This document shows positions 1 through 64,000 of a DNA stretch of 64,000 nt, one piece after another. Under the pieces are notes generated by a model that saw only the letters and a program-made list of their open reading frames with translations, was not told the origin of the DNA and did no database searches. Source of the stretch: an uncultured Muribaculaceae bacterium (lineage in GTDB: Bacteria > Bacteroidota > Bacteroidia > Bacteroidales > Muribaculaceae); the NCBI GenBank assembly GCA_947627615.1, contig CANQWS010000003.1:1-64000 (forward strand), written 5' to 3'. The position numbers and the translations under genes were made by a program. Each line of letters starts with the position of its first letter. Position 1 is the first letter of the stretch.

Positions 1-923
1 CCCTGAGCACAACTCACTGAAGCCCCTTTTTGACTACCTCGGCGTTTAGGGTGACGCAATGACGAAGTCAGGAAATATGGAGGTAGGGAAGTCAGAGAAT
101 CGATGCTTTTTTTTAGGTTGATTTCGGCGGGGATGTTTCCGATAAGGGAATTTTCTGAGGCTGCTTCTTTGAATAGGTTTACATATTTGACCTGATGACT
201 GGAATTGTCATTTTCGGTGCGTTTTCGGTGTGCGATGACGAGAGATGTCTGTACCTGAGCATCGTTGCCGAACCATCGACGGTTGGAATCCACAATTATA
301 TAGTCCGTCACAAACAGTTTTTCCATCAGATTGGCCAATGGGGTGGAGTATTCTCTGTTCATCCAGCTTGTGGGTACCACCAGAGCCAGTTTGCCATCCC
401 GTTTCAACATTATTATGCACAGAATCCATGAGAAGATTGAAAGGTCGGCATAATTGGAGATATTTTCAATTGTGTTTTTTATAAGTTTTTTCTCTCCGGC
501 AGATATGTATTGTGCTTTTTCAAGTATTGAAATCAGATTGCTTCTGATTATATCATGGGTGACATGAAATCCGCCGGATTTTTCATGATTAAGAAGTTCT
601 CTTCTGACGAACGGGGGATTTGTGACAGCAAGGTCAAAACCGTTGGCATGATTCAGTCCGGACAAGGTCTTGGGATCAAAGGCATTGCCTGTGATTATAG
701 TGGATTCAGGAAATCTTTCTGAAGCAGTCTTTGCGATTTCCGGATCTATTTCTATTCCATAGGCGCTGATATGATGTCCGCTGAGAGGTGAAAACATATC
801 GCCTGTGCCGCACATAGGGTCAATGGCTGTATGAACCTCGGTAAGATCCAGAAAAGAGAATAATAGTCTCGGAATCATCTTCCCGGAAAATATCTGGCCT
901 AATATTTTGGCTTTAGATAACAT
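1..923 (-). CDS. N6-adenine DNA methyltransferase (3' part outside window)
   Basis: Open from an ATG at 923 to the left edge, so only the N-terminal ~307 residues are seen. The Rossmann core of an S-adenosylmethionine-dependent DNA methylase is clear: an SAM-binding motif I (DPMCGTGDMF, near residue 36) and the catalytic motif IV TNPPF, which marks the N6_Mtase type that methylates adenine. The ATG lies inside the end of the upstream methylase gene (11 bp overlap), so the two are co-transcribed and probably belong to one restriction-modification or phage-defence locus that continues to the left. Which system cannot be told from here. Codon use is more AT-rich than in the core genes to the right, which suggests acquisition by transfer. 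Confidence 0.82.
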   Translation of the reverse strand, partial: MLSKAKILGQIFSGKMIPRLLFSFLDLTEVHTAIDPMCGTGDMFSPLSGHHISAYGIEIDPEIAKTASERFPESTIITGNAFDPKTLSGLNHANGFDLAVTNPPFVRRELLNHEKSGGFHVTHDIIRSNLISILEKAQYISAGEKKLIKNTIENISNYADLSIFSWILCIIMLKRDGKLALVVPTSWMNREYSTPLANLMEKLFVTDYIIVDSNRRWFGNDAQVQTSLVIAHRKRTENDNSSHQVKYVNLFKEAASENSLIGNIPAEINLKKSIDSLTSLPPYFLTSSLRHPKRRGSQKGASVSCAQ

Positions 924-2697
924 TGCCGTGAAGCTTTGGTGAGTCTGCATCCAGAGCAACTGAAACTCCGTTTTCCAGACAGATTCTGATATATTCGGAA
1001 TAACGTCTGGAATTAGTTTCTTTCTCGTTGCCGGATTCAGGTATGGATTTCCTTACGTAAGATACTATTGATTCGCTGCATATATTTTTTTGTTGTCGTA
1101 ACCTTTTCCCCTTATTCAGGAGAATCAAAGGATCCCCTTTGACGGTTACCATGGAGTTGGTCTGTTTGAATGTACTCTGAAGTTTGTCTAATATGGCTGT
1201 CTTTCGGGGCGTCAGCCTGTTCCTGACGAAAATTCTTGACATGGCCTGCCAGATTTCTGCTTTTGCTGAATGGAAAACCACCGAACACCATCCGTTGGCC
1301 TTGATTACTCATGAAATTTCTTTGAAAACTCCGTTCATCAGGGACTCGTATTTATTGATGTCCTTGTTTTGCGACGGATTGATTACTACTTCGTCTGTGG
1401 CATCGGTTATACGCCCAAGCCACAGCTCATTTATCTGATTTATCTCGGAATAGGGGATGAAGTCACCGAACGGGGGATCCGTGAAAACATAACTCACGGA
1501 ATTGTCGGGCAAGTCTATTGACAGACTGCTCTTATTTATAAAGTATGACTTTCCTGGAGAGTGGTAAAGCTGAGATAATGCATCATGGAATATCTTTATT
1601 TTGCGGAGAAGACCAAGATAGATATTTTTTTCAACAGGAAGACTGCTGATGTAGAGGACACCCGGTTGAGCTCCGGTCAGGATGAAATCGGAGCTCGATT
1701 TTTTAGCGACCACTCTTGTCATCAGGGTCGAGTGGGAGGCGTTGTAACTTAAAATAAATATGCGCAGCGCATTGCGGATATCTGTCGGAAATGAATCCGT
1801 TTCATTCCAGATGGCGTTGAGCACCGATGCGTTTCTGGTAGTGTAGAAATGATGTAGATGGCTCATTCCGGAATGATAGCCGTTGCGGTATAGCATTCCC
1901 CATTTGATTTCGCGTAACGGGAAGCCTGCAAGCGAAAATCCGGCTTGTTGTTTTAGGATGAAATCAATGTCTTCTTCCGTGCACACCCGTGACCATTTTG
2001 TTTTGCCTGTGATTCCGTATATTTTATATGGAACCCTTTTCCTTCTTAAAATGTCTCGGGAAAGAACTTCATCTGTCATACGCTCCATGCAGTGGTTTTC
2101 GGTTTTGACCGTAAATGTTTTTCCGCATCGGGGACATCTGGCAGCATCCGAGATTCTAAGAGGATTGTAGGTAATGCAACTTTTGGCATAGGTAGATTCA
2201 TGGCCGCATTCGGGACATTCTATGATATCGGACCAGACGATGTGGCGTATAATTGAGTTATTGCCCTGATTATCTTTGATGTGATATGCTTCGTCAGCCA
2301 TATCTTTTATTCGGGCCATAAGCTCGTCTGCGGCTTTTTTGAATCGCATCGGATCCGTGTTGCATAGGACATCGCCTATCATGGAGCCTACCGGGCTTAG
2401 TTCATAACAATATGCCGTGCGTTCTCCCCATTCCGGATTCAGGCCAAGACTTGATGCTAACGAAATCATGGCTTTGTTGGGCTTTCCTGCCAGTTTTGCA
2501 GCTATGCCTGTAGTTCCGCTGCCTCCGAAAGGATCAAGAATTGTATCTCCAACTTTGGTATGGCAGGCTATAAATACAGCTTCGGCCTCGGCAGAAATTT
2601 TTGTTGGATATGAGAACGCATTGTAAATCGCACCTGTTCTGCCTGATGGGAATGGTGAGTCGTAGAGGCTTAATATTTCATCATTCTTTTGGGGCAT
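913..2697 (-). pseudogene. Zn-ribbon DNA methyltransferase interrupted by an in-frame TGA
   Basis: A 595-codon reading frame with one internal opal stop at codon 463 (TGA at 1311-1309). Residues 1-462 carry motif I (DPFGGSGTT), a zinc ribbon with two CPxCG pairs, and the catalytic motif IV (TDPPFGDF). After the stop the same frame continues without any shift through VIKANGWCSVVFHSAK and a DK.QSTFKQ motif, both typical of the C-terminal part of COG1743-like methylases. These enzymes usually have arginine in the E-I-x-R-V-L-K position, so a single CGA-to-TGA change explains the break. The final stop overlaps the ATG of the next methylase by 11 bp. Either a recent pseudogene or a gene needing readthrough; a sequencing error is also possible. 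Confidence 0.8.
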
Positions 2698-2747
2698 GGA
2701 GTAAGGTGGTTTGGCTGGCGGATTATGTCTTAGTGGTTCGTGGATTA

Positions 2748-2755
2748 CAAAAGTA
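2748..2755 (-). promoter_or_regulatory. Bacteroidetes-type -7 element for the methylase operon
   Basis: On the minus strand this reads TACTTTTG, matching the Bacteroidetes -7 consensus TAnnTTTG, about 50 bp before the methylase ATG at 2697. The -33 position shows only a weak ATTG at 2777-2774 with an 18-bp spacer, so strength is uncertain. Confidence 0.45.
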
Positions 2756-2792
2756 GTAAAAAAATGGTTAACACAATCATAAATGTGGGAAA

Positions 2793-2847
2793 GTTATGGC
2801 CATAATTCCCGGGGCGGTGGGGGTGCCGGGGGAATTATGGCCATGAC
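2793..2847. terminator. Long perfect inverted repeat after the GH2 gene
   Basis: ATGGCCATAATTCCC (2796-2810) and its exact reverse complement (2830-2844) form a 15-bp stem, extended by three more pairs with one G-T, around a G-rich 19-nt loop. It sits 42 bp beyond the stop of the minus-strand beta-galactosidase gene and just upstream of the methylase promoter. A factor-independent terminator is the simplest reading, but no T-tract follows. Each arm also contains the self-complementary ATGGCCAT, so a protein-binding operator for the methylase promoter is the alternative. Confidence 0.5.
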
Positions 2848-2889
2848 GGTTCTGGCAAGACTCTGTCAGCGAGCCTGTTGTGCGGGGTG

Positions 2890-6432
<3,543 letters not shown>

Positions 6433-6497
6433 TTAAGGTTGTTTTTGGTTTTTCAATGGAGTTTCGCCCTAAGGCGGAGAGGGCCGTGGCGAGGTGC

Positions 6498-6995
6498 CTA
6501 CGCCTTCACTATCAGAACGGAGGCCAGGGCGGCTATGCCCTCTTTCCGTCCCGTGAATCCGAGGCGTTCGGTGGTGGTGGCCTTGACGCTCACGCGGTCC
6601 TTAGCCAGACCCATGTCGGCGGCCACGGTCTCGCGCATGGCGTCGATGTACGGCGCCAGCTTCGGTGCCTGCGCTATGACGGTGATGTCGGCGTTGGCCA
6701 CGGTGAAGCCGTTGTCGGCCAGCAGACCCATCACATGGCGCAGCAGCAGCCGCGAGTCTATGCCCTTGAACCGCGGGTCGGTGTCGGGGAAATGCTTGCC
6801 TATGTCGCCCAAGGCGGCTGCCCCAAGCAGGGCGTCGCACAGTGCGTGGAGGGCCACGTCGGCGTCGCTGTGGCCCAGAAGACCAAGTTCGTACGGCACT
6901 TTCACGCCGCAGAGCCACAGTTCGCGTTCCTCCGCGAAAGCATGGACATCGAAGCCCATGCCGGTACGTATGTCTGGTATCATTGTCATGGTCAT
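6498..6995 (-). CDS. ispF: 2-C-methyl-D-erythritol 2,4-cyclodiphosphate synthase
   Basis: Catalyses ring closure of CDP-methylerythritol phosphate to the cyclodiphosphate in the MEP pathway of isoprenoid synthesis (cytoplasm). At 165 residues it has normal family length. Visible hallmarks are GFDVHAF with the metal ligands Asp16 and His18, the LLGHSDADV signature, DIGKHFPDT, and the C-terminal [13 protein letters not shown] motif. The ATG at 6995 overlaps the stop of porV by 4 bp (ATGA), indicating translational coupling. Further ATGs at codons 3 and 5 could also serve as start. Confidence 0.96.
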
Positions 6996-8209
6996 CTGCG
7001 TCCGAACAGGTCTTTAAGACCGTCCATATCAAAGGTTAACGTGAAGCGGAGTGTCTGGTCCAGAGGCGATGTCTGGGCGGTGGCCAGCATGTACGAGGCA
7101 TCGAGCTTCAGCACGTTGAGCGCGAAACCTGCGCCTATGCCGAAATACTGGCGGTTGCCCTTCATGGCGTTCTCGTAGAAGTAGCCCGCACGGAGGAAAA
7201 ACTGCTGGTTGTAGCTGTATTCCGCGCCCAATGACCATGTTATCTCCTTCAGCTCTTCCGAGAATCCGCCCGGAGCATCGGTGAACGATTTGAATATTCC
7301 CGTGATGGGCGACATGTTTTCCCAGTCCTCCAGAGCCTGGTTGTACTCGCGCTCGGCGTCGAGTTCCGGCTTGCCGTCGGCCTCGAAGTCCTTCAGGCGC
7401 GGACGCACCGGCACCAGAAGCTTGTTGGCGTCAAGTGACAGGGCGAGATTGTGGTAGTCGGCCAGCGGGAAGGTGAACGTGGTGCCCAGACGCATGTTCG
7501 TGGGCAGGAATGCCGGATTCTCGCCGTGGTTGTACGATATTTTGGTACCGATGTTGGAGATGTTCCAGCCGAATGACCACTGGCACTCGTTGCGGCCTAT
7601 GATGGGGTAGGTGGTGAAATAGCCCGAGATGTCGGCCGAGAATGCCGATGCGCCGGCTGACTGGTCGCCCGCATACGAATCGGAGAAGCCCAGGTCAGAA
7701 TAGATGTAGCGGAACACGACGCCCATCGAGTATTTTTCCGAAAGTTTTCGCGAATATCCCACGTCAAACGACATTTCGTAGGGGTTGAGCGTCTGTGTGG
7801 CCTGAGTCTCGCCCGGATACTTGTTGGTCACCTCGCCCAGAGAGAAATAGCGCAGCGAGGCCGAGAGTGCCTGATTGTCGCCGCTGCCCAGCTTCCAGTA
7901 GCCCGACAGATCGGCCAGAAAGATGTCGTTGACAAGTTTGCGGAGCCACGGAGTGTAGTTTATGGCAACGGCGCCCTTGCTGTAGGCAAACGCATATTTC
8001 GACGGATTCCAGAACTGGGAGTTGGCGTCGGGGTCGGTGGCGGCACCGAGGTCGCCCATGGAGGCGCCGCGCGCGTCCGGAGCTATGCTCAGGGAGTTGG
8101 TGCCCGTCTGGATGGGGTTGAAGTCCTCCTTCTGGCCATGGGCTGTGGCCGTTGCGATGGAGAGAATTGACGTCACTGTGACGGCTCTTATGATTGAAGT
8201 TATGCTCAT
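6992..8209 (-). CDS. porV: Type IX secretion system outer-membrane protein PorV
   Basis: A 405-residue beta-barrel of the PorV (LptO/PG27) family with a cleavable signal peptide (about 1-25). PorV shuttles cargo bearing a C-terminal sorting domain from the Sov translocon to the PorU sortase at the cell surface. The family start of the mature protein, [25 protein letters not shown], appears in pieces near residues 38-62, with repeated aromatic beta-strands to the C-terminus. In many Bacteroidetes porU lies next to porV; here it does not. Overlaps ispF by 4 bp. Its presence means the cell has T9SS cargo, compare the small sorting-domain protein at 36.6 kb. Confidence 0.9.
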
Positions 8210-8283
8210 CGGTGGAGATATGGTTATCGTTAATATAACTGCAAATTCGGCGTTTTATTGCCTCTGCATCCTAATCCCCACCG

Positions 8284-8330
8284 AAATAAAAGCCGGTTCC
8301 CGGTTTTTGACAAATTTTGTCGGACCGGCT
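8284..8330 (-). terminator. Second of two tandem terminator hairpins after mdh
   Basis: On the minus strand AGCCGGT pairs with ACCGGCT across 8330-8291 and is followed by TTTATTT. The sequence after the stem (TTTTATTTC..TGGG.TTAGG) repeats that after the hairpin at 8353-8390, so the two look like a duplication. Confidence 0.6.
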
Positions 8331-8343
8331 CCTAATCCCATAG

Positions 8344-8395
8344 AAATAAAAGGCCGGAGGCTGTGCAGGGCTCTGCGGCAGTCTCCGGCTTTTTG
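8344..8395 (-). terminator. Terminator hairpin after mdh
   Basis: On the minus strand AGCCGGAG (8390-8383) pairs with CTCCGGC (8359-8353) and is followed by CTTTTATTTC, about 55 bp past the mdh stop. A run of A before the stem means it could also act on the opposite strand. Confidence 0.75.
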
Positions 8396-8448
8396 AGGAT
8401 ATGTGGCGGCGTCCCACTCAGGGGGCTTCCGTCGGTTTTGTGATTTTA

Positions 8449-9450
8449 TCAGTCGATGTTGTGGTTGAGGTCATGCCATTTGTCGATAGGAGGCAGCACG
8501 CCCATCTCTATAACCTCGTCGCGGAGGGTGCAGAGGTGCTTGTAGCTCTCTTCGAGTTCGGCTTTCTCCTTGGCGGTACCGTTGACCATCTTGTAGGAAA
8601 CACCGTTCTTGTCGATGGTGGTTTCCATGGCCATCATGATGTGCTGGAACTTGTCGTTGTTCACGTAGCAGCCTGCAGGCCAGGTGAAAGGCTTGCCGCC
8701 CATAGCTGCTGCGATCATTTCTATTGAAATGTAGGCAGGGCTCTGGAACGATGAACGGCCGCGGAGGTCAATGATGTGCTTGCCGCCCTGGATCACGCGC
8801 TGTTTCAGCTCGTTCCATGCATTTTCGGGCAGAGCTTCGGTACCGATCACTTCGGTGAGGGGCTTGCCGTTGACAAGAGTTGTGGAAGCGAATACGGCCA
8901 TCTGTTCGCCGTGGCCGCCGTAGGTACGGCAGTTCACGATTTCGCTTGCGGGCACGTTCAGGGCTTTCACCAGTTCGTGCTGCAGACGGGTGCTGTCAAG
9001 AGCTGCGAGGGTAGTAACCTGGTTGGGTTTCAGGCCTGAGTACAGAAGGGTGATGAGGCCGGTGATGTCGGCGGGGTTGAAAATCACAACGATGTGCTTA
9101 ACATCGGGGCAGTACTCGCGTACGTTCTTGCCGAAATCCTCTGCGATTTTGGCGTTGCCTTTGAGAAGGTCCTCACGGGTCATGCCGGCCTTGCGGGCTG
9201 CGCCACCGCTCGATACGATGTATTTGGCTCCGGTGAAGGCTTCCTTGAGGTCAGAGGTATAGGTGAGGTTCACGCCTTCAAAAGCGCAATGATAGAGTTC
9301 CTCGGCCACGCCTTCCAGTGCGGGTGCGTAGGGGTCGTAGAGGCAGATGTTGGGAGTGAGGTGCATCATCATGGCTGTCTGGGCCATATTGGATCCGATC
9401 ATGCCGGCGGCACCTACGATAAGGAGTTTTTCGTCTGTCAGAAATTCCAT
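8449..9450 (-). CDS. mdh: Malate dehydrogenase
   Basis: NAD-dependent interconversion of malate and oxaloacetate; in Bacteroidales it works in the reductive branch from oxaloacetate to fumarate and succinate during anaerobic fermentation. The 333-residue protein starts with the Rossmann glycine motif GAAGMIGSNMA, has the LDH/MDH catalytic histidine in YGGHGEQM, and the substrate-side arginine segments (RKAGMTREDLL, DSTRLQ). Followed by two terminator-like hairpins, so transcription probably ends here. The leader (9451-9535) is A/T rich and shows no clear -7 box; it may be co-transcribed with the flavodiiron gene 85 bp upstream. Confidence 0.95.
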   Translation of the reverse strand: MEFLTDEKLLIVGAAGMIGSNMAQTAMMMHLTPNICLYDPYAPALEGVAEELYHCAFEGVNLTYTSDLKEAFTGAKYIVSSGGAARKAGMTREDLLKGNAKIAEDFGKNVREYCPDVKHIVVIFNPADITGLITLLYSGLKPNQVTTLAALDSTRLQHELVKALNVPASEIVNCRTYGGHGEQMAVFASTTLVNGKPLTEVIGTEALPENAWNELKQRVIQGGKHIIDLRGRSSFQSPAYISIEMIAAAMGGKPFTWPAGCYVNNDKFQHIMMAMETTIDKNGVSYKMVNGTAKEKAELEESYKHLCTLRDEVIEMGVLPPIDKWHDLNHNID

Positions 9451-9535
9451 AGTCGTTTGGTTTTTTGTTGTTGGTTAACTGTTTGTAATATTGTTTTGTT
9501 TGTTGTTATGTTCGTTTCTTCTGTCCATGTCCGCA

Positions 9536-10717
9536 TCACGCCTCGGCTGCCGCTTTCAGCGATTCCGTCAGAGAATCGGCCAGCTCGTGCAGCGCTTTGC
9601 GCGAAACCTCGTTGAGGCGCGATTTTATCGTCACGGTGTGGCCCGCTTCGGTTATGCCCGGCATGGTGGCCATGTGTTGCGACATCAGTCTGGCGGCCGT
9701 GGGTGCCCATGAGCCGTTCTCTATGTAGGCCACCGTGCGGTTGCGGAAGTTCTTGATGGCGAGATGGTGAATGAAGTCATGCATCGGGGGGAACATGCCG
9801 GCGTCGTAGGTGGGCGATGCGAGCACTATGTGGCTCAGACGGAACGCCTGCGCCACGGCCTCGCTCATGTCACATGTTGTGAGGTCCATCGTCACAACCT
9901 GCTCCACGCCGTTGTTGCGCAGACGGTCGGCGAGTTCGAGGGCGGCCTCAGTCGTGCCTCCGTAGATTGAGGCGTAGATCACGGCCACGCCCCGGCACTC
10001 CGGACGGTAAAGGCTCCACGTGTCGTAGAGGTTGAAATAACGGTCCAGAGGAGCGTTGAGTACCGGTCCGTGCAGCGGCGCTATGCGCTCTATCTCCAGA
10101 CCGCGCACTTTCTTGAGCAGCGCCTGGACCTGATTGCCGTAGCGGCCAACAATGTTGAGATAGTAGCGGCGCGCCTCGCCGGCCCAGTTGTCGGCGAACT
10201 GGAGCGAGCCGAATTTTCCGAAAGCGTCGGCCGAGAACAGCGTGCGGGAATGTTCCTCGTAGCTGACTATGACTTCGGGCCAGTGCACCATGGGCGCCGT
10301 GTAGAAATGCAGTATGTGTTCGCCCAGCTCCAGGGTGTCGCCCTCCTTCACGGCTACTGTGCGGCCGTCGAAGTCAGTTTCCGGGAAAAACTGGGGAAGC
10401 ATCTTGATGGCGGCCGCCGAGGCCACTATCTTCATCTCCGGGAAGTGATGCATGGCGCGCGATATGTTGGCCGAATGGTCAGGCTCCATGTGCTGGACCA
10501 CGAGATAATCGGGGTTGCGGCCGTCAGTCTGCGTCAGGATGTCCGTCAGCCAGCGGTCGCCTCCGGTGGATTCCACTGAATCCATTACGGCAATATGCTT
10601 GTCTATAATCACATAGGAGTTGTAGCTCATGCCAAGGGGGGTGGGATACTGTGACTCGAAACGGCGTACTGACTCATCGTCTATGCCTACATACTTGATA
10701 TTTTCGGTTACTGTCAT
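9536..10717 (-). CDS. Flavodiiron protein (type A flavoprotein, oxygen/NO reductase)
   Basis: A 393-residue two-domain protein. The N-terminal metallo-beta-lactamase-like domain (about 1-250) keeps the diiron ligand set: HMEPDH (HxExD), MVHWPE, SADAFGKFG and PLHGP. The flavodoxin domain (about 255-390) begins VAVIYASIYGGTTEAA, an FMN-phosphate loop, with ASPTYDAGMFP later. Such FprA/FDP enzymes reduce O2 to water or NO to N2O with electrons from rubredoxin and protect strict anaerobes from oxygen. No rubredoxin domain is fused at the C-terminus, so the electron donor is separate. Own -7-like element at 10752-10759. Confidence 0.92.
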   Translation of the reverse strand: MTVTENIKYVGIDDESVRRFESQYPTPLGMSYNSYVIIDKHIAVMDSVESTGGDRWLTDILTQTDGRNPDYLVVQHMEPDHSANISRAMHHFPEMKIVASAAAIKMLPQFFPETDFDGRTVAVKEGDTLELGEHILHFYTAPMVHWPEVIVSYEEHSRTLFSADAFGKFGSLQFADNWAGEARRYYLNIVGRYGNQVQALLKKVRGLEIERIAPLHGPVLNAPLDRYFNLYDTWSLYRPECRGVAVIYASIYGGTTEAALELADRLRNNGVEQVVTMDLTTCDMSEAVAQAFRLSHIVLASPTYDAGMFPPMHDFIHHLAIKNFRNRTVAYIENGSWAPTAARLMSQHMATMPGITEAGHTVTIKSRLNEVSRKALHELADSLTESLKAAAEA

Positions 10718-10751
10718 TGGCTTACGTGGATAGTTATTCCGGTTATCACCG

Positions 10752-10759
10752 CAAATTTA
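10752..10759 (-). promoter_or_regulatory. -7 element for the flavodiiron gene
   Basis: Minus-strand TAAATTTG matches TAnnTTTG about 35 bp before the ATG at 10717. No convincing TTTG is seen at -33. Confidence 0.4.
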
Positions 10760-10849
10760 AGAAACTTTCCGCTAAAATTGCTGAAAAAATTCTTTAATTT
10801 TAAACACGCTATATGCAAGATTGTTTAAAACCTGACTCGGAAACGGTTG

Positions 10850-11683
10850 TCAGGGCCGGAAGTGGTCGGCAATATAGCGGGCCACGGAGTCAGTGGAGTT
10901 CGGCCCGATGACCTCGTCGGCCTTACGCTGCACTTCGGGCAGGGCGTTGCCCACCGCTACGGCTCTGTCAGCCACGGCCATCATTGACAGGTCGTTGAGG
11001 TTGTCGCCGAACACTATCAGCTCGTCCGCTCCGCACCGTTTTTTCAGTTCCGTAACGGCGGCCGCTTTCGACACGCCCGGCGCGTAGATGTCCATCACTC
11101 CGGTATCGGATGAGAATATGTCGGGATAGGCCGACACGGAGCAGTCCGTACAGCGGCGCAGTTCCTCGGCGCAGGCGTTGACGCTCTCTATGGGGCCGGT
11201 GACGAAGATTATGATGGTGGCGGGGTAGGAGGCCGGCGCCGTGTCCGCCGGTAGCAGATGGTAGCGTTTCAGGGCCAGATGCGAGCGCTCGTCAATGAAT
11301 TTCTGCTCGCTGCGGGTGGGCGTGCCGTGGAAATACACGTGAATTATGCCGTCGGGACCAATGGTGTATGTCATGGGGTTCAGGCCGTGGCGCCGGAGCG
11401 TGGCGGTGATGGCCGTGGCCGTTTCGTCGGTCATGAAATGCGGGTCGATGAACGTGTTGCCGGTCCGTTCCCACAGAGCCGCTCCGGTCATGACCACCAT
11501 GGGCAGCGTTATGCCGGTGTTGCGGAGCAGAGGGCCTACGGTGGCGGGCGTGCGGGCAGTGGCCACGCTTATCAGGGCGCCGCGCCGCGTCAGCTCCGCT
11601 ATTATGCGGGCCGATTCCGGGCTGACCCGGCTGTCGGTCGACAGCAGTGTGCCGTCAAGATCGGTGACAAAAAGCTGTTTCAT
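10850..11683 (-). CDS. Cof-type HAD-superfamily phosphatase
   Basis: A 277-residue cytoplasmic haloacid-dehalogenase phosphatase. Motif I is DLDGTLL (Asp8 nucleophile and Asp10), motif II is VATAR, motif III the lysine in GVSKAAAV, and motif IV GDNLNDLSMM. A type IIB cap lies between motifs II and III, as in Cof/YidA/YbjI enzymes that hydrolyse sugar phosphates, FMN or PLP; the substrate cannot be predicted. The reading frame is open further upstream, but the ATG at 11683 begins the family N-terminus and overlaps the histidine kinase stop by 4 bp (ATGA), which fixes the start. Confidence 0.88.
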   Translation of the reverse strand: MKQLFVTDLDGTLLSTDSRVSPESARIIAELTRRGALISVATARTPATVGPLLRNTGITLPMVVMTGAALWERTGNTFIDPHFMTDETATAITATLRRHGLNPMTYTIGPDGIIHVYFHGTPTRSEQKFIDERSHLALKRYHLLPADTAPASYPATIIIFVTGPIESVNACAEELRRCTDCSVSAYPDIFSSDTGVMDIYAPGVSKAAAVTELKKRCGADELIVFGDNLNDLSMMAVADRAVAVGNALPEVQRKADEVIGPNSTDSVARYIADHFRP

Positions 11684-12894
11684 GATTGCTCGGATGTGGC
11701 GAGGGGCAGCAGGATGCGGAAGGTGGTGCCGCGCCCCGGTTCGGAGGCGAGCACGCTGATCTGCCCCAAGTGATATTGTTCTATGATTCGTTTGGCAAGC
11801 GTCAGTCCCAGACCCCATCCGCGTTTCTTGGTGGTGAAGCCGGGGCGGAACACGTTCTTGCGCATCTTGCGCGTCATGCCTTTGCCGGTGTCGCTGACAA
11901 GGATTGTGGCCATGGGGCCGTCGGAGCTTACCCTGACGTCGATGGAGCCTTCGCCCTCCATGGCGTCGACGGCGTTTTTGATCAGATTCTCCATGACCCA
12001 TTCAATGAGCGGTTCCGACATGTTCACGACCGTGGCCTCGCGCGGGGTGCTGACACTCAGCGACACCCTCTTTGATATGCGGCTGGACATGTACTGCACC
12101 GACCGGCGCACGGTCTCGTCCAGATCACACGGCTCCATGCTCGGGCGCGAGCCTATCTTGGAGAAGCGCGAGGCTATGGTTGACAGCCGTCTGACATCCT
12201 TGTCCATCTCCGTGACCATGTCCGAGTCTATGCCCTCGGCGCGCATCAGTTCAATCCATGCCATGAGCGAGGATATGGGCGTGCCCAACTGGTGGGCCGT
12301 CTCTTTCGACAGTCCCACCCACACTTTGTTCTGCTCGGCGCGTTTCGACGAGCTGACCGCGAAATAGACCACGGCCACGAATGCGAGCATCACAATGAGC
12401 TGAATGTAGGGATAGAGGCTCAGATTGCGCAATAGGGTGGAGTCCTCGTAGTAGATGTGCTGCCTGACGCCCGGCTCTATGGCTATGTGGATCACGTTCT
12501 GCCCCTTGCCCAGTTCCTCCAGCTTGTGGCGGAGATACTTTTCGTTGGCTTCCGAGATGAAGAGCGGATTCAGCGAGTCAACCGGCTCGGGGAGGTTTAA
12601 GTTGCGGTGGTCCACTATGTTGCCGGCATCGTCGGTCAGGAGCACCGGTATGTTGGTGTTGGCTTTTATTATGCTGAGCAGGAAGTTGATGTGGGCGGTC
12701 TCCGATTCGTCGGTGCCCGAAGTGGCGTTGACAATCTCCTTTGTGGCGTCGGCCCATATCTGCATCCTTGCGCGTTCCTGGTCGGCGAGATCTTTGACAA
12801 GGGTGTTGGAGAACCACAGGAACACTCCCACTACGATGCCTGCGGTGACCAGAAAAGCCACCGTGCCGTAGCGCCTTATGTCATAGATGTTCAC
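11680..12894 (-). CDS. Membrane sensor histidine kinase
   Basis: A 404-residue two-component sensor. A transmembrane helix (about 11-31), a ~125-residue periplasmic sensor, a second helix (about 163-183), then HisKA with the phosphoacceptor His201 in TAHQLGTPISS and the HATPase domain with N box ENLIKNAVDAM, G1 DTGKGM and G2 WGLGLTLAKR. No response regulator gene is next to it; the downstream partner is a HAD phosphatase with a 4-bp overlap. HisKA proteins with HQLGTP instead of HELRTP are common in Bacteroidetes. The signal sensed is unknown. Confidence 0.9.
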   Translation of the reverse strand: MNIYDIRRYGTVAFLVTAGIVVGVFLWFSNTLVKDLADQERARMQIWADATKEIVNATSGTDESETAHINFLLSIIKANTNIPVLLTDDAGNIVDHRNLNLPEPVDSLNPLFISEANEKYLRHKLEELGKGQNVIHIAIEPGVRQHIYYEDSTLLRNLSLYPYIQLIVMLAFVAVVYFAVSSSKRAEQNKVWVGLSKETAHQLGTPISSLMAWIELMRAEGIDSDMVTEMDKDVRRLSTIASRFSKIGSRPSMEPCDLDETVRRSVQYMSSRISKRVSLSVSTPREATVVNMSEPLIEWVMENLIKNAVDAMEGEGSIDVRVSSDGPMATILVSDTGKGMTRKMRKNVFRPGFTTKKRGWGLGLTLAKRIIEQYHLGQISVLASEPGRGTTFRILLPLATSEQS

Positions 12895-12936
12895 GATAGA
12901 TTAACGCCCTTGAGTCGCGGATATTGTCCGCCCGAA

Positions 12937-13155
12937 CTATTGTTGCAGCCCGGCCAGGATGGCCTGAAGCTCCTTGTCGGTGGCCGTCAGGCGCGAGCGG
13001 CATTCGGTGAGTAGCTCCGTGGCGCGGCGGGTATAGGCGGCCAGCAGGTCTATGTCGCATGAATCGCTCTGCATGGTGCGCAGTATGCCGTCGAGTTCGT
13101 TGACGGCCTGATTGTAGGTCAGTTCACCTACGGGACGGAATTGAGGTTTTTCCAT
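12937..13155 (-). CDS. xseB: Exodeoxyribonuclease VII small subunit
   Basis: A 72-residue helical protein that forms the multi-copy small subunit of exonuclease VII, a single-strand-specific DNase that yields oligonucleotides. The family signature is seen as YNQAVNELDGILRTMQS followed by a second amphipathic helix, LLAAYTRRATELLTECRSRL. It lies 20 bp after the xseA stop, the expected partner. The ATG at 13155 gives the normal family length; the frame is open further upstream only because it runs antisense to nothing conserved. Confidence 0.9.
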   Translation of the reverse strand: MEKPQFRPVGELTYNQAVNELDGILRTMQSDSCDIDLLAAYTRRATELLTECRSRLTATDKELQAILAGLQQ

Positions 13156-13175
13156 TGGTGGTATGATGTGCTGTG

Positions 13176-14480
13176 TCAGTTTTTGATTACGGTTGATTTG
13201 AACGTGCCTTCGGCGAGACGGGTGGTCACCGTGGCTCCTTCGGCAAGGTCCGACGCGCGGCGCAGGATGCGGCCTTCGCACATTGTCAGCGAGAAGCCGC
13301 GCCGGAGGGTGGCGTCGGGACTCAGGGCGTCGAGCAGCTGCTGCGAGGCCTTGAGCCGGTAGGCCGAGCGCTCCAGTGCCGTGCGGCCCGCTGTGGCTAT
13401 GGCCCGCAGGGTCTGGTCCAGACGCATGAATTCAGGCGAGATGCGCCGCGCCCCTATGCCCGCGAGCGAGGCCGAGGCCTGACGCAGACGCGCGCCGCTC
13501 CGTTCCAGAGCCGCCGCAGGGGCTATGGCAAGGGTTGACTGGAGCTGTGCCAGCTGCATCCTCGAGCCGGAGATACGCTCCGTGGCCACCCTCAGGATTT
13601 CCGACCCAATGAGCTGCAGGCGCTCGAGGGCCTTCTCTCCGTAGGAGATGAGCCATTCGGCTGCCGCCGTGGGGGTCTTGACGCGCATGTTGGCCACATA
13701 ATCGAGCACCGTCACGTCACGCTCGTGGCCTATGCCCACTATCACCGGAAGCGGAAACTGCGCCACATCGCATGCAAGCGCGTAGTCATCGAATGCCTGG
13801 AGCTCGCTCGAGGCGCCTCCGCCGCGGATTATCACCACGCAGTCCCACAGGTCCGATTCGTCGGCTATGGCCCGCAGCGCCGACATCACGGAGGCCGGTG
13901 TGCGTTCGCCCTGCATCAGCGCCGGAAACAGCCTGACGGTGAAGCGCAGACGCGACGGGTTGTGATAGAGCTGGTTGATGAAATCGCCGTAGCCGGCTGC
14001 CCCCGGCGCCGAGATTATGGCCACGCGCAGTGCCGTTTCGGGCCACGGAAGCGAGCGGTTGTCGTCAAGGATTCCTTCGCGCTGAAGCCGTTCGAGTATC
14101 TCGCGCCGCTTGCGCTCGGCTTCGCCCATGGTGTATGACGGGTCTATGTCGCTGATCACGAGCGACAGTCCGTAGGCCGGATGGTAGTTGACCGTGCCGC
14201 AGAGCAGCACTTTCAGCCCGCTTGTCAGTGACTGGCCCGTGGCGGCGCGGAACGAGGCCGATATCCGGCCGTAGTTGCTGGCCCAGATGGCCGCTCGCAT
14301 GCGTGCGGTCACGGCGCCCGTGTCAGGGTGCTTCTCCACAAGCTCCATATAGCAGTGGCCGCGGTTCTCCCTCACGTCCATAAGCTCGGCCACAACCCAC
14401 ACATCGGTCAGCGAAGGCTGTGACAGATAGCCGGCTATGGCGCGGTTGAGGCGGCTTAAGGTGATGGCCTGCCTGCTCAT
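13176..14480 (-). CDS. xseA: Exodeoxyribonuclease VII large subunit
   Basis: Catalytic subunit of exonuclease VII, 434 residues. An N-terminal OB-fold nucleic-acid-binding domain (about 5-100, SLTDVWVVAELMD) precedes the exonuclease core with VAIISAPGAAGYGDF, DCVVIIRGGGASSEL and PVIVGIGHERD, the conserved RGGG and GHE.D segments of the family. The C-terminal helical region binds the small subunits encoded just downstream. Its ATG overlaps the stop of the DUF3256 gene by 4 bp, so the three genes form one operon. Confidence 0.95.
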   Translation of the reverse strand: MSRQAITLSRLNRAIAGYLSQPSLTDVWVVAELMDVRENRGHCYMELVEKHPDTGAVTARMRAAIWASNYGRISASFRAATGQSLTSGLKVLLCGTVNYHPAYGLSLVISDIDPSYTMGEAERKRREILERLQREGILDDNRSLPWPETALRVAIISAPGAAGYGDFINQLYHNPSRLRFTVRLFPALMQGERTPASVMSALRAIADESDLWDCVVIIRGGGASSELQAFDDYALACDVAQFPLPVIVGIGHERDVTVLDYVANMRVKTPTAAAEWLISYGEKALERLQLIGSEILRVATERISGSRMQLAQLQSTLAIAPAAALERSGARLRQASASLAGIGARRISPEFMRLDQTLRAIATAGRTALERSAYRLKASQQLLDALSPDATLRRGFSLTMCEGRILRRASDLAEGATVTTRLAEGTFKSTVIKN

Positions 14481-15112
14481 TTCACTCTCTGGAAGCGCTG
14501 TCCGTTGAATTTGTAATCTATTTTCGGAAGCATGTAGGCGCTGACGGTGTCATAGACCTCTTTGCCCAGGAACTGGGCGGCGTTGTTGGTCAGCGTGAGC
14601 GTCGATGTGGCCGGGTCGTAGCTGTAGCTTATGAGAAGGAACGGCACCGTCACTTCCACTTCGTCAAGATGCTTCCTGCCCTCGTCGGTGAGCCAGTCAG
14701 CGAGCTTGGGCTTGGTGAACACGGTCGATGTGACGTCGCGTGACCAGTCAGGTAGATACACGGCCATGCGGCTGTCAGGCGTGGGCGATTTCACTGTGGT
14801 TATCAGCGCTATGAGTTGGTTCTTGCTGCCCGGAAGAACTGAGAGCTGGCAGGTGTTGGCGTCGGTCAGCTGCACCGTGAGCTGTTCGGGCGAGAGCGAG
14901 GTGATGCGCGAACGTCCGCCCAGATCGTTGTCGGAGGCGGTGGTCATGTTGCTGTTGTAGTAGTCTATCATGTCCAGGCGGGTATCCTCGCTCAGCAGCG
15001 GCAGCACCTTCCGGGGTGCGGTGGAGAATGCCTGGGTTGAGGTGATCTGTGCCTGAGCCGGCAGGATGCTTGCGGCCCCGAGCAGCACGGCGGTGATGAT
15101 GTTGCGGTTCAT
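14477..15112 (-). CDS. DUF3256-like exported protein
   Basis: A 211-residue protein with a cleavable signal peptide (about 1-21, ending AQAQ). No catalytic motif is recognised. The middle region has the sequence character of the Bacteroidales DUF3256 family (segments DMIDYYNSNM and LTLTNNAAQFL). Probably periplasmic or attached to the outer membrane. It is coupled to xseA by a 4-bp overlap and follows the helicase gene by 28 bp, so it shares a transcript with DNA/RNA-processing genes, though nothing in the protein links it to nucleic acids. Family assignment is from memory of the pattern. Confidence 0.65.
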   Translation of the reverse strand: MNRNIITAVLLGAASILPAQAQITSTQAFSTAPRKVLPLLSEDTRLDMIDYYNSNMTTASDNDLGGRSRITSLSPEQLTVQLTDANTCQLSVLPGSKNQLIALITTVKSPTPDSRMAVYLPDWSRDVTSTVFTKPKLADWLTDEGRKHLDEVEVTVPFLLISYSYDPATSTLTLTNNAAQFLGKEVYDTVSAYMLPKIDYKFNGQRFQRVK

Positions 15113-15140
15113 ATTGGTTGGAGATTTGGCTGGTTGATAG

Positions 15141-16931
15141 TTATTTGCGGCTTTTGCGGCTGCGGGTCTTGGCCGGCTTCTTTGCTCCGCCGCGGCTTTT
15201 CTTGAGGAAATACTCGTAGGTGGTTTCGGCCGGTTCCTCGGCTGTCTCGCCGCGTTTGCGGCGTGCCGAGGCGCGGTTGTAGTCCTTGTCGGCCTCGGCG
15301 ATTTCGCTGTAGACCCGTGCGCCCATCCATTCGGCCTGACGGAGACCGTTGACCACCCTGCGGGCGTCGGATTTATGCACGTCGAAAAGCGAGTAGTGGG
15401 GCAGGAGGTCTATGCGGCCCACGTCAACCCGCTTGCCCTCAACGAAATGGTTCAGCAACTCTATGAGGTTGCCGGCGAAGAAGCCGTCGGCCTTGCCTAT
15501 GTTCACATAGATTCGTTCCATTCCCTTTTCGGCGGTCCTCCGGTCCTTTTCCTTGTCGGTGAGCGCCTTGCCGTCCTTCTTGCGCTCCTTGGCCGGCTTT
15601 TCGTCTATGAAGTCTATTTTGGGAGCATCGCGGTAGTACTCCAGCAGGCGGTTGAATTCCAGCGAGAGCACCCGTTTCAGAAGGTCCTCGCCGGTGAGCC
15701 ATTCGAGTTTGCGCAGCACTCCGGGAAGATATTTGGCTATGCCTTCCTCGTCGACCTTCACGCGCTCTATCCTGTCGGCCAGATTGTAGAGCTGTTTCTC
15801 TATGATGTGCTGCGGCGTGGGCACTTCCTTGCGCTCGAATTTCTTGCCAATCTTTTTCTCAATCTCGCGCAGCTTGCCTTTTTCGCGCGAGTGGATAATG
15901 GCTATGCTCGTTCCGGTTTTTCCGGCGCGGCCGGTTCGGCCCGAGCGGTGGGTGTAGACTGCCGTATCGTCGGGGAGTCCGTAGTTGATCACGTGGGTGA
16001 GGTCGTCCACGTCAAGGCCGCGGGCCGCCACGTCGGTGGCCACGAGCAGCGTTATGACGCGGTCGCGGAACTTGCGCATCACAATGTCGCGCTGCTGCTG
16101 CGAGAGGTCGCCGTGGAGCGCGTCGGCGTTGTAACCGTCGGCTATCAGCTTGTCGGCAATCTCCTGGGTGTCGCGCCGGGTGCGGCAGAAGATAATGCCG
16201 TAGATGTTCGGGTTGTCGTCGGCTATTCGCTTAAGGGCGAGATATTTGTCGCGGGCGTTGACCATGTAGTAGATGTGGCGCACGTTCTCGGCCCCCTCGT
16301 TGCGGTTGCCAATCACGAATTCCACCGGGTCATGCATGTACTTCTTGGCTATGCGGGCTATTTCGGTAGGCATCGTGGCCGAGAACATCAGCATCTTGCG
16401 GTCCTCGGGGATATGGGCCAGAATCTCGTCTATCGATTCCAGAAATCCCATGTTGAGCATCTCGTCGGCCTCGTCGAGAACCACGGTGTGAACGTCCTTG
16501 AGGTCCACCTCGCCGCGGTTTATCAGGTCAATCAGACGCCCCGGCGTGGCCACTATTATCTGCACCCCGCGGCGCAGGGCGCGGATCTGGCTCTCTATGC
16601 TTGAGCCGCCATAGACCGGAAGCACCTTAATGTTGGGCATGTACTTGGAAAAGTCCGCCAGATCGCTGCCTATCTGCAGGCACAGCTCGCGTGTGGGCGA
16701 GAGGATGAGGGCCTGTGTGTTTCCGTTGTCGGGGTTTATGCGCTGCAGCAGAGGCAGTCCGAAAGCCGCCGTCTTGCCCGTGCCTGTCTGGGCAAGCGCC
16801 ACTACATCGCCGTTGGCCGTCAGCAGATGCGGTATCACCTTCTCCTGTACGGGCATCGGGTTGATGAATCCTAATTCTTCTATGGCCTGTCGCAGGTCGG
16901 GGCGTACGCCTAATTCTTCAAATGTGGTCAT
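15141..16931 (-). CDS. DEAD-box ATP-dependent RNA helicase with DbpA-type RNA-binding domain
   Basis: A 596-residue cytoplasmic RNA helicase. It has the Q motif region, Walker A (AQTGTGKTAAF), PTRELCLQ, DEAD (VLDEADEML), SAT, and the helicase C motifs ARGLDV and HRSGRTGRAG. After the helicase core (about 1-375) come a linker, a DbpA-like RRM fold (about 485-560, IYVNIGKADGFF), and a Lys/Arg-rich tail. This layout is that of the CsdA/DeaD/CshA group, which remodel structured RNA in ribosome assembly and cold adaptation. A -7 element (TACCTTTG, minus strand) lies 32 bp upstream of the start. Confidence 0.93.
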   Translation of the reverse strand: MTTFEELGVRPDLRQAIEELGFINPMPVQEKVIPHLLTANGDVVALAQTGTGKTAAFGLPLLQRINPDNGNTQALILSPTRELCLQIGSDLADFSKYMPNIKVLPVYGGSSIESQIRALRRGVQIIVATPGRLIDLINRGEVDLKDVHTVVLDEADEMLNMGFLESIDEILAHIPEDRKMLMFSATMPTEIARIAKKYMHDPVEFVIGNRNEGAENVRHIYYMVNARDKYLALKRIADDNPNIYGIIFCRTRRDTQEIADKLIADGYNADALHGDLSQQQRDIVMRKFRDRVITLLVATDVAARGLDVDDLTHVINYGLPDDTAVYTHRSGRTGRAGKTGTSIAIIHSREKGKLREIEKKIGKKFERKEVPTPQHIIEKQLYNLADRIERVKVDEEGIAKYLPGVLRKLEWLTGEDLLKRVLSLEFNRLLEYYRDAPKIDFIDEKPAKERKKDGKALTDKEKDRRTAEKGMERIYVNIGKADGFFAGNLIELLNHFVEGKRVDVGRIDLLPHYSLFDVHKSDARRVVNGLRQAEWMGARVYSEIAEADKDYNRASARRKRGETAEEPAETTYEYFLKKSRGGAKKPAKTRSRKSRK

Positions 16932-16962
16932 TGTCTGTCGTTGTCATGAGGTCTTTATCGCA

Positions 16963-16970
16963 CAAAGGTA
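16963..16970 (-). promoter_or_regulatory. -7 element for the helicase operon
   Basis: Minus-strand TACCTTTG matches TAnnTTTG and is 32 bp before the helicase ATG at 16931. The -33 box is not obvious. Confidence 0.45.
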
Positions 16971-17106
16971 CAACAAAAGGTTGGGCTTACGTGCGTTGCC
17001 GCCCGTTTTTTTGCTCCGGACAGCTGCTTATATCCTTACAACACCCCGCCTCCCCCTAAAGTTGCCTCCCTCCAGTGGCTCCGTTTAGCAGCCGGCCGCT
17101 CTCGCC

Positions 17107-17400
17107 CTACTTTTGCTTTATGAATGCACTGAATACCCTGTAGGAGAGCGCGCCGACAATAATGCCAACAGCTATTGCAACTAAACCGGCGCATCCCCTC
17201 ATGAAGAGATACGTCTTGGGGGATAGGTCGTCATGCCAGATTATCATTGACATAAAAATGGCCACGATAATCGCGCACAATGCTATCGCTATGTATTTCA
17301 GCCGGAGATTGGCGGGAATGTTGTAGAAATCCTGCAGCGTCTTTCTCTGCGGTTCCTGGTCGTTGGAGTCCATCGGATTGTTCATAATGGGTTGTTTCAT
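17107..17400 (-). CDS. Small two-helix membrane protein, unknown function
   Basis: A 97-residue protein of unrecognised family. A polar N-terminus (MKQPIMNNP...QRKTLQDFYNIP) precedes two strongly hydrophobic segments (about residues 40-60 and 70-92) separated by a short loop with two aspartates. The C-terminus is basic (FIKQK), so both ends are predicted in the cytoplasm. The frame is open to a TTG at 17433 and an ATG at 17415; the ATG at 17400 gives the most natural start. No conserved neighbour points to a role. Confidence 0.5.
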   Translation of the reverse strand: MKQPIMNNPMDSNDQEPQRKTLQDFYNIPANLRLKYIAIALCAIIVAIFMSMIIWHDDLSPKTYLFMRGCAGLVAIAVGIIVGALSYRVFSAFIKQK

Positions 17401-17687
17401 TGCAAATTTCGTCATAATCACCGGAATATGCAAGGATTATGTCTGGAATAGCCCGGTTAATGTTGGCGCATTTGCTCTTATTTCATTATTTTTGTAATCA
17501 CTTAAATCAACAAACGTTTTGATGAAAACGATTTCAGGAATTTTCGCGAGGCTTGTGGCAGTGGCCTTGTCAGTGATTTTGTCGGTCGGCGCCCGAGGCC
17601 GACCGAGCGAAATCACCAAATGGCTGAGCGGTCAGCATAACTTCACTATCTCTACCCTTGCGATGCTTTCCAATTTCTTGGCAAGCC

Positions 17688-17906
17688 TATTGTAACTGTA
17701 GGCTGAATTTGGCACCGACAAATTCGAGAACGAAGGGGTCGTGCACTAAACTCAGGGGGTCAAACTTATCCGGTTTTGCCGGAAGATTTTTCTTGATCAG
17801 GGATTCCACTTCCTCCGAATCGCGATGCGTGGACAACAGACGCTCGTAATTCGTAATATTGTGTCGCTATCTGTCTTTCGAGCTGGCGGACGCTCCATGC
17901 CTGATG
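17688..17906 (-). pseudogene. Remnant of a DUF1016 (YhcG-type) PDDEXK nuclease, frameshifted
   Basis: Two adjoining frames together read as the junction of the DUF1016 N-terminal and nuclease domains: AWSVRQLERQIATQYYE in one frame, then ERLLSTHRDSEEVESLIKK and HDPFVLEFVGAKFS in another. The family normally has WSVRELERQI..YERLL and later DPYVLEFLG. The break is at an exact 7-bp tandem duplication (TCGTAAT twice, 17844-17857); removing one copy restores a continuous QYYERLLS frame. Only about 73 codons remain, with both ends missing, so this is a gene fragment. YhcG proteins are accessory nucleases often carried beside type I restriction loci and mobile islands, which suits this accessory region. 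Confidence 0.75.
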
Positions 17907-17919
17907 CGGCGGGATGCGC

Positions 17920-20271
17920 TTACCGGTCGTCGGCTCCGAAAATGCTCTTGCGCAGACGCTGGTAGAAGAACGATATGGACAGCAGGACAGCTCCGAGAAG
18001 TATGAGCACCACAATGCGCCCTATCATCGGCAGTCCCCAGATGTCGTAGATAACGAGCTTCAGCAGCAGAATCCCGAAGATGCCGATACTCGCAAGCCTC
18101 ACCACGCGGCAGCGGTAACGCATGCCGGCGGCCATGAGCATGGCGCCGCAGATGATCAGGCCGACGGAGAATCCCGCGCTGTAGTAGCGCGTCAGTTCAG
18201 CCGACCGGAGCATCAGCTCTATCGCGGTGACCGTGAACACTGAGGCCGACAGCGAGTAATAGATGGCGAAGCCGTTGCGGCTGAACGGCCCCATGAGCCG
18301 CGGATGATGGAATATGCGGTTGCCCTGCAGCGACATCACGGCCACAAACAGCAGGGCGCCAGTCCACTGGAGAATTTCGTTGACAGCCGTGGGCGGACGG
18401 TAGGCGCCGCACCATATCAGGAACAGCACCGCCCCCGTGGCCGGAAAGAGCCAGCCCGCATATCCGCTGTTGCGGCCATAGAGGCTCACCAGCAGAAGGG
18501 CAATCATCACTATGGCCATGGCCGATGTCATCGCTTCCATCGGGCCCGCGGCCAGACCGGTGAGCAGATATGCCGCCACGCACATCATGATGACTCCTGC
18601 CCACAGCGACACGCAGTAGGCCGCCCGGCATATATTCTTGCCGAATTTCAGGAATGCCTCCCACTTCATTGAAATCACGCATGACATGGCTATGAAGCAC
18701 AGGCCCGACAGCGCGTAGGTCCACACGCTGCTGTAGCCGTTGCACGAATAGATGCTTGCCGGATGGCTCGATACAAGGGTGATTACGGCCACGACCGAGA
18801 GCACAGCTGCCGCCACTGAAAACAGCCACCGGCGCGTCATGCCGTAAACGCCCGTGAATGTCAGTGTCAGCACCGCGAAACTCACGGCTATGACCGACGG
18901 ATTCGAGAACTGTATCGGCGTTACCAGTGTGGCGAAAACCACCACGGCAAAGAGCAGCAGGTTCTGCATCAGCATGTCGGTCCGGCCGCGGTAGAATTTA
19001 TAGAACAGAAGCAGGTTTATGCCTCCTGCCACAAACGGTATGATGCCTCTTATCCTGCACATTACCGGCACGGCGGCTATGAAATGGAGACCCAGAATCA
19101 GATAGGCTGTAAAGTTCAGCGCCGCGGCTCCCAGCAGGAAAAAGAACAGCACCGAGCGCCGGGTGTTGCGGTTTAGGACCGTGGCCAGAGGTATCGAGAA
19201 CAGCACCACGAACAGCGTGGCGAAGCACAGCATGGCTGTTGAATCGGCCGTGGTGAGTTGCTCCGTTACGGTGTAGATATAGGCCACTGTCCACGTCAGC
19301 ACGCAGCCCGCGGCGGCCAGTTCCCACCAGTTGCGCCTGAGCGTTATGAGAAAAATTCCCGCATTGAGTATCGTGATATAGCCGAACAGCATCACGCAGC
19401 TGTTCGTGTCGCCAACGGCCAGGAACGGAGCCACGAATCCGCCTATGAAGCCCGTCATGGCAAGTTCGCGCCGGTCAAACCTCAGCGCTATGCCAATCAT
19501 TGCGGCGGTGAGTCCGATGAATATGCCGAAGGTCGTGCCCGAACTGAAAAGTTCGTAGAAATTGTAGGCCACGGCTATGGTCACGAAGCAGATGGCGAAA
19601 CCGCCTCCGGCCAGAACCGACGAGAAGCTGCGGTAACGGTCGCGGAGCACGTAGGCTATGGCCCACAGTCCCATTCCCGCGCAGAGACCTATTATGGTGC
19701 GCCCCACCTCGTTGACCCAGTCATTGTCAATGGCGAATTTCACGAAAAATCCTATGCCCGTGATCAGAGCCAGAATTCCTATCTTGTTCATCAGGTTCTC
19801 GCCGATGACCTTTTCCATGTTGCGGCCCTGCGGTTCCGGACTCTCTTCCGTCGCGGCATAGAACTCAGGCACGGGTGCGGGTGCGGGTGCCGGCGGCGGG
19901 GGAGGCGGCAGGGGTATGGTCTCGCCCTGCTCAGACAGCTCTTCCTCAGCCACCGTCAGTGGCGGAGGCACTGCCCTGGCAGCCTGCTGATTGGCAGCTT
20001 GCTGGGCGGCAGCCTGTTGACTGGCGGCCGAAATCGTTTCCTTCATCTTCTCTACCGGTAATTCCGGCTCAGCAGCCACCGGTTCGTGGCTCTCCTTCTG
20101 TTTCGCGTTAGCCGCCAGCTGCTTTATCAGCGGTTCAAGCTGCTCTATCAGGCCCGACAGCGCATTGTTCTCCATCTCGATGCGGTTGGCCACTCTTCTC
20201 ATCTGGGCAGTCAGCACAACCGGCACTATAAACACGAACAATATCAGCAGGATTAGAAAGATGATTTCCAT
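17920..20271 (-). CDS. DUF2339 multi-spanning membrane protein
   Basis: A 783-residue inner-membrane protein. One N-terminal helix (about 1-22), a cytoplasmic coiled coil (IEMENNALSGLIEQLEPLIKQL), a long Ala/Gln- and Pro-rich linker (about 80-135, PLPPPPPPAPAP), then some twenty hydrophobic segments to the C-terminus. The first after the linker is GENLMNKIGILALITGIGFFVKFAIDN in part, the DUF2339 signature. Function is unknown for the family. A single-gene unit; downstream lies only the DUF1016 remnant. Confidence 0.88.
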   Translation of the reverse strand: MEIIFLILLILFVFIVPVVLTAQMRRVANRIEMENNALSGLIEQLEPLIKQLAANAKQKESHEPVAAEPELPVEKMKETISAASQQAAAQQAANQQAARAVPPPLTVAEEELSEQGETIPLPPPPPPAPAPAPVPEFYAATEESPEPQGRNMEKVIGENLMNKIGILALITGIGFFVKFAIDNDWVNEVGRTIIGLCAGMGLWAIAYVLRDRYRSFSSVLAGGGFAICFVTIAVAYNFYELFSSGTTFGIFIGLTAAMIGIALRFDRRELAMTGFIGGFVAPFLAVGDTNSCVMLFGYITILNAGIFLITLRRNWWELAAAGCVLTWTVAYIYTVTEQLTTADSTAMLCFATLFVVLFSIPLATVLNRNTRRSVLFFFLLGAAALNFTAYLILGLHFIAAVPVMCRIRGIIPFVAGGINLLLFYKFYRGRTDMLMQNLLLFAVVVFATLVTPIQFSNPSVIAVSFAVLTLTFTGVYGMTRRWLFSVAAAVLSVVAVITLVSSHPASIYSCNGYSSVWTYALSGLCFIAMSCVISMKWEAFLKFGKNICRAAYCVSLWAGVIMMCVAAYLLTGLAAGPMEAMTSAMAIVMIALLLVSLYGRNSGYAGWLFPATGAVLFLIWCGAYRPPTAVNEILQWTGALLFVAVMSLQGNRIFHHPRLMGPFSRNGFAIYYSLSASVFTVTAIELMLRSAELTRYYSAGFSVGLIICGAMLMAAGMRYRCRVVRLASIGIFGILLLKLVIYDIWGLPMIGRIVVLILLGAVLLSISFFYQRLRKSIFGADDR

Positions 20272-20402
20272 AGCGAAACCGTTTGAACGTTACAAAATTG
20301 AGCTAAAGATACGCATAAAATCCGAACTGCCGCCAACAATCCCCCATTTTTCCCACAATCTCCACAAAAAACGCCCAACCCTCGTCCCCTTTTCCCTGAA
20401 TT

Positions 20403-20877
20403 TCATTCCCTACCTCCCTTTCGGTAATCAACGCGTGCCTTATACATCTGTTCCTTTATCCCGCCGTTCTTGACGAAGTCGCTCTGCAGTCTGTCAAGGA
20501 GTTTGCGCAGAAACACATCGGTCTGATGAATGAGTGTTATCGCAATGTTGGCGATGGTCTCGGGTGTGCGCTGGCGTATTGCTTCCATATAAAATTGCGA
20601 GTCATTGTGCCGTGTACAGACTTGTCTCGCTTTCAAAGCCTTTTCAGAACTGACATCCCATTTCGCCATGCCACGCACCCGGAGAGAATCCTCATAGTCC
20701 AGCAGTAGTTCCTGCAGGCTTGCCCGCGCCACATTTATAAGTTTGGTCGATGGTGCGGTCTCCTTTGTCAAGATAGCTGTGGGCGAAATAATAAGTGATA
20801 TCATAGATGCACTCAGTTTTCTGGAAAGCTATCAGATTTCGGTAATTACCTTTTTTAGGAAGGAAAGTGTCGGCCAT
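20403..20877 (-). pseudogene. Four-helix-bundle suffix domain protein, broken by an internal deletion
   Basis: Residues 1-45 (MADTFLPKKGNYRNLIAFQ.., ..YFAHSYLDKGDRTIDQ) read in one frame; the rest (KLINVARASLQELLLDYED ... IANIAITLIHQ) reads in another. In the Bacteroidales family these parts are joined by a conserved stretch of the type MVQAARSGKQNI..TSKETEI, which is absent here. A deletion of roughly 80 bp (my estimate from the remembered family layout) with a frame change at about 20745-20750 explains it. The family is related to the 23S rRNA intervening-sequence four-helix bundle proteins; role unknown. A degenerate 9-bp repeat lies upstream at 20914-20949, as is usual for these genes. 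Confidence 0.72.
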
Positions 20878-20913
20878 GGCCTTGAGATTTTGTGGTTGGT
20901 TTATAAATTAAGT

Positions 20914-20949
20914 TATTGGTCTAATTGGACTTATTGGGCCTATTCGCCT
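20914..20949. repeat. Four degenerate 9-bp tandem repeats
   Basis: TATTGGTCT, AATTGGACT, TATTGGGCC and TATTCGCCT follow each other without gap, 37 bp before the start of the broken four-helix-bundle gene. Similar 9-bp ladders are often seen in front of this gene family in Bacteroidales (from memory). Confidence 0.7.
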
Positions 20950-21100
20950 AAAGTTCCAGTCCTTTGTGCTTTGCATCTAAGCCTCTGACATCAATGCCAG
21001 GAGACATGCTAAACGCAAAGCCACGAATTATTTATTGTAAAGCAATCTAAATCACCCCAAATCTTGCGTGACGCAAAGCCAATGCGGAGAAAATCCCCCG

Positions 21101-21126
21101 TATTCACCGCAAATTTGCGGTGAATA
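21101..21126. promoter_or_regulatory. 26-bp perfect palindrome, candidate operator for the Fic gene
   Basis: TATTCACCGCAAA joined head to head with its exact complement TTTGCGGTGAATA, 37 bp before the fic ATG. Contains two ACCGCAAA half-sites that recur at the start codon (21155-21178). A smaller palindrome TTGCGT-G-ACGCAA lies at 21064-21076. Confidence 0.65.
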
Positions 21127-21154
21127 TTTGGCCGTTTCCCCGCATTTCCCTACA

Positions 21155-21178
21155 TTTGCGGTATGAGAAGACCGCAAA
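21155..21178. promoter_or_regulatory. Inverted half-sites flanking the fic start codon
   Basis: TTTGCGGT (21155-21162) and ACCGCAAA (21171-21178) flank 8 bp that contain the ATG at 21163. They are the same half-site as in the palindrome at 21101-21126, in the opposite relative orientation (tail to tail). Part lies in coding sequence (codons for Arg-Pro-Gln), so a bound protein would block initiation; an RNA hairpin over the start is the alternative. Confidence 0.6.
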
Positions 21179-22278
21179 GACATAGCCCTTATATCTGGCA
21201 GCGAAACGATTGGCCGGAATTCAGATGGAATGCCGAGGCATTGCTTGGGCCAATGTCGCGTATCAGTCAGTTGCATGGGCTTTTGAATGGCCGCATGTCA
21301 ATGCTTGGCTTTGATGAGAAAAGCCGGACATTGCTTTCCGCCATGACTGATGATCTGATAGGTTCTTCTGAAATTGAAGGCGTGTCGCTTGACCATGATT
21401 CGGTGCGGAGCAGTATTGCCCGGCGCCTTGGAATTGATGATGACGGATTGCCGGTTGAGGACCATTATGTCGAAGGACTCGTCGATGTGATGCTTGACGC
21501 TGTGCGTAATTGTGGGGAGCCGTTGACGGATGAACGGTTGTTAGGATGGCATGCGGCCCTTTTCCCTCTGGGCAGAAGCGGAATGCACCGTATCACGGTA
21601 GCCGGCTGGCGGAAAGGTGAAGAACCCATGCAGGTCGTTTCCGGAGCTTTCGGACATGAGAAGGTCCATTATGAGGCTCCGTCTTCGGCTGTTGTTCCGG
21701 ATGAGATGGCGCGTTTGACTGACTGGTGCAACAATGCCGGACTGTCGCCTTTTATCATGGCGGCAGTGGCACATCTCTGGTTCGTGACCATACACCCGTT
21801 TGATGACGGCAATGGACGTATCGGCAGGACCCTCGCCGACATGCTGCTGGCTCACCTCGATGTCGATTCTGTCCGTTATTACAGCATGTCGGCTGAAATA
21901 AACCGAAACAAGAAGGCTTATTACGAAATTCTTGAACGGACCCAGAAAGGCGACCTCGACATTACAGAATGGCTCCTGTGGTTTTTCGATTGCCTTGAAA
22001 AAGCCATCACCCGGGCATCAGGTCTCATTGAGCTGACGTTGGATAAGGCTGCTTATTGGAATCGGTTCCGTCAGGTCGAGATAAATGAGCGGCAGCGAAA
22101 AGTCATCAACCGAATTTGGGATGGCTTTGAGGGAAAACTGACCACGTCAAAATGGGCCAAAATCTGCAGATGCTCTCAGGATACGGCTTTGCGCGACATC
22201 AATGACCTTATCTCAAAGGGCATGCTTCGCAACAGCGGTGAAGGCGGCCGCAGTGCCAACTACCTTCTCCCGCAATAA
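21163..22278 (+). CDS. Fic-domain protein (class II, with own inhibitory helix) and C-terminal winged helix
   Basis: A 371-residue AMP-transferase-type protein. The N-terminal domain (about 5-100, IWQRNDWPEFRWN, DUF4172-like) carries the inhibitory motif S68-xxx-E72-G73, whose glutamate blocks ATP in class II Fic proteins. The Fic core has the full catalytic motif HPFDDGNGRIGR with His211. The C-terminal ~60 residues (SKWAKICRCSQDTALRDINDL then a KG..RNSGEGGRSANY wing) form a winged helix likely to bind DNA. All active-site residues are present. Upstream and over the start codon lie four copies of an ACCGCAAA half-site, so autoregulation by the winged helix is a good guess. The target of AMPylation is unknown. 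Confidence 0.9.
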   Translation: MRRPQRHSPYIWQRNDWPEFRWNAEALLGPMSRISQLHGLLNGRMSMLGFDEKSRTLLSAMTDDLIGSSEIEGVSLDHDSVRSSIARRLGIDDDGLPVEDHYVEGLVDVMLDAVRNCGEPLTDERLLGWHAALFPLGRSGMHRITVAGWRKGEEPMQVVSGAFGHEKVHYEAPSSAVVPDEMARLTDWCNNAGLSPFIMAAVAHLWFVTIHPFDDGNGRIGRTLADMLLAHLDVDSVRYYSMSAEINRNKKAYYEILERTQKGDLDITEWLLWFFDCLEKAITRASGLIELTLDKAAYWNRFRQVEINERQRKVINRIWDGFEGKLTTSKWAKICRCSQDTALRDINDLISKGMLRNSGEGGRSANYLLPQ

Positions 22279-22388
22279 TCCCATGCGGCTTTTATTTCGG
22301 ATGTAAGTTAGGGAGAGGACGGGTATCGGAACTTAATCCGCTCTGCAGCTGTTGATAATCTGATATATGTATTTTAATTTCTTATAAA

Positions 22389-23171
22389 ATGACTATGGAT
22401 ATAAACTCTCTCTTTGACCTTACGGGCAAAGTGGCCGTGGTTACCGGTGGTGGCGACGGTATCGGCAAGGGCGCGTGCGAGATTCTCGCCGCAGCGGGTG
22501 CCTCGGTTGTGGTCAGTGACCTGACGGTTGAAAAAGCGCAGAACACGGTCGACGAAATCGTCAAGGCCGGCGGAAAGGCGGCCGCAGTGGCCTGCAATGT
22601 TCTCAAGGAAGATGATCTGACCAACCTGATTGACTTTGCCGTTAAGACCTACGGCACAGTGAATATTCTCGTCAACAACGCCGGCATGGGCGGCGGCGGG
22701 CGCGAGAATCCGTTCAGGATTGACCGTGCCTACGTTGAGCGCATCTATGCCATCAATGTCTTCGCCCCATGGCAGCTGTGCAAGCTCGCAGCCCCCTACA
22801 TGCAGAAATCGGGCTACGGAAGCATTGTCAACATCACCTCCATGAGCAGCATCAACAACGACCCCTCCATGGCCATCTACGGGTCATCCAAAGCCGCGCT
22901 GAACCATATTGCCTCGAACCTGGCGTTTGATTACGGCCCCATGGGCATCCGCATCAACAACGTTGGCCCCGGCGCAACGAAGACCCACGCGCTCGCCACC
23001 GTGCTCACGCCCGAAATCGAAGCCAAAATGCTGGCCCACACGCCAATCCATCGCCTGGGCGAGGTGTCGGACATTTCTGGCGCCATACTCTATTTCGCCG
23101 CTCCAGTCTCGGCTTGGGTCAGCGGTCAGGTCCTGATGGTCAACGGCGGAGGCGTGCAGACTCTCGACTGA
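22389..23171 (+). CDS. hdhA: 7-alpha-hydroxysteroid dehydrogenase-like short-chain dehydrogenase
   Basis: A 260-residue classical SDR. Nucleotide-binding motif VTGGGDGIGKG, NNAG motif, and the catalytic Ser151, Tyr164, Lys168 (YGSSK). The overall sequence closely follows E. coli HdhA as I know it: ASVVVSDL near the N-terminus, TPEIEAKMLAHTPIHRLGE, and a C-terminus of WVSGQVLMVNGGGVQ-type. HdhA oxidises the 7-alpha-hydroxyl of bile acids, a common gut function, so bile-acid conversion is the favoured role, but related SDRs act on other alcohols. An alternative ATG lies two codons in. A separate transcription unit of one gene. Confidence 0.75.
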   Translation: MTMDINSLFDLTGKVAVVTGGGDGIGKGACEILAAAGASVVVSDLTVEKAQNTVDEIVKAGGKAAAVACNVLKEDDLTNLIDFAVKTYGTVNILVNNAGMGGGGRENPFRIDRAYVERIYAINVFAPWQLCKLAAPYMQKSGYGSIVNITSMSSINNDPSMAIYGSSKAALNHIASNLAFDYGPMGIRINNVGPGATKTHALATVLTPEIEAKMLAHTPIHRLGEVSDISGAILYFAAPVSAWVSGQVLMVNGGGVQTLD

Positions 23172-23249
23172 CGTTACCTCCGTCAACCTCAAAATCGACG
23201 GCGGAGGCATGTACGGGAGCAAAATGCCTCACTGATTTCCCTCTCCCTG

Positions 23250-23281
23250 TTTGCTCGGATTGGCTAAAAGATGTAACTTTG
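23250..23281 (+). promoter_or_regulatory. Promoter of the cysteine desulfidase gene
   Basis: TTTG (23250-23253), 20-bp spacer, TAACTTTG (23274-23281): both Bacteroidetes elements with ideal spacing, 60 bp before the ATG at 23341. It makes upstream in-frame non-ATG starts unlikely. Confidence 0.8.
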
Positions 23282-23340
23282 CCTTGACAAAAGTTTGCAA
23301 GGCGCAAGCCGCATGTTTTTCCGTTAGAATCCAAGCAGAT

Positions 23341-24624
23341 ATGGTAATCGAGTCCAAGAGAGAGCAGATCATTTCACTTATTCGCCGCGAGGTGGTTCCG
23401 GCCATCGGCTGCACCGAACCTGTCGCAGTGGCGCTGTGTGTTGCAAAAGCCGTGGAGATTCTCGGCGCCCGGCCCGAGTGCATCTCTGTGGCGCTCAGCG
23501 GAAACATGCTCAAGAACGCCATGGGCGTGGGCATACCCGGAACCGGTATGATAGGCTTGCCCATAGCCATTGCCCTCGGCGCTCTGGTAGGCCGGTCGGC
23601 CTACGGACTCGAAGTGCTCCGCGACGTCACCCCCGAGGCCGTGGAGCTCGGCCGGCGCTTCATAGCCGAGGGCCGCATCTCCATCACCCATGACCGTCAG
23701 GCGCCGTCGAACCTCCATGTCGACGTTACCGTGACCGATGCCGCCGGTTCCACGGCACGCGCCGTGATCTCGTGCGAGCACACCCGCTTCGTGCTGCTGC
23801 AGCGCGACGGCATCACCGTTTTCGAGCAGACTCCCGTCGCCGACAGCGCCGAGACCGCCGATGACATAGCTCTCGACCTGGCCACGGTCTATGAATTCGC
23901 CATGGAGACGCCTCTCGACGAGATTTCGTTCATCCTCGAGGCCCGTGACCTCAATCTGGCGGCCGCCGAAACCGCCCTCAGAGGTGACTACGGCCACTCG
24001 CTCGGGGCCACCATCCGCAACTGCGGCATGAAATACTACGGCGACACCCCCGTCGAACACATGATTTCCTACACCTCCGCCGCGTGCGATGCCCGCATGG
24101 GCGGCGCCAAAGTGGCCGTCATGTCCAACTCCGGAAGCGGCAACCAGGGCATTACGGCAACCATGCCCGTGGTCAGCTTTGCCGCCGACATGAATGCCAC
24201 CGAAGAACAGACCGTCCGCGCCCTGATACTCAGCCATCTGACCAGCATCTACATCAAGCAGAGCCTCGGCCGCCTCTCGGCCCTGTGCGGATGCGTGGTA
24301 GCCTCCACCGGAGCCTCCGCGGCCATAGCCTACCTCATGGGCGGCGGCTTTCAGGAGATATGCGCCGCCGTCAAGAACATGGTGGCCAACCTCACCGGAA
24401 TGATCTGTGACGGCGCCAAACCCTCATGTGCTCTGAAAATATCCTCCGGAGTCTCCACGGCCATGATGTCGGCCATGCTCGCCATCAACGGCAAGTGCGT
24501 CACCTCCAGCGAAGGAATTGTCAGCGAGGACGTCGACGCCACCATCCACAACCTCACCTCCATAGGCCGCGAAGCCATGACCGAGACCGACCGCCTCGTC
24601 CTCCGCATCATGACCTCCAAATAA
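23341..24624 (+). CDS. cyuA: L-cysteine desulfidase / serine dehydratase-like iron-sulfur enzyme (UPF0597, CyuA/YhaM family)
   Basis: A 427-residue protein of the family that splits L-cysteine into pyruvate, ammonia and hydrogen sulfide with a [4Fe-4S] cluster. Family marks are AIGCTEPVAVAL near residue 20, SGNMLKNAMGVGIPGTG, SNSGSGNQGI, and the conserved cysteines in CGCVVASTGASAAI and MICDGAKPSCALK that bind the cluster. It is cytoplasmic and stands alone behind its own promoter (23250-23281); the true start is the ATG at 23341, as upstream codons fall inside the promoter. No transporter gene (cyuP type) is adjacent. Confidence 0.88.
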   Translation: MVIESKREQIISLIRREVVPAIGCTEPVAVALCVAKAVEILGARPECISVALSGNMLKNAMGVGIPGTGMIGLPIAIALGALVGRSAYGLEVLRDVTPEAVELGRRFIAEGRISITHDRQAPSNLHVDVTVTDAAGSTARAVISCEHTRFVLLQRDGITVFEQTPVADSAETADDIALDLATVYEFAMETPLDEISFILEARDLNLAAAETALRGDYGHSLGATIRNCGMKYYGDTPVEHMISYTSAACDARMGGAKVAVMSNSGSGNQGITATMPVVSFAADMNATEEQTVRALILSHLTSIYIKQSLGRLSALCGCVVASTGASAAIAYLMGGGFQEICAAVKNMVANLTGMICDGAKPSCALKISSGVSTAMMSAMLAINGKCVTSSEGIVSEDVDATIHNLTSIGREAMTETDRLVLRIMTSK

Positions 24625-24858
24625 CCCTCCTTCCTGGCACTCACACCCCTCCGCCACTTGCCGGTTAATTCCCTCGCGGAGTGCCGGAGGCACGGGGTTG
24701 TGGGCCTCATCTCTCTGTATCCGATGGGATAGTTTTTATCGTAATTAGAACTCATCATAATTCATACAAATAGGTCGTTTAATGTTTGCCATATTTAGAA
24801 TGGTAATGACACTTTCTTTCATTTCGGCAGGAAAAGAATCCAAGTTTTCCTCGTTGCC

Positions 24859-25273
24859 CTAACCCATGCATTTGTTATTAAGATACAGAAAAAGTTGGAT
24901 GTCATCCCTCACTCCATCTTCTCTCTCGTGATTATAATATAATCCTTTAATTCTTGCTCTTATCTTATTGAATTCGTTATTTTGGACAGAATCTAATCTT
25001 ATGGAATGAAGGTTCTGATAGGGAGTGGTTGGAATGTTTTTCAAATTCCATTGAAAAACAGGACAAAATTCCGCTCTCCGGTATTTAAGATCATTTTCTG
25101 TCAATAGGATTAACAGATTTGAACTTCTTACATTTATTAGAAGGGCAATTGTGTCTTTGGCCGTTTCTTTTGTTAATTCCGAACTCGTTTTTTGAATCAT
25201 TACGATTGTTGCAACCACCAAACAGACAGCTACTCAAAGCAATTGTTATCAGGATTAATGTTATGTTCCTCAT
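24859..25273 (-). pseudogene. Small lipoprotein with a +1 frameshift, candidate immunity protein
   Basis: The first ~27 codons encode a lipoprotein signal (MRNITLILITIALSSCLFGGC, lipobox LFGGC at Cys21). The frame then shifts by one base at a run of six A on the coding strand (T6 at 25188-25193) into a ~110-codon open frame (TSSELTKETAKDT ... NNKCMG) that lacks its own start. Removing one A joins both into a ~138-residue lipoprotein. It lies 36 bp after the Rhs-linked M91 metallopeptidase gene on the same strand, the place of an immunity gene in polymorphic toxin loci. AT-rich unlike the core genes. No family recognised. Confidence 0.55.
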
Positions 25274-25309
25274 TTTTGGGGATTAGGATTAATTAAACAA
25301 TATATGGAT

Positions 25310-26030
25310 TTAATATGCGCCTCTCGAATTCTGACCTTGTTCTTTTCTTATGTCATTTTCAGTGATGTCATCTGGTCCAACATGGCTTAGTCCAATTGTT
25401 TCAGCCTCATCAATCAGAATTTTCTCAGTGACATGCCTACCGGAACTGTCTATATATGTATGTGATTCATATAGATTCCTTCTTAAAGAAACGCCTCGCA
25501 TTGAGCGATCACCATGAATCATCTCGTGACCCAGACCAACTTGTGGCGGACGAGTCGTTTTATGAACTCTTTTGGTCGCAGGATTCAATGTCGGGATATA
25601 AGCCACTCTGGTTGGATTGAAGATAACAACAACGTCCGTTCCGATACCATTCTTTGCGTTCGTTCTATTAACATCTTTCTCTCGGTTTGATATTTTTTCA
25701 TTCAAAACAATAGTCATGGTTCTCTTAGAACTGTTGATACGGCGTATAAGACGTGTCCCGGACGTCTTACCACCCTTTCCTAATGATGCAATTTTCACCC
25801 TTGCTGACCCACCTTTTTCGGTAGAATATACCAGTTTGTCATTGGTGAGTTTCTGCAGTGTGTACATGATTAGGAAGATATCCCTAATTGATGTCCCCTT
25901 TGATATTCTAATTATGTTACCGTCCGGGTCAATTCTGTTTAGGGGGTTGGCGGCGCAGAAAAGGTAGGGGTTAAGTCATTATATTTTTCGGCGTAGGAGT
26001 CCACGGAGCGGAAGCGGCCGAGGGACACGG
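25310..26030 (-). pseudogene. Tail of an Rhs/YD-repeat protein with M91 metallopeptidase toxin domain, frameshifted
   Basis: The upstream part (26030-25971) reads SLGRFRSVDSYAEKYNDLTP, and after a one-base frame change at CCCC (25967-25970) continues PYLFCAANPLNRIDPDGN, the highly conserved end of the Rhs core. It is followed directly by a ~200-residue toxin domain with the zinc-binding HEMIH (in GLGHEMIHGDRSMRG) and a C-terminal TIG...ITENDIRKEQG...R..Y pattern of M91 (NleD-like) metallopeptidases. Adding one C restores the junction. The rest of the Rhs core is missing, so this is an orphan toxin tip left by recombination. The first ATG in the toxin frame is at 25867 and could still yield a 185-residue protein. 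Confidence 0.75.
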
Positions 26031-26153
26031 CTGTATGTGAGTGGCTGGGTGGTCATGGCTGACTGGACGTTAGAGGCTTACATCCACAAATATAGGCATT
26101 GATTTCCGGAATCCAAGTGCAATTTTTAAGAAAAGTCCCGGTGTCCCGTGGTT

Positions 26154-26226
26154 GGGACATGCGGGACAAGCGGGACAGATGGGACAGCGGGACAAAGGCA
26201 GGGACAGGGGGGACGGGACGGGACAG
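26154..26226. repeat. Degenerate GGGACA tandem repeats
   Basis: About nine GGGAC(A) units spaced 5-12 bp apart (GGGACATGC, GGGACAAGC, GGGACAGAT, GGGACAGC and so on), between the Rhs remnant and the secDF terminator hairpin. Purely G/A rich on the plus strand and without an ORF. Confidence 0.7.
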
Positions 26227-26233
26227 GATGCGG

Positions 26234-26267
26234 GCAGGGCGTCATCCCGGTGGGGATGGCGCCCTGC
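26234..26267 (-). terminator. Hairpin after secDF
   Basis: GCAGGGCGTCATCCC (26234-26248) pairs with GGGATGGCGCCCTGC (26253-26267): 15 positions with one G-T/A-C exception and a 4-nt loop, 23 bp past the secDF stop. No T-tract follows on the minus strand, so it may end or protect the mRNA 3' end. Confidence 0.55.
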
Positions 26268-26290
26268 GTTATGACGGGTCGGGAAGAGGT

Positions 26291-29224
26291 TTATTTCTTG
26301 CCGGCGATTTTGGCGTTGGTCTTCTTTGACTCGGTGAGGTAGGCTACCGGCGAGGCAATGAAGATGGTGGCGAGTGTACCGATTACGACACCGAATATCA
26401 TCGCGAAGGTGAACGAGCGGATAGCGTCGCCGCCAAGGATGAAGATGCAGAGAAGCACGAGCAGTGTCGATGCCGATGTCATGATCGTACGGCCCAGAGT
26501 TGAGTTGATGGAGCGGTTGATGTTGTTGAAGAATGTCTCCTTGGGATAGAGGCCGATGTTTTCGCGAACACGGTCAAACACAACCACGGTATCGTTGATC
26601 TGGTAACCGATTACGGTGAGGATTGCGGCTATGAAGCTCTGGTCAATCTCCATTGCGAAGGGGAACACGCCGTAGAACAGCGAGTAGAATCCGATGATGG
26701 AGAAGGCTGTGAAGGCCACGGCCGCAAGGGCGCCGAGTGAGAAGGCGATGTTGTGGAAGCGGACCAGAATGTAGAGGAACATTGCCAGAAGGGCTATGAG
26801 CACGGCTATGATGGCGTCGGTGCGCATGTCGTTGGCCACTGTGGGGCCTACCTTCTGCGATGACATGATACCGATGTTCTCGTTGGTGGTCGAGAAGTCT
26901 TCGGCGCTCATGTCGCCGATTTCGCTCTGGAGACCTTTGTAGAGGATGTCGGTGATTTCCTGGTCAATGTTTTCTTCGTCGGAATCGATCTTGTAGTTGG
27001 TGGAGATACGTACCTTGGTGTCGTTGTCGATGGTGATGACCGAAACCTGGGCGCCGCCGAAGAGCGGGGTGAGTTTCTGGTCGAGTTCCACGGTGCTGAC
27101 GGGATGGTCGAACTGAACCACGTAGTTGCGGCCGCCGGAGAAGTCGATGCCCTGACTGAGGCCCTTGATGCAGAACGATGCTATGACAACCACGATGAAG
27201 GCGCTGCAGACGATGAGGCTCTTCTTGCGGGCTCCGAGGACGTTGAAGTGGGCGTTGGTGAACATCTTGCGCGAGAGGGCGGTGTCAAAGGTCAGGGTGT
27301 TGAAGAATTTGGCCTTGACGAACATGTTGAACACCAGACGGGTCAGGAACACGGCGGTGAAGAACGATATGATGATACCGATGATTAGCGTCGTTGCGAA
27401 GCCCTTGATGGGGCCTGTTCCGAAGAGCAGCAGGATCACGCCGGTGATAACCGAGGTGAGGTTGGAGTCGAAGATGGCGGAGAAGGCGTTGGCATAACCG
27501 TCGGCAATGGCGGTGCGCACGTTCTTGCCTGCGCGGAGTTCCTCTTTCGTACGCTCGAAGATGAGCACGTTGGCGTCGACGGCCATACCGAGTGCGAGCA
27601 CGATACCGGCGATACCGGAGAGCGTCAGCACTGCCTGGAACGATGCGAGGATACCGAAGGTGAAGAATATGTTGAACACAAGGCCGAGGTTGGCGATGAT
27701 GCCGGGCAGAGCGCCGTAGAAGGCCATCATGAATATCATGAGAAGCACGAGAGCCACGCCGAATGACATGAAGCCGTCCTGAATGGCCTGCTTGCCGAGC
27801 GAGGGACCGATAACGGTGTCGGAGATGATGTCGACCTTGGCGGCCATCTTACCGCTCTTGAGCACGTTGGCAAGGTCTTTAGCCTCGTCGGTGGTGAAGT
27901 TGCCGGTGATTGAAGAGCGTCCGCCGTCAATCTTGTCGTTGACGTTGGGAGCGGAGTAAACCTGGTCGTCAAGAACTATGGCCACGCGCTTGCCTACGTT
28001 GGCGCCGGTGATGTTGCTCCATTTCTTGGCTGCCTCGCTGGTCATGGTCATCGACACATAGTTACCCTGCTGCATCTTGTCATATTCGCTTGTGGCGTTG
28101 ACAATGACGTCGCCCGAGAGAGCGGGCTTGCCGTTGTTGGTGCGGAGAGCCAGAAGCTGATAGATCTGGAGGCCCTGGCCGCCGGCGGCGTCGATGAGTT
28201 TCTTCATCTCGGGAGTCTGCTGGGCGTAGGAGGGATCGGATTTCTTGAGCACGAGGGGCTTCACTTCCCATGCGAGCTTCAGGTTGTTGGGCAGGAGGCT
28301 CTTTGCGCGGGGCGAAGCGAGGATGGCGTCGATGGCGTCGCGGTTGGCGGCGGTGGCCATACCCACTTCAACGCTCTCGCCCGAGTTCATGGCCAGGAAG
28401 TAATCGGCCAGTGACTTGCCGTTGCCGGTCGAGTCGGCCTTCACGGCGTTGTTGAGCTGCGAGAGAGCGGCCTGGAATTCGGCCACGGGCATAGTCTCGT
28501 AGAATTCGAGGTTGGCAGATGCTTTAAGGAGTTCACGGACGCGGTCGTGGTCTTTCACGCCGGGGAGCTCGAGCAGAATCTGACCGTCGTTTTCAAGTTC
28601 CTGAATGTTGGGGGCAACCACACCGAACTGGTCGATACGGGTGCGGAGCACGTTCGTTGAGCTGCTGACGCGGTCCTTCACTTCCTGTTTCAGGGCTGCC
28701 TCTGCGGCGTTGTCGTCCTGTCCGCGCTCAACCTGATCCTTGAATATGACTGAGAAGTCTCCTGCGGGATCCAGCTTGCGGTATTCCTTGCAGAAGATTG
28801 ACACGTAATCGTTCGAGCGTGTGGCTTTGGCAACCGAGTCGGCGCTTGCAATGGCTCTCTCGAAGTAGGGGTTGCCTTCGGCGTTGGCCATTGAGCGGAG
28901 AATGTCGGGCACTGAAACCTGCAGGGTTACGTTCATACCGCCCTTGAGGTCGAGGCCGAGGCCTACTCCGAGCTTCTGGGCCTGGCTGTAGGTGTAGCCG
29001 AGCCATACTGTCTCGTTGAAAATCGAGTCGATGTAGTGCTTGTAAGCTTTCGTGTAGGAATCGCTGACTGCTGTGGCGTCGCCTGACACTTTCACGGCAT
29101 AGTCTCTGGCCTGGTTGTCATAATGGTTGGTAACCAGGGTGAACGAGATGTAAAAGAGGCAAACGATAACCAAGAAGATGGCCAGAACGCCGGCCACTAC
29201 GCTTCCTAATTTTCCTTTTTGCAT
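26291..29224 (-). CDS. secDF: Protein translocase subunit SecDF (fused SecD-SecF)
   Basis: A 977-residue inner-membrane fusion that uses the proton gradient to finish export through SecYEG. SecD part: first helix at about 8-30, LGLDLKGGMNVTLQV, the periplasmic P1 domain with RIDQFGVVAPNIQ, and the membrane core with GMAVDANVLIFERTKEEL. SecF part: a helix, GIDFSGGRNYVVQF, and a second core with GYQINDTVVVFDRVREN. Both conserved Asp-containing helix 4 motifs are intact. Fusion of the two is normal in Bacteroidetes. A -7 element is at 29282-29289 and a hairpin follows the gene. Confidence 0.97.
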   Translation of the reverse strand: MQKGKLGSVVAGVLAIFLVIVCLFYISFTLVTNHYDNQARDYAVKVSGDATAVSDSYTKAYKHYIDSIFNETVWLGYTYSQAQKLGVGLGLDLKGGMNVTLQVSVPDILRSMANAEGNPYFERAIASADSVAKATRSNDYVSIFCKEYRKLDPAGDFSVIFKDQVERGQDDNAAEAALKQEVKDRVSSSTNVLRTRIDQFGVVAPNIQELENDGQILLELPGVKDHDRVRELLKASANLEFYETMPVAEFQAALSQLNNAVKADSTGNGKSLADYFLAMNSGESVEVGMATAANRDAIDAILASPRAKSLLPNNLKLAWEVKPLVLKKSDPSYAQQTPEMKKLIDAAGGQGLQIYQLLALRTNNGKPALSGDVIVNATSEYDKMQQGNYVSMTMTSEAAKKWSNITGANVGKRVAIVLDDQVYSAPNVNDKIDGGRSSITGNFTTDEAKDLANVLKSGKMAAKVDIISDTVIGPSLGKQAIQDGFMSFGVALVLLMIFMMAFYGALPGIIANLGLVFNIFFTFGILASFQAVLTLSGIAGIVLALGMAVDANVLIFERTKEELRAGKNVRTAIADGYANAFSAIFDSNLTSVITGVILLLFGTGPIKGFATTLIIGIIISFFTAVFLTRLVFNMFVKAKFFNTLTFDTALSRKMFTNAHFNVLGARKKSLIVCSAFIVVVIASFCIKGLSQGIDFSGGRNYVVQFDHPVSTVELDQKLTPLFGGAQVSVITIDNDTKVRISTNYKIDSDEENIDQEITDILYKGLQSEIGDMSAEDFSTTNENIGIMSSQKVGPTVANDMRTDAIIAVLIALLAMFLYILVRFHNIAFSLGALAAVAFTAFSIIGFYSLFYGVFPFAMEIDQSFIAAILTVIGYQINDTVVVFDRVRENIGLYPKETFFNNINRSINSTLGRTIMTSASTLLVLLCIFILGGDAIRSFTFAMIFGVVIGTLATIFIASPVAYLTESKKTNAKIAGKK

Positions 29225-29281
29225 TGTCGTTTAAAGTAATGATATTGGGTTAATTAATTATATTTGCACAATTTCAGCTTG

Positions 29282-29289
29282 CAAATATA
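29282..29289 (-). promoter_or_regulatory. -7 element for secDF
   Basis: Minus-strand TATATTTG matches TAnnTTTG and lies 58 bp before the secDF ATG. An upstream TTTG exists but only 16 bp away, shorter than the usual 19-20. Confidence 0.5.
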
Positions 29290-29315
29290 CGATTTTTTCT
29301 TTAGACAAACTCCAA

Positions 29316-30431
29316 TTATGGGCGCGAATTTGCTATCTCGGCCAATTTTGACTCAATGAAACGGCTCATTTCAGGCATATTCCGCTCCACGCATTCGAGC
29401 AGACGCACCTGATTGCGTGTACGCACCAGATTGTGGTCGGGATATGCGGTCTTGTAATAAGTGTCGCCGTTCAGATAGTCAGTGAGGAAGCGCACGGCCT
29501 GCATGCAGGGGAACAGGGCGGCGGCGTAGGGCAGGAGTTCTATTTCGGTGGCGGTGAGGAATCCGGCGGCCGAGGTGAGGTAGCCTTCGGTGAAGGCGCG
29601 GAAAATGTCCATGCGGAAATCCACCTTGTCCAGCTCGGGCGAGTCCTCGGCCACGGTGTTGGCGGCGCTGCGCAGGAAGTCGCCGTAGTCGCTGAAAATG
29701 TAGGAGGGCATCACGGTGTCGAGGTCAATGACGCAGAGCACGTTGCCGTCGGCGTCGAACATCATGTTGTTGACCTTGGTGTCGCAGTGACACACGCGCT
29801 TGGGCAGCAGCCCCTCGCGGTGCAGACGCTCGGCCTGGGTCATGTAGTGGGCGCGGCGCAGGAGGTCGTCGACGATGGGGCGCACGCTGTCAAGGCGTCC
29901 GGCGGCGTCGGCTTCGATGGCATCGCGGAACTGGTGCAGGCGGAATTCCATGTTGTGGAAATCAGGTATTGTCTCCACGAGCTGCGCGGGAATGTCAACG
30001 AGGTCGGCCTGGAATTTGCCGAATGCGGCGCCGGCCATGCGCGAGTAGTGGGGGTCGACGGTGTCGTAGGTGAAGGCGCCGGGAATGAAGCGCGACATGC
30101 GCCAGTAGTTTTCGCCGTCAAAGTAATATGTGCGTCCTTCGGGGTCGTCGCGCAGCGGGATGAACGAGAGCACCTTGCGGTCAATGTCGGCGGCTCCCTC
30201 GGCGGCGAGGCGGCGGCGCAGGTGAGAGGTGACGGCCACAATGTTGCGCTGCAGGCCTTCAATGTCGGTGAAAATCCTGTGGTTGATGCGCTGGAGCACG
30301 TAGTCGGGGGCCGATTCCTCGGCTGTGCGTACCAGATAGGTGTCGTTGATCAGCCCGTTGCCGAGCGGTTTCACGGTGTCGGTGGTCCCTTCGGTGCTGA
30401 ACCGGGCTATTATTTCGTTAGGCTTTTCCAT
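29316..30431 (-). CDS. APH-fold phosphotransferase, N-acetylhexosamine kinase-like
   Basis: A 371-residue cytoplasmic kinase of the aminoglycoside-phosphotransferase/choline-kinase fold. Catalytic loop HCDTKVNNMMFD (Asp base, Asn metal ligand) and metal-binding VIDLDTVMPSYIFSDYGD are present; GNGLINDTYLV near residue 22 is the nucleotide loop. HxDTKxNN with IDLDTVMP is the pattern of NahK-type N-acetylhexosamine 1-kinases and their Bacteroidales relatives, so sugar-1-phosphate formation for glycan salvage is more likely than antibiotic resistance. The ATG at 30431 is chosen; a TTG 33 bp upstream would add 11 residues. Gap of 55 bp to the upstream lipoprotein gene. Confidence 0.78.
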   Translation of the reverse strand: MEKPNEIIARFSTEGTTDTVKPLGNGLINDTYLVRTAEESAPDYVLQRINHRIFTDIEGLQRNIVAVTSHLRRRLAAEGAADIDRKVLSFIPLRDDPEGRTYYFDGENYWRMSRFIPGAFTYDTVDPHYSRMAGAAFGKFQADLVDIPAQLVETIPDFHNMEFRLHQFRDAIEADAAGRLDSVRPIVDDLLRRAHYMTQAERLHREGLLPKRVCHCDTKVNNMMFDADGNVLCVIDLDTVMPSYIFSDYGDFLRSAANTVAEDSPELDKVDFRMDIFRAFTEGYLTSAAGFLTATEIELLPYAAALFPCMQAVRFLTDYLNGDTYYKTAYPDHNLVRTRNQVRLLECVERNMPEMSRFIESKLAEIANSRP

Positions 30432-30486
30432 TGGTATATGATTGTTAAATGATTGTATTTTCAAGGATTAAGGTCGTTCGGGGGAG

Positions 30487-31920
30487 TCACTCGCCGCTGT
30501 CGTCACCGGCTTTAGGCTCGTAGGCTCCGAGCGAGGCCGAGCCGCGGGGGGCGCCGTAGAAATCCTGTGCGCCCATCAGGTCCGAGTATCCGTCCAGTGC
30601 CTGCCCTATGGCGGGCGAATCGCCGTGGAGGCGGTAGTCGAATATGTAATCGGCCCTGACGGTGTAGAACATCGGGTCGGTGTCCCAGATGCAGTGCAGG
30701 AAATTGTCGTCGTCAGATCCGTTGCTGCGCAGCAGGCAGCGCTCCACGGTGACCTGCGAGCCTTTGAGGTCCGTGGGTGCCATGTCGCCGCCGGAGCCGT
30801 AGAGGATGCAGTTGATGAACGAGGCTTTCATCAGCGGGGCTGACGAGCCGGTGGAGCTGTCGGCCGAGATGTGGGAGAGCGACACGAGCGGTCCGGTTAT
30901 GGCCGAGAAGAGATAGTAGTTGGAGAATGTGCAGCCTATGAAGCGGTGCGTGCCTCCGGTGAGCCGCACGGGACCTGCTCCGGCCTCGGCGAATTCCGAG
31001 GCGTAGGCCTCCACGGCTGTGTGCGACGCTTCGAGCACGTGGCCGGCGGAGTTTCGCAGACGGCAGTTCGACAGGGTCAGCACCGGGCTTCCGGTGACTT
31101 CCGATGAGTCCACGCTGACGCCGGTCCATGTGTTGATTATCTCGGTGTAGGAGAGGCGGCAGTCACGGGCGGTGGGGGCAATGTACATGCCCTGCCACTG
31201 GCGCGACATCAGTTCGAACGGAATGTCGGTCACCACGTTGCCTGTCCTGTCGCCGGTGAAGCGGACCGGATTGCCGGGCTGTCCGTCGGTCACCAGCGAG
31301 CCGCGCACCCTCATGTAGGCGCCGTCATGGAAACATATCCGTGCGCCGGCCTCCACGGTCAGCGTGGCGCCGGGGGCCACGACCAGGGAATCGAACACCT
31401 GACGGGGACGGTCGGCGCTCCAGCGCGTGTCGGCGGTGATGATCTGTCCGTGCAGACGTTCCACGTCGGAGCCCTGCGCCTTCACGATGACCTCTGACGT
31501 GCGTCCGTTGGTCACGAACTCCACGGCGTCGGTGAACCACGACGGCTCGAAGTTTCCGTTGACCGGCAGACTGGCGGCCACGAACACATAGATGGAATCG
31601 TTGGGGCGTATCTCTATGTCGCCGAACTGCTGCCCGGCGAGACCGTCAACGTTGAGCCGGAAGGGACTGCCGGCCGATTTCATGCGGATGGAGCTTATGT
31701 TCAGCACCTTGTCATGGCGGTTGTAGACCCGGAACGAGAACGTGGGGTTGTCGGTTCCGGTGAACATATAGCCCATGTCGAGAGTGTCGGTGGAGAATTC
31801 CGGCTGGTCGGCCGGAGACGTAGTGATGTCGTCAGTGATGCAGGAGTGCATCACCGGCGAAAAGAGGGCCGTCAGGAACGCTGCCAACGGCAAAATGGCT
31901 GAAAGAGAGAAGTGCCTCAT
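30487..31920 (-). CDS. Beta-helix-like surface lipoprotein, unknown function
   Basis: A 477-residue exported protein. The N-terminus is hydrophobic and ends at a possible lipobox (SPVMHSC, Cys27), so it is probably a lipoprotein. After an Ig-like region (about 45-150) come many short repeats with Asn/Ser/Gly turns (LTLSNCRLRNSAGHV, HRFIGCTFSNYYLF, ASFINCILYGSGGD), as in right-handed parallel beta-helix proteins; the end GAPRGSASLGAYE resembles the closing strand of pectate-lyase-like folds. No catalytic residues can be named. The frame is open far upstream, but the ATG at 31920 begins the signal peptide. It lies 47 bp after the terminase-like gene. Confidence 0.7.
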   Translation of the reverse strand: MRHFSLSAILPLAAFLTALFSPVMHSCITDDITTSPADQPEFSTDTLDMGYMFTGTDNPTFSFRVYNRHDKVLNISSIRMKSAGSPFRLNVDGLAGQQFGDIEIRPNDSIYVFVAASLPVNGNFEPSWFTDAVEFVTNGRTSEVIVKAQGSDVERLHGQIITADTRWSADRPRQVFDSLVVAPGATLTVEAGARICFHDGAYMRVRGSLVTDGQPGNPVRFTGDRTGNVVTDIPFELMSRQWQGMYIAPTARDCRLSYTEIINTWTGVSVDSSEVTGSPVLTLSNCRLRNSAGHVLEASHTAVEAYASEFAEAGAGPVRLTGGTHRFIGCTFSNYYLFSAITGPLVSLSHISADSSTGSSAPLMKASFINCILYGSGGDMAPTDLKGSQVTVERCLLRSNGSDDDNFLHCIWDTDPMFYTVRADYIFDYRLHGDSPAIGQALDGYSDLMGAQDFYGAPRGSASLGAYEPKAGDDSGE

Positions 31921-31967
31921 GAAAATGATAACGTAACATGGAGTCATCTTATTGTGCGGGGCCGCGT

Positions 31968-33854
31968 TCACCATGCGGCCACGTTGAGCAGCTCGCGCAC
32001 GTCGAACCGTCGGGGCGGCCCCATTGTGGCGCTCACATAGAGGGCTATGGCGCGTGTCATCAGTATGTCGTCGTGAAATCCCTTGCGGGCGGCGAAGTTG
32101 CCTGAGGGGAGCTGCCGGTAGACCGACATCTCGGCCAGGGCGTCGGCGTCGCGCTCGCGGTAGGCCCCTTCGCGCATCATGGCTATCAGCATGGTTATTA
32201 TCAGTGCCTTCGTGCGGTGGTTGGTGTGGAAGCCCACGCGGTGTTCCAGCGTCTGGCGTCCGGAGGCATTGTCGCGCACGGTGCGGGTGTAGAGGTTGCC
32301 GTAGGCCTCGTTGAGTTCCTCGAGGATGAACTGCGACGACCCCTCGGACGAAGCGTCGAGCGAGTTGCTCTCGATGACGAGCAGGGCGTTGCCGTACCAT
32401 GCGGCGAGCGCGGCGGCCTTCCAGCCCAGGATGTCATGGTCGCAGTGTCCGCGCCACTGAGCCGCCACGGCCGGGGTGCCGCCGTCAGCCGGCGTGCGGT
32501 CAATCACCGCAATGACCGACCAGTCACTGCCGCGCGAGCGTCCGCCCACATCCACGGCAACGACGTAGCGCCCGTCGAGAGGCTCGGGCGAGGGGCGGCT
32601 CCACACCTTCAGGCTTCCGGCGGCGTCGGGCACGAACTTCACGTCGACAAGCGCGTCAGGTCCGGTCACCGTGCGTCCCTGCACCTCTCCTGTCTCCACC
32701 GGCGGCGCGCACTCGGCCCTCATGGCCTCAATGGCGTGATGGCCGAAGACATCGCTGTCGGAATTCACGAAAGCCTCCACGGCGTCCGACGGATATTCGG
32801 CCTGCATCCGCTGCAGGTCGCCCATCTCGCGGAGCTTCATGCGGTACCATGAAATCATTTCCAGAGTCAGCCCCATGTCCCAGAAACGGCGCTCGTCGGC
32901 CGTGAGCGAAGTGATGAAAGCCGCGGGGTCGGAGACCTCGCAGCGGTACATCTCAATCTCGTACCACGGCACGAATACCGGGGTGAAGGCCAACTGTTTC
33001 TGCACGGCGCGGGTCCATTCGGCATGGAAGAAGTTGCCCACGCCATTGGCCGTGGATTCAAGCACTATGAGGCTCAGAGGGGTCACGGGCACCGTGCCGC
33101 AGATACTGCGCATCACGTCGGCGGGGTCGATGCAATCGGAATCCTGCCAGAAGGCCACTTCGGTGAGGTGGGCCATGGCGATGTCGAGGCCGCGCACGGC
33201 GTCGGGGCTGAAGCTCGACGAAATGGTCACGTTGCAGCCGCGTCCGGCTATGATGCGGGTGTTGGGCGCGTCGGGCATGGGCCTGAAGCGCGGCTTCTCG
33301 TCGCCGTCCCAGAGTTCTTCGGGATAGTTGGCGAGCGTGGTCGAATAGAGCTGCCGGAGCGTTCCGGCGGTGTTGCGTATGTGGGCCGCGATGAGGCTGT
33401 GCCAGTTGCGGCGGTGGACCGACTGGATCCACGCCATGTAGATCTGCACGAGGGTGGAGCCGCCCCACTGGCGCGCCTTGAGCAGAATCACGCGGATGGG
33501 GCGCCCCGCGAGGCGGTCTTCCTCGAGCACTTCGAGCACGCGCCTCTGCGGAGCGTTGAGTATGAACGGACTGATGCGTCCGGTGGTTTTCTGCCGGATG
33601 TTGACGCATGAGGCGCACCAGAATTCAAAATCGTGGCGGAAGCGCAGGCTGATGAACTCGCCGCGGTTCTTCAGGCGGGGAAAGAGCGGGTCGGCCGTCA
33701 TGGTCGCCGGGAGCCACAGCGGCCCTTTCTCCCACTGCACGTGCGAGAGGATGCGGGCGCCGGTGCAGCCGCGCCCGGTCAGCGGATCGTAGTCCGTCAG
33801 CAGGCGGCGGTTGCGCAGCGCGTTCTCGGCTATCATTTCCTGAATTTCGTTCAT
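31968..33854 (-). CDS. Terminase large-subunit-like ATPase/nuclease
   Basis: A 628-residue protein with the full layout of a tailed-phage DNA packaging motor subunit. ATPase domain: Walker A variant KARQWGGST (Lys126), Walker B-like IAMAHLTEVAFW, and VLESTANGVGN as coupling motif. Nuclease domain (RNase H-like): VDVGGRSRGSDWS with Asp435, VIESNSLD, and a final metal ligand pair in GFHDDILMTRA near residue 604. All catalytic positions appear intact. Only one other phage-type gene, 13 bp upstream, is adjacent; no portal, capsid, protease, integrase or lysis genes are seen, and base composition matches the core genome. A domesticated or long-resident remnant is inferred. Confidence 0.82.
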   Translation of the reverse strand: MNEIQEMIAENALRNRRLLTDYDPLTGRGCTGARILSHVQWEKGPLWLPATMTADPLFPRLKNRGEFISLRFRHDFEFWCASCVNIRQKTTGRISPFILNAPQRRVLEVLEEDRLAGRPIRVILLKARQWGGSTLVQIYMAWIQSVHRRNWHSLIAAHIRNTAGTLRQLYSTTLANYPEELWDGDEKPRFRPMPDAPNTRIIAGRGCNVTISSSFSPDAVRGLDIAMAHLTEVAFWQDSDCIDPADVMRSICGTVPVTPLSLIVLESTANGVGNFFHAEWTRAVQKQLAFTPVFVPWYEIEMYRCEVSDPAAFITSLTADERRFWDMGLTLEMISWYRMKLREMGDLQRMQAEYPSDAVEAFVNSDSDVFGHHAIEAMRAECAPPVETGEVQGRTVTGPDALVDVKFVPDAAGSLKVWSRPSPEPLDGRYVVAVDVGGRSRGSDWSVIAVIDRTPADGGTPAVAAQWRGHCDHDILGWKAAALAAWYGNALLVIESNSLDASSEGSSQFILEELNEAYGNLYTRTVRDNASGRQTLEHRVGFHTNHRTKALIITMLIAMMREGAYRERDADALAEMSVYRQLPSGNFAARKGFHDDILMTRAIALYVSATMGPPRRFDVRELLNVAAW

Positions 33855-33867
33855 GGATGAGTCTGAG

Positions 33868-36360
33868 TCATTCGGTTATAAATATGGAGGACGAGTCAAT
33901 CAGCAGGTCGGGCGACGCCTCCCCGGTGATTTCGAGGCTTATGTAGGAGCGGGCCGGAGCGGCGAGGCGGGCCGAAAGGGGAGCGTTGACCTCGCCGTCA
34001 ACGTCCAGAGTTATCAGTGTGGCGGCTCCGGCCGTCCCGGCACCTGAATCACCGCGCAGCACAATCCGTCCGCAGAAGCGCGAGGCGCTCAAACGGACCT
34101 TCAGGCCGGTCACGGCAGTGTAGCGGCGCCGTTTCAGGGCCGTGCGGGCGCACCAGCTCACAGCCGTCAGCGGCGCGGCATCAGGCGAAACGAGGAACGT
34201 GGCTGAATCCGAGGCGAGCCACAGGGTGTTGCCCGCCGTGGCTATGGACCTCGCGGCGCTTCCGAACCGGAGCGAGCGCCTCAGGGCCGTGGCGGGGTCT
34301 ATGGCGGTCAGGGAACCGTCGGCGCGGGCAATCCACAGCTCGTCGGTGGCCGGAGAGCGGGCAATGGCCGTGGCATCGGGGCAGGAGGTGATGGTGCGGA
34401 TGCGCGAGCCGCTGACGCAGAGTAGATTCCCGCAGGAGTCAAGCGCCATGACGCCCGCAGGAGTGTAGGCCGCCATAGCTCCGTCAGTTACGGAATGGGG
34501 CGCTATCATGGCCGATGAAATCCGCGAGCGGTCGGCGCCGAGACTGATGGCGAAGATTCCGGCGGGACTGAATCCGTAGAGGTGGCAGCGGGTGAAATCC
34601 CATGACGAGGGCGATTTTACGGCCGCATGGAGGGCCACGAGCGGCGCGTTGGTCACCATCAGCGCCCCGAGCGGGAGCCACGGCGCATCGGTTCGTGCCG
34701 AAAGCACCGCCCCGGGCCGGCGGGTGCCGTAGACAGTGCCCGCGTTCACGGCCGAAGGATAGGAGTCACCGTTCCACTCGGCGAGCGCCACGGGTTTCAG
34801 CGAGGGATCGACGCGGATGGCCCGGCGGTTGTCGGCCGACGGTGTCAGCGCGGCCGCGGCGTAGCCCACCGTGCCCTCGTCGAGATTCTCCACCCACAGC
34901 TCCATCTTCACCGCCTCCGGGTCGGGGTAGCTTGTCAGCGCCGGCAGCCCCGACGGCATCTCCATGGGGTAGCCTATGAGGGTATCCACCGTGGAGCCGT
35001 CGGCGAGCGTAACCCTCAGGGTGCCGCTCCATTCGGTGTCGCGTCCGCCGGGAGTGAAGGGACCCGGAGGCAGCGGGGCGGGTGCCGTGACCGGTGTTAT
35101 GTCGGCCCACGCCACGGCATCGCCCGAACACACCGCTCTGCGCGCTATGAAGCTGTTGGGGGCTGACACGGAGGCGAGCAGCGAATCGGCCGCGGTGGCG
35201 CCTCTCGCCGTGACGGCGGCTTTCAGCGCCCGGTCAACCTCGGCACGCTCGGCGGCAGCCTGACGGCGGGAATCGTTGTTGACCGTCACGGCGGTGTCAG
35301 GCAGCGCTTTCATGGACGCGGCGCCGGTTTCCAGACGGTCAAGGCGCGCCGTGACGGCCATCAGCTCCGCGGCGCGGGCCGGGTCGCGTGAAGCCATGGA
35401 CTCGGTGGCTCCCGGCAGGGCCAGAGTCAGCACCGGCTCTTGCGACGACGGACGGGCAATCCTCCAGTATGCCTGGGCGCCGAAGTCCACGGGATGGACC
35501 TGCGGCGTAACGGTGACGGCGACGGAGGTGGTCCTTGACGCGTAGGCCCCGAGCGAGCGCAGGCTGACCGAGATGGAGAACATGCCGGCCGTCAGCGACG
35601 TCTGCGGCACGGAGAGAGAGGTGTCGGTCCTCGTACATGTGGCCGAAATCGGCTCGCAGCACTGCCATCCGTAGGGCGCCACGAGAAACGGTTCGGTGGA
35701 GTAGAGGCGTTCGGCGCCCTCCATCAGATGCACCCTGACAATCACGGGCTGAATCCATGAGCGGGAGCCGGCGGCCCGCGCCGACAGCGAGGCGTAGGCC
35801 TCCAGCAGGGCATCGGAGAGGGCGTCGAGGTTTTTGTCGCCTATGTCGGGGTTCTCGCGGCTGAAATCCACCCCGGAGAGCGTCCGGGCCGCTATTGTCT
35901 CGCTGACAGTGCCGCGCTCCACGGCGCTGATGACTATCTCCGGCCTCCGGAAGCCGGAGCCGGATACCTCCCACTGGATGCCGTCGGGGTCCTTGGCGCG
36001 GACATCCATCCTGCCGCCGGCGGTCATCACTATCCACCCGCGGCTTGCGGCCACGGCGCAGAAAGGCTCGTCGGTGCCGCTCCACACCTGCGTGATTTCT
36101 CCCCCGGCGGCCGCGTGGAGCGACCACTGGCCGGCTGAATCCGGGGCGGGGGAGCGGAAAATCACGGCTTCGGCGCCCGAGGGCAATATGGCTGACGCGA
36201 GCGGAACCAGTGGGCGGCTGAACGCGGCTGTGAGCGATTCCGCAGGTCGGATGGCTGCGATGCCCCCGGCGCTGACGGGCCGCAGGTTCATACAGGCGGT
36301 TACGGGTCCGGCGGCCGACACCGCGGCGGCCGGTAAGGTTATTGACGATGTGTTTTTCAT
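33868..36360 (-). CDS. Large phage-type structural protein paired with the terminase
   Basis: An 830-residue protein without a signal peptide. N-terminal half: Ig-like beta segments rich in Ala/Ser/Val. Middle: a short helical stretch (DPARAAELMAVTARLDRLETG, AAAERAEVDRALKAAV). C-terminal half: repeated propeller-like strands (LWIARADGSLTAIDPATAL, TLWLASDSATFLV) and a final domain with KVRLSASRFCGRIVLRGDSG. This final part resembles the end of large proteins next to terminases in Bacteroides phages (from memory). Ends 13 bp before the terminase start. The ATG at 36360 is used; the frame is open 78 bp upstream. Function unproven. Confidence 0.5.
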   Translation of the reverse strand: MKNTSSITLPAAAVSAAGPVTACMNLRPVSAGGIAAIRPAESLTAAFSRPLVPLASAILPSGAEAVIFRSPAPDSAGQWSLHAAAGGEITQVWSGTDEPFCAVAASRGWIVMTAGGRMDVRAKDPDGIQWEVSGSGFRRPEIVISAVERGTVSETIAARTLSGVDFSRENPDIGDKNLDALSDALLEAYASLSARAAGSRSWIQPVIVRVHLMEGAERLYSTEPFLVAPYGWQCCEPISATCTRTDTSLSVPQTSLTAGMFSISVSLRSLGAYASRTTSVAVTVTPQVHPVDFGAQAYWRIARPSSQEPVLTLALPGATESMASRDPARAAELMAVTARLDRLETGAASMKALPDTAVTVNNDSRRQAAAERAEVDRALKAAVTARGATAADSLLASVSAPNSFIARRAVCSGDAVAWADITPVTAPAPLPPGPFTPGGRDTEWSGTLRVTLADGSTVDTLIGYPMEMPSGLPALTSYPDPEAVKMELWVENLDEGTVGYAAAALTPSADNRRAIRVDPSLKPVALAEWNGDSYPSAVNAGTVYGTRRPGAVLSARTDAPWLPLGALMVTNAPLVALHAAVKSPSSWDFTRCHLYGFSPAGIFAISLGADRSRISSAMIAPHSVTDGAMAAYTPAGVMALDSCGNLLCVSGSRIRTITSCPDATAIARSPATDELWIARADGSLTAIDPATALRRSLRFGSAARSIATAGNTLWLASDSATFLVSPDAAPLTAVSWCARTALKRRRYTAVTGLKVRLSASRFCGRIVLRGDSGAGTAGAATLITLDVDGEVNAPLSARLAAPARSYISLEITGEASPDLLIDSSSIFITE

Positions 36361-36479
36361 GGCATTGGATATCTGGCGCAAAGTTACGTCCCCGCTGCCC
36401 CGCCTCCCTGCCCAAAAACTAATGTCAACATAAGCCAAAAGTAAACATACTCTATGGGTACTCTATGGGTGGAGGGGGA

Positions 36480-36511
36480 TTTGGCGGTGTGGGAAAAAGT
36501 GATTACATTTG
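36480..36511 (+). promoter_or_regulatory. Promoter of the small sorting-domain protein
   Basis: TTTG (36480-36483), 20-bp spacer, TACATTTG (36504-36511), 56 bp before the ATG at 36567. A short tandem repeat (ACTCTATGGGT twice) precedes it. Confidence 0.78.
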
Positions 36512-36566
36512 CAGACGGATGTCCGGCGTGAATCCATGCCGGCCCGGAAAAGTAATTAACCGGCTG

Positions 36567-36896
36567 ATGGCAAGATTTTTGCGAGGAATTATTCTGACGG
36601 TGGTCATGGTGCTGGCGGCAGCATCGGCCATTGCTGCGCCCGGATGGGAGCAGGTTGAGCGTATGCCCGGCCGGGTTTCGGAACAGACTTCCCAGCCCGA
36701 CGACGTGGTCACCGCCACTTCCGACGGCTATCTCTACATAGCTCTGCGTCAGCGCACTGAGGTGAAGCTGTTCACCATCCTGGGTCAGCCGCTGGTGCAG
36801 GAGACACTTCAGCCGGGAGTGTACCGTTTCCGCATAGTGGCCCGTGGCATCTATCTGCTGAAGGTCGGCAGCGCCACCCGCCGCATAACTCTTTAA
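36567..36896 (+). CDS. Small exported protein made almost only of a T9SS type A sorting domain
   Basis: A 109-residue protein: signal peptide (about 1-24, ending AIAAPG), a ~20-residue linker (WEQVERMPGRVSEQTSQP), then about 65 residues with the pattern of a type IX secretion C-terminal sorting domain: GYLYIALR, VKLFTILGQPLVQE, LQPGVYRFRIVARGIYLLKVG and a terminal RRITL. Normally this domain ends a large enzyme or adhesin; here no cargo is attached. It could be processed by the PorU sortase, act as a small surface peptide, or be the leftover end of a lost protein. The consensus promoter and intact frame argue it is expressed. Confidence 0.72.
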   Translation: MARFLRGIILTVVMVLAAASAIAAPGWEQVERMPGRVSEQTSQPDDVVTATSDGYLYIALRQRTEVKLFTILGQPLVQETLQPGVYRFRIVARGIYLLKVGSATRRITL

Positions 36897-37137
36897 GCCC
36901 TCATTGTTTATCACCATATATTTCTATGAGTTTGACAGCAACATTGCCGGCGCCCGTCATGGCAGCCATCGCTGTGATGAATGGTATGGGAAAAGACTTG
37001 CCGCAGAATGTGGAGGGAGGAATCACCCTGCTGCGGGCAGACAGGAAACGGACGGACCGGAAAGCAAAATTCAGTATTGAGAGGCATTTTCGCCCACATC
37101 AATCAGAAATGAGCGCACGGATGTCAATAAAATTCCG

Positions 37138-37145
37138 TAATTTTG
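37138..37145 (+). promoter_or_regulatory. -7 element ahead of lptE
   Basis: TAATTTTG matches TAnnTTTG only 10 bp before the lptE ATG at 37155, giving a very short leader. The -33 box is not evident. Confidence 0.5.
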
Positions 37146-37154
37146 CATCCTGAA

Positions 37155-37676
37155 ATGAAATTTTACCGCTACATATTGCCCATAATGGTGTCGGCCATGC
37201 TCATGACCGGCCTCGGAGGCTGCATACCGAGTTTCACACTCAACGGCGCCCCGATAGACTACAATACCTACCACACGATCCACGTGTCGAACTTCCCGAT
37301 ACGCGCGGCGCTGGTGTATCCGCCTCTGGAACAGACATTCGAGAACGAACTGCTCAATTACATAACCCGCAACACGCGGCTGCAGACAACCGACGGCCCG
37401 TCGGACCTCTCGATCGAGGGCGAGATAACGCAGTATTATCTCACGCCGCAGGCCGTCACGGAGGACGCCTACGCCTCGAAAACGCGCCTCACCATTGGCG
37501 TCAGGGTCAAATACACCGACAACAAGGCCGAGAACAAGGACGTGGACCAGACATTCACGGCCTACCGCGATTTTGACAGCTCGCAGATGCTCAACGACGT
37601 GCAGGACCAGCTCTGCCAGGAGATCAGCGAAGAACTCGTGCAGCTGATTTTCAACGCCACGCTGGGCAACTGGTGA
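37155..37676 (+). CDS. lptE: LptE-like LPS-assembly lipoprotein
   Basis: A 173-residue lipoprotein: signal peptide with lipobox LGGC (Cys19), then a small alpha/beta domain (SFTLNGAPIDYNTYHTIHV, LEQTFENELLNYITRNTRL, LSIEGEITQYYLTPQAV). It matches the LptE (DUF4136-like secretin/LPS assembly) proteins that plug the LptD barrel in the outer membrane. Placed first in a run lptE - TPR-like gene - secG, a gene order I know from other Bacteroidales, which supports the call. The ATG at 37155 is preferred to an upstream non-ATG codon because it begins the signal peptide. Confidence 0.82.
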   Translation: MKFYRYILPIMVSAMLMTGLGGCIPSFTLNGAPIDYNTYHTIHVSNFPIRAALVYPPLEQTFENELLNYITRNTRLQTTDGPSDLSIEGEITQYYLTPQAVTEDAYASKTRLTIGVRVKYTDNKAENKDVDQTFTAYRDFDSSQMLNDVQDQLCQEISEELVQLIFNATLGNW

Positions 37677-37704
37677 TTCCTGACCGCATGAATAAGACAA
37701 CGAG

Positions 37705-38463
37705 ATGAGCCAGACAGCGATGACACCCTACGGACAACTGATTGAATCCCTGAAGACCGGCGCTCCGCTTGCGGCCTCCGCGGCCGACGAGCTGCTGGAG
37801 AAGTATCCCTATTTCTCCATAGCGGCATCGCGTGCGCTGCTCAACGCCGACCTTGACCCGGAGCGGCAGCGGCGTTACAGGAGCATAGTGGCGCTGAATG
37901 CACCTGACAGCACATCGCTCATGGCCATGACCGACCCTGACGGCGCCCTGTTCGCCCGCTTCTATCCGCCTGAGCGTCAGGACGACACTTCCTCCACGGA
38001 GAGCGCCATCGACACATTTCTCGACACCTACGGCCACGGCGTGGACCCCCGCGAGGAAGCCCTGCTGGAGCGGCTTATATTCAATCCGGTGGCCGATTAT
38101 TCGGAGGTGCTTGCCCGCGAGGCGGCCGACGAGCCGGCGCCCGCCGCAGGGCCCGTTTCGGAGCAGGACGCGCTTCTTGACGCCTTCCTGAGCTCGCAGA
38201 CGGCGCTGCCGGAAAAGGAGATAACGCCGGAACCCGTTGCAGAACAGCATCATACGGAGCATTACGCCAAGCCCGACCCGGAGGCTCCGCTGAGCGAAAG
38301 TCTGGCCAAACTGTTCATAAAACGCAAGCGTTATGACAAGGCTTATGAAATAATAAAGCAATTAAGTTTGAATTTTCCCGAAAAAAGTGTTTACTTTGCA
38401 GACCAATTGCGTTTTTTGCGGAAATTGATGCTCAATCAACAATACGACAAACCGAAAAAATAA
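37705..38463 (+). CDS. TPR-like protein of unknown function between lptE and secG
   Basis: A 252-residue cytoplasmic protein. The N-terminal ~70 residues are helical (LIESLKTGAPLAASAADELLEKYPYFS), the middle is acidic and Ala/Glu/Pro-rich, and the C-terminus has one clear tetratricopeptide-like helix pair (SLAKLFIKRKRYDKAYEII then LNFPEKSVYFADQLRFLRKL). Proteins of this form occupy the same place between lptE and secG in other Bacteroidales. The role is not known. It is 28 bp after lptE and 14 bp before secG, so all three are co-transcribed. Confidence 0.75.
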   Translation: MSQTAMTPYGQLIESLKTGAPLAASAADELLEKYPYFSIAASRALLNADLDPERQRRYRSIVALNAPDSTSLMAMTDPDGALFARFYPPERQDDTSSTESAIDTFLDTYGHGVDPREEALLERLIFNPVADYSEVLAREAADEPAPAAGPVSEQDALLDAFLSSQTALPEKEITPEPVAEQHHTEHYAKPDPEAPLSESLAKLFIKRKRYDKAYEIIKQLSLNFPEKSVYFADQLRFLRKLMLNQQYDKPKK

Positions 38464-38477
38464 CATAAAAAAACAAG

Positions 38478-38849
38478 ATGACAGTAGTATTCATAGTGCT
38501 TACCCTCCTGGTAGCCATTCTTTTAATAGGCGTAGTTCTCATTCAGAAGTCAAAAGGCGGCGGTCTGTCGTCGGCCTTTGCCGGATCAAACCAGATCATG
38601 GGCGTTCGCCGCACGAACAACTTCATTGAGAAAGTGACCTGGATTCTGGCCGGTGCCATCGCCTTGCTGTCGGTGCTCTGCACCTTCACCATGCCCGACG
38701 CCATCACCACCCGCACCCGCGTCCAGAGCACAGCCACCGAGCAGACCACCGGCGGCAACTATGACACTCAGGCTCCCGCCGCCCAGACACCCGCTCAGGC
38801 CCCTGCAGCGCAGACTCCTGCCGCTCCGGCGCCCGCGGCCGGCAAGTAA
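38478..38849 (+). CDS. secG: Preprotein translocase subunit SecG
   Basis: A 123-residue inner-membrane protein that assists SecYEG. Two transmembrane helices (about 3-22 and 52-74) flank the conserved loop QKSKGGGLSSAFAGSNQIMGVRR. The C-terminal ~45 residues are a Thr/Gln then Pro/Ala-rich tail (repeats of AQTPA, APAAQTPA), longer than in E. coli and common in Bacteroidetes. Last gene of the lptE-secG group. Confidence 0.95.
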   Translation: MTVVFIVLTLLVAILLIGVVLIQKSKGGGLSSAFAGSNQIMGVRRTNNFIEKVTWILAGAIALLSVLCTFTMPDAITTRTRVQSTATEQTTGGNYDTQAPAAQTPAQAPAAQTPAAPAPAAGK

Positions 38850-38954
38850 GAGCCTCTTCCGAAACAGAAAAGCCATAACCCCACATCAGGCCGCAGTCAT
38901 CAGCCCTCTCCGACGGAGGATGATTGCGGCCTTGAGTGCGTCAATACAGAATAT

Positions 38955-39992
38955 ATGGAACGACACATCATATCGCCCGATGCTCCGCTGATTGAAGCCA
39001 TCAGGAAACTCGACGGCCATTCAGGCGGAGTGATGACGCTCTTTGCCGTTGACGGCGGCCGCCTGATAGGCTCGCTGACCGACGGCGACGTGCGTCGCGC
39101 CCTGATCGCCGGAGCCGTGCCCTCCGACCCCGTGAGCCGCGCCCTGAACCGCAACTACCGCGCGCTGCACGGCCCGGAAGCCGACATCAGGGAGCTGCGC
39201 CGCATACGCCGGCAGGGAGTGAAGCTCATTCCGCGGGTGATGGACGGCGACCGCCTCGAAGAGATAATAGACACCACCGTGACCACCACGCGGCTGCCCC
39301 TGAGCGCCATACTGATGGCCGGCGGCAAGGGCGAGCGTCTGCGCCCCATGACGCTGACCGTGCCGAAACCGCTCCTGCCCATTGGCGGCAAGCCCATAAT
39401 AGACTACAACATTGAGGCTCTGGAGCGCTGCGGCATCAGTGACATCAACGTGACGGTAAATTATCTGGCCGAACAGATCGAGGCTCATTTCGCTGAGCGC
39501 CGGGGAGCGGTGAGGGTGAAATGCGTGCGCGAGGACAGACCGCTCGGAACCATAGGCTCCGCGGCCCTTGTGGACCTCCCCGCCGAGGGCGCCACGCTGG
39601 TCATGAACTCCGACCTGCTGACAACCGTGTCGTTCGAGGACATGTATCTGCACCACGCCGACACCGGCGCCGACATAACCATAGCCGCCATACCCTACAA
39701 CGTGTCGGTGCCCTACGCCATACTGACCACCGAGGGCCAGACCGTGAAGGCCCTCGAAGAAAAACCGTCGTACTCCTACTATGCCAACGCCGGCATCTAC
39801 ATAATCCACAACCGGCTGCTCCGGGGGCTGCCCTGCGGGGAGCGCATCGACGCCACTGACCTGATAGAGGACGCCATAGGCCGCGGGCTGAAAGTGAGCT
39901 ACTTCCCCATCTCCGGAACATGGATCGACATAGGGTCGCCCGTGGATTTCGCCCATGCGTGCGAACTTATGGAGCACCGGCTCAACACCTGA
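38955..39992 (+). CDS. CBS-domain nucleotidyltransferase (PtmE/HddC-like sugar-phosphate guanylyl- or other NDP-transferase)
   Basis: A 345-residue cytoplasmic enzyme. Two CBS motifs (about 1-110, GVMTLFAVDGGRLIGSLTDGDVRR) precede a nucleotidyltransferase domain with the signature AILMAGGKGERLRPMT..VPKPLLPIGGKPI, the DLLT metal site (VMNSDLLTT) and EEKPSYSYYANAGIY. CBS fused to NTP-transferase is the layout of PtmE, which makes GDP-glucosamine in the Campylobacter legionaminic-acid path, and of related surface-sugar activators. A NeuC/LegG-type epimerase lies 9 kb downstream on the same strand. The nucleotide and sugar are not deducible. Confidence 0.78.
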   Translation: MERHIISPDAPLIEAIRKLDGHSGGVMTLFAVDGGRLIGSLTDGDVRRALIAGAVPSDPVSRALNRNYRALHGPEADIRELRRIRRQGVKLIPRVMDGDRLEEIIDTTVTTTRLPLSAILMAGGKGERLRPMTLTVPKPLLPIGGKPIIDYNIEALERCGISDINVTVNYLAEQIEAHFAERRGAVRVKCVREDRPLGTIGSAALVDLPAEGATLVMNSDLLTTVSFEDMYLHHADTGADITIAAIPYNVSVPYAILTTEGQTVKALEEKPSYSYYANAGIYIIHNRLLRGLPCGERIDATDLIEDAIGRGLKVSYFPISGTWIDIGSPVDFAHACELMEHRLNT

Positions 39993-40066
39993 CGCTCCGG
40001 CGGCGTTATTGAAACATATAGTTAATCCCATCAACCCCGGGACAACCGGAATTCAAGAATCAACAA

Positions 40067-41284
40067 ATGGCAGACTCGAACTTCATTGACTACGTAAAGA
40101 TACATTGCCGCTCCGGCAAGGGGGGAGCAGGCTCCCGCCATTTCCATCGTGCCAAATATGTGCCTAAGGGAGGTCCCGACGGCGGCGACGGCGGCCGCGG
40201 CGGCCATATCATACTCCGCGGCAACGCCCAGATGTGGACCCTTCTCCCGCTCAAGTTCAACCGCCACGTGTTTGCTGGCAACGGACAGAGCGGGTCGGCC
40301 GGACGCAGCTCGGGCAAGGACGGCGACGACGTGATAATCGACGTGCCCTGCGGCACGGTGGTGTTCGACGCCGAGACCGGCGAGTTTCTGGCCGAGGTCA
40401 ACGGCCCCGGCGAGGAAGTGAAGCTGCTCCGCGGCGGCCGCGGCGGTCTGGGCAACTGGCACTTCAAGAGCGCCACAAACCGCACTCCGCGCTATGCGCA
40501 GCCGGGCGAGCCGGCTATTGAGCGCACCGTGATTCTGGAGCTTAAGCTGCTTGCCGACGTGGGTCTCGTGGGATTCCCGAACGCCGGAAAATCAACCCTG
40601 CTCTCGGCCATCTCAGCCGCCCGTCCCAAGATTGCCGACTATCCCTTCACCACCATGGAGCCGCAGCTCGGAATCGTAGGTTACCGCGACAACCGTTCGT
40701 TTGTCATGGCCGACATTCCCGGCATCATAGAGGGCGCGAGCGAGGGCAAGGGCCTCGGACTCAGATTCCTGCGCCACATTGAGCGCAATGCCGTGCTGCT
40801 GTTCATGGTTCCGGCCGACGCCGACGACATAGCCGCCCAGTACGGCATACTCCTGCGCGAGCTGGAGCGCTTCAACCCGCAGCTGATGGACAAGCACCGC
40901 ATCCTGGCCATATCCAAGAGCGACATGCTCGACGAGGAACTGCGCGAGGCCATAGAGCCTACGCTGCCCGAGGATCTGCCCCACGTGTTCATCTCGGCGG
41001 TCACCGGGCAGGGTATCGATGAACTGAAGGACGTGCTCTGGGAAGCCGTGAACGACGTGAACAACCGCATAGCCACGCCATCCATAACCCACCGTCCGCT
41101 CGACGGACACCACAGGGTGCGCGAAGAGGACGAATTCATCTTTGACCGTCCCGACGTGCCGGCCGACGACGATACGGAGGACTGGGACGACGGCGAGGAA
41201 TTCGACGACGGGGAGCTGTGGGACGATGACAGCTTCGATTCCGGATTCGACCCTGACAAATTTGTGCCTGATGCTGAAGATTGA
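40067..41284 (+). CDS. obg: Obg-family GTPase (50S ribosome assembly)
   Basis: A 405-residue essential GTPase that helps late 50S maturation. The glycine-rich Obg fold (1-158; [22 protein letters not shown]) precedes the G domain: G1 GFPNAGKST, switch [11 protein letters not shown]3 [10 protein letters not shown]4 SKSD and G5 SAVTG. The C-terminal ~60 residues are very acidic ([20 protein letters not shown]) instead of the OCT domain, as usual in Bacteroidetes. The next gene, pgeF, starts 14 bp before its end. Confidence 0.96.
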
Positions 41285-42020
41285 CCTTGACATGCCTGCG
41301 GGCGTCAGGGCCTTCTCCACGCTCCGCGGGGGCGGCGGGCCGTACTCGACCCCGTATCACAACTTCAACGTGTGCCGCTACACCGGCGACGATCTGCTGC
41401 ATGCCGCTATTTGCGCCGAAATCCTGCGCCGGCATCTCGGAGTAGCCGCCGAGGCTATAGTCATGCCCCGGCAGACCCATTCGGACCGCGTGATGACGGT
41501 GGAGAGTGTGCCGGCCGACGCCGCCGCGCTCGAGGGCGTTGACGCGCTCGTAACCGACAGGCGGGGAGTGGCGCTGTGTGTCAACACGGCCGATTGCGTG
41601 CCGGTGGCGCTTGCCGATACCGTGGCGGGGGTGATAGCCGTGGCCCATTGCGGCTGGCGCGGTGTGGTCAATGATTTGCTGCCCAACACCATAGCCGCCA
41701 TGAAACGCCTCGGGGCCGAGCCCGGGAGGATACGGGCTTCCATGGGGCCCTCGATATGCCCCCGGTGTTTCGAGGTGGGCGAGGAAGTGGCCTCGCAGTT
41801 CCGCAGCCGGTGGCCGGTTTCGGTCATCGACATGGGCAGCGGAAAGCCTCACGTGAATCTGGCCGCGGCCATACGCTGCCGTCTGACAGCCGACGGGCTG
41901 ACGGACAGCAACATAACTGACCCCGGGGACTGCACGCACTGCACCCCGCAGCATTTCTTCTCCGCCCGCCGCGAGGGTGTGGAATCGGGCCGGATGCTGA
42001 CGGTGGTCATGCTTGACTGA
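41271..42020 (+). CDS. pgeF: Laccase-domain protein YfiH/PgeF (purine nucleoside phosphorylase or peptidoglycan-editing factor)
   Basis: A 249-residue cytoplasmic protein of the multicopper-polyphenol-oxidase-like family (YfiH/YlmD/FAMIN). Conserved marks: QTHSDRV, TNTADC-like [17 protein letters not shown] and [12 protein letters not shown], whose His and Cys residues bind zinc. Family members act as purine nucleoside phosphorylase/adenosine deaminase, and PgeF was linked to editing of peptidoglycan stem peptides. The ATG at 41271 lies inside the 3' end of obg (14 bp overlap), so the two are coupled. Confidence 0.9.
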
Positions 42021-42062
42021 GACCGTCTGAGGAAAAAACGCGGGAAATTCGGAAAAGATGAG

Positions 42063-42070
42063 TATCTTTG
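42063..42070 (+). promoter_or_regulatory. -7 element of the glycine-lipid operon
   Basis: TATCTTTG (TAnnTTTG) 22 bp before the glsA ATG at 42092; a -33 TTTG is not seen. Confidence 0.55.
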
Positions 42071-42091
42071 CATCCTGAAACCCGAATCACC

Positions 42092-42934
42092 ATGACCGAA
42101 ACAAGCCGGAACGATTACATAAGGATAGATGTGGATGAAGTGCTTCGCGGGAAACTCCCGCGCCATTACCGGTTTATCCCCGGCTGGGTCAAACGGTGGC
42201 TCGCCCGCGTGATATGTCAGGACCGGCTCAACGAGATGCTGCGGGTGAACAGCGGCCGCACCGGCGCCGAATTCTGCCGCGGAGTCATTGACCACTTAGG
42301 CATAAGCTATGACGTGAAGGGAGCCGAAAATCTTCCCGGAAATCCGCGTGCCATCTTCGTCAGCAACCATCCTCTGGGCGGTCTTGACGGAATGATGCTC
42401 ATAGACATGCTGACGCGCCATTACGGCCGTCCGGTCAAGATGGTGGTCAACGACCTGCTGATGGCCATTGACCCGCTCCGCAACGTGTTTCTGCCCATCA
42501 ACAAGCACGGCCGTCAGAGCCGCGAGGCATCGTCGGCCCTCGACGAGGCATTTGCCGGAAACGACCCCATAGTGATGTTCCCGGCCGGTCTGGTGTCAAG
42601 AAAAGGGCGCGACGGCGTAATAGCCGACCTTGAATGGCGCAAAATGTTCGTCAACAAAGCCATTGCGTCGCACCGCGATGTAATTCCCATGCATTTTAGC
42701 GGTCATAATTCAAAGTTTTTTTATAATTTTGCAAATCTGAGGACTCGACTGGGCATCCCGGTCAACATAGAGATGGTTCGTCTTCCGGCAGAGGTGTTCC
42801 GATGCGAAGGACGGCGTTTTACCGTTTATGTAGGTCATCCGGTTGACTGGCAGTCACTCCGCGGCGGACCGGATGCGTCAGAACAGGCCCGGGCTATCCG
42901 TGCGCTCTCCTACGGCCTGGCCGGCGAATCCTGA
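42092..42934 (+). CDS. glsA: Lyso-glycine lipid O-acyltransferase (PlsC-like, GlsA)
   Basis: A 280-residue membrane-associated acyltransferase. The HX4D catalytic motif is NHPLGGLDG and the second motif is FPAGLVSRKG; the FxxN-like segment VFLPINKHG lies between. It sits directly before a GNAT/OlsB-like acyltransferase. In Bacteroides thetaiotaomicron a PlsC-like and an OlsB-like gene side by side (glsA, glsB) make glycine lipids (monoacyl glycine and its 3-acyloxyacyl form); the pair here matches in family and order. GlsA would add the second acyl chain. The ATG at 42092 starts the conserved region; an upstream in-frame codon falls in the -7 box. Confidence 0.78.
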   Translation: MTETSRNDYIRIDVDEVLRGKLPRHYRFIPGWVKRWLARVICQDRLNEMLRVNSGRTGAEFCRGVIDHLGISYDVKGAENLPGNPRAIFVSNHPLGGLDGMMLIDMLTRHYGRPVKMVVNDLLMAIDPLRNVFLPINKHGRQSREASSALDEAFAGNDPIVMFPAGLVSRKGRDGVIADLEWRKMFVNKAIASHRDVIPMHFSGHNSKFFYNFANLRTRLGIPVNIEMVRLPAEVFRCEGRRFTVYVGHPVDWQSLRGGPDASEQARAIRALSYGLAGES

Positions 42935-42974
42935 GAAATAACTGTCAACACCTCAATATCCTGCGCAATAAGAG

Positions 42975-43904
42975 ATGGACCAACAAATCATAGACCCCGT
43001 CGACACAGCCTTGCTGGAGGCCGAGCTCACACCTGACAGGCTTCTGCGTGTCAGCAACAGGGCCGGGAATGAAATATATGTCGTCGACGCCCGGACGGCG
43101 CCCAATGTCATGCGCGAGATAGGGCGGCTCCGCGAGATAGCCTTCCGCGCCGGCGGAGGGGGCACGGGCAAGGACTGTGACATAGACCGTTTTGACCTGA
43201 TGGAGCCTCCGTGCCGCCAGCTGCTCGTGTGGGACCCCGAGGAAAAGAAGATTCTCGGCGGCTACAGGTACATAACCGGCCGTGACATAGTGCTGAACCC
43301 CGACGGCTCGCCCCGCATCGCAACGGCCCACATGTTTGACTTCTCGGAGCGTTTCCTGAAGGAATATCTTCCGAACACCATAGAGCTGGGCCGCTCCTTC
43401 GTGAGGCTCGAATACCAGACCACACGCGCCGGCAACAAGGCCGTCTACACCCTTGACAATCTCTGGGACGGACTGGGCGCCCTGACCGTGATTCACCCCG
43501 AAATCCGCTATTTCTTCGGCAAGGTGACCATGTATCCGAGCTATTCGCGCCCCTGCCGCGACATGATTCTCTATTTCCTCCACAAGCATTTCCCTGACCG
43601 CGAGCAGCTTGTGACGGTCAAGAACCCCGTCATCTCGTCGTTCAACCGGCCGGAGATGGAAAAACTGTTCTGCGGGGCCGATTTCCTGGAGGACTACCGC
43701 ATACTCAACAAGGCCGTGCGCTCACACGGATTCAACATACCGCCGCTGGTCAACGCCTACATGAGCCTGTCGCCCACCATGAAAGTGTTCGGCACGGCCG
43801 TCAACGACGAGTTCGGCAATGTCGAGGAAACCGGAATTTTCATAGCTTTCTCCGAGATTTTCGAATCGAAGAAGAAGCGCCACATAGAATCCTACCGTCC
43901 CTAA
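42975..43904 (+). CDS. glsB: Glycine N-acyltransferase (OlsB/hemolysin-like GNAT, GlsB)
   Basis: A 309-residue protein of the COG3176 acyl-ACP-dependent N-acyltransferase family. Visible family marks are REIAFRAGGGGTG, GYRYITG, ELGRSFVRLEYQ and NPVISSFN. Members such as OlsB make N-acyl ornithine; GlsB of Bacteroides uses glycine and 3-hydroxy fatty acid as the first step of glycine-lipid synthesis, important for stress survival and colonisation. It starts 40 bp after glsA in one operon, which supports the specific assignment over a generic GNAT. Confidence 0.8.
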   Translation: MDQQIIDPVDTALLEAELTPDRLLRVSNRAGNEIYVVDARTAPNVMREIGRLREIAFRAGGGGTGKDCDIDRFDLMEPPCRQLLVWDPEEKKILGGYRYITGRDIVLNPDGSPRIATAHMFDFSERFLKEYLPNTIELGRSFVRLEYQTTRAGNKAVYTLDNLWDGLGALTVIHPEIRYFFGKVTMYPSYSRPCRDMILYFLHKHFPDREQLVTVKNPVISSFNRPEMEKLFCGADFLEDYRILNKAVRSHGFNIPPLVNAYMSLSPTMKVFGTAVNDEFGNVEETGIFIAFSEIFESKKKRHIESYRP

Positions 43905-43926
43905 CCTTTATCCTCTCTGCTCAAAT

Positions 43927-44496
43927 ATGGAACGAACCGACAACGACAGCTTCTCGCCTTACCGCTACGGAATTGACCGCGGATGGGTGTTCGGCGTGTA
44001 TTTCGCCGCCATGTTCTTCACGTGGGCCGGCGCCTCGCAGATGCCCGTGCTCGTGATGCTGACGGTGGCGCTCGCCGTTTTCTTCCCCTGTATGGTCTAC
44101 ATGCTTCTGCGCAGGCTTTATCTGGCGCACCGCGGCAACATTCAGGTCACAACCCTGTGGATTTCCGGCATCTCGGCCATTGTCTGCGGCTCGCTGATAT
44201 GCGCGGCACTGATGATGGTCTATTTCAAGTGGATCAACCCCACGTTCCTGATTGACCAGCTGCAGCAGATGGTGGAACTCTACCGCACCACCGGCGACCC
44301 GTCGCTCGCCGAGGCCGCGCGGCTGTCAGAGCAGATGATCGAATACCACCATGTGCCGCCGGCCTCCACGTGGACCCTGGCTATGTGGCTCTTCACCGTG
44401 TCGAGCGCCTCGCTCCTTGCCGGCCTGATGGCGGTTCTGGCGCGTGCGCGCGGAGTCGACGGCAAGCGCACCCTCTGGCCCGGGCGGAAACTATGA
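43927..44496 (+). CDS. DUF4199 membrane protein
   Basis: A 189-residue inner-membrane protein with four hydrophobic helices (about 20-40, 45-63, 78-105 and 150-175) and a short loop with polar residues between helices 3 and 4. Length, helix spacing and position just before a family 2 glycosyltransferase agree with DUF4199 of Bacteroidetes. Function unknown; a role beside the polyprenyl-sugar transferase downstream is only suggested by linkage. Starts 22 bp after glsB. Confidence 0.7.
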   Translation: MERTDNDSFSPYRYGIDRGWVFGVYFAAMFFTWAGASQMPVLVMLTVALAVFFPCMVYMLLRRLYLAHRGNIQVTTLWISGISAIVCGSLICAALMMVYFKWINPTFLIDQLQQMVELYRTTGDPSLAEAARLSEQMIEYHHVPPASTWTLAMWLFTVSSASLLAGLMAVLARARGVDGKRTLWPGRKL

Positions 44497-44527
44497 GACA
44501 TTAAATCCTGAAAAAACAATCCGAACA

Positions 44528-45517
44528 ATGAATAATATGGACATATCAGTTGTTGTGCCACTCTTCAATGAGGCCGAGTCACTGCCTGAACTCGAAAGCT
44601 GGATAGCGCGGGTTATGGACGAGCACGGCTTCACCTACGAGATACTTTTCATCAACGACGGAAGCACCGATGACTCGTGGGAAACAATCAAGCGCCTGTC
44701 GGAGCGGAATCCCAATGTGAAAGGGGTGTCGTTCCGCCGCAACTACGGCAAATCGCCGGCACTCAACACCGGTTTCGCACGCGCCAGAGGCAACGTGGTC
44801 ATAACCATGGACGCGGACCTTCAGGACAGCCCCGACGAGATACCGGAACTCTACCGCATGATCACCGAGGACGGCTATGACCTTGTCAGCGGATGGAAGC
44901 AGAAACGCTACGACCCGCTGTCGAAAACCATACCCACCAAGCTTTTCAACGCCACAGCCCGCAAAGTCTCGGGCATACACAACCTGCATGACTTCAACTG
45001 CGGCCTCAAGGCCTACCGCGGCAAGGTGGTGAAGCACATAGAGGTCTACGGCGACATGCACCGTTACATTCCCTATCTTGCCAAGAACGCCGGCTTCACT
45101 CGCATAGGCGAGAAGGTGGTGCACCATCAGGCGCGCAAGTACGGCAAGTCCAAATTCGGCCTTGACCGTTTCGTCAACGGCTATCTTGACCTCGCCACTC
45201 TCTGGTTCACAAACCGTTTCGGCGTAAAGCCCATGCATTTCTTCGGTCTTCTCGGAAGCCTGATGTTCCTGCTTGGACTCGTGGCCGTCACTGTTCTGGG
45301 CGCCACCAAGCTCTATCATCTCTGCAACGGCATACCCTATATCCTTGTGACCGATTCGCCCTACTTCTATCTGGCTCTGGTCATGATGATACTCGGAACC
45401 CAGCTGTTTCTCACCGGATTCCTCGGCGAACTGATAGTGCGCAACTCGCCGCGCCGCAACGATTACGAGATTGAGGAAGAAATCAGAATCAACAACAGGA
45501 CCGACAATGAGCGCTAA
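44528..45517 (+). CDS. Family 2 glycosyltransferase, polyprenyl-phosphate type (GtrB/DPM1-like)
   Basis: A 329-residue membrane glycosyltransferase. The GT-A domain begins DISVVVPLFNEAESLPEL, has FINDGSTDDS and the metal-binding DADLQDSPDEIP, and FRRNYGKSPALN. Two transmembrane helices at about 235-265 and 275-305 close the protein, as in GtrB, ArnC and bacterial dolichol-phosphate-mannose synthase-like enzymes, which move a sugar onto undecaprenyl phosphate for envelope glycans. The ATG at 44528 is used; another at 44537 is equally possible. Its last codons overlap the next gene by 11 bp. Confidence 0.9.
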   Translation: MNNMDISVVVPLFNEAESLPELESWIARVMDEHGFTYEILFINDGSTDDSWETIKRLSERNPNVKGVSFRRNYGKSPALNTGFARARGNVVITMDADLQDSPDEIPELYRMITEDGYDLVSGWKQKRYDPLSKTIPTKLFNATARKVSGIHNLHDFNCGLKAYRGKVVKHIEVYGDMHRYIPYLAKNAGFTRIGEKVVHHQARKYGKSKFGLDRFVNGYLDLATLWFTNRFGVKPMHFFGLLGSLMFLLGLVAVTVLGATKLYHLCNGIPYILVTDSPYFYLALVMMILGTQLFLTGFLGELIVRNSPRRNDYEIEEEIRINNRTDNER

Positions 45518-46040
45518 GTCCGGACATATAATTCCGAGAGTGGCGGCGGCCGTTGTGGCCGTGGCGGTGATTATAGGCGCCGTGTGGAGCTGCAACACGG
45601 CCGGCTGCACCGACAATCAGAACTCCCTGCCGCTGGCCGGGTTCTACTCGTCGGCCTCCGGCAGCGGCATAACGGTCAGCAATCTCGACATCAGCGGCGT
45701 AGGCGCTCCGGGCGATTCGGTGCTCTACGGCTCGTCGCAGTCACGCTCGGAGGTGTATCTGCCGTTCCGTTCCGATGCCGAAAGCACTTCCTACGTATTC
45801 ACCTACCATCCCAACGATTCGGTGAGCGTCAGCGACCAGATCAGCTTCAGCTACACCTCGCAGCCCTATTTCGCCTCGGAAGACTGCGGCGCCCTTTTCC
45901 ATTACCGCATCACGTCAATGAGCCACACATCCAATTTTATTGACTCCGTGGTGATTACAGACTCGCTTATCACAAACGTCAACCAGCAGCGGATAAAAAT
46001 CTATTTCCGCACAGAGGAACAGCAAGAACCGGAAGAATGA
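45507..46040 (+). CDS. DUF6452-like exported protein
   Basis: A 177-residue protein with an N-terminal hydrophobic helix ending near Cys29 (GAVWSCNTAGC), so either a lipoprotein or anchored in the membrane. The rest is beta-rich, with FSYTSQPYFASEDCGALFHYRITS near 115-140. It overlaps the glycosyltransferase by 11 bp and the next gene by 4 bp. The pair with a DUF6048-like gene is a recurring Bacteroidales arrangement, from memory; both may form an outer-membrane unit. No catalytic motif. Confidence 0.65.
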   Translation: MSAKSGHIIPRVAAAVVAVAVIIGAVWSCNTAGCTDNQNSLPLAGFYSSASGSGITVSNLDISGVGAPGDSVLYGSSQSRSEVYLPFRSDAESTSYVFTYHPNDSVSVSDQISFSYTSQPYFASEDCGALFHYRITSMSHTSNFIDSVVITDSLITNVNQQRIKIYFRTEEQQEPEE

Positions 46041-46924
46041 TGACCGCGAAACGAATATCAGCCTTTATGGCGGTTGTGGCCCTGCTGCTCGCCATGGCCT
46101 GCGGCGCCCAAGCTCAGCGCCGCATAACTCCGGTGGAGCCGACGCCCGGCACCAAGGGCACCCCTGTGGAGAAAAAGAAATCGACCGAGGTTGACCGCTC
46201 GCGCCTTCAGGAACAGAAGGACGCCAACGGCAACATAATACTCGTGGACACGGTCACCGGCCAGGAGTGGGTGGACACCACCGTGGTCAAGAAGAAATTC
46301 ATGATCTATCCCCGCATCTATCAGGTGGCTGCCGGAGTCAACGTCTGGGACCCCCTGATGAGGATACTCGGCCAGAGCTACGGCGTGGCTTCGGTGTGGG
46401 GAGAGCTGAACATGCACAACCGATATTTCCCCACGGCCGAAATAGGCCTCGGGACCGCCGACATAACGCCCGACGAAGGGAACTACACGTTCAAATCGCC
46501 CATGGCTCCGTTCATAAAAGTGGGCATCAACTACAACGTGTTCTACAATTCCGACCCGCGCTACAAATTCCTCGTGGGCGTGCGCTACGGCTTCACGCCG
46601 TTCTCCTACAGAGTCACCGGCACCCTCACGGACGATTACTGGGGTACGTCGACCCCCGTCGACATCCCGCGCCAGAACTCCACGGCAGGTTATTTCGAGT
46701 TCCTTGCCGGAGTGCGCGTGAACATCATAGGGAACTTCTCGCTGGGATGGGACCTGCGGTTCCACACCATACTCCACGAAAGCAAAGCCACCTACGGCAA
46801 ACCGATGTATATTCCGGGCTACGGCAAGCGCAACGGCTCGCTGACAGGAAGTTTTTCAATCTCCTACACCTTTGAACTGAACCACCCGGCGCCCGCGGAG
46901 GTTAATACAAAGAATGAACCTTAA
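46037..46924 (+). CDS. DUF6048-like outer-membrane protein
   Basis: A 295-residue exported protein: signal peptide (about 1-26, ending AQAQ), a Pro/Lys-rich linker, then from about residue 85 alternating hydrophobic strands with Tyr/Phe/Trp (KVGINYNVFYNS, FLVGVRYGFTPFSYRV, NFSLGWDLRFHTIL, FSISYTFEL), the pattern of an 8- to 10-strand beta-barrel. It overlaps the DUF6452-like gene by 4 bp. Function unknown. Confidence 0.68.
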   Translation: MMTAKRISAFMAVVALLLAMACGAQAQRRITPVEPTPGTKGTPVEKKKSTEVDRSRLQEQKDANGNIILVDTVTGQEWVDTTVVKKKFMIYPRIYQVAAGVNVWDPLMRILGQSYGVASVWGELNMHNRYFPTAEIGLGTADITPDEGNYTFKSPMAPFIKVGINYNVFYNSDPRYKFLVGVRYGFTPFSYRVTGTLTDDYWGTSTPVDIPRQNSTAGYFEFLAGVRVNIIGNFSLGWDLRFHTILHESKATYGKPMYIPGYGKRNGSLTGSFSISYTFELNHPAPAEVNTKNEP

Positions 46925-46946
46925 CCTCCAAACACCCAGTCTTCAA

Positions 46947-47759
46947 ATGAAACGAATAATCATCATCGGAGCGTCATCGGGCCTCGGCCGCCGCGTGGCA
47001 CTTGATTTTGCCCGTTACGGGTTCCGCGTAGGCGTGGCAGCACGCCGCGAGAATCTCCTGAAATCCATAAAAAAGGAATATCCTGACCGGGTCGAATACA
47101 TGACCATCGACGTCACGGCCCAGAACGCCGTGGCCCGCTTCAACCAGCTCATAGAGAAACTGGACGGCATGGACATACTGCTCTATGCCTCCGGCACCGG
47201 ATTCCAGGACCCCGACCTGACTGACGGCAAGCTCGAACAGACGCTCAGAGTCAACGTGGTTGGCTTTGCACGCATCATTTCCGCCGCCTACCGCTATTTC
47301 CGGGCCACGGCCAACGTGCATCCCGGCCAGATAGCCGCCATAACATCCGTGGCAGCCACAAAGGGCATAGGCATAGCCGCCGCCTACAGTTCGTCGAAAC
47401 GCTTCCAGCAGCAATTCCTCGATTCTCTCGAACAGCTCGCCTACAACCAGCAGGTCAATGTCAGATTCACCGACATACGTCCCGGTTTCGTGCGCACGGA
47501 CATTCTGGACGCCAACAAGGACTATCCCATGATAATGAACGTGGACTATGCCGCCCCGCTCATCGAGCACGCCGTGCTGACATGCCGCCGCAGAGCCACG
47601 ATAGATTCCCGCTGGCTGATAGTCACCACGCTGTGGCGCATGATTCCGCGCTGCCTGTGGAAGAGAATCAACCTCGTGAGCCTCGGCAGCCAGTCCGACC
47701 AGGTGACCGAGGCCGACAAAGCCGGCGCCACCTGCCCTCTGCCTCAGGCCAAGAGTTAA
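46947..47759 (+). CDS. Short-chain dehydrogenase/reductase
   Basis: A 270-residue SDR. Glycine motif GASSGLGRRVA, catalytic Ser in ITSVAAT, and YSSSKRF (Tyr-x-x-x-Lys) are present; VAARREN after the second strand suggests NADP preference. The C-terminal ~60 residues include a hydrophobic, basic stretch (WLIVTTLWRMIPRCLWKRI) found in membrane-associated SDRs. Substrate unknown. The ATG at 46947 is chosen because it begins the Rossmann fold; it is 22 bp after the DUF6048-like gene. Confidence 0.85.
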   Translation: MKRIIIIGASSGLGRRVALDFARYGFRVGVAARRENLLKSIKKEYPDRVEYMTIDVTAQNAVARFNQLIEKLDGMDILLYASGTGFQDPDLTDGKLEQTLRVNVVGFARIISAAYRYFRATANVHPGQIAAITSVAATKGIGIAAAYSSSKRFQQQFLDSLEQLAYNQQVNVRFTDIRPGFVRTDILDANKDYPMIMNVDYAAPLIEHAVLTCRRRATIDSRWLIVTTLWRMIPRCLWKRINLVSLGSQSDQVTEADKAGATCPLPQAKS

Positions 47760-47785
47760 GCCAATCAATATCATCAACATAAAAA

Positions 47786-48232
47786 ATGACCCAGACAACG
47801 AAAAAAATAGCCATTTGCAGCGACCATGCAGGCTACGAACTGAAACAGGAACTGATAGCATATCTCAACGACAAAGGCATAGCCACCGAAGACTTCGGCA
47901 CCCACAGCACCGAGTCATGTGACTATCCCGATTTCGCGCACCCCTGCGCCAGCGCCGTGGAGTCAGGCGAATGCTGCTGCGGCATAGGCATCTGCGGCAC
48001 CGGCAACGGCATGGCCATGACCCTCAACAAGCATCAGGGCATCCGCGCCGCGCTCTGCTGGGATGTGGAGATAGCCAAGCTTGCCCGCGGCCACAACAAC
48101 GCCAACATACTCGTTCTGCCGGCCCGCTTCATTCCGGCAAGCCTCGCTAAGGAAATGGTCGACGCATTCCTTGACACACCGTTCGACGGCGGACGCCACG
48201 AGCGCCGCATAGAGAAGATTCCCTGCCGTTGA
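47786..48232 (+). CDS. rpiB: Ribose 5-phosphate isomerase B
   Basis: A 148-residue isomerase of the RpiB/LacAB family that interconverts ribose 5-phosphate and ribulose 5-phosphate in the pentose phosphate pathway. Marks: SDHAGYELKQ, DYPDFAH, GICGTGNGMAM and RGHNNANILVLPAR. The same path is served by the transketolase at 55.5-57.5 kb. Its stop lies 8 bp before the epimerase ATG. Confidence 0.95.
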   Translation: MTQTTKKIAICSDHAGYELKQELIAYLNDKGIATEDFGTHSTESCDYPDFAHPCASAVESGECCCGIGICGTGNGMAMTLNKHQGIRAALCWDVEIAKLARGHNNANILVLPARFIPASLAKEMVDAFLDTPFDGGRHERRIEKIPCR

Positions 48233-48240
48233 AGCGCCGC

Positions 48241-49398
48241 ATGGCACGGAAAGTATGCATAGTCACCGGCACACGGGCGGAATGGGGCCTTCTGAGCCCC
48301 ATTGCGTCCGAGCTTGCCCGGCGCCCTGACGTGGAGCTGCAGATCGTGGCCACGAACATGCATCTGATGGAGCGCTACGGCCACACCGTGGACCTCATAC
48401 GGGCCGACGGCTTCGAGGTCAGCGCCGAAGTGCCCATGGAGAGCCGGTCCGATTCCCAGGCCGATACGGTCAGGGCCATGGCCGCGTGCATGGCAGGCAT
48501 GGCCGACGCCTTCGAGCGCCTGAAGCCCGATGTGGCCGTGGTGCTGGGCGACCGCTACGAGCTTCTTTCAGTGTGTTCCGCGGCCACCGTGATGCGCATA
48601 CCGCTGATTCATCTCCACGGCGGGGAAATCTCGGAGGGCGCCATAGACGATTCCATACGTCACGCCGTGACCAAGCTCTCGGCCCTGCATCTTACCTCGG
48701 CCGAATCCCACCGGCGCCGGGTCATCCAGATGGGCGAGGACCCCGGAGCTGTGTTCAATATCGGCGCCATAGGCGTGGCCAACGCCATGTCCGTGGAGCC
48801 GCTGCCCAAAGAGGGCATTGAGCGCGACCTGGGCATCCGTATAGACCGCCGCACGCTCGTGGTGACCTACCATCCGGTCACTGCCGGCGACGCCGAGCCC
48901 GCCGACCTGTTCGGCAATCTCCTTGAGGCCCTTGACCGGTTCCCCGAATCCACCGTCATATTCACCTATCCCAACAACGACGCCCGCGGTGCGGCCATCA
49001 TAGAGATGATAGAGCGTTATGCCGCCGGCCGTCAGAGCCGTGTGGCCGCCGTGGCCTCGCTCGGCATGAGGCGCTACATGTCGGTGCTCCGCTATGCCGG
49101 GGCGGTTGTGGGAAATTCCTCCAGCGGGATAATTGAGGCGCCGTCAATGGGACTCCCGACGGTCAATATAGGCGACCGGCAGAAAGGACGGCTCGCGGCG
49201 GAATCGGTAATCAACTGCGGCGACAGCGCAGCCGAAATAGCCGGGGCCATAGCCGTGGCGCTGAAACCGGAGACCAGGAAGGCGGCCGAAAGCGTGGACA
49301 ATCCCTACTATCAGCCTGACACGGCCGTCATGGCCGCGGACCTTATAGCGGAATTCCCTCTGGAGCGCCTCCGCCGCAAACATTTCCACGATGCTTAA
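48241..49398 (+). CDS. neuC: Hydrolysing UDP-N-acetylglucosamine 2-epimerase (NeuC/LegG type)
   Basis: A 385-residue cytoplasmic enzyme of the NeuC family, which releases ManNAc (or, in LegG, the 2,4-diacetamido analogue) and UDP for sialic or legionaminic acid synthesis. Motifs: TGTRAEWGLLSP, VLGDRYELL, HLHGGEISEGAIDDSIRH and GNSSSGIIEAPSMGLPTVNIGDRQ. The HGGE and DRQ-type loop separates hydrolysing NeuC from non-hydrolysing WecB. No NeuB or NeuA is in the window, so the product cannot be settled. An upstream TTG overlapping rpiB is possible but the ATG at 48241 starts the fold. Confidence 0.85.
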   Translation: MARKVCIVTGTRAEWGLLSPIASELARRPDVELQIVATNMHLMERYGHTVDLIRADGFEVSAEVPMESRSDSQADTVRAMAACMAGMADAFERLKPDVAVVLGDRYELLSVCSAATVMRIPLIHLHGGEISEGAIDDSIRHAVTKLSALHLTSAESHRRRVIQMGEDPGAVFNIGAIGVANAMSVEPLPKEGIERDLGIRIDRRTLVVTYHPVTAGDAEPADLFGNLLEALDRFPESTVIFTYPNNDARGAAIIEMIERYAAGRQSRVAAVASLGMRRYMSVLRYAGAVVGNSSSGIIEAPSMGLPTVNIGDRQKGRLAAESVINCGDSAAEIAGAIAVALKPETRKAAESVDNPYYQPDTAVMAADLIAEFPLERLRRKHFHDA

Positions 49399-49488
49399 AC
49401 TTAAGTTAACAGACCGGCCGCGCCGCGGCGGGTCCGACGGTAAAATCAGGCAAAATATGGCGGACTGAGAGGCCGGTCGTAGATTGTT

Positions 49489-49520
49489 TTTGCGGAATTG
49501 CGGGAAAATAGCCATCTTTG
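49489..49520 (+). promoter_or_regulatory. Promoter of the LytS/LytTR two-component pair
   Basis: TTTG (49489-49492), 20-bp spacer, CATCTTTG (49513-49520; one mismatch to TAnnTTTG), 33 bp before the ATG at 49554. Confidence 0.65.
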
Positions 49521-49553
49521 CACTCAGGTTAACCTTACCAATCAGAACCCCCG

Positions 49554-50672
49554 ATGAAACCAGGACCAGACAGACTTGCGAGGATTCCGTTGCCGCCGCG
49601 TGACAACGTGGTGAAGTTTCTTATCAATCTGCTCTGTCTGGCCATGATATTTCTCCTGCCCAACCTGCTCGCGTCGCTCTACTCCGAGCGCGGATTCGGT
49701 CACCGCGACGTGCAGGCCTACGAGAAGGCGCTGGTGTGGGTGGCCGTGTTCTATGTGAGCTTCTACATAACCACCGATCCCACGAGCGGCCGCGGCCGTG
49801 ACAGGGTGAAATGGGCGTTGCAGAATCTGCTGCTCGTGGCCGCCGCCACGTTTGCCTTCGTGGCCATCATGCGCTTCAACGTGCCTGCCGGTGACAAGCC
49901 GTGGGTGCCGCATCCGCGTCCGCACCATCACACCGGTTTCGTGGCGAGCATAGTGCTCCGCGACGTGACCATGACGGTGCTGACCATAGCCCTGAGTCTG
50001 GCCCTGAAGTTCTTCTACAAGCTCAAGGCCGTGGAGCGGCAGCGGCGCGAATCCATAGCCCGCGCCCGCGAGGCCGAGCTGCAGCAGCTAAAGACGCAGC
50101 TGAATCCGCACTTCCTGTTCAACACGCTCAACTCCATCTACGTGCTCATAGAGCTGGCTCCGGAAAAGGCCCGCTCGGCGGTGCACCAGCTGAGCAGGAT
50201 GCTGCGCTACATGCTCTACGAGAACCACGGCAACGTGACGCTCGACGAGGAAGTGCTGTTTCTGGAGAACTACATTGACCTCATGCGCCTGCGCCTGTCG
50301 CCGTCAACGGACCTGGAATTCAGCGTCGACATGGCCGACGCCGGCAAAAAGACCATAGCTCCGCTCCTGTTTGTCAATCTCATAGAGAACGCCATCAAGT
50401 ACGGCATGCGCTCGCCCGGCCGGCAATATATCTCTATAAGCCTCAAGGCCGAGGATGACGCCGTGGTATGCCGCACGGTCAACAGTTACGACCGCTCCGC
50501 GGCGCGCGACGGCCACGGCGGGATAGGACTCTCGAATCTGCTGCGGCGTCTTGACCTGCAGTACCGCGGCCGCTATGTGTTCAGCAGCGAGGCGGGCGAA
50601 TTATATACAACCACACTCAGAATCACCCTAAGCACAACAGACAATGGAAAAAATCAGATGTTGCGTCATTGA
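49554..50672 (+). CDS. LytS-like sensor histidine kinase (HPK7/8 type)
   Basis: A 372-residue membrane sensor. Four hydrophobic helices in the first ~160 residues, a short coiled coil (ESIARAREAELQQLK), then the His_kinase domain with phosphoacceptor His186 in LNPHFLFNTLNS and an HATPase with NLIENAIKYG and GGIGLSNLLRRL. This group pairs with LytTR regulators, and the regulator gene overlaps by 29 bp downstream. The sensed signal is unknown; the periplasmic loops are very short, so sensing within the membrane is likely. Confidence 0.92.
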   Translation: MKPGPDRLARIPLPPRDNVVKFLINLLCLAMIFLLPNLLASLYSERGFGHRDVQAYEKALVWVAVFYVSFYITTDPTSGRGRDRVKWALQNLLLVAAATFAFVAIMRFNVPAGDKPWVPHPRPHHHTGFVASIVLRDVTMTVLTIALSLALKFFYKLKAVERQRRESIARAREAELQQLKTQLNPHFLFNTLNSIYVLIELAPEKARSAVHQLSRMLRYMLYENHGNVTLDEEVLFLENYIDLMRLRLSPSTDLEFSVDMADAGKKTIAPLLFVNLIENAIKYGMRSPGRQYISISLKAEDDAVVCRTVNSYDRSAARDGHGGIGLSNLLRRLDLQYRGRYVFSSEAGELYTTTLRITLSTTDNGKNQMLRH

Positions 50673-51375
50673 CGACGAGCCACTTGCAGCACAGCTTATC
50701 AACAGTTACATAGACCGTACGCCCTTTCTGCAGAACGCGGGTTCGTTCTCGTCGGCTCAGGAGGCCGTGAAATCGGTCATTGGCGGCGAGGTGGATCTGG
50801 TGTTTCTTGACATAAACATGCCGCAGCTCAACGGACTGGAGTTCGCCGGCATCATACCGCCCACCACCCGGATAGTGTTCACCACCGCCTACGACAACTA
50901 CGCCCTTGAAAGTTTCAAGGTCAACGCCCTTGACTATCTGCTGAAGCCCATCAGCTACGAAGAGTTCCGCCGGGCCGCCGTGCGCGCCCTTCAGGCCGGG
51001 GCCGGCCGCAGCCAGACTGCGCCGCAGAAACCTGCCGACGACGTGATAATAGTGAAGAGCGAGTACAAGCTGATCCAGATACGCGTTGACGACATCCTGT
51101 ATGTTGAGGGACTGAAGGATTATGTGAAAATCTGCACCGCCGACAGCACCATCATGACGCTGATGAACGTGAAGGCTCTGGAACATGCGCTTCCTGCCGA
51201 CAGATTCATGCGTGTACACCGCTCGTACATAGTGAACAAGCAGCGCATAACCGTCATAGAGCGCAACCGCATTGTGTTCGGCAATGTCAGCATACCGGTG
51301 AGCGATACCTACCGCCAGTCCTTTTCGGAATATGTCTCGGCCCATCTCGTAGGGGCGGTGCCGGCGGGTGACTGA
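50644..51375 (+). CDS. LytTR-family response regulator
   Basis: A 243-residue DNA-binding regulator. Receiver domain 1-120 with the phosphorylated Asp56 in VFLDINMP, DDE acidic pocket at CCVIDDEPLAA, and KPISYEEF. LytTR DNA-binding domain 140-235 (VKSEYKLIQIRVDDILYVEGLKDYV in part; FMRVHRSYIVN). It is the partner of the overlapping histidine kinase. Bacteroidetes LytTR regulators often control nearby transport or envelope genes; no target site is evident here. Confidence 0.93.
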   Translation: MEKIRCCVIDDEPLAAQLINSYIDRTPFLQNAGSFSSAQEAVKSVIGGEVDLVFLDINMPQLNGLEFAGIIPPTTRIVFTTAYDNYALESFKVNALDYLLKPISYEEFRRAAVRALQAGAGRSQTAPQKPADDVIIVKSEYKLIQIRVDDILYVEGLKDYVKICTADSTIMTLMNVKALEHALPADRFMRVHRSYIVNKQRITVIERNRIVFGNVSIPVSDTYRQSFSEYVSAHLVGAVPAGD

Positions 51376-51399
51376 TGCCCGCGTAAGGGCACAAAAAAA

Positions 51400-51496
51400 G
51401 GGTAAGCTTACTACATCGCACCGCTACAACCCGGTACCGCTGCTTCGGTCAAGATCTGACGGAGTTCCCGGGGAGCTGGTCGTGTAGGACTTACCC
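51400..51496 (-). ncRNA. ffs: Signal recognition particle RNA (small bacterial type, 4.5S)
   Basis: On the minus strand GGGTAAG (51496-51490) pairs with CTTACCC (51406-51400), and the arms continue pairing (CCTACA with TGTAG) into one ~97-nt rod. The apical part holds the conserved domain IV for Ffh binding: CCGUCAG on the 5' side and GAAGCAGCGG on the 3' side. Between them the usual GGAA-type tetraloop is replaced by a UUGACC loop. A consensus promoter precedes (51532-51501) and CTTTTTTTG follows as a terminator tract, confirming the strand and ends. Confidence 0.88.
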
Positions 51497-51500
51497 GATG

Positions 51501-51532
51501 CAAAGATAGTGACTTTTTCGCATCCCACCAAA
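51501..51532 (-). promoter_or_regulatory. Promoter of the SRP RNA gene
   Basis: Minus-strand TTTG (51532-51529), 20-bp spacer, TATCTTTG (51508-51501), immediately followed by the RNA 5' end near 51496. An ideal Bacteroidetes promoter. Confidence 0.85.
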
Positions 51533-51567
51533 TCCTTTCCCCGATTTGTGGTTTTCAGATGTCGGGG

Positions 51568-53655
51568 TCAGCGGCAGGTGCCGTCAAAAACGAATACGGA
51601 GAGCGGGGGCAGGGTGAGGGTGAGCGGGGTGTCGATGCCCACGGGTTCGGACAGGGCGAATCCGGGCAGTCGGTTCTGGGGGAACGCGTCGCGGAACACT
51701 ATGGTCCCTTTCACATAATCGGGTATTTCAAGCATCTGCCGGAGAGTGGTGTTGAATTCCTGAGTGCTTTCCGATGGGTTGCGCAGGGCTATCACGGCCT
51801 TTTTGCCGTTCCATGATGCCCATCCGTAGACGTTGGCTTTCTCGCCGTCCCAGGGGTTGCCGCCAACCCAGTGGGTGTCGGGGAGCACGTCGGCATTGTC
51901 ACGCTGCCATCTGATGCACTCGGCTATGTCCTTCCATAGCCGGCCGCCGTTGATGCTGTCGAGCAGACGGCTGTCAGTGTAGAGTTCGACCATTCCGGAG
52001 CCGGAGGCGTAGGCGCAGCGGATTTCACGCAGGATTCCGTCGTAGTCCATGGATTTTGACACGTCGCCCTTGTCCGTGAGTATGACTCCATGGGTCATCA
52101 GGGTGTTTATGGGGCAGAGCGGGGAATCGGTGATGAATTTGTCGTAGACCATGTGGTCACGGTAGGTTATCCAGCGCTCGCGGTCATCGCCCTGGTCGCC
52201 TATCACGCTCCAGTCGGCGTCCTGTCTCCACACGGCGTCGGTGAAGTGGAACCAGAAGGGTGAGGCCCAGGTGCCCACCGTGGTGTTGAAGAACATGTCG
52301 GGCCGCATGCGGCGGACTTTCTTTTCAATGTCAATGATGGCCTCGGCGTTTTCCTCGCCTCTGTAGCCGGGGTCGGGGCCCACGGAGATGCCCTGCGCGC
52401 TGATGCCGTCGAGCTTGAAGAAACGGAAGTCATAGTTGTCAATCATGTTGCGGCATGCGGCAAGGAAGGTGTCGTAATAGTCGGGATTGCTCAGTTGCAT
52501 GCCGCCGCGGTCCTTCCAGAAGGCGCGGCGCATTTCGCCGGAGGCGCCGTAGCCCCCCACGGGGCCGAGCCATCCGCCTATGCCGGCGCCGATGGTGCGG
52601 GCCATGGAATCGACCTCATGGAAACCGTTGGGGAAATTGCGGTTGAAGGTCCATGTGCCGTAGTTGTCCCAGCCGTCGTCCCAGACAAAAGCGTCGATGG
52701 CGGCGTTGTTCTCGGTGAAAAGCTTGTCTTTCCAGTGGCGGACCACGTCCTCGCATTCGGCGATTGTCATGTGGTCCTCGTAGGTGGGCGAGTTGTTGCG
52801 GTTAATGTTGAGTTCGTACCATGAATTGTAGATGTTCATGGGGCGCCAGGGAACGGCGCGTTCGCGTTCGCTGTAGGCCAGCACGGAGCGGCGCTGCTGA
52901 CCGGGAGCCATGATTCCGGCCACGGAGCTGATGTCCCAGACGGTGCCCTGTTTCATCAGCGTGTGGCGGCTCCAGAGGCCTTCGATGCGGAAGGAACCGT
53001 CGTCGGCCGTGGTCACGGTGTTTATGCCTGTTGGCGTTTCGAGTCCGGCGAACAGTTCCGGTGACGCTATGATGGCTCCGCGGGTGTTGCCCACGGTGCG
53101 GGGCATGGCATCGGACCTGACGGGGCGGCCGTCATAGAGCATGGCTATTACGGCGTGCATCTCCACATCGCGCAATGCCCGGATTTCCATGGTGGTGCGC
53201 AGATAGTGGGAGCCGTCGTGCAGCAGGGCGCTCCATCTGATGCTGAGGCCACAGCCGGTGAATGTGGCTTCCACGGCTTTGCCTGGGAGCTTTTCGGAGC
53301 CTACGGACGCCTTGGGGTCGGCCGGCAGGGTGACGAGACGCCAGTCACTGACTTCCATGTCGGAGGCGCGGACCACGGTGCTGTCCTGCAGGATGATGGA
53401 GAAGATCTCGGTGCCAGGGCTGAATCCGAGCTGCGGGCATCCGCCGAAGGTGACTTTGCCGTGGCGGTTGTTGTAGACCGCGGTGAGGATGTCGTTCCGG
53501 AGGGTGGCGCGGGTGCCGTTGTCGGAGAGTGCGCCACGTGCGGCGCCCGGTTGTTGCTGCTGAGGAAAAATCACGGCCTGAGCCTCGGCCATGGCCGGGG
53601 ACAGCAGCGAGATTATAAGTAAGAACAATAGCCGGAAACTGTGTCGGATTATCAT
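51568..53655 (-). CDS. Exported alpha-galactosidase-like glycoside hydrolase (clan GH-D)
   Basis: A 695-residue protein with a signal peptide (about 1-25). After an N-terminal beta-sandwich (about 40-290) comes a TIM barrel with DAFVWDDGWDNYG and FFKLDGIS; the Asp in the KxD segment is the nucleophile in GH27/GH36 enzymes. A beta-sandwich closes the protein (TLTLPPLSVFVFDG). Relatives in Bacteroides are named alpha-galactosidase or, misleadingly, enterotoxin; they act on terminal alpha-galactosyl or alpha-N-acetylgalactosaminyl groups. The exact GH family and substrate are not certain. Its -7 box TATTTTTG lies at 53729-53722 (minus strand), 67 bp upstream. Confidence 0.78.
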   Translation of the reverse strand: MIIRHSFRLLFLLIISLLSPAMAEAQAVIFPQQQQPGAARGALSDNGTRATLRNDILTAVYNNRHGKVTFGGCPQLGFSPGTEIFSIILQDSTVVRASDMEVSDWRLVTLPADPKASVGSEKLPGKAVEATFTGCGLSIRWSALLHDGSHYLRTTMEIRALRDVEMHAVIAMLYDGRPVRSDAMPRTVGNTRGAIIASPELFAGLETPTGINTVTTADDGSFRIEGLWSRHTLMKQGTVWDISSVAGIMAPGQQRRSVLAYSERERAVPWRPMNIYNSWYELNINRNNSPTYEDHMTIAECEDVVRHWKDKLFTENNAAIDAFVWDDGWDNYGTWTFNRNFPNGFHEVDSMARTIGAGIGGWLGPVGGYGASGEMRRAFWKDRGGMQLSNPDYYDTFLAACRNMIDNYDFRFFKLDGISAQGISVGPDPGYRGEENAEAIIDIEKKVRRMRPDMFFNTTVGTWASPFWFHFTDAVWRQDADWSVIGDQGDDRERWITYRDHMVYDKFITDSPLCPINTLMTHGVILTDKGDVSKSMDYDGILREIRCAYASGSGMVELYTDSRLLDSINGGRLWKDIAECIRWQRDNADVLPDTHWVGGNPWDGEKANVYGWASWNGKKAVIALRNPSESTQEFNTTLRQMLEIPDYVKGTIVFRDAFPQNRLPGFALSEPVGIDTPLTLTLPPLSVFVFDGTCR

Positions 53656-53721
53656 GGGTCGGAATTATGAAGGTTAAGGTGAAACGCAGCCTGCGGGGAA
53701 CGCCCCCTCGGCATGCTTACG

Positions 53722-53729
53722 CAAAAATA
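53722..53729 (-). promoter_or_regulatory. -7 element for the GH-D hydrolase gene
   Basis: Minus-strand TATTTTTG, 67 bp before the ATG at 53655 and directly after the mscS terminator; -33 box unclear. Confidence 0.5.
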
Positions 53730-53732
53730 GCT

Positions 53733-53779
53733 AAAAATACGGAATAACAGGCAGCTGCCATGTTTTATTCCGTATTTTT
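53733..53779 (-). terminator. Terminator of the mechanosensitive channel gene
   Basis: Perfect 15-bp stem AAAAATACGGAATAA / TTATTCCGTATTTTT around an inner GGCAGCTGCC palindrome, 25 bp past the mscS stop, ending in T5 on the minus strand. The symmetric A5 means it could work in both directions. Confidence 0.85.
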
Positions 53780-53803
53780 AACTGATTATATTAACTAAGT
53801 AGG

Positions 53804-55303
53804 TCAGGATTTCGGAGTCTGGGCCTGGAAGGCGTTGCGCGGCGGCCGTTTTGGCGACACGCGCGTGGAGGCGGGGCTGTCGGGCGCGGCGGGGTCCTGG
53901 AAGAAGGGATAGGGCACGCCGAACACATCGTCGATGTCGCCGCCCGGGCTGAGATAACCGTCGACAACGGTGTCGCGTCCGGAAGGATTCTCGAATGTGT
54001 AGAGCTGGAAGCAGTGGAGCATGGCAGCGAGGTGTTCGAATACCACGTCCTGAATGCCCTCGTAGGGGAACCAGTGGGAGGTGGCTGTGAAACAGTAGAT
54101 CTGCAGCGGTATGCCGGCCGAGGTCTGGGGCAGGGTGCACACGAAGCAGTCGGATGTGTGGGAAATGTTCGGGTTTGCATCAAGCCACATCTTCATGTAG
54201 GCGCGGAAGAGGCCGAGGTTGGTGTCGATGGTGCCGTCGACGAGTCCTTCGGGGTTGTCCACGTCGGCTTCCTTGCCGTCGGCGCGCTGGGCGAGTTTGC
54301 GGGTGATGTAATTGTCCATGAAGGGGACGCTCCTGATTTTGTCGAGCATCTCGGGAGTGGCGGGCAGGATGCTGTCGGCGTCGATCATGTAGCTGCGGCA
54401 AATCCGGCGGGTGTTGCTCTGCTGCATCGTGCGGTAGTTGGTGAAGCTTCCGCTGATGAGGCTGTAGGGGGGCAGCGTGGTGGTGGTCTTGTCCCAGTTG
54501 AGGACCTTGACCGAGGTGAGGTTCACTTCTATGACGGTTCCGTTGGCGTCGGTTCCGTTGACTTTGATCCAGTCGCCCACGTGGAGCGAATCATCTTCCG
54601 AGAGCTGCACGCCGGCCACGAGTCCGAGAATGCTGTCCTTGAAAATGAGCATCAGCACGGCGGCGAAAGCGCCGAGTCCGGCAAGGAGGGCGCCGGGCGA
54701 TTTGTTGAGCAGCAGGGCGAGAATCACAATGGCGGCAATGATCCAGACAATGCCTTTGGCGAGCTGCGCGAGGCCCTTGAGGGGCAGCTTGCGCTTGTTC
54801 TCGCGGGTGTCCACGTGTTTCCATATAGCGAGAATCAGTGCGGAGATGGCTATGGTGGTCACCACCACTATATAGATTATGGTGATTTTTGACAGAATCG
54901 TTGCCAGCGAATTGTGGTTGGAGAGGGTGAATTCAATCAGGATGAGGAACACCAGGGGCGGAATCACTCGGCATGCCTTGTGGAAAAAGCTCACGCTCCG
55001 CAGGGTCTTGTAGATGTCGGTGTCCCAGTGCTTGGTGAGCAGGCTGACTATCTTGAAGATAATCCACTGGAACACATAGCCGGCGGCCACGGCGATGCCG
55101 AAGACCACCACGGCGTAGAGAAACGTGACGAGGGTCTGGTTCTGTTCGAGTCCGAAGACTCCGAGCAGCCAGTCAACCACGTTCATCACGAAGCGGGCAA
55201 TGGCGTAGGAGGCTCCTTCCTTGTCGCCGATGAAGGTGCGTACGTCGAAAAGCTTGTTGGGGTCGGCGATTGCAGTCAGTATAAGGCAGAGATTGACGGG
55301 CAT
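53804..55303 (-). CDS. MscS-type mechanosensitive ion channel (YbdG-like)
   Basis: A 499-residue inner-membrane protein. Five hydrophobic helices (about 45-65, 75-95, 125-145, 155-175, 190-215), then the MscS pore helix and beta domain: AAVLMLIFKDSILGLVAGVQLSEDDSLHVGDWIKV and VNLTSVKVLNWDKTTTTLPPYSLIS in part. The C-terminal domain (about 320-470) contains the extra segment of YbdG-type channels, with FTATSHWFPYEGIQDVVFEH. Such channels open under osmotic downshock. The ATG at 55303 is preferred; the frame is open 75 bp more. Followed by a strong terminator. Confidence 0.9.
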   Translation of the reverse strand: MPVNLCLILTAIADPNKLFDVRTFIGDKEGASYAIARFVMNVVDWLLGVFGLEQNQTLVTFLYAVVVFGIAVAAGYVFQWIIFKIVSLLTKHWDTDIYKTLRSVSFFHKACRVIPPLVFLILIEFTLSNHNSLATILSKITIIYIVVVTTIAISALILAIWKHVDTRENKRKLPLKGLAQLAKGIVWIIAAIVILALLLNKSPGALLAGLGAFAAVLMLIFKDSILGLVAGVQLSEDDSLHVGDWIKVNGTDANGTVIEVNLTSVKVLNWDKTTTTLPPYSLISGSFTNYRTMQQSNTRRICRSYMIDADSILPATPEMLDKIRSVPFMDNYITRKLAQRADGKEADVDNPEGLVDGTIDTNLGLFRAYMKMWLDANPNISHTSDCFVCTLPQTSAGIPLQIYCFTATSHWFPYEGIQDVVFEHLAAMLHCFQLYTFENPSGRDTVVDGYLSPGGDIDDVFGVPYPFFQDPAAPDSPASTRVSPKRPPRNAFQAQTPKS

Positions 55304-55474
55304 GATGAGAGGATAGCTTAGTTGAACGGTTGAGTGTGTATACTTAGTACAATCGTGGCCGATAAAAGGTTCCGTCATGCCGTCGGGATAAGAAGAGGGA
55401 GGGGCCGCGCGGTGCGGTCCCTCCCCCGTAGAAGGTTATGTGTTGCCGGGCGGCGGGGCCGCGGCGGCAGTGGT

Positions 55475-57505
55475 TCAGACTCCGAGATATTGCTTAACGC
55501 GCTGCAGTACAGCCTCGGGCGTGAATCCGAATTTCTGGTCGAGAACTTTGTAGGGCGCCGATGCACCGAAATGGTCGAGGCCGAACACGCAACCCTGCGA
55601 GCCGATGATGCTGTGGAGGGTGGACGGGAGTCCGGCGGTGAGGCCGAACGTGGGCATTTCGGGGGGAATCACGCTGTAACGGTAGGCCTTGTCCTGGTCG
55701 AGGAACAGGCCGATGGAAGGCACGGAAACCACGCGGGCCTTGATGCCTTCGGCTTCAAGCAGGGCGGCAACCTCGCAGAGCAGAGCCACTTCGGAGCCAT
55801 TGCCCACGAGGGTTATCTGCGAGCCGGCCGAGTCGAGGACCACGTAGCCGCCATGTTCGGCACCGAGGGCTTCCTGATAGCGGTCGCCGAGGGTGGAGGG
55901 CAGGTCGGGCACGTCCTGACGGGTGAAGATGAGGCCGGTGGGCGTCTGGTTGTTCTCCATGGCCATTTTCCAGCACACGGTGGCTTCGGCGGCGTCGGCC
56001 GGACGGAGCACGAGCATGGAGCGGCGTCCGGAGGCGTTGTGGAGCTCTTCGAGAAGCCGGATCTGGGCTTCCTGTTCCACGGGCTGGTGGGTGGGGCCGT
56101 CCTCGCCGACGCGGAAGGCGTCGTGGGTCCATACGTATTTCACCGGGAGCTGCTGGAGCGCCGCCATTCTGATGGCGGGTTTCATGTAGTCGGAGAACAC
56201 GAAGAATGTGCCGCAGGCGGCATACATTCCGCCATGTAGCACTATGCCGTTCATGATTGAGGCCATGGTGAGCTCGGCCACTCCGGCGTGGAGGAATGCG
56301 CCCGTGAAATCACCGTGGGTGAATGCGTGGGTGTGGGCCATGAAGGCCTCGGTCTTGTCGGAGTTGGCGAGGTCGGCGCTGGAAACAATCATGTTGCCGA
56401 CCTTTTCGGAGAGCACTTTCAGCACGTCGGCCGAGGCAGTGCGGGTTGCGCAGTCGGCTTTGTGCACAATGGCGCTGTAATCGATTTCGGGGAGCCGTCC
56501 TTCGAGGTATCCGCGAAGCTGTTCGGCTTTTTCGGGGTTCGCTGCCTCCCATTCGGCATGGGCTTTGCGGCGTTCGGCCACGAGAGCGCACAGACGCTGG
56601 CGGCGTTCCTCGTAGAGTGCTTTCACCTCGGGTCGGATGACCCAGAGATTGTCGGGGTCGGCGCCGAGGTTGCGCACGGTGGCGGGGAAATCGGCACCGC
56701 TCTTGCTGAGGGGCTGTCCGTGGGTGGAGCACTGGCCCTCGAAGTTGGAGCCGTCGGCTTTCACTGTGCCGCGTCCCATGATGGTGTGGCCGATGATTAT
56801 AGTGGGACGCGATTTCTCGTCAATGGCCTTCTGCAGCGCATCGGCGCAGGCCTGCGGGTCGCATCCGTCGATTTCTATGGTGTTCCAGTTCCATGCGCGG
56901 TATTTGGCGGCGATGTCCTCGGTGTCGACCTCGTCGACCATCGTTGAGAGCTGCACGTCATTGGCGTCATAGAACATTATAAGGTTGCTCAGACCGAGAT
57001 ATCCGGCAATGCGTCCGGCACCCTGGGAGATTTCTTCCTGGATGCCTCCGTCGGAGATGAAAGCGTAGGTCTTGTGGGCTACGGTCTCGCCGAAACGTGC
57101 GGCGAAGAAGCGCTCGGCAATAGCGGCGCCGACGGCCATGGTGTGTCCCTGGCCGAGGGGTCCGGATGAATTCTCCACCCCGTGCATCGGGTCGAGTTCG
57201 GGATGCCCCGGGGTTATGCTGCCCCACTGCCGGAACTGCTGCAGCTCTTCCATGGTGTAGAAACCGCAGAGGGCGAGGACCGAATAGAGCATCGGCGACA
57301 TGTGTCCGGGGTCGAGGAACATGCGGTCGCGCCAAGGCCAGGTGGGGTCATCGGGGTCAGTGACTAAGAACTGAGAATAGAGCACGTTGATAAAATCGGC
57401 ACCTCCCATAGCGCCTCCGGGGTGACCGGATTTAGCTTTTTCCACCATGGCGGCGGAAAGGACGCGAATGTTGTCGGCAGCCGAATTCAGGGTCTTGATA
57501 TCCAT
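55475..57505 (-). CDS. tkt: Transketolase
   Basis: Thiamine-diphosphate enzyme moving two-carbon units between sugar phosphates in the pentose phosphate pathway. 676 residues; EKAKSGHPGGAMGGAD, GPLGQGHTMAVGAA and the TPP site ISDGGIQEEISQGAG lie in the N-terminal domain, EDGPTHQPVEQ in the pyrimidine domain and a C-terminal domain of normal length. The TPP site has Ser-Asp-Gly-Gly where many enzymes have Gly-Asp-Gly. The ATG at 57505 is chosen over one 33 bp upstream. A consensus promoter (57602-57571) and a hairpin in the leader (57540-57561) suggest controlled expression. Confidence 0.95.
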   Translation of the reverse strand: MDIKTLNSAADNIRVLSAAMVEKAKSGHPGGAMGGADFINVLYSQFLVTDPDDPTWPWRDRMFLDPGHMSPMLYSVLALCGFYTMEELQQFRQWGSITPGHPELDPMHGVENSSGPLGQGHTMAVGAAIAERFFAARFGETVAHKTYAFISDGGIQEEISQGAGRIAGYLGLSNLIMFYDANDVQLSTMVDEVDTEDIAAKYRAWNWNTIEIDGCDPQACADALQKAIDEKSRPTIIIGHTIMGRGTVKADGSNFEGQCSTHGQPLSKSGADFPATVRNLGADPDNLWVIRPEVKALYEERRQRLCALVAERRKAHAEWEAANPEKAEQLRGYLEGRLPEIDYSAIVHKADCATRTASADVLKVLSEKVGNMIVSSADLANSDKTEAFMAHTHAFTHGDFTGAFLHAGVAELTMASIMNGIVLHGGMYAACGTFFVFSDYMKPAIRMAALQQLPVKYVWTHDAFRVGEDGPTHQPVEQEAQIRLLEELHNASGRRSMLVLRPADAAEATVCWKMAMENNQTPTGLIFTRQDVPDLPSTLGDRYQEALGAEHGGYVVLDSAGSQITLVGNGSEVALLCEVAALLEAEGIKARVVSVPSIGLFLDQDKAYRYSVIPPEMPTFGLTAGLPSTLHSIIGSQGCVFGLDHFGASAPYKVLDQKFGFTPEAVLQRVKQYLGV

Positions 57506-57539
57506 ATTGTTAATGAGTGGTTTTGTAATCTGGCTCATT

Positions 57540-57561
57540 AGTAAGTGCGGTCGCACTTACT
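57540..57561 (-). promoter_or_regulatory. Hairpin/inverted repeat in the transketolase leader
   Basis: AGTAAGTGCG-GT-CGCACTTACT: a perfect 10-bp inverted repeat with 2-bp centre, about 10 bp downstream of the -7 box and therefore at or near the transcript 5' end. Could be an operator or a 5' stabilising hairpin. Confidence 0.6.
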
Positions 57562-57570
57562 ATTTCACTG

Positions 57571-57602
57571 CAAATTTAATCACTTGGCTCCAATCTCGCA
57601 AA
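57571..57602 (-). promoter_or_regulatory. Promoter of transketolase
   Basis: Minus-strand TTTG (57602-57599), 20-bp spacer, TAAATTTG (57578-57571). Both elements and spacing are ideal. Confidence 0.82.
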
Positions 57603-57631
57603 TTTTAGCCCTCCAATCCGGCCAATGGCGG

Positions 57632-57664
57632 GCAACCAACCGGGGGGCGCAACCAACCGGGGGG
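57632..57664. repeat. Two 16-bp direct repeats
   Basis: GCAACCAACCGGGGGG occurs at 57632-57647 and again at 57649-57664 with one base between, upstream of the barrel protein gene. Confidence 0.8.
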
Positions 57665-57710
57665 TCCGTGTGTTAGAATGACATACTGTAACTTAAATGC
57701 AACAGAAGCA

Positions 57711-58244
57711 ATGAAACGTGTGATATTTCTGATGGTGGCCATGACGGCCGTGTGGTCCGCGGCCACAGCCCGCGACACGGAGGTTAGCGTCAGCTACGGA
57801 GCGGCGCCGGCCATGACGCAGATATCCGATTACCGTGACCACTGGCACGGGATGGACAACTGCTGGGGAGCGGTCAATTTCACTATTGACCACCGCTTTG
57901 CCCCGAATCTGTGGATAGGTCTGAACTACACCCTGTCGACGGCCGATTCCGATGCGGCCTCTGACGGACGCTACGGGTCGGTGACGTGGCACGGTCTGCT
58001 CGCCAACGTGCGCTACGAGTGGCTCAGCCGTCCGGGATGGCGGTTGTACAGCCACGTGGGTGTGGGCGCTCTGGTGCAGTATTATTCGCCGTCGTGGCGC
58101 GACAGCTACAACCGCACCTTGGTCGGATTTCAGGTGTCGCCCATAGGCATAGAGGCCGACCTGGGCAAGCACGTGGGTGTGTTCGCCGAGCTGGGCTACG
58201 GAGTCCAGGGCATAGGCAAAGCCGGCATCCGCGTCGGCTTCTGA
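57711..58244 (+). CDS. Small outer-membrane beta-barrel protein
   Basis: A 177-residue protein with a signal peptide (about 1-20, ending ATARD). The mature part alternates aromatic strands and turns (WIGLNYTLSTADS, GLLANVRYEWLSR, LYSHVGVGALVQYY, VGVFAELGYGVQG) and ends with Phe (IRVGF), the usual C-terminal residue for barrel insertion. Length fits an eight-strand barrel of the OmpW/OmpX-like porin family. Unknown role. No clear promoter; two direct repeats lie upstream. Confidence 0.7.
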   Translation: MKRVIFLMVAMTAVWSAATARDTEVSVSYGAAPAMTQISDYRDHWHGMDNCWGAVNFTIDHRFAPNLWIGLNYTLSTADSDAASDGRYGSVTWHGLLANVRYEWLSRPGWRLYSHVGVGALVQYYSPSWRDSYNRTLVGFQVSPIGIEADLGKHVGVFAELGYGVQGIGKAGIRVGF

Positions 58245-58384
58245 CCGGCAGGTGGTGGCTAATAAATCATATAAATGAGTCCGTTCTCGGGAATCAGCTC
58301 CCTGTCAGTGACATCTTTCAGGTCCGAATCAGGGGGAAATGGAGGATTAATTGGCTATGGAGGGATAATTTGGGAGTGAAAAGT

Positions 58385-58415
58385 TTTGCGATGTGGAAAA
58401 CAATGCTTAATTTTG
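58385..58415 (+). promoter_or_regulatory. Promoter of rpsU
   Basis: TTTG (58385-58388), 19-bp spacer, TAATTTTG (58408-58415), 55 bp before the rpsU ATG. Confidence 0.82.
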
Positions 58416-58470
58416 CCCCGCAAAAAGCAAGTTGACAATAAATAACATCAAAATAACTAAACACTCAACA

Positions 58471-58662
58471 ATGATCATCGTACAAGTAAAAGAAGGCGAG
58501 AACATCGAGCGCGCACTGAAAAAATTCAAGCGCAAATATGAAAAAACCGGTATTGTAAAAGAACTTCGCAGCCGTCAGGCTTTCCAGAAACCTTCAGTGG
58601 TAAACCGCAAGAAGATGATGAAAGCCGTTTACGTTCAGAAGCTCCGCGCAGTAGAGGAATAA
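58471..58662 (+). CDS. rpsU: 30S ribosomal protein S21
   Basis: A 63-residue basic ribosomal protein with the S21 family form: MIIVQVKEGENIERALKKFKRKYEKTG in pieces, a central LRSRQAFQKPS, and a C-terminal KKMMKAVYVQKLR. In Bacteroidetes S21 binds near the 3' end of 16S rRNA and bears on start-codon selection where Shine-Dalgarno use is low. It stands alone behind a consensus promoter and is followed by a hairpin. The ATG at 58471 gives the normal length. Confidence 0.95.
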   Translation: MIIVQVKEGENIERALKKFKRKYEKTGIVKELRSRQAFQKPSVVNRKKMMKAVYVQKLRAVEE

Positions 58663-58713
58663 ACCTCGATATTCAGACGAGCCACTTTTTTACGGCCCGA
58701 TATAAAAGGATTT

Positions 58714-58767
58714 AAGAGAATCCCTTGCAAATGGTCTGATGGATGGACTGAAGCTAAGGATTCTCTT
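58714..58767 (+). terminator. Hairpin downstream of rpsU
   Basis: AAGAGAATCC (58714-58723) and GGATTCTCTT (58758-58767) form a perfect 10-bp stem with a 34-nt loop, 51 bp past the stop. A T-rich patch (CTTTTTTA, 58684-58691) precedes it. Probable terminator, though the loop is long. Confidence 0.5.
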
Positions 58768-58868
58768 TCGTTATGTCCGTACGCGAGCGAGGGGAGAGGG
58801 ATTTATATGGCTGCGGAGGCTTTAATTCCGGAGTCGGTAAGGGGAAGTTAATCAGGTTGGGGTCCGGG

Positions 58869-59477
58869 CTAATTTTTCTTGAGATCGAAGAACAGGAATC
58901 GCGTGTCGAGCGGTTCTTCGTCGGTCAACCCAAGATATTCACGTTCTTCCCGCTCGGTTCTGTAGAGGGGTTTAAACCCGTTTTTCTCATAGAAGTAAAG
59001 CGTGTGAGGATTATTGTATGCATCAACAACAATAAATCGACAGCCTGTTTTGTTTTCTTTTGAACGGAACCAGCCTTTAATGAAGTCCAGAATCTGGCTT
59101 CCGACGTTGTAGCCCAATCCTCTGTATTCATACGAAACACCTAACCTACCAATCAAAACCGCTGGGTAGTTCATGCCTCTTTTGGCATTTGCAACACTAC
59201 GCTGCAAGCGGTTGCGTGCCGAGCCCGCTATGAAACGGGCTTTGACACTGTCGTTGGCAAGTGTAATCAAACCCAATATCTGTGTTGGTTCAGAAGCATT
59301 TATCCATGCGTAGGTCTTTCCGAGCAGTTCGGACTCGTATAGAAAAGCATCCTTTGAAAAGAATTCGTCAAGATCGCGGTCCCTACAGCAGAACGGATTA
59401 CAGTAGGCCGCAACATTGGCAGTGTAGGGACACATTACTGCCTTTTGTTCGAGGTTGAATCCGTTGTCCGGCACCAT
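58869..59477 (-). CDS. GNAT-family acetyltransferase, likely TacT-like toxin
   Basis: A 202-residue GNAT protein. The acetyl-CoA loop is YRGLGYNVGSQIL (near 125-137), and YNNPHTLYFYEKNGF closes the fold. The N-terminal CNPFCCRDRDLDEFFSKDAF is typical of the Bacteroidales GNAT proteins that follow a small upstream partner gene. Stop of that partner and this ATG share one base (TAATG), as in toxin-antitoxin pairs where the GNAT acetylates charged tRNA. Toxin activity is inferred from context. AT-richer than its neighbours. Confidence 0.7.
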   Translation of the reverse strand: MVPDNGFNLEQKAVMCPYTANVAAYCNPFCCRDRDLDEFFSKDAFLYESELLGKTYAWINASEPTQILGLITLANDSVKARFIAGSARNRLQRSVANAKRGMNYPAVLIGRLGVSYEYRGLGYNVGSQILDFIKGWFRSKENKTGCRFIVVDAYNNPHTLYFYEKNGFKPLYRTEREEREYLGLTDEEPLDTRFLFFDLKKN

Positions 59478-59659
59478 TAGCCTTTGTTTTTTGGAGGGAA
59501 AACAAATTCCCTTGATTTTTTTAAAAATTCCGCAATCTGAGCTTCACGCTCAGCCGAAAGACGGGGCGTAGGCAACTTGCTGTTACGCTCGGCTTCCTCA
59601 ACGAATTTTCTTGCGGACTCACCTGTCAACACAGGTGACGAATTGATTGTCATTGCCAT
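59477..59659 (-). CDS. Small partner of the GNAT protein, candidate antitoxin
   Basis: A 60-residue acidic/basic helical protein: MAMTINSSPVLTGESARKF, then VEEAERNSKLPTPRLSAE and a C-terminal FLKKSREFVFPP. The segment SPVLTGESARKF resembles the start of several small antitoxin-like proteins that precede GNAT genes in gut anaerobes; it is not a clear ribbon-helix-helix. The ATG at 59659 or the second at 59653 starts it. Its stop overlaps the GNAT start by one base. A -7 box (TATTTTTG) is 18 bp upstream, giving a very short leader. Confidence 0.62.
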   Translation of the reverse strand: MAMTINSSPVLTGESARKFVEEAERNSKLPTPRLSAEREAQIAEFLKKSREFVFPPKNKG

Positions 59660-59677
59660 AGTTGTTATTTTTGAGTA

Positions 59678-59685
59678 CAAAAATA
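59678..59685 (-). promoter_or_regulatory. -7 element of the GNAT pair
   Basis: Minus-strand TATTTTTG in an AT-rich stretch, 18 bp before the ATG at 59659; a CTTG lies 20 bp further up as a weak -33. Confidence 0.5.
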
Positions 59686-59780
59686 TTAATTTAGAACAAT
59701 CCAAACAAGAAACAAATGGCTAAACTAATGAAAGTAAAACATAAATAAGGCGTTTTCGAGAAAACTTTACAGCATTAACC

Positions 59781-59838
59781 GGCAGCGGCGGGCCAGAAGG
59801 TCCGCCGCTGCGTGTAGGTGGTGCCCCGCCGCTGCGTG
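59781..59838. repeat. GC-rich inverted and direct repeats after the CoA-transferase gene
   Basis: GCAGCGGCGG (59782-59791) is the complement of CCGCCGCTGC at both 59802-59811 and 59826-59835, and the latter two share CCGCCGCTGCGTG as a direct repeat. Either copy can pair with the first arm, giving two alternative hairpins 34 bp or more past the stop at 59872. Probably a terminator. Confidence 0.6.
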
Positions 59839-59871
59839 CGGGTGGGGCCAGTTGTGTGGATGGGTAGAGGG

Positions 59872-61368
59872 TCAGAAGCCGTAGCGTGACCAGTCGACGT
59901 TGCGCATGTCGCCGGTAGCCTTGAAGGCGGTGTGGAATGCGAGTGCGGCTTCGAGTGAGTGGGGGATGTTGCCTGTCTTTCCGAAGTGGAGGTATTCCTG
60001 CAGGAGCGGGCGGTAGTCGGGGTGTGCGCAGTTGGCGATGATGGATTCGGCGCGCTGCACGGCGTCGAGACCGCGGAGGTCGGCTATGCCCTGGTCGGTG
60101 ATGAGGATGTCAACGGAGTGCTCGGTGTGGTCAATGTGGGAGCACATGGGCACGATGTTGCTTATGGCGCCGCCTTTGGTCACTGAGGGGCAGGAGAAGA
60201 TGGATATGTAGCCGTTGCGTGTGAAGTCGCCTGAGCCGCCGATGCCGTTCATCATGCGTGTGCCGAGAACGTGGGTGGAGTTGATGCATCCGAAGATGTC
60301 GGCCTCAAGGGCGGTGTTCATGGCGATTACGCCGAGACGGCGGATGACTTCGGGGCAGTTGGAGATTTCGGCGGGACGGAGCACGAGTTTTGAACGGAAG
60401 AAGTCAAGGTTGTGCACGATTTCGTCCTCGGTCTTGTCAGAGACGGTGAGGGCGCATGTGGAGCCGAATTTGCAGCGGCCCATTTTCATGAGTTCGATCA
60501 CGGCGTCCTGGATGACCTCGGTGTACATCTCGAAGGCGGGGATTTCCTTTGCGGCGGCCAGTCCGTAGAGCACGGCGTTGGCCACGTTGCCCACACCTGA
60601 CTGGAGGGGGAGGAAGGTGGAGGGTATGCGTCCGGCTTTCATCTCGCCGATGAGGAAGCTGCAGACGTTGGCACCGATCTGGAGGGTGTTGTCGTCAAGT
60701 TCGGTGAAGCCTTTGATGCCGTCATAGTGGTTGCTGCGGACCACGCCCACGATTTTGGCGGGGTCAATCTTCACCACGGGGCAACCGATGCGGTCGCTGG
60801 GCTTGAAGATGGGTATCTCGCGGCGGTTGGGGGGATCAAGGGGCATGTAGACGTCATGCAGGCCGTAGAGTTCCTTGGGGAGCTTTTCGTTGAGCTCGAG
60901 AATCACGCGCTTTGCGTTGGCCACGTAGGTGGGAACGTTTCCCACGCCTGTACCGAGGACCACTTCGCCGTTGTCGAAGACTTCTGCCACTTCGAGTATG
61001 GCCCAGTCAAGCTTGCCGTAGAAACCGTAACGGAATTTCTGAGCGAGTTCCGACAGGTGAAGGTCGAAATAGTGGGTGTCATGACTGTTGATACGGAGCC
61101 TGAGGTCAGGGGTGTTCTGATAGGGAGCGCGGCGTCCTATAGCATTGGCTTTGGCCAGAGCGCCGTCGGCCCATCTGTTGGTTGAAGCGCCGGTGAAAAT
61201 GTCAACTTTGAAGGGGCGTCCGGCTTCATGCTCCTTGAGAGCTTTTGCCGCGAGGGCTTCGGTGACCACTTTGGGGGAGCCGGCTGCGGTGAAACCCGAC
61301 AGACCGAGAACATCGCCATTGTTTATCATGGCTGCAGCCTCTTTCGGGGTGAGGATTGGGAATGCCAT
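59872..61368 (-). CDS. Acetyl-CoA hydrolase/CoA-transferase family (succinate/acetate/propionate CoA-transferase)
   Basis: A 498-residue cytoplasmic class I CoA-transferase. The catalytic glutamate, which forms the glutamyl-CoA intermediate, is Glu284 in FEMYTEVIQDAV, the motif of AarC/Cat1/ScpC. SGFTAAGSPK at the N-terminus and GVGNVANAVLYGL bind CoA, and GIADLRGLD is near the C-terminus. In propionate-forming Bacteroidales such enzymes exchange CoA between succinate, acetate and propionate; the direction here cannot be told. Single gene; GC-rich hairpins follow. Confidence 0.9.
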   Translation of the reverse strand: MAFPILTPKEAAAMINNGDVLGLSGFTAAGSPKVVTEALAAKALKEHEAGRPFKVDIFTGASTNRWADGALAKANAIGRRAPYQNTPDLRLRINSHDTHYFDLHLSELAQKFRYGFYGKLDWAILEVAEVFDNGEVVLGTGVGNVPTYVANAKRVILELNEKLPKELYGLHDVYMPLDPPNRREIPIFKPSDRIGCPVVKIDPAKIVGVVRSNHYDGIKGFTELDDNTLQIGANVCSFLIGEMKAGRIPSTFLPLQSGVGNVANAVLYGLAAAKEIPAFEMYTEVIQDAVIELMKMGRCKFGSTCALTVSDKTEDEIVHNLDFFRSKLVLRPAEISNCPEVIRRLGVIAMNTALEADIFGCINSTHVLGTRMMNGIGGSGDFTRNGYISIFSCPSVTKGGAISNIVPMCSHIDHTEHSVDILITDQGIADLRGLDAVQRAESIIANCAHPDYRPLLQEYLHFGKTGNIPHSLEAALAFHTAFKATGDMRNVDWSRYGF

Positions 61369-61489
61369 CTCGAAAATCGTTTTGTTAGATAGGTGTTGAA
61401 GTAATCAAATTCAGGTCAGAAGTAAGGAAGGACACGCCGCAGAGCGGCGTATTTTCCACAGGTATTATACGCGAATGGCGTAAAATTTG

Positions 61490-61497
61490 TAATTTTG
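61490..61497 (+). promoter_or_regulatory. -7 element for miaB
   Basis: TAATTTTG (TAnnTTTG) 38 bp before the miaB start codon; no clear -33 TTTG. Confidence 0.45.
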
Positions 61498-61534
61498 TGC
61501 AAAATTAGCTATTTATCTCTCAAAATACAAAATT

Positions 61535-62908
61535 TTGGACTTGAAACAAACCGAACGGGCCGATAAGGAGCCGAAAAGCAAGCGAATCTACATAGAGACC
61601 TACGGGTGTCAGATGAATGTGGCGGACACGGAGGTGGTCATAGCCGTGATGGACATGGCGGGTTACGAACTGACCGAGAATCTGGACGAAGCCGACGCGG
61701 TGCTGCTCAACACGTGCTCGATCCGCGACAATGCGGAGCAGAAAATCATATCGCGGCTGCAGTATCTGAACTCGCTGCGGCGCAAGCGCGGCCGTGACCG
61801 CGGACTGATAATAGGCGTGATAGGCTGCATGGCCGAGCGCGTCAAGGACGACCTGATAGAGAACCGCGGGGTTGACCTTGTGGCCGGCCCTGACAGCTAT
61901 ATGGACCTGCCGCAGCTGTTCGCCTCGGCCGAGATGGGCCACAAGGCCATCAACGTGGAGCTGAGCACCACGGAGACCTACCGCGACGTGATTCCGGTGC
62001 GTCTGCCGGGCAATCTGGTGAGTGGATTCATCTCCATCATGCGCGGATGCAACAATTTCTGCTCCTACTGCATAGTGCCCTACACCCGCGGCCGCGAGCG
62101 CTCGCGCGAGGTTGACTCTATTCTGGCCGAACTGGCCGACCTGCGGGCCAAGGGCTACAAAGAGGTCACGCTGCTGGGCCAGAACGTGAATTCCTACAAC
62201 TACCGCCCCACCGATGGCGAGCCGGTGACATTCGCGGGCCTTCTGGCGAGGGTAGCGGAGGCGGCTCCCGACATGAGGGTGCGGTTCACCACGTCGCATC
62301 CCAAGGACATGACCGACGACATACTGGAGACCATAGCCCGGTATCCCAACATCTGCCATCACATCCATCTGCCGGTGCAGAGCGGCTCCGACGCCGTGCT
62401 CAAGGCCATGAACCGACACTATACGAGGGAGTGGTATCTGGAGCGGGTTGCCGCCATAAAGCGCATAATCCCTGACTGCGGCATCACCACCGACATGTTC
62501 ACCGGTTTCCACGGCGAGACCGAAGAGGACTTCGAGCAGACGCTGAGCCTGATGCGCGAGGTGGGCTTCGACGGGGCGTTCATGTTCAAATATTCGGAGC
62601 GTCCGGGCACACTGGCCGCCCGCATGATGCCCGACAACGTGAGCGAGGAAGTGAAGGTTGATCGCCTGAACCGCATGATAGCGCTCCAGAACGAGCTGTC
62701 GCTCGAATCCCACCGCCGGATGACGGGCAAGGTGGTGGAGGTGCTTGTGGAGGGCGTTGCCAAGCGTTCCAAAGAGCAGATGGTGGGCCGGACGAGCCAG
62801 AATATGACGGTGGTGTTTCCGCGCGGCACATACCGCGTGGGCGATACGGTCAGGGTGCGCGTCACCGGGGCCACATCGGCCACGCTCACGGCCGAGCCGG
62901 CCGAATGA
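61535..62908 (+). CDS. miaB: tRNA-2-methylthio-N6-dimethylallyladenosine synthase MiaB
   Basis: Radical-SAM methylthiotransferase that adds the 2-methylthio group to i6A37 in tRNAs reading UNN codons. 457 residues: UPF0004 domain with ETYGCQMNVAD and LNTCSIRDNAEQK (ligands of the second cluster, third Cys in VIGCMAER), the radical-SAM triad CNNFCSYCIVP, then HIHLPVQSGSD and TDMFTGFHGET, and a C-terminal TRAM domain. The start appears to be TTG at 61535, as no ATG lies before the first domain; a second TTG is two codons on. Ends 13 bp before the HipA-like gene. Confidence 0.94.
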   Translation: MDLKQTERADKEPKSKRIYIETYGCQMNVADTEVVIAVMDMAGYELTENLDEADAVLLNTCSIRDNAEQKIISRLQYLNSLRRKRGRDRGLIIGVIGCMAERVKDDLIENRGVDLVAGPDSYMDLPQLFASAEMGHKAINVELSTTETYRDVIPVRLPGNLVSGFISIMRGCNNFCSYCIVPYTRGRERSREVDSILAELADLRAKGYKEVTLLGQNVNSYNYRPTDGEPVTFAGLLARVAEAAPDMRVRFTTSHPKDMTDDILETIARYPNICHHIHLPVQSGSDAVLKAMNRHYTREWYLERVAAIKRIIPDCGITTDMFTGFHGETEEDFEQTLSLMREVGFDGAFMFKYSERPGTLAARMMPDNVSEEVKVDRLNRMIALQNELSLESHRRMTGKVVEVLVEGVAKRSKEQMVGRTSQNMTVVFPRGTYRVGDTVRVRVTGATSATLTAEPAE

Positions 62909-62921
62909 AAGGGGGAAGAGC

Positions 62922-63710
62922 ATGGACACGCTAAGACATCAGAAACTGACCCGCTACGTGGTGCCTCTGCGCGAAGGCGGCTCTCTGCCGGCCCTTGCGG
63001 AGGCCGATGACGGCTTCAAGTACGTGGTGAAGTTCCGCGGCGCGGGCCACGGTCCCAAGGCGCTGATAGCGGAGCTGATAGGTGGCGAGGTGGCCCGAAT
63101 GATGGGGCTCAACGTGCCGGAGCTTGTGTTTCTGGACGTTGACAGCCGTTTCGGAATCACCGAGGCCGACGAGGAAATCCAGGACCTGCTCAAAGCGAGC
63201 CAGGGCCTGAACATAGGGCTCCACTATCTGTCGGGCGCCCTCACCGTGGACCCCTATACCAGTCCGGTGGACGCCGTGACGGCCTCGCGCACAGTGTGGA
63301 CCGACGCTTTCCTGACCAACGTGGACCGCACGGTCCGTAACACGAACATGCTGCTGTGGCATGGCCGCGAGATATGGCTCATAGACCACGGCGCAGGGCT
63401 GATGTTCCATCATTCGTGGACTGACCCGATGGCATCGGCGCTGTCGCCGTTCGCCTACATAAAGGACCATGCCCTGCTGCACAAAGCTTCGCTGCTGAAG
63501 GAGGCCGACGAGCTGGCCCACAAGGTGATAACGCCGGCGGCGCTGCGCGAAATCACTGACATGATACCTGACGAATGGCTCCGCTGGCCGGGCGCGCCCG
63601 CCCCGGAGGCCGATATGCGCCGGACCTATCATGACTTTTTAGTTAGACGTCTCGAAAATTCAGAAATCTTCTTACGCCAGGCTATCGATGCAAGAAAATC
63701 ACTTATATGA
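62922..63710 (+). CDS. HipA-like kinase domain protein
   Basis: A 262-residue protein of the short HipA-like/PI3K-fold family. LAEADDGFKYVVKFRG supplies the ATP lysine, VDRTVRNTNMLLW the catalytic-loop Asp/Asn and IWLIDHGAGLMF the metal-binding Asp. Unlike HipA it has no N-subdomain 1 and no HipB neighbour. Instead the following gene, overlapping by 23 bp, encodes a DUF3037 protein, a pairing I know from other bacteria. Function unproven; a kinase in a two-gene toxin-like or stress module is a possibility. Confidence 0.82.
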   Translation: MDTLRHQKLTRYVVPLREGGSLPALAEADDGFKYVVKFRGAGHGPKALIAELIGGEVARMMGLNVPELVFLDVDSRFGITEADEEIQDLLKASQGLNIGLHYLSGALTVDPYTSPVDAVTASRTVWTDAFLTNVDRTVRNTNMLLWHGREIWLIDHGAGLMFHHSWTDPMASALSPFAYIKDHALLHKASLLKEADELAHKVITPAALREITDMIPDEWLRWPGAPAPEADMRRTYHDFLVRRLENSEIFLRQAIDARKSLI

Positions 63711-64000
63711 GTATGCCACGGTGCGTTATGTGCCGCGGGTTGAGCGCGAGGAATTCATCAACGTGGGCCTCGCCATGATGTGCAAGCGCCAGCGCTGGCT
63801 CAAGCTGCGCGTGAAGGCCGACCGCGGGCGCCTGTCGCTGTTTTCGGGCGAGGCCGACGTGGACGAGGTCATGGCCCATCTCCACGGCTTCGAGTCCATA
63901 GCCGACGGATGCCGTGATGCCGGCCCGATGGCGGACTGCCCGGTTGAGGAACGGTTCCGCTGGCTTACGGCCGAAAAGAGCGCCTGCCTGCAGACCTCGC
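63688..64000 (+). CDS. DUF3037 protein (3' end outside window)
   Basis: The first 104 codons are present and the frame runs off the right edge. The N-terminus EYATVRYVPRVEREEFINVGL is the DUF3037 signature, followed by MMCKRQRWLKLRV and an acidic helix. The ATG at 63688 lies within the end of the HipA-like kinase gene (23 bp overlap), which implies translational coupling and joint action. The molecular function of DUF3037 is unknown. Confidence 0.82.
   Translation, partial: MQENHLYEYATVRYVPRVEREEFINVGLAMMCKRQRWLKLRVKADRGRLSLFSGEADVDEVMAHLHGFESIADGCRDAGPMADCPVEERFRWLTAEKSACLQTS

What the first reader, a model, noticed from the sequence alone, without database searches (positions are those of the whole stretch)
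21064..21178. Four ACCGCAAA half-sites frame the promoter and start codon of a Fic gene: likely autoregulatory operator
Two half-sites make a perfect 26-bp palindrome at 21101-21126, and two more flank the ATG itself at 21155-21178 in the opposite relative orientation. The encoded Fic protein ends in a winged helix, so it can plausibly bind these sites. Pairing one site upstream with one over the start codon suggests looping or stepwise repression, and Fic activity could be tied to the operator state. I know of no described Fic system with this layout.
Basis: partly seen in the sequence, partly recalled or inferred. Interest (0 to 1): 0.7.

Follow-up and report, generated by a model that had tools for sequence, protein, structure and literature searches.

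The report
Self-regulating Fic gene with tandem operator
A solitary bacterial gene for a protein-tagging enzyme (Fic) appears to carry its own on/off switch, a doubled DNA site that the enzyme's own DNA-binding tail probably reads, and in related bacteria the site has changed in step with that tail.

Summary
The half-sites and the perfect 26-bp palindrome exist and are far from chance. The reading needs correcting. In 37 promoters (the window and 36 orthologues) both palindrome half-sites (29 and 28 of 37) and a third one before the -7 box (27 of 37) are conserved; the octamer in codons 3-6 is not (4 of 37), and the one at the -7 box is mostly promoter TTTG. The fixed geometry is an outward pair, TGCGG-N19-CCGCA: 120 at 23-25 bp, none in other orientations. 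So the operator is two abutting 33-bp inverted repeats, 21081-21113 and 21114-21146, and the palindrome is their seam. The second covers the -33 box; the -7 box ends 4 nt before ATG, so the mRNA may be leaderless. Over 164 Fic promoters the protein stretch that best covaries with operator words is the recognition helix; control DNA shows nothing there. N344 goes with CCGAA instead of CCGCA in 24 of 24, three origins. Best explanation: autorepression by the Fic protein's own winged helix. The kind is known (CccR); the tandem operator and specificity code appear new. Coupling to Fic activity is inference.

The parts
21081..21113 (.). Operator unit O1, 33-bp inverted repeat (core TGCGGAGA...TTCACCGCA), -82 to -50 from the predicted start
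   Evidence: second list; exact core match at 21083-21111; outer half-site conserved in 11 of 37 promoters, inner in 29 of 37
21114..21146 (.). Operator unit O2, 33-bp inverted repeat (core TGCGGTGA...TTCCCCGCA), -49 to -17, covers the -33 box
   Evidence: second list; exact core match at 21116-21144; half-sites conserved in 28 and 27 of 37 promoters
21101..21126 (.).
   Evidence: geometry
21127..21130 (+). -33 promoter element TTTG, inside O2
   Evidence: sequence; TTTG-N19-21-TAnnTT in 28 of 37 promoters
21151..21158 (+). -7 promoter element TACATTTG (consensus TAHHTTTG); predicted start of transcription is the A of the ATG, 21163
   Evidence: sequence; rule G at -5 from PMC6847099; spacing of box to ATG 4 nt in 30 and 5 nt in 4 of 37 promoters
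21155..21178 (.).
21163..22278 (+). Fic gene, 371 aa: DUF4172 (res 10-91), Fic domain (res 121-229), C-terminal winged helix
21364..21381 (+). Codons of SSEIEG (res 68-73), the inhibitory (S/T)xxxE(G/N) motif of a class II Fic protein
   Evidence: sequence; motif as given in PMC10628234; E72 and G73 invariant in 33 homologues
21793..21828 (+). Codons of the Fic motif HPFDDGNGRIGR (res 211-222), intact
   Evidence: sequence; alignment; motif as given in PMC10628234
22177..22215 (+). Codons of the recognition helix (res 339-351), in the protein stretch that covaries with the operator

Best explanation
A solitary class II Fic gene represses itself. Fic dimers bind, through their two C-terminal winged helices, 33-bp inverted-repeat units TTTGCGGnGAATA-N7-TATTCnCCGCAAA. 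Two such units abut upstream of the -7 box (21081-21113 and 21114-21146), so two dimers can sit side by side; the one on O2 covers the -33 box and spacer of the sigma-ABfr-type promoter and blocks RNA polymerase. When Fic protein is scarce the promoter fires and makes a transcript that starts at or next to the AUG. Supported by comparison: the sites, their geometry, their conservation, their covariation with the recognition helix, and that exact unit cores in this genome lie only at its two Fic genes. Inferred: direct binding, dimer stoichiometry, repression rather than activation, leaderless start. Further inference, less certain: DNA binding favours the dimer and so lowers AMPylation, as reported for the homologue CbFic2.
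For: Half-sites h1, h2, h3 with <=1 mismatch in 29, 28, 27 of 37 promoters (window included), reversed-pattern control 0. 120 outward pairs at 23-25 bp, 0 in the other three orientations. In a scan of 361 protein windows over 164 promoters, windows within 335-349 rank first for covariation with repeated upstream words at k=5, 6, 7 (partial r 0.41, 0.30, 0.27; best window ending before residue 330: 0.21, 0.15, 0.11); DNA from -260..-150 or from inside the gene gives r between -0.03 and 0.01 for window 338-348. These windows hold the recognition helix of the AlphaFold model (339-351; mean pLDDT 90.1). N344 goes with TTCGGnGA in 24 of 24; 1 of 140 other rows has that class. N344 needs 3 changes on a tree of residues 10-325, and the operator class goes the same way in 2.9 of 3 independent pairs on average. 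Exact unit cores in the 3.36 Mb genome: 3, all at the two Fic genes; reversed control 0 (row G000). O2 is followed by the -7 box at a fixed offset (37) in 15 of 20 close class A promoters with a unit. Precedent: CccR represses its own promoter.
Against: No binding or expression data. 8 of 37 promoters lack h1 at <=1 mismatch, O1's outer half-site is kept in only 11 of 37. A search for even-centred palindromes beat all but at most 1 of 100 shuffles in only 22 of 37 close promoters, 11 of 64 at 45-69% identity and 0 of 6 below 45%. Columns 22 and 278, outside the helix, also covary (0.31 and 0.24 at k=5), so lineage effects are not wholly removed; one of five permutations had its weak maximum (0.094) at window 339. 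K/R339 goes with class C in only 11 of 29 and the link is weak on the tree (same way in 1.2 of 3 pairs). 19 of 164 promoters fell in no word class. At <=2 mismatches the unit has 28 places in the genome against 8 for the control; 24 of the 28 are not at Fic genes, so weak further targets are not excluded. Codons 2-9 show no coding-type constraint, so the start rests on the kept ATG (34 of 37).
Confidence: 0.83

Rival explanations
1. The sites belong to another, chromosomal transcription factor that controls the Fic gene together with other genes.
For: Short symmetric sites could be read by a commonplace factor; 16 of 30 exact-unit loci fetched from relatives have no Fic gene beside them; at <=2 mismatches the unit is commoner in this genome than its control, 28 against 8.
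Against: Operator changes track the Fic recognition helix more than any other part of the protein; exact unit cores in this genome lie only at its two Fic genes; the Fic-less units seen share no common downstream gene by eye.
Confidence: 0.06
2. The Fic protein binds these sites but activates, or only tethers itself there, rather than repressing.
For: O1 lies wholly upstream of the promoter (-82 to -50), where activators often sit (general knowledge); for CbFic2 its authors consider that DNA binding may serve proximity to a target (PMC10628234).
Against: O2 covers the -33 box and spacer; in 14 of 40 distant class A promoters with a unit, a unit overlaps a -7-like box; CccR is a repressor.
Confidence: 0.08
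3. One reading: two pairs, one upstream and one over the start codon, acting by looping or stepwise repression.
For: All four octamers are in the window as stated; the 21155 octamer overlaps the -7 box and could add affinity in this one genome.
Against: The codon 3-6 octamer is kept in 4 of 37 promoters, the 21155 one as TGCGGnGA in 0 of 37; spacing 15, not 24.
Confidence: 0.03

Closest known systems
CccR of Yersinia pseudotuberculosis (PDB 7XUX; PMC9755527: abstract and passages seen)
   Same: Fic domain plus C-terminal DNA-binding domain; represses its own promoter through inverted repeats near the promoter boxes (AGATAATCAT-N26-ATGATAATCT; DNA-binding helices 70.2 A apart); dimer needed
   Different: Distant in sequence (phmmer E 1.6e-7; 21-22% identity in the fold match). 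One widely spaced repeat, not two abutting units; other half-site; a T6SS effector, which was not tested here.
CbFic2 of Coxiella burnetii (PDB 8CIL; PMC10628234: abstract, passages, part 1 of the discussion and part 1 of section 15 seen)
   Same: Closest solved structure (E 1.5e-96; 42% identity over the model), same DUF4172-Fic-wHTH order and inhibitory motif; DNA-induced dimer with a switch to deAMPylation
   Different: Its authors used random DNA and leave a specific site open; its reported target is host histone H3
SoFic of Shewanella oneidensis (PDB 3EQX, 3ZCN)
   Same: DUF4172 and wHTH as stated in PMC10628234; fold match
   Different: 18-19% identity; DNA binding not shown according to PMC10628234
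Fic/Doc toxin-antitoxin operons (recalled; listings only)
   Same: An autoregulated operator in front of a Fic-fold enzyme
   Different: No partner gene found here: the inhibitory motif is inside the protein and no neighbour is conserved among 20 loci

Membership tests
DUF4172-Fic-wHTH proteins (class II Fic) | DUF4172 domain N-terminal to Fic domain | tested here: met
   Pfam DUF4172 7.3e-29 at 10-91, Fic 5.1e-16 at 121-229
DUF4172-Fic-wHTH proteins (class II Fic) | Intact Fic motif and N-terminal inhibitory (S/T)xxxE(G/N) | tested here: met
   HPFDDGNGRIGR at 211-222 and SSEIEG at 68-73 in the sequence and alignment
DUF4172-Fic-wHTH proteins (class II Fic) | C-terminal winged helix-turn-helix | tested here: met
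   AlphaFold model, helices 309-319, 328-335, 339-351 and two short strand pieces; match to 8CIL over 366-367 columns
Autorepressing Fic proteins (CccR type) | Inverted repeats over the gene's own promoter | tested here: met
Autorepressing Fic proteins (CccR type) | The protein's own HTH reads the repeats | tested here: inconclusive
   Strongly indicated by covariation but binding itself cannot be tested here
Autorepressing Fic proteins (CccR type) | Repression of its own promoter in the cell | not testable with these tools
   needs a reporter or RNA data
Autorepressing Fic proteins (CccR type) | Secretion by T6SS, FtsZ as target | not tested
   no T6SS or target search was made
Fic toxin-antitoxin operons (class I) | Separate antitoxin gene beside the Fic gene | tested here: not met
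   no conserved neighbour (ORFs of 80 aa or more, up to 3 kb each side) among 20 loci; 7 scattered matching pairs. Smaller partners were not sought.
sigma-ABfr promoters of Bacteroidota | TTTG at -33 and TAnnTTTG at -7 | tested here: met
   TTTG 21127-21130, N20, TACATTTG 21151-21158; 28 of 37 promoters have TTTG-N19-21-TAnnTT; consensus from PMC6847099 and PMC7366714

The most novel reading that the evidence does not exclude
The gene plus its 66-bp double operator is a one-gene, self-contained toxin-like module: operator-bound dimers are the safe (deAMPylating or idle) state and free monomers the active state, so the operator is at once repressor site and part of the antidote. The module moves between unrelated chromosomal places as operator plus gene only, and it re-tunes operator and recognition helix together (a specificity code at residues 339, 340, 344 and 347), perhaps to stay insulated from sister copies. 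Operators left behind in Fic-less relatives would be scars or decoys.
Probability: 0.2. Interest if true: 0.8.

Novelty: new variant of a known kind. Interest (0 to 1): 0.56.

Why it matters
Relatives of this protein are common: 86 of 397 genomes of the family at E<=1e-40 and 108 of 393 of the order at E<=1e-60. For the closest studied relative, CbFic2, random DNA was used and a specific site was left open (PMC10628234). This work gives a concrete site, its geometry and a predicted residue-to-base code, so specific DNA binding, its effect on AMPylation versus deAMPylation, and autorepression become directly testable with a protein of a gut bacterium, and the natural variants give a ready set for recoding tests.

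Tried and rejected
Start-codon pair as operator: rejected. The 26-bp palindrome as the dimer site: set aside in favour of the 33-bp unit, because the outward spacing is fixed (117 pairs at exactly 24) whereas the inner spacing of the palindrome is 9 or 10. That is inference from spacing; a dimer on the palindrome is not excluded. A wider regulon: the palindrome at <=3 mismatches has 4 places in the genome, two at the Fic genes and two with 3 mismatches elsewhere, control 0. The unit at <=2 mismatches has 28 places against 8 for the control; 4 are at the two Fic genes (3 exact, 1 with one mismatch), and the other 24 (two with one mismatch, 22 with two) were judged by eye only and not followed. 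A partner gene: none conserved, but two adjacent ORFs near the Fic gene of L014 recur near the second copy in L059, and one ORF near the window's gene recurs near that of L025. Nucleotide similarity of the window to 37 orthologues begins at 21072-21107 in 30 of 37 and ends between 22229 and 22286. No half-site within 120 nt downstream except in 1 of 38.

The word classes A-F were chosen after looking; the scan does not use them. Of 190 loci with a hit, 168 promoters were distinct and 164 usable; dropped were L002, L050, L056, L066. From I had 30 loci from the tool (the window among them) and 40 by place (the genome's second copy among them), 29 new loci from the tool and 60 by place; the other listed matches were not read. 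In one search the first printed coordinates (21101, 21134) are a slip of my script by 20; its second list and one search are right. In one search the tally per promoter scored classes A and B only. Leaderless start: no test beyond spacing and the kept ATG.

Literature searches cover open-licence PubMed Central papers only; nothing in their listings, and none of the passages I read, names this operator or a code. That does not show that none exists. The review PMC12894286 (passages) adds no autorepressing Fic protein beyond CccR in the passages seen.

Full report
Where it is. The window is contig C3 of a 3.36 Mb genome. The nearest named relatives are mostly Muribaculaceae or Bacteroidales assemblies. 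A genome of the same genus (G206) has its Fic gene at the same place of a contig of the same length, 20161, as a record titled Paramuribaculum sp. (L003), so the window is probably from that genus (inference).

Observation. The four octamers and the palindrome are in the sequence as described. The palindrome 21101-21126 is the only perfect one of 18 bp or more in 64 kb; none of 300 Markov windows had one of 26 bp.

The gene. 21163-22278 codes for 371 aa with DUF4172 (7.3e-29) and Fic (5.1e-16). The closest solved relative is CbFic2, 8CIL (1.5e-96). The AlphaFold model (mean pLDDT 90.1, pTM 0.85; residues 1-6 under 50) ends in a winged helix with recognition helix 339-351 and matches 8CIL over 366-367 columns (TM 0.83-0.85). 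The Fic motif and the inhibitory motif are intact. This genome has a second copy, 82% identical, on contig C12.

Promoter. TTTG (21127-21130), 20 bp, TACATTTG (21151-21158) fit the consensus TTTG/TAnnTTTG of sigma-ABfr (PMC6847099 and PMC7366714, passages read). In Flavobacterium johnsoniae the final G is -5, which puts +1 on the A of the ATG. The gap between box and ATG is 4 nt in 30 and 5 nt in 4 of 37 promoters (looser box than, where the strict box with 4 nt was met in 25 of 37). In B. thetaiotaomicron only about 3.7% of leaders are under 10 nt, so a conserved leaderless arrangement would be unusual. It is a prediction: codons 2-9 show no coding-type constraint.

Conservation. In 37 distinct promoters (the window and 36 orthologues of >=69% identity with >=120 nt upstream), half-sites with <=1 mismatch at the fixed place (plus or minus 1): outer O1 11, h1 29, h2 28, h3 27; the -7/ATG octamer as TGCGGnGA 0 and as TTTGCGG 19; the codon 3-6 octamer (no shift allowed) 4; reversed-pattern controls 0 throughout. 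A plain search for even-centred palindromes is less clear-cut: at most 1 of 100 shuffles as good in 22 of 37 close promoters, 11 of 64 at 45-69% identity and 0 of 6 below 45% (odd-centred ones not counted).

Geometry. Among half-site pairs in promoters of word classes A to E (139 of the 164 usable), the outward orientation at 23-25 bp occurs 120 times and the other three orientations 0 times. By promoter: 20 of 26 close class A (window included), 40 of 68 distant class A, 22 of 25 class B; classes C, D, E (20 promoters) were not scored for this. The consensus of 27 units from 19 close promoters is ttTGCGGtGAAtAtttg...taTTCaCCGCAAA. In the window two units abut exactly, 21081-21113 and 21114-21146; the palindrome is their seam. 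Two units in a row are not universal: of the close class A promoters with a unit, 12 have one and 8 have two by exact cores. A -7 box follows the last unit at offset 37 in 15 of 20 close class A promoters with a unit and at 37 or 38 in 16 of 22 class B; in 14 of 40 distant class A promoters a unit overlaps a -7-like box instead. Where the box can be placed, the unit lies on or against the core promoter, which speaks for repression.

Who reads it. For 164 promoters I compared repeated upstream words with protein identity in sliding 11-residue windows, holding the identity of the rest of the protein constant (12979 pairs under 80% identity at k=5 and 6; 155 promoters and 11616 pairs at k=7). The top windows are 339-349 (k=5) and 335-345 (k=6 and 7), the recognition helix and the turn before it. 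The same scan with DNA at -260..-150 or inside the gene gives nothing at the helix. Single columns: 344 is first at k=5 and 6 and second at k=7, 339 first at k=7; but columns 22 and 278 also score, so some lineage signal remains. Residue table: N344 with class B (TTCGGnGA) 24 of 24, against 1 of 140 without N344. K/R339 with class C (TGCrACGA) 11 of 29, against 0 of 135. All 3 class E (TGACG) promoters have A340, but so do 6 others. 5 of 6 class D (TGCGTAGA) promoters have K347; the sixth, L032, has a single word only; K347 also occurs in 24 class A rows and 9 others, so K347 alone does not dictate class D. On a tree of residues 10-325 N344 needs three changes: a clade of 22, L173, and by count L065, whose place was in the cut part of the output. 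The operator class goes with N344 in 2.9 of 3 independent pairs on average, class D with K347 in 2.6 of 3, class C with K/R339 in 1.2 of 3; with so few pairs the sign test cannot reach 0.05. The Fisher p values ignore relatedness and are not used as evidence. The N344 link is thus firm, the rest of the code suggestive.

Regulon. The palindrome (<=3 mismatches) lies at the two Fic genes and two poor places. Exact unit cores: 3, all at the two Fic genes; at <=2 mismatches 28 places against 8 for the control, so weak further targets are not excluded. The operators of the two copies are of the same word class and both helices read SQDTALRDIND, so cross-repression between the copies is likely (inference).

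A portable single gene. 86 of 397 genomes of the family hold a relative. Among 20 loci 7 neighbour pairs matched at 1e-10: three between L014 and L059 (two adjacent ORFs), two between the window and L025 (one place), one each for two others; there is no common context. Similarity of the window to 37 orthologues starts at 21072-21107 in 30 of 37 and ends between 22229 and 22286, around the stop codon at 22276-22278. Exact units occur in 33 of 297 family genomes (reversed control in 4 by my reading of the list). Of 30 unit loci fetched from that search 14 hold a Fic gene or part of one by tblastn at 1e-4 and 16 do not. Nine of the 16 look by eye like real operators; one of these (L214) and one of the 14 (L224) carry only short Fic remnants (26 and 27 residues). 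They look like scars of lost genes.

How it probably works. A dimer on O2 blocks RNA polymerase, a second on O1 steadies it, and low protein lets the promoter fire. The 23 bp between the recognition cores of a unit are about 78 A on B-DNA (arithmetic), near the 70.2 A between DNA-binding helices reported for the CccR dimer, whose footprint also has widely spaced repeats. CbFic2 data (AMPylation as monomer, DNA-induced dimer with deAMPylation) suggest that operator binding may also quiet the enzyme; nothing here tests that.

Verdict. Ordinary in kind (a self-repressing Fic-HTH protein is on record), new in its tandem 33-bp operator, its place against a probably leaderless Bacteroidota promoter and its natural specificity code, so far as the searches named in Tried and rejected can tell.

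Noticed in passing
L198, L199, L206, L210, L214, L215, L216, L219, L220 (units listed): Operator-like 33-bp units in intergenic regions without a Fic gene in the fetched stretch; L214 keeps 26 codons of a lost Fic gene. Scars, decoys or sites for another gene.
   Followed up: partly
L224:1249-1425: A unit beside only the last 27 or so codons of a Fic gene (81% identity): most of the gene is gone.
   Followed up: partly
L059 (second Fic copy of the same genome, contig C12): An 82% identical second copy with an operator of the same word class; two adjacent ORFs downstream (about 4337-6417, minus strand) recur near the Fic gene of L014 (53% and 38% identity); not identified.
   Followed up: partly
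L026, L027, L028: Distant relatives (37%) carry a different palindrome, GAGCCGATTA...TAATCGGCTC, twice between the promoter and the ATG in L026 and L027, with a different helix (KATATRD).
   Followed up: partly
L142, L154, L161: Relatives with helix HRDTARRD have TACGGCA/ACGTCA-like words instead of TGCGG, outside the word classes used.
   Followed up: no
L002:3001-4113: The Fic reading frame of this 84% orthologue stops early, so the gene is broken or misassembled there.
   Followed up: no
window 20403-20804 (minus): A 133-aa ORF upstream on the other strand; not searched against any library.
   Followed up: no
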